Assembly (NCBI GenBank): GCA_001412365.1
Contig: LKUE01000240.1
Coordinates: 1-9,981, forward strand
Source: Desulfuromonas sp. SDB
GTDB taxonomy: Bacteria; SDB-A
Direction of reading: 5' to 3'
Length of the DNA: 9,981 nucleotides
The notes under the pieces were generated by a model. It was not told the origin of the DNA, searched no databases, and worked only from the letters and a program-made list of their open reading frames with translations. A program made the position numbers and the translations under genes. Below are positions 1-9,981 of this stretch, in pieces; position 1 is the first letter of the stretch, and each line of letters begins with the position of its first letter.

Positions 1-168
1 AAAAATTTTTCCAGGCGCTCATGCTGGTTTTTTTATCCTCGGTGTCCACATTACCATAACAAATCAACTTATGATTTCAGTCATCAAATCAGATAACTGC
101 TTTAAATTTTGCTCATTTATACACTGATTGAACTGCATCGCGGTGAATATTGGATCTTGTTTAAACAT
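1..168 (-). pseudogene. SnoaL-like (NTF2-fold) protein, 5' part, frameshifted, cut by window edge
   Basis: Reading from the ATG at 168, the first frame gives 34 residues (MFKQDPIFTAMQFNQCINEQ, then ...LKQLSDLMTEIIS) and stops at 64-66. The other frame, from about position 76 to the left edge, continues with NHKLICYGNVDTEDKKTSMS and AWKNF. Joined, the two read as the start of a SnoaL/NTF2-like domain: helix with INxxxLxxLxxLMTE(D/N)H, a beta strand, then xxAWxxFF. Adding one A to the AAA run at 75-77 (minus strand) restores the frame exactly. SnoaL-like proteins are small alpha+beta barrels with varied roles (cyclases, isomerases, ligand binding), so no substrate can be named. The defect could be a real inactivating deletion, an indel in the assembly, or programmed slippage; the first two are likelier. 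No clear Shine-Dalgarno sequence precedes the ATG. The family assignment rests on about 58 residues. Confidence 0.6.
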
Positions 169-468
169 ATTAACTCTAAGTTTATATCTAAATAAAAATT
201 AATCTCGATCAAGTAATAATATTTATCAGCTCTCTACAAATTTAAAAATTGAATATCCACATAAAAAATATTGTCACTTTCCTTAATGCATCTGATTATT
301 CGATGTTCTTAAAATTTTCTTACCTCAGCTTAAAAAATATATTTTTGATGTTTTAATCAAAGAAAAAATTCAGCGATGAGAATAAAACTCTTTAATAAAG
401 TTAATTAAAAAGCACCATACACAATAAACACCAACCGCTTAATATAATATATGCCGTTTTATATAAGA
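169..468. other. AT-rich intergenic stretch, no gene seen
   Basis: These 300 bases between the methyltransferase stop and the SnoaL-like start are very AT-rich, hold no CCGG (common in the rest of the window), and have stops in all frames. I see no convincing open frame, RNA gene, tandem repeat or strong terminator. The only suggestive element is the weak minus-strand promoter at 185-212. Confidence 0.6.
185..212 (-). promoter_or_regulatory. Possible promoter for the SnoaL-like gene
   Basis: On the minus strand TTGATC (207-212) is followed after 16 bases by TAGATA (185-190), which lies 16 bases before the ATG at 168. The match is modest and the region is very AT-rich, so chance is a real possibility. 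Confidence 0.3.
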
Positions 469-1194
469 TTAAGATTTCTTTAAAACCCCAATCAGTAAAC
501 TGGCTTGCCGCAAATCCCCTCCAGGGGGGCAGGGCCACTCATGAAAAACAAATCCGGCTTGCCGGATTAATTTAGACCAAGTATTTTTGGAGAACAACCC
601 GGTAACATGCCGGTCTTTTTCAATTTTAAGTTTGCCCTCTTCTCTTATCAGATAAAACAAAATGTTTTCAATGGTTGTATCTTCCGGATCAGGATCATAA
701 CTGTATTCAATATAACTAAGTTCAATGCTTCCATCTCTATTCGTCCCATGTTCAATCCAAGGATCGCTGAAAGTTTCCTTGAAATAATCAGGAGCAGTGA
801 TCAATACTCCCTCCGGATTTAGATGGAATGCAGCAGTTCCAAACACTTGGCTTAAATCCTGTTCAGTTAACATGTAATCAATAGCATCATGAATTATTAC
901 CGCTTGAAATTTTTGATCTAAACGCACTGAACGCATATCTCCGACCAGATGTTCAACTTCAGGATTCAATCTCCGGGAATTCTCCAGCATTTTCGGGGAA
1001 AGGTCCACTGCCGTGGCTTGGTAATCCCCAGTAAGATGAGACAAATTATGTCCCCCTCCCACTCCTAATTCAAGTATTTTATGCTTACCCGGTCCCAGAT
1101 AATGGCGCAGAGCATTTTTCCAGCACCTCGCTTCTCTAGCGTAATCTTCAGGAGGGCTGATCAATGGCCAGAGGTGGGCAAACTCATTGTACAT
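469..1194 (-). CDS. Class I SAM-dependent methyltransferase
   Basis: This 241-aa cytoplasmic protein has the Rossmann-fold methyltransferase motifs in order: motif I ILELGVGGGHN (residues 40-50) for SAM binding, acidic-loop strand AVDLSPKML (62-70, D64 probably contacting the ribose), GDMRSVRL (85-92), and the strand FQAVIIHDAIDYM (96-108). The N-terminus YNEFAHLWPLISPPEDYAREA is typical of one methyltransferase subgroup and supports the chosen ATG, although no Shine-Dalgarno sequence is visible. Near the C-terminus LIRQAGF fits the usual helix before the last strands. The substrate is not predictable: this subgroup covers small-molecule and unassigned enzymes. It starts 27 bases after the stop of the beta-barrel-like gene in the same direction, so the two may be co-transcribed. 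No terminator is evident after it. Confidence 0.85.
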   Translation of the reverse strand: MYNEFAHLWPLISPPEDYAREARCWKNALRHYLGPGKHKILELGVGGGHNLSHLTGDYQATAVDLSPKMLENSRRLNPEVEHLVGDMRSVRLDQKFQAVIIHDAIDYMLTEQDLSQVFGTAAFHLNPEGVLITAPDYFKETFSDPWIEHGTNRDGSIELSYIEYSYDPDPEDTTIENILFYLIREEGKLKIEKDRHVTGLFSKNTWSKLIRQAGFVFHEWPCPPGGDLRQASLLIGVLKKS

Positions 1195-1221
1195 CCGGTT
1201 TGTTTTAATAATTTTCTCCGG

Positions 1222-1815
1222 TTAAAGGGTGAAGTTTAAACTTATGCCCAGAAGAATAGCATGTTGGTTAAAATCAATAACTGGAACATTATTTTTCAAC
1301 TCATGGGCATAAATGTATTTATATATCCCGTAAAAGCCTATTTTCCAAAATGCTTTAATATTTACCCCTGCTTCCAAATCATAAACAAATCCATATTCAT
1401 ATTGATCTGGAAAATCCTCTCCTTTGGGCACTTCAATCCAGCCCATTCCACCCCCTGCAAAGACAGTAATTCGGTTGAAATTCAACAATTCTCTGGAGTA
1501 AAGTGCATTTATCACAAATAATCCGGCAATTTCGTAATTATGACTCGGACAGGGGCTGTTGGTGTAGTATTCACTGGAAAAAGATAAAGCCACCGGAAAT
1601 ATTTGCGGTTTAAAATCCACTGCCAGCTGCCCTCCCCCTAGTTTTCCTATAGGAGACCGGGAATCCTGATAACCCCCTTGCCCCATCCGGATGGTTATTT
1701 GAATTTGATCCTCAACAATCATGCTGTCTGATCCAGTTAATTTATCCTGGGGAGACAAACAGGGATAAGATAAATTTCCCCATAAATAAAACTGAATTAA
1801 ATAAAGGAAAATCAT
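1222..1815 (-). CDS. Small outer-membrane beta-barrel-like protein
   Basis: I do not recognise a named family. The 197-residue product begins with a short hydrophobic stretch (MIFLYLIQFYLWG) that could be a signal sequence, though it lacks the usual basic N-terminus. The rest is rich in Gly, Tyr, Phe and Asn with alternating polar/hydrophobic segments, such as ITVFAGGGMGWIEV and WKIGFYGIYKYIYA. It ends in AILLGISLNFTL, the kind of amphipathic last strand with a hydrophobic C-terminus that BAM-assembled barrels carry. About 8 strands would suit its length. An in-frame GTG lies one codon earlier; the ATG at 1815 is preferred because TATAAT (1823-1828) sits 7 bases upstream and no ribosome binding site is seen, suggesting a leaderless message. 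It lies between the DUF21-type gene and the methyltransferase. Barrel prediction is moderate. Confidence 0.55.
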   Translation of the reverse strand: MIFLYLIQFYLWGNLSYPCLSPQDKLTGSDSMIVEDQIQITIRMGQGGYQDSRSPIGKLGGGQLAVDFKPQIFPVALSFSSEYYTNSPCPSHNYEIAGLFVINALYSRELLNFNRITVFAGGGMGWIEVPKGEDFPDQYEYGFVYDLEAGVNIKAFWKIGFYGIYKYIYAHELKNNVPVIDFNQHAILLGISLNFTL

Positions 1816-1842
1816 CACAATAATTATATTTATAAAACTAAA

Positions 1843-1862
1843 AATAATATATTAATATTATT
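1843..1862 (-). terminator. Weak AT-only inverted repeat between genes
   Basis: AATAATAT and ATATTATT form perfect 8-bp arms around ATTA, followed on the minus strand by TTTAGTTTTA. The position, just after the stop of the DUF21-type gene (1867), suits a terminator, but a stem with no G-C pair would be weak and could arise by chance in such AT-rich DNA. Confidence 0.25.
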
Positions 1863-1866
1863 CTTT

Positions 1867-3099
1867 TCAGGTTAATGTCTTTCCGTGAAAATCCAGGCCT
1901 TGGCTAGCTGCTTCTGTTTTGATGTTAAATTTATTTGCCACCCCTTTCAACAACCTCCCCAGCACATCTCCTCCGGTAATTATCCATTTTCTTTGATTTG
2001 TCCAAATCAAAGCTACATCAATATCAATTACATCGTCATCAGGATGTTCTGCATGTACAAGAAAATTATCTACAACCTCTCCTAATTTTACCTCTGGATT
2101 ATCATAAACCTCGACTCTGAAGCTATGGGCTAATGGGTTAAAACTCACATCTTGTTTTAAGCTAAAAGATACAAAGGCATTTCGGACAAAACCGTCTGCA
2201 TCCAGGATAAATTGGGGATAACCTGTCTTTTTATTGGTTATTACAAACCAGGGATGCTTTATTCCGGCGATGTATTTTTTAATGAACTCCCGGGGCGGAG
2301 GAAAACAGGGATTATCCTGTTTAAATTTCAGGGTGATTATAGTCCGGGGATCAAGAGGCTGACCAATTTCACTGGCTAATTCATCATCAGCCCTAGCTGC
2401 ATTCATCAGAGTTTTCAATTCCCGGGGATCTAAAATTCTATCGGAGGGGTCATTTTTTTCTCCTCTCCAATCTTTTAATTCCATTTCCAACTCACTTAGA
2501 AGCTCAGGTTCTTCTAAATGACGTATGGCTTCACGCCCGTAAAGGGAATCTATTATTTTAGCCAGAGGATAGGAAACCGGGCTGGTAATCCACTTCAAAA
2601 GCCAGATCAACGGTGAAAAAAGATAGCAGATAACACCGGCATATCTTAAAAAAGTAGCCTGGGCAAAAAATTCACCGATAATAGTAATGCTGATAACAGG
2701 CATAATTATCCCCAGCACCCCAATAAATAAAACATCGCTTAGCTGACTTAAGTAAACTCCAAACCCGACATTGGTAAGAAGTATTGCCGCCAAGGTCCAA
2801 TTTGGATTCTTAAGATGTCCCATCAACATTTTAGCCCGTTTGGCAAGTATTAATGCCTTACTTTCGGGAGAAGCATTTCTTCCCCTCCATATAATTTTCC
2901 TCAGATCTCTTCTGGACAGGGCAAAGTAAGATACATTGGCTCCTGAACATACAGCATATCCAGTAAGAAAAATTACCCAGGAAAACCATTTAGGATTTAT
3001 TGACCAGGAACCAATGTTCAAGCTTTTTATGTTGAGCCCGATAAAAGCAGCAGTTAAAGCAAGTAAAAAAATTGAAATAATTATAATTCTTGATTTCAT
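1867..3099 (-). CDS. DUF21/CNNM-type membrane protein lacking a clear CBS pair
   Basis: The 410-aa protein has a hydrophobic N-terminal half with about five membrane-spanning stretches: residues 5-22, 39-60, 101-120, 123-141 and 154-172. Its motifs match the CNNM/CorC (DUF21) transmembrane domain: CSGANVSYFALSRRDL (51-66) corresponds to the family's small-residue turn plus FSLSRxRL, LLTNVGFGVYLSQL (107-120) to LLxNNxxN, and IGEFFAQATFLRYA (141-154) to the GExxPKxxAxRxA motif. The usual Pro-Lys is replaced by Ala-Gln. In CNNM/CorC proteins this domain is linked to Mg2+/Na+ transport and followed by two CBS domains. Here the soluble part (about 190-410) does not show a canonical CBS pair; only LGEVVDNFL and the KWIITGGDVLGRLLKGV end (371-387) recall CBS-like strands. 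A divergent ion transporter or regulator at the inner membrane is the best guess. No Shine-Dalgarno sequence precedes the ATG; TATAAA lies 5 bases upstream. Confidence 0.65.
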   Translation of the reverse strand: MKSRIIIISIFLLALTAAFIGLNIKSLNIGSWSINPKWFSWVIFLTGYAVCSGANVSYFALSRRDLRKIIWRGRNASPESKALILAKRAKMLMGHLKNPNWTLAAILLTNVGFGVYLSQLSDVLFIGVLGIIMPVISITIIGEFFAQATFLRYAGVICYLFSPLIWLLKWITSPVSYPLAKIIDSLYGREAIRHLEEPELLSELEMELKDWRGEKNDPSDRILDPRELKTLMNAARADDELASEIGQPLDPRTIITLKFKQDNPCFPPPREFIKKYIAGIKHPWFVITNKKTGYPQFILDADGFVRNAFVSFSLKQDVSFNPLAHSFRVEVYDNPEVKLGEVVDNFLVHAEHPDDDVIDIDVALIWTNQRKWIITGGDVLGRLLKGVANKFNIKTEAASQGLDFHGKTLT

Positions 3100-3135
3100 T
3101 AGATTTTATAAATTATTTATTATTAATATACATCT

Positions 3136-3164
3136 CTAATACTAACACCTGTCCTGAAATTCAA
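3136..3164 (-). promoter_or_regulatory. Candidate promoter of the DUF21-type gene
   Basis: On the minus strand TTGAAT (3159-3164) and TATTAG (3136-3141) are separated by exactly 17 bases. The -35 element overlaps the stop codon of the upstream dehydrogenase gene and one half of a 20-bp palindrome (3156-3175). A TATAAA closer to the ATG is an alternative. Confidence 0.4.
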
Positions 3165-3175
3165 CCTTGAATTTC
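3156..3175. repeat. 20-bp near-perfect palindrome over the dehydrogenase stop codon
   Basis: GAAATTCAACCTTGAATTTC has perfect 9-bp arms (GAAATTCAA / TTGAATTTC) around CC. It has no T-run in either direction, so it is not a standard terminator. Because it overlaps the candidate -35 of the next gene, it could be an operator for a dimeric regulator, or a 3'-end stem-loop of the dehydrogenase mRNA. Confidence 0.5.
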
Positions 3176-4000
3176 TTTCATAATCATTTTATCTACAAAA
3201 CTGCGGGGAAATTTGTTAATCCAATAAGCTCTTTTTGCCTCTCCACCTACCAGATATAATATCTTAGGTTTTTTTGAAGTTAGTGCATGTTCAACTGATT
3301 TAGCCACTTCCAAGGGAGATGATGGTTGGATATCTTCATGCAATCTATCCGCAGCTACTTTAAACATCTTATAAGCATCAGAAAGTTCCGGAGAAATATT
3401 CTGCTGCATTTTTTTGCGGTATTCATCTGCCTTAGTCCAAATCTCTGTTTTTATTGCTCCCGGAGCAATTAAGGATACGGTCATACCAAATGGTCTTACT
3501 TCCAGTCTCAACGAGTCAGTTATTGCCCGGACTGCAAACTTTGAAGCGGAGTAAGAACTTCCTCCGGGAAGGGAAAATAAACTGGCTGCGGAACCAATAT
3601 TGACAATTCTGCCCTTATTCTTCCGGAGTAAGGAAAGTGCAGCCCGAGTAACTGCATGAAGACCGAGTACATTTACTTCCAATATTTTCCTGAATTCCTC
3701 TACCGGAGTTACTTCTAAAACTCCGCTGATGGATATCCCCGCATTATTCACCAAACCGAATAATGGAAAATCGGTTTGTGAATTTATCAAATTAACAGTA
3801 TCGGTTATGCTTTCCCCTTTGGTGACATCCAGAAGGACCGGAGTAAGTTTACCTGAAGCTAATTGGCTGATTTTTTCACCATCTTCATTTTTTCTTACCC
3901 CGGCGAAAACCTTAAATCCAATTTTATCTAAATGAAGGGCACAGGCTTTACCAATTCCTGAAGATGCCCCGGTGATCAAAACTGATTTATTTTCTATCAT
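3161..4000 (-). CDS. Short-chain dehydrogenase/reductase (classical SDR)
   Basis: This 279-aa NAD(P)-dependent oxidoreductase has every classical SDR landmark: TGASSGIG (10-17) for the dinucleotide, D58 in LLDVT, NNAG (85-88), N110 in LEVNVLG, catalytic Ser in NIGS (S137), Y150 and K154 in YSASK, and APGAIKTE after the catalytic site. The basic residue after strand 2 (FAGVRK) favours NADPH. The layout, with a roughly 80-residue C-terminal extension, resembles retinol/hydroxysteroid-dehydrogenase-like SDRs, but the substrate cannot be told. The ATG at 4000 is chosen because GGAGG (4007-4011) lies 6 bases upstream; the frame is open further upstream, but that would overlap the promoter at 4025-4053. 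It is transcribed separately from the metal-sensing unit, which ends at a terminator at 4063. Confidence 0.92.
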   Translation of the reverse strand: MIENKSVLITGASSGIGKACALHLDKIGFKVFAGVRKNEDGEKISQLASGKLTPVLLDVTKGESITDTVNLINSQTDFPLFGLVNNAGISISGVLEVTPVEEFRKILEVNVLGLHAVTRAALSLLRKNKGRIVNIGSAASLFSLPGGSSYSASKFAVRAITDSLRLEVRPFGMTVSLIAPGAIKTEIWTKADEYRKKMQQNISPELSDAYKMFKVAADRLHEDIQPSSPLEVAKSVEHALTSKKPKILYLVGGEAKRAYWINKFPRSFVDKMIMKEIQG

Positions 4001-4024
4001 TGATAACCTCCATTTTTTTAGAAC

Positions 4025-4053
4025 ATAATAGAATTTGAAGCTAATCAAAGCAA
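4025..4053 (-). promoter_or_regulatory. Promoter of the SDR gene
   Basis: On the minus strand TTGCTT (4048-4053) and TATTAT (4025-4030) are exactly 17 bases apart, a good housekeeping-sigma promoter. It lies just downstream of the terminator at 4063-4093 and about 25 bases before the start codon, leaving room for the GGAGG ribosome binding site. Confidence 0.65.
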
Positions 4054-4062
4054 GGAGCTAAT

Positions 4063-4093
4063 AAAAAAAGACCTGATTATTTCTAATCAGGTC
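4063..4093 (-). terminator. Intrinsic terminator of the ArsR / His-Cys-rich unit
   Basis: GACCTGATTA (4070-4079) and TAATCAGGTC (4084-4093) form a perfect 10-bp stem with a 4-base loop. On the minus strand it is followed by seven T (4063-4069). It starts 22 bases after the stop codon of the His/Cys-rich gene and acts in the minus direction only; there is no T-run on the plus side. Confidence 0.88.
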
Positions 4094-4115
4094 TCATTCA
4101 GCAGAAGATAGTTAT

Positions 4116-4286
4116 TTATGAAGACAGATTTTTCTCAATCATATCCGCTTTTTCTCTCAGCATCTTCACACATTCTTTCATATGCTCCAGATCTTTCTGA
4201 TCATCCGGTTTTTCCAGGCAACAGCATTTATGGGGATGATCATGATGGTTGCCGCAGTGATGGCTTGAGTGATGATGATTGTTCAT
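4116..4286 (-). CDS. 56-aa His/Cys-rich metal-binding miniprotein
   Basis: The product starts MNNHHHSSHHCGNHHDHPHK and continues CCCLEKPDD. It has ten His and five Cys, nine of the His and four of the Cys within the first 23 residues. The second half (about 29-54, LEHMKECVKMLREKADMIEK) is a charged amphipathic helix, probably a coiled coil. This is a cytoplasmic metal buffer or storage/chaperone design, comparable in composition to Hpn-type or metallothionein-like proteins but without recognisable homology to them. Support for a real gene: GGAGG (4294-4298) 7 bases before the ATG, a promoter with the ArsR operator just upstream, the ArsR gene 57 bases before it, and a strong terminator after it. 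The His/Cys cluster favours Zn, Ni, Co or Cu(I); the ion cannot be fixed from sequence. A longer open frame on the plus strand here is a shadow of this gene. Confidence 0.85.
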   Translation of the reverse strand: MNNHHHSSHHCGNHHDHPHKCCCLEKPDDQKDLEHMKECVKMLREKADMIEKNLSS

Positions 4287-4308
4287 TTTTTTTCCTCCAA
4301 ATGTTAGT

Positions 4309-4337
4309 TAATTAGAATATACTAATACAATTGCCAA
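4309..4337 (-). promoter_or_regulatory. Candidate promoter of the His/Cys-rich gene
   Basis: On the minus strand TTGGCA (4332-4337) and TAATTA (4309-4314) are 17 bases apart. The 16-bp palindrome at 4311-4326 covers the -10 and much of the spacer, so a bound repressor would block polymerase. This lets the small gene be transcribed independently of arsR. Confidence 0.5.
4311..4326. promoter_or_regulatory. ArsR-type operator, copy 1 (before the His/Cys-rich gene)
   Basis: ATTAGAATATACTAAT is a dyad with perfect 5-bp arms (ATTAG / CTAAT) and 7 of 8 symmetric pairs matching. The identical 16 bases recur at 4647-4662 in front of the ArsR-family gene, while the flanking bases differ. AT-rich dyads overlapping a promoter are typical ArsR/SmtB binding sites. 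Confidence 0.75.
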
Positions 4338-4343
4338 AAAATT

Positions 4344-4637
4344 TTAATTTTTCAAAAAATTTTCTCCCAGAACATTCGTCACCAATTCATTGAATTCCGC
4401 TAACCGTTCCCGATTAATTGAATAATGAACAAAATTGTAATGCTTATTTGCATGAACAAGATCAGCCTGCCTCAATATCCGTAAATGCTGGGAAACAGCA
4501 GACTGGCTGATATCAAGATGTTTAGTAATACCATTTACACAGAGATGTCTTCTGCCCAGCAGTAAATGAATTATCTTCAAACGAGTGGGATCGGAAAACA
4601 CTTTGTAAATTTCAGATATCTTTTCAATTTGCTCCAT
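4344..4637 (-). CDS. ArsR/SmtB-family metal-responsive repressor
   Basis: This 97-aa winged-helix protein fits the usual ArsR/SmtB length. It has the family opening YKVFSDPTRLKIIHLL (11-26), the recognition helix-turn-helix DISQSAVSQHLRILRQADLV (42-61) and the wing NFVHYSIN (68-75). Its only Cys is C33 in HLCVNG, where arsenic sensors carry CxC (ELCVCDL); Asn replaces the second Cys, so a pure ArsR-type alpha3 arsenic site is unlikely. Several His (H24, H31, H66, H71) could form another site. Family members repress until a metal releases them from DNA. The start at 4637 is chosen because the longer frame would begin with TTG and run over the operator and promoter. Beyond a very short leader there is no ribosome binding site. 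The operator copies upstream and downstream imply autoregulation plus control of the His/Cys-rich gene. Confidence 0.9.
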   Translation of the reverse strand: MEQIEKISEIYKVFSDPTRLKIIHLLLGRRHLCVNGITKHLDISQSAVSQHLRILRQADLVHANKHYNFVHYSINRERLAEFNELVTNVLGENFLKN

Positions 4638-4646
4638 AATTAATAT

Positions 4647-4662
4647 ATTAGAATATACTAAT
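4647..4662. promoter_or_regulatory. ArsR-type operator, copy 2 (before the ArsR-family gene)
   Basis: A second exact copy of ATTAGAATATACTAAT, 336 bases from the first. It covers the -10 element TATATT (4652-4657) of the repressor gene and ends 10 bases before its ATG, the arrangement expected for an autorepressor. Confidence 0.78.
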
Positions 4663-4679
4663 GTACTTCTACTTGTCAA
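4652..4679 (-). promoter_or_regulatory. Promoter of the ArsR-family gene
   Basis: On the minus strand a perfect -35 TTGACA (4674-4679) is followed after 16 bases by TATATT (4652-4657). It starts about 20 bases after the stop codon of tldE, so the metal unit has its own promoter even though no terminator is seen after tldE. Transcription would start only a few bases before the ATG. Confidence 0.7.
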
Positions 4680-4698
4680 CAAAAATATATAATTAAAT

Positions 4699-5994
4699 CT
4701 AGGTACTTGAAATAACTACTCCATCGGAAAGAATCCAGGGATAAATTCCATCTCCGAAATTTACTCTTTGTTCGGATATTTTCTCAATATTCATAAGAAG
4801 ATCAATAAGATTACCGGAGATCATGGTTTCCTTAACCGGATATTGGATTTTCCCATTTCCAATATAATAACTGTTTTTAGCTACCCAGTTGAAATCAAGG
4901 TTCTGACTAGGGTATGAAGCGGATATCCTTCCCAATAATATTCCCTGGTCAATTTCCTTGATTATATCACTTAGATTAACTTGCCCCGGATCAACTACAT
5001 AACATCCCCCGTCATTAACCGCTCTGGGCAGCCCGGTTTTCAGTGATCCGTAAAGATCAAGAAGAAATGATTTCAGAACTCCCCGTTCAATTAAAGTACA
5101 ATCCCGGGCTTTAAACCCATCATGAGTGAAGTAATGGCCTTTAACTATTTCATCTGAAGTAGGTCGGGAATGAAGAGTAAACACAGGGCTTGCAATTTGT
5201 TCATTCAGCTTATCTTTTAAAGAGGTCATTCCCGGCACAATCCAGATATTAGTTAAAAAAGATGTAAAATTATTAATCAATCTGGAAAGACAATTTGGAG
5301 TGATAATTATTTTACCCTTAAATTTTTTATTAATTTTTTTAGGAAAGATTTGCTCTGTTGATTGTCTTAATAATTGATCTACCAAACCGTAATGATAGAT
5401 ATCTCTATCCAGATCATTTGATATGAAAGATGTATTATTCCCAGATGAAGAAGTTTTTTCTTTTTTGGATAAGAATAAATTGACAAAGTGGTAATAACCC
5501 TGAATAGATTGAAATTCAACTTGATTTGAATTTCTATAATAGGCAATATCCTGAATGTATTCAATTTTTGAAAATCCCTGAATTATTAATGGATAAGATT
5601 TTTTTACATAATCCAGGTAATTCTTTAAGCGATCGTACATCAAATCAAGATCGGCATTCTCCGGACCGGAATGAAAATTTTCATTTGCAGAAATATTGGA
5701 AATTTGATTGGCTTCATCCGGTTTGGCTGATTTTATAAGTTCAAGTAATTCTCCTACTGCATTATCAATTGAATTTTTATCAAAATTATTAACGGTTAAA
5801 ACACCTCTTCTAGAATTATTAATCCCGGTCAATTCCATCTTAATTTCATTATTGGTTTTTAATCCCTTAATCTGATCTTCTTCTGCATAGATTCCCTGTT
5901 TTAAGATTCTATGAATAATTACCTGAAACTGATCAATTCCAGCTTTATCTAACCTGTCCATTACTGATTTAACTATTTTCCGGTCATCTTCCAT
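4699..5994 (-). CDS. tldE: TldE/PmbA, non-catalytic subunit of the TldD/TldE protease
   Basis: The 431-aa product belongs to the TldD/PmbA (U62) family. It shows TGINNSRRGVLTVNNFD near the N-terminus, the mid-protein segment HDGFKARDCTLIERGVLKSFL, and the C-terminal GDGIYPWILSDGVVIS typical of PmbA. It lacks the HExxxH metal site, as expected of the TldE partner that shapes the cavity around the TldD active site. In E. coli the heterodimer degrades unfolded peptides, trims the microcin B17 leader and removes the CcdA antitoxin. Start choice: GGAGG (6001-6005) lies 6 bases before the ATG at 5994 and 3 before the ATG at 5997, so 5994 fits the 6-7 base spacing of neighbouring genes; the upstream GTG at 6021 is unlikely. 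Either ATG overlaps the tldD stop (TGATG or ATGA), implying translational coupling and equimolar output. Confidence 0.9.
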   Translation of the reverse strand: MEDDRKIVKSVMDRLDKAGIDQFQVIIHRILKQGIYAEEDQIKGLKTNNEIKMELTGINNSRRGVLTVNNFDKNSIDNAVGELLELIKSAKPDEANQISNISANENFHSGPENADLDLMYDRLKNYLDYVKKSYPLIIQGFSKIEYIQDIAYYRNSNQVEFQSIQGYYHFVNLFLSKKEKTSSSGNNTSFISNDLDRDIYHYGLVDQLLRQSTEQIFPKKINKKFKGKIIITPNCLSRLINNFTSFLTNIWIVPGMTSLKDKLNEQIASPVFTLHSRPTSDEIVKGHYFTHDGFKARDCTLIERGVLKSFLLDLYGSLKTGLPRAVNDGGCYVVDPGQVNLSDIIKEIDQGILLGRISASYPSQNLDFNWVAKNSYYIGNGKIQYPVKETMISGNLIDLLMNIEKISEQRVNFGDGIYPWILSDGVVISST

Positions 5995-7373
5995 CATCTT
6001 CCTCCCACTTTTATCCTGCACTTAATGGAAGGTCCTCCATGATTACATATCATTGAAAAATTATTTTTTCCGCACATTGATCCCTTACCCCAGGTCATCT
6101 CATCGGATACTGCACCAACTGTTTTCATCATATCAAAAGCAATTCCGGTTATAACTGTATCTTTCAACGCCCGTCCCAGTTTCCCGTTTGCAATCTCATA
6201 TCCCAGGGAAATACCCACCATGAATTCCCCATTAGAATCAGCTTGACCGGATCTTTTGGTTATTAGGTAATACCCTTTATCAATGGAAGAGATCATATCT
6301 TCCAGTTTACTCTTGCCGGGAAGAATTACTGTATTGCGCATTCTAACCAGAGGCTGTTCATGATAATACAGCGCCCGGGCATTGCCGGTAGGTTTTGTGT
6401 TGAAATAATCAGCAGTTTCCTGGTTATGCATATAGTTTTTCAGAATCCCCTTATCAATTAAAGTAACATCTTCTGCTCTGGTTCCCTCATCATCCACATA
6501 TACCGGTACCGTACAGATTTCACCAAAGGCAGTGTTAGCAAAATCTACAATGGAGATCAAAGGACTAGCCACTGGATGGTTTAAATACTCCCTGGCAATG
6601 GAACCGTGTCTGACTATATCCCCTTCAGTGGTATGACCTACCGCCTCATGGGCAAAAACTCCAATCATCTTGGAATCAAGAATACACTCATGTTCTCCTG
6701 CATCCGGATAGATTCCCTCCAGTTTCCTTCTTAAATGTTCATAATGTTTATCAATCTCCGGATAGATTACTTCAGGATCATTCAGCACTTCTTCATCTCC
6801 AAAACCGTAGAAAGAAAAAACCACTTTATCCTTATTGGTTTTATTTTCCCCGGATAGAGCAATGCTTAATGTGATTTTTGGAAGAAAATAAGTAAAGGAT
6901 GAACCAATTGAATTCAGGAAATTTTTTGAAATACTATATTGCTGATGAAGAATATTTCTGGTGATAAGCTGAGGGTATTTCTGTTCAATATAGTTATCAA
7001 TCTGACAGGCAAAATCAATTAATTCTTTACGGGAAAATTTCGACTGTCGGTCAGACATATCCACATTTGAAATAGTCGGTTCACCTGGTAATTTTTTATC
7101 TGATTGCTTTTTCTTTTTACTGAGAAACCGGGCATTTGCTATTGAATACTCAATTGTCTTCTTTATGGAAATATCATTAATATCAGATTGACAAGCAAAT
7201 CCCCACAAGCCCTTTTCATAAGACCTGGCAGAAACTCCCCTGGCTTTATTATAAATATTTTTAGCTATATCCCCATTAGATAATACAAGGTAAGAATATG
7301 CTACCTCTTCCACCCGGAGATCAGTGTAATCTCCAAGTAAAGAAGCATAAGGCTTTAAATCCATGAATTTCAT
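5994..7373 (-). CDS. tldD: TldD, catalytic subunit of the TldD/TldE metalloprotease
   Basis: The 459-aa cytoplasmic zinc protease carries the TldD signature HEAVGHTTEGD (242-252): H242 and H247 are metal ligands, E243 the catalytic base. C434 in MCGKNN is the probable third ligand, matching the Cys near the C-terminus of E. coli TldD. Other conserved blocks are VDDEGTRAEDVTLIDKGIL (293-311), the glycine-rich SNGEFMVGISLGYEIANGKL region (380-399) and the final NHGGPSIKCRIKVGG. Length agrees with the family. The partner gene tldE starts within its stop codon, so the pair forms one heterodimer operon. Translation may begin at 7373 or at the second ATG (7364); no good ribosome binding site precedes either, and TAGTAT lies 8 bases before 7373. 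The 41-base gap to the upstream small gene allows either read-through or an own promoter. Physiological targets are not shown here. Confidence 0.95.
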   Translation of the reverse strand: MKFMDLKPYASLLGDYTDLRVEEVAYSYLVLSNGDIAKNIYNKARGVSARSYEKGLWGFACQSDINDISIKKTIEYSIANARFLSKKKKQSDKKLPGEPTISNVDMSDRQSKFSRKELIDFACQIDNYIEQKYPQLITRNILHQQYSISKNFLNSIGSSFTYFLPKITLSIALSGENKTNKDKVVFSFYGFGDEEVLNDPEVIYPEIDKHYEHLRRKLEGIYPDAGEHECILDSKMIGVFAHEAVGHTTEGDIVRHGSIAREYLNHPVASPLISIVDFANTAFGEICTVPVYVDDEGTRAEDVTLIDKGILKNYMHNQETADYFNTKPTGNARALYYHEQPLVRMRNTVILPGKSKLEDMISSIDKGYYLITKRSGQADSNGEFMVGISLGYEIANGKLGRALKDTVITGIAFDMMKTVGAVSDEMTWGKGSMCGKNNFSMICNHGGPSIKCRIKVGGR

Positions 7374-7381
7374 ACTAATTA

Positions 7382-7425
7382 ATACTATATTATCATATAT
7401 TATACTTTTTCAAATTAGGCAAATA
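7382..7425 (-). promoter_or_regulatory. Possible promoter region of tldD-tldE
   Basis: On the minus strand the stretch before tldD contains TTGCCT, then 17 bases, then TATATG, and also TATAAT and TAGTAT. The elements overlap the end of the upstream 105-aa gene. Several equally good readings exist in this AT-rich DNA, so a promoter is plausible but not pinned down. Confidence 0.3.
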
Positions 7426-7732
7426 AATCTTCCCTGAGATAATTTTTCAGAGAATTTACAATTTTACCCTGTTCTTCCCCGCTACACTTCATCCTGATAT
7501 GCCACTCCTGAACTCCGTCCACAGAAACAAACCAGGATAATCCATCATCATAGGGTAAAAATGAATACCCCAAAAAGGTCCAGACTTCATCAACCGGATG
7601 CAGATGATGGTCGAAATCGTAAAACTCCTCGATAACCCGGTATCTTATACCAGTTTTTAAAAATTGATACTGCTTGCCGCAGTTTTTACCGGACAAATTA
7701 CTCCAGGTCCCAAATGGTTTTGGCCCGAACAT
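7415..7732 (-). CDS. 105-aa protein of unknown function (resembles DUF3601)
   Basis: A small, soluble, aromatic-rich protein without signal or membrane segment. Its pattern is GIRYRVIEEFYDFDHHLHPV, then DEVWTFLGYSFLPYDDGLSW, a beta hairpin (FVSVDGVQEWHIRM) and a C-terminal helix EEQGKIVNSLKNYL. That order recalls the small domain family DUF3601, in which a YxVxxxFxDYDG..HxxGExWxFxG..FxPYDDG core is shared, but I make the match from memory and hold it loosely. Function is unknown. Its ATG follows the FmdE stop codon with a single base between (TGATATG), so it is translationally coupled to the FmdE-family gene and probably shares its transcript. The many aromatic and His residues (FDHHLH) could suit ligand or metal binding, but this is not shown. 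Confidence 0.75.
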   Translation of the reverse strand: MFGPKPFGTWSNLSGKNCGKQYQFLKTGIRYRVIEEFYDFDHHLHPVDEVWTFLGYSFLPYDDGLSWFVSVDGVQEWHIRMKCSGEEQGKIVNSLKNYLREDLFA

Positions 7733-7733
7733 A

Positions 7734-8429
7734 TCAATTAGTTATTTTTACTATCCCGCTGCCGTTTAACTCATAAAAACTGCTTTTCGAGCAGGGGATG
7801 CATTTAAATTTTCCATTCTCCTCCACCGCCTTGGTTTTCATAAGATTTTCTCCGCATACCTCGCATTTAACCGTATCGAAGATGGGAGCATAAGCGGGTA
7901 TCTCAATTTTCAAATCGAAAATATTAAATATCTCATCTTCAGGTACATCTAACGCTTCCACTGACATCTGGGCAAAAGATTCCATGAATCTTCCGTATTC
8001 TTCGGGAGTACCTGGTTCCCTTTTCACCACTAATTTGTCGAAAAGCTGATAAGCTTCCGGATATTCTTCTTCCCGGGAATCTTCGTAATCAGGATTTAAC
8101 ACCAACCGGGTAGCCTGACCGTCTCTTTTGGTTATAGTTACTGCAGTTTTTCCGTAATCCCGGTAGATCAGGGCATTGTTGGCAAAAGAACAGCCGGTAA
8201 CCATCTGCACTCCATCGGAAAAGCAGTTGTTAGTCTCCACAATGGCAATGATCTCCTCCATTCCCGTATTTTCCACTTTTAATTTTTTAATGCCGTACAA
8301 GCCGGCAATTACTCCATAAGCTAAATAATTGCAGAAATGTCCGTGCAATTCTCCGGCTTTTTTCAACAGACCAGGAAGGTCATCATTTTCAATCATCTGT
8401 TCAATTTCAATTCTGAATTTATTTTTCAT
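7734..8429 (-). CDS. FmdE-family protein with C-terminal zinc ribbon
   Basis: The 231-aa protein has an N-terminal FmdE domain (about 20-175) and a C-terminal treble-clef/zinc-ribbon (C189-x2-C192 ... C210-x2-C213). FmdE landmarks are the HGHFC metal motif (29-33), IVETNNCFSDGVQMVTGCSF (63-82, C69 and C80) and IYRDYGKTAVTI (88-99). The family is named after a protein co-purified with methanogen formylmethanofuran dehydrogenase, but it is widespread in anaerobic bacteria without methanogenesis, often near molybdopterin or metal-cofactor genes; its activity is not settled. A difference from many members is HGHFCNYLAYG where HxHLCPGLAxG is usual. No formylmethanofuran dehydrogenase subunits lie in this window, so the methanogenesis name should not be taken literally. 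GGAG (8436-8439) lies 6 bases before the ATG. The radical SAM gene precedes it and the 105-aa gene follows after one base. Confidence 0.88.
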   Translation of the reverse strand: MKNKFRIEIEQMIENDDLPGLLKKAGELHGHFCNYLAYGVIAGLYGIKKLKVENTGMEEIIAIVETNNCFSDGVQMVTGCSFANNALIYRDYGKTAVTITKRDGQATRLVLNPDYEDSREEEYPEAYQLFDKLVVKREPGTPEEYGRFMESFAQMSVEALDVPEDEIFNIFDLKIEIPAYAPIFDTVKCEVCGENLMKTKAVEENGKFKCIPCSKSSFYELNGSGIVKITN

Positions 8430-8534
8430 TTTTCACTCCGGTTAATACTATTTCTGTTGAATTAATTTTGGTTTTTATAATATATATTTTTTGATAAATC
8501 TATTTATTTAAAATTTCAGTAGAACTTTATCAAA

Positions 8535-9584
8535 TTACTTCTTGTTATGTTTTGGGTCAATACTTCGTAGAAACCATTTTTTTCTAATACATTCAAAACA
8601 ATCCAAACTTTCACCATGGGGGTCACCATATTGCTGAGATAGCTGTACCGGATCGGAATTCTGAAATTCTATAAATCCTGAAGAGTGAACTCGATCTTCA
8701 AATAATTTTCTAAGTGAATCATTTTTGACATTCCCTACCTTAAAAAGGGGCTTGAACAGCTCATAATCATATAGATCATCACCGAGGTTCATCAAACTGA
8801 AACTTTCATATTCCCAATCCGGTTCTAAATACTCTTTCCATTGATCTCCCTGTGAACATATTTCAACCCACTGAGCTTCTGATTTATCTTGGGAACATTT
8901 ATACTCATTTCTTTTTGACCAGTAAGAGTATTTATCAATGATATCTGCAGGGATTTCATTTATTTCTTTCATGGTAGGGTGAATATTTCGATGCTTCTCC
9001 CAGTTTTCTGCATAAGAGGGAGTGCAAATATCTTTGCTGTCATCAGGCAACTGCTCTATTAGATGAACTACTTGATCTACATTGTCCTTGAAAACATACA
9101 AATTCCAGTGAACTTTCAATTCCTGAGATTTAGCTCTCCGGGCTGCTTCCAGGGTATCTCTAAATGAATTTTTACATCCGGTGAATTCATTATGATATTC
9201 ATTTTCCCCGAACAAACTCATATTCAGTCCTTTAATCCCATGAGTTTTAAAGGTTTTTATAATATCTTTCCAATTATCTCTTCGGGCAATTCCCACTCCG
9301 TTAGTGGATACTACCGGTACCGGAACAATGTTTTTAGAACCGGCATAATCAAGCAATTCAACTAATTCCGGATAAATGGTCGGTTCATTATGTATATAAA
9401 TCCTGGCTTCCTCAGCAATAGAGGGAGGGTTATATACCTGGGCATAGTTGTCAATTATCTGTTTAGCTTCAGATAATGGAATATATCTGTATTCACCATA
9501 GGGCATATAGCAATGTTTACAGGAATGATTACATCCTACAATTTGGAAAAATAGTGTGGTGAATTTAAATTTCTTATTTTTCAT
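8535..9584 (-). CDS. Radical SAM protein with SPASM/twitch-like C-terminal region
   Basis: The 349-aa protein has the radical SAM cluster motif CxxxCxxC (C18, C22, C25, followed by Y26), then IYIHNEPTIYPELVELLDYA (62-81), which takes the place of the GGEP-type SAM-binding strand, VVSTNGVG (91-98), and LNMSLFGENEYHNEFTG (120-136). The C-terminal part contains FKVGNVKNDSLRKLFEDRV (281-299), like the GNxxxxSLxxI segment of SPASM domains. Cysteines C187, C230, C243 and the pair C329/C332 could bind an auxiliary Fe-S cluster. SPASM/twitch proteins often modify peptides or proteins, but no precursor peptide was found in the flanking gaps, so the substrate stays open. The ATG has no ribosome binding site; TATAAT (9590-9595) lies 5 bases upstream, suggesting a leaderless transcript. 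FmdE and the TldD/TldE genes follow in the same direction. Confidence 0.85.
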   Translation of the reverse strand: MKNKKFKFTTLFFQIVGCNHSCKHCYMPYGEYRYIPLSEAKQIIDNYAQVYNPPSIAEEARIYIHNEPTIYPELVELLDYAGSKNIVPVPVVSTNGVGIARRDNWKDIIKTFKTHGIKGLNMSLFGENEYHNEFTGCKNSFRDTLEAARRAKSQELKVHWNLYVFKDNVDQVVHLIEQLPDDSKDICTPSYAENWEKHRNIHPTMKEINEIPADIIDKYSYWSKRNEYKCSQDKSEAQWVEICSQGDQWKEYLEPDWEYESFSLMNLGDDLYDYELFKPLFKVGNVKNDSLRKLFEDRVHSSGFIEFQNSDPVQLSQQYGDPHGESLDCFECIRKKWFLRSIDPKHNKK

Positions 9585-9687
9585 GATTAATTATACTAAC
9601 TATTATATTCTTTTATCTCAACAATAATCCTTCATCTTTTTTTTAATAAAAGAATCCTTCTCTAAGATTTTTATTATATTTACCTAT

Positions 9688-9716
9688 TTTACAAACAGGG
9701 CAATAAAGCGTAAAAT
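9688..9716 (+). promoter_or_regulatory. Promoter of the plus-strand secreted protein
   Basis: TTTACA (9688-9693) and TAAAAT (9711-9716) are exactly 17 bases apart, and the start codon follows about 43 bases after the -10. The 174-base divergent gap (9585-9758) holds this promoter and, on the minus strand, the TATAAT at 9590-9595. No other gene is visible in the gap. Confidence 0.6.
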
Positions 9717-9758
9717 TTATCCACAAGGTGTCAATTCAACTAACAAGGAGTTGGTATA

Positions 9759-9981
9759 ATGGATAAGGTTAAGTATTCAGCAATTATATTATTCCTGCTG
9801 ACCCTTCCCCTGGTTTCCTATCCGGTTCAGGTAGGCGGAGGCAGCGGGTACAGTTATGAGGTAATAGAGGATTATGGTGACCGGATAGTGCTGGAGGTGG
9901 AGGTAGGGAGTTTTGAAGTGGAGCAGTTCAGTGTCAACGGAGAGATATTGGACTGGGTGATAATGTCTGGGGAAGCCTATC
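9759..9981 (+). CDS. Secreted protein, N-terminal part, possible C25-peptidase-type propeptide
   Basis: The gene runs off the right edge after 74 codons. AAGGAG (9745-9750) lies 8 bases before the ATG. Residues 1-20 (MDKVKYSAIILFLLTLPLVS) form a typical Sec signal peptide, with cleavage probably near residues 19-24. The following part, DRIVLEVEVGSFEVEQFSVN, then GEILDWVIMSGEAY, is a beta-rich pattern like the start of propeptides in gingipain-type (C25) and related secreted proteins, where a phrase of the type VxGxxxxxxxxxGxG leads into PxLP; the window stops before this can be tested. It is the only plus-strand gene and has more G-rich codons (GAG GTG GAG GTA) than its neighbours. The export signal is secure; the propeptide idea is tentative. 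Confidence 0.8.
   Translation, partial: MDKVKYSAIILFLLTLPLVSYPVQVGGGSGYSYEVIEDYGDRIVLEVEVGSFEVEQFSVNGEILDWVIMSGEAY

Follow-up and report, generated by a model that had tools for sequence, protein, structure and literature searches.

The genes of an ArsR-family repressor and of a 56-aa His/Cys-rich miniprotein form a self-contained module in a 9,981-nucleotide stretch of Desulfuromonas sp. SDB DNA (the whole stretch is called the window), and this module is probably a metal buffer under its own control, induced by metal and working in the manner of SmtB/SmtA, although its small protein is not SmtA. Comparison with related loci indicates that the module belongs to a wider set of ArsR and miniprotein arrangements and is not an isolated oddity. 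Outside the cyanobacteria few metallothionein-like systems are known, and annotation overlooks very short genes.

Organization of the module

The module comprises the following features:

4344-4637, minus strand: predicted ArsR/SmtB-family repressor gene (97 aa; ATG at 4637, stop at 4344)
4116-4286, minus strand: putative gene of the 56-aa, His/Cys-rich miniprotein (ORF, codon use, predicted structure)
4647-4662, no strand given: operator 1, ATTAGAATATACTAAT, overlapping the -10 of the arsR promoter
4311-4326, no strand given: operator 2, a 16-mer identical to operator 1, between arsR and the miniprotein gene
4652-4679, minus strand: arsR promoter P1, TTGACA-16-TATATT (promoter scan, 11/12)
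4294-4298, minus strand: Shine-Dalgarno GGAGG, 7 nt 5' of the miniprotein ATG (read from the sequence)
4058-4095 (hairpin 4095-4068), minus strand: intrinsic terminator, 12-bp stem and U tract

The two operators, already described in the initial annotation, are identical over 16/16 bp and show 87% identity across 23 bp. Operator 1 sits on the -10 of the near-perfect P1 promoter. Two promoters had been claimed as well; P1 agrees with this, but operator 2 includes a TATATT, as in P1, with no consensus -35 upstream, and the promoter scan called no promoter there. A second promoter at operator 2 is possible but weak. The predicted transcription start is near the arsR start codon, and a Shine-Dalgarno looked for in the sequence at this codon was absent. 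The single terminator that had been expected was located directly 3' of the miniprotein stop, its stem and U-run folding with z = -5.6. Structured RNA was rejected as an element of the region, no Rfam match being present in the window.

Exact copies of the operator occur only twice in the whole assembly (3.14 Mb), both of them here, and the ArsR and miniprotein module is therefore self-contained. Copies with one mismatch were not found elsewhere in the 3.14-Mb assembly, and those with two mismatches were assembly-wide no commoner than a reversed-pattern control, on which ground a wider regulon was rejected. Matches with up to three mismatches numbered 5 in the window against 0.46 expected. The scan of window and assembly revealed the operator at none of the flanking genes, which are a TldD/TldE-like pair and then FmdE and radical SAM genes upstream, and a short-chain dehydrogenase (SDR) gene followed by a gene for a CNNM-domain membrane protein downstream. 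Both downstream genes lie past the terminator, and the claim that no transporter, reductase or ATPase is part of the module holds. The CNNM-domain gene (1867-3099), the second one downstream, is encoded on the strand of the module and has no operator.

The repressor and its sensor sites

The repressor matched Pfam HTH_5 (PF01022) at E 7e-18, above the cut-off, and NCBIfam HTH_metalloreg (NF033788) at E 2e-24 (85 bits; cut-off 55). These matches place it by sequence in the ArsR/SmtB family, with a predicted winged helix-turn-helix of the ArsR type, as was first proposed. Its best solved-structure match is SmtB, and it has no C-terminal metal tail.

The sensor sites were analyzed by alignment with SmtB, with the SmtB residues numbered C61, D64, D104 and H106. 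An alpha5 zinc sensor requires the ligands D104, H106, H117 and E120. The alignment gives R76 in place of D104 and R78 in place of H106, while the positions of H117 and E120 lie past the local alignment and are by eye V and E; an SmtB-type alpha5 zinc sensor was thus rejected. An alpha3N sensor, defined by at least two Cys ligands from alpha3 together with an N-terminal Cys, was rejected too: C33, aligned to SmtB C61, is the only alpha3 Cys, G36 takes the place of D64 and the N-terminal Cys is absent. C33 and H71 are invariant across 13 aligned ArsRs. With no usual alpha5 zinc site and only part of an alpha3N site, the sequence points to no particular inducer, and the repressor may sense by another site or respond to another signal.

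The 56-aa miniprotein

The first 23 residues of the miniprotein hold 9 His and 4 Cys, the numbers originally reported, out of 10 His and 5 Cys in the whole 56 aa, and this head terminates in CCC. The predicted helical tail was recovered by AlphaFold2 (single sequence), which gave a confident helix at 30-54 (block pLDDT 83-91) and left the head disordered, with pLDDT 46-51 over the first 20 residues. The ORF looks coding because it has the GGAGG site and a synonymous codon choice that fits the neighbour genes, equalled by 3/5000 composition-matched randomisations. Its codon-use score per codon is like that of arsR, and an antisense ORF of 65 aa has a negative score and no fit to the neighbour genes.

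Stretches with at least 12 Cys/His in 23 residues were searched for among 8184 ORFs (25-400 aa) of the loci compared, a sample biased in that many loci were chosen through ArsR-associated or coil-tail miniproteins themselves. Such stretches were found in the miniprotein, in those ArsR-associated and coil-tail miniproteins and in one CDF-type transporter of the 'HHDH' type, the sole non-kin ORF with a comparable stretch in these loci. No credible homologue of the miniprotein was detected in the genomes and plasmids of 60 relatives; the best candidate (E 0.004) lay out of frame inside a gene and was rejected. Neither Pfam nor NCBIfam, metallothionein models included, gave any match at E up to 1, so the miniprotein was rejected as an SmtA-type bacterial metallothionein, and the Pfam model DUF5320 (PF17253) also gave no match to it. 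With SmtB as the closest solved structure of the repressor, the original description of the pair as similar to SmtB/SmtA without being SmtA was upheld.

Small Cys/His-rich partners of related ArsR repressors

The initial annotation had treated the module as standing alone; related ArsRs in other bacterial families, however, are also followed by small proteins rich in Cys/His. Of the 30 related ArsRs with the best scores, 14 had a Cys/His-rich small ORF, defined independently of the profiles described below, 3' of them in the same orientation, an upper estimate given that ten of these loci were also seeds of the ArsR profile. As controls, the same 30 ArsRs had such an ORF downstream antisense in 2 cases, upstream on the same strand in 1 and upstream antisense in 1. 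The next 33 ArsRs had 5 downstream on the same strand and 2 in each of the other three positions. On a tree of 71 ArsR sequences the partner types cluster, with 3 changes compared to a shuffled mean of 8.4. The window ArsR was placed without support on this tree; the nearest by path were an ArsR of genome G177 and the ArsR of genome G137, the latter having a coil-tail partner. In kin loci ATPases of ABC transporters are frequently encoded next, and ArsP-like or TauE-like permeases occasionally, consistent with metal handling or export. Two phylum-restricted searches near the closest ArsRs found more ArsR-ABC loci and no His-rich partner.

The first partner type consists of Cys-rich proteins of 39-57 aa with a CTPEQIKECHGD..HPC motif, located 3' of related tail-less ArsRs in many families (L061-L074); they frequently overlap arsR, and an ABC transporter ATPase is often next. 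Membership was judged by the motif C..KPE...KPEDCTPEQIKECHGD..HPC. In two of three other genomes of the window's family a related ArsR overlaps a Cys-rich protein of 45-46 aa (MCKKKHCEKDVKPGECSKEQIKECHGENSKHPCEKKGCCEKEEKNN and a close relative), and in the third (L067 85-230, near a contig end) the QIKECHG ORF is disrupted, with a shift of frame and a stop. A profile built from three QIKECHG proteins found matches in 15 of 386 genomes, from many families, at E up to 0.01; 13 of the 15 adjoin an ArsR, as do 10 of the 12 not used to build it. Examples linked to an ArsR are L065 1486-1623 and L069 1447-1620, and in L073 (1489-1968) the ArsR and the QIKECHG Cys region are joined in a single ORF of 159 aa, an apparent natural fusion. 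The QIKECHG proteins had no match in Pfam or NCBIfam. The window miniprotein resembles them to the eye (KPDD...MKEC) and was rejected as a member, its profile score being within that of shuffles; the profile also had no match in the window's own genome. Beside the ArsR loci, L093 (1241-1522) and L089 (129 aa, 41 nt after the ArsR) hold further Cys-rich ORFs whose N-terminus is leader-like and whose repeats are of the CCCGG type.

The second type was found by surveying related ArsRs and comprises proteins of 61-109 aa with a His/Cys-rich head, an RRF linker and a helical tail, LExYKxxLxxELxGVEE ('RRF..EE..LE.YK'). In 11 loci (L155-L163, L173, L175) they lie at most a few hundred bases from an ArsR, and most of these ArsRs end in a Cys motif of their own (CxCGC) and a similar coil; some other members of the coil-tail family have no ArsR neighbour. 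Their closest Pfam model is DUF5320, at 15-22 bits compared with a gathering threshold of 27. The window miniprotein, as modelled, shares the architecture of this type, namely a His/Cys head followed by a helix, encoded 3' of a related ArsR. It was rejected as a coil-tail member by profile, as 41/4000 shuffles of the full sequence and 688/4000 of the tail scored as high; it has no RRF linker, and the coil-tail profile had no match in the window's own genome. The miniprotein is thus an analogue of the second type and not a member, and is possibly a reduced relative of the coil-tail proteins. The search for an 'HHxxxHHC..CCC head plus helix' that had been recommended yielded architectural analogues, none of them truly homologous to the miniprotein. 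No description of the miniprotein types was found in the open-access papers that were searched. Together with the two recurring kinds of partner, both of them below Pfam/NCBIfam cut-offs, the module suggests that bacteria commonly meet metal stress in a minimal way, by pairing an ArsR with a very small metal-binding protein.

Proposed function

We infer metal binding, derepression, buffering and self-assembly for the miniprotein/ArsR unit, as follows. An ArsR dimer bound to both identical operators would repress its own promoter and miniprotein expression. A thiophilic or borderline metal (candidates are Zn, Cd, Cu(I), Ni and Co) above the capacity of the cell would release the repressor, and arsR and the miniprotein gene would then be transcribed as far as the terminator. 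The His/Cys head would bind the surplus metal, the free metal would fall and repression would be restored; the helical tail probably serves self-assembly of the miniprotein. We favor this metal buffer because the repressor belongs to the HTH_metalloreg subfamily with SmtB as its closest solved relative, because operator 1 lies on the -10 and operator 2 just 5' of the miniprotein with no other exact or one-mismatch copy, and because the miniprotein ORF has a coding signal, a Shine-Dalgarno and a terminator. It is further supported by the 14/30 ArsRs with a same-strand downstream Cys/His ORF compared to 1-2/30 in the controls, by the clustering of partner types on the ArsR tree and by the ABC ATPases and ArsP-like or TauE-like permeases of kin loci. 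The missing alpha5 ligands, the single alpha3N Cys and a miniprotein with no detectable homologue argue against it.

The miniprotein could instead be the partner of the repressor, handing metal to ArsR or binding ArsR directly, as a split-off form of the CxCGC-plus-coiled-coil tail found at the C-terminus of related ArsRs. A Cys-rich motif and a similar coil close the ArsR as well as the miniprotein at related loci, and the miniprotein profile matches the tails of these ArsRs (E about 1e-5 to 1e-8); the window ArsR has no such tail, and L073 carries an ArsR and the other, Cys-rich kind of partner in one ORF. However, coil bias contributes to these matches, as the same profile matches unrelated coiled coils (e.g. 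FtsB/DivIC-like) at about E 1e-6, and the tail of the window miniprotein does no better than shuffles against the coil-tail profile; judged from the sequences, such a partner seems unlikely. The head with 9 His in 23 residues also brings to mind the Hpn proteins of Helicobacter, which are small His-rich nickel binders (PMC4671568), and by this analogy the miniprotein would be a nickel (or zinc) store for metalloenzymes and not a detoxification buffer. ArsR-family control is, however, typical of a response to excess metal, the partners in kin loci are mostly Cys-rich and none of the window genes matched in Pfam encodes a nickel enzyme, which makes a store quite unlikely.

The absence of the canonical alpha5 ligands bears as well on whether the repressor answers a metal at all. 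Together with the invariance of C33 and H71 in the 13-sequence ArsR set and a TauE/SafE-family gene beside one kin locus, it would fit a non-metal signal (redox, sulfane sulfur or arsenite) read via the alpha3 Cys, with the miniprotein as a thiol reagent or chaperone. We regard this as very improbable, since a thiol switch would be expected to have more than one Cys in each subunit and nine head histidines suit metal better than sulfur chemistry. A broader and distinctly speculative proposal, to which we give little credence, is that the ArsR and miniprotein pairs of many families constitute one mostly unnamed minimal class of metal homeostasis, in which the regulator's metal-binding, coil-forming end has a free-standing counterpart, a miniprotein acting in trans on the repressor, the window holding a reduced His-rich version.

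Comparison with known systems

In cyanobacteria ArsR/SmtB-type repressors control metallothioneins: the SmtB/SmtA genes diverge with about 100 bp between them, BxmR/BmtA form an operon and AzuR/NmtA are unlinked, and the operators of these repressors are 12-2-12 inverted repeats (PMC8790569). The window module resembles SmtB/SmtA and BxmR/BmtA in having an ArsR/SmtB repressor dedicated to a tiny protein with (here predicted) metal binding. It differs in that its genes are co-directional with two operator copies, whereas smtB and smtA are divergent, and in that its operator is a 16-bp element and not a 12-2-12 repeat. Unlike SmtA, the miniprotein has a His/Cys head and a helix with no Pfam metallothionein match and, unlike SmtB, the repressor has no alpha5 ligands.

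The QIKECHG loci, which occur in the window's family too, share with the module a related tail-less ArsR and a small thiol-rich protein directly 3', but their partner is Cys-rich and not His-rich, lacks a long helix and frequently overlaps arsR, with an ABC transporter often next. The coil-tail loci likewise place a His/Cys head and an amphipathic helix under a related ArsR, but their proteins are longer (61-109 aa) with an RRF linker, and their ArsR usually has a CxCGC-coil tail. Hpn and Hpn-2 of Helicobacter, compared here by their features, are small His-rich metal binders, as is predicted for the miniprotein, but are set apart by a different regulator, NikR, and by the lack of a Cys-cluster and helix design. 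The window module thus shares the logic of the cyanobacterial ArsR/metallothionein systems, but not their parts.
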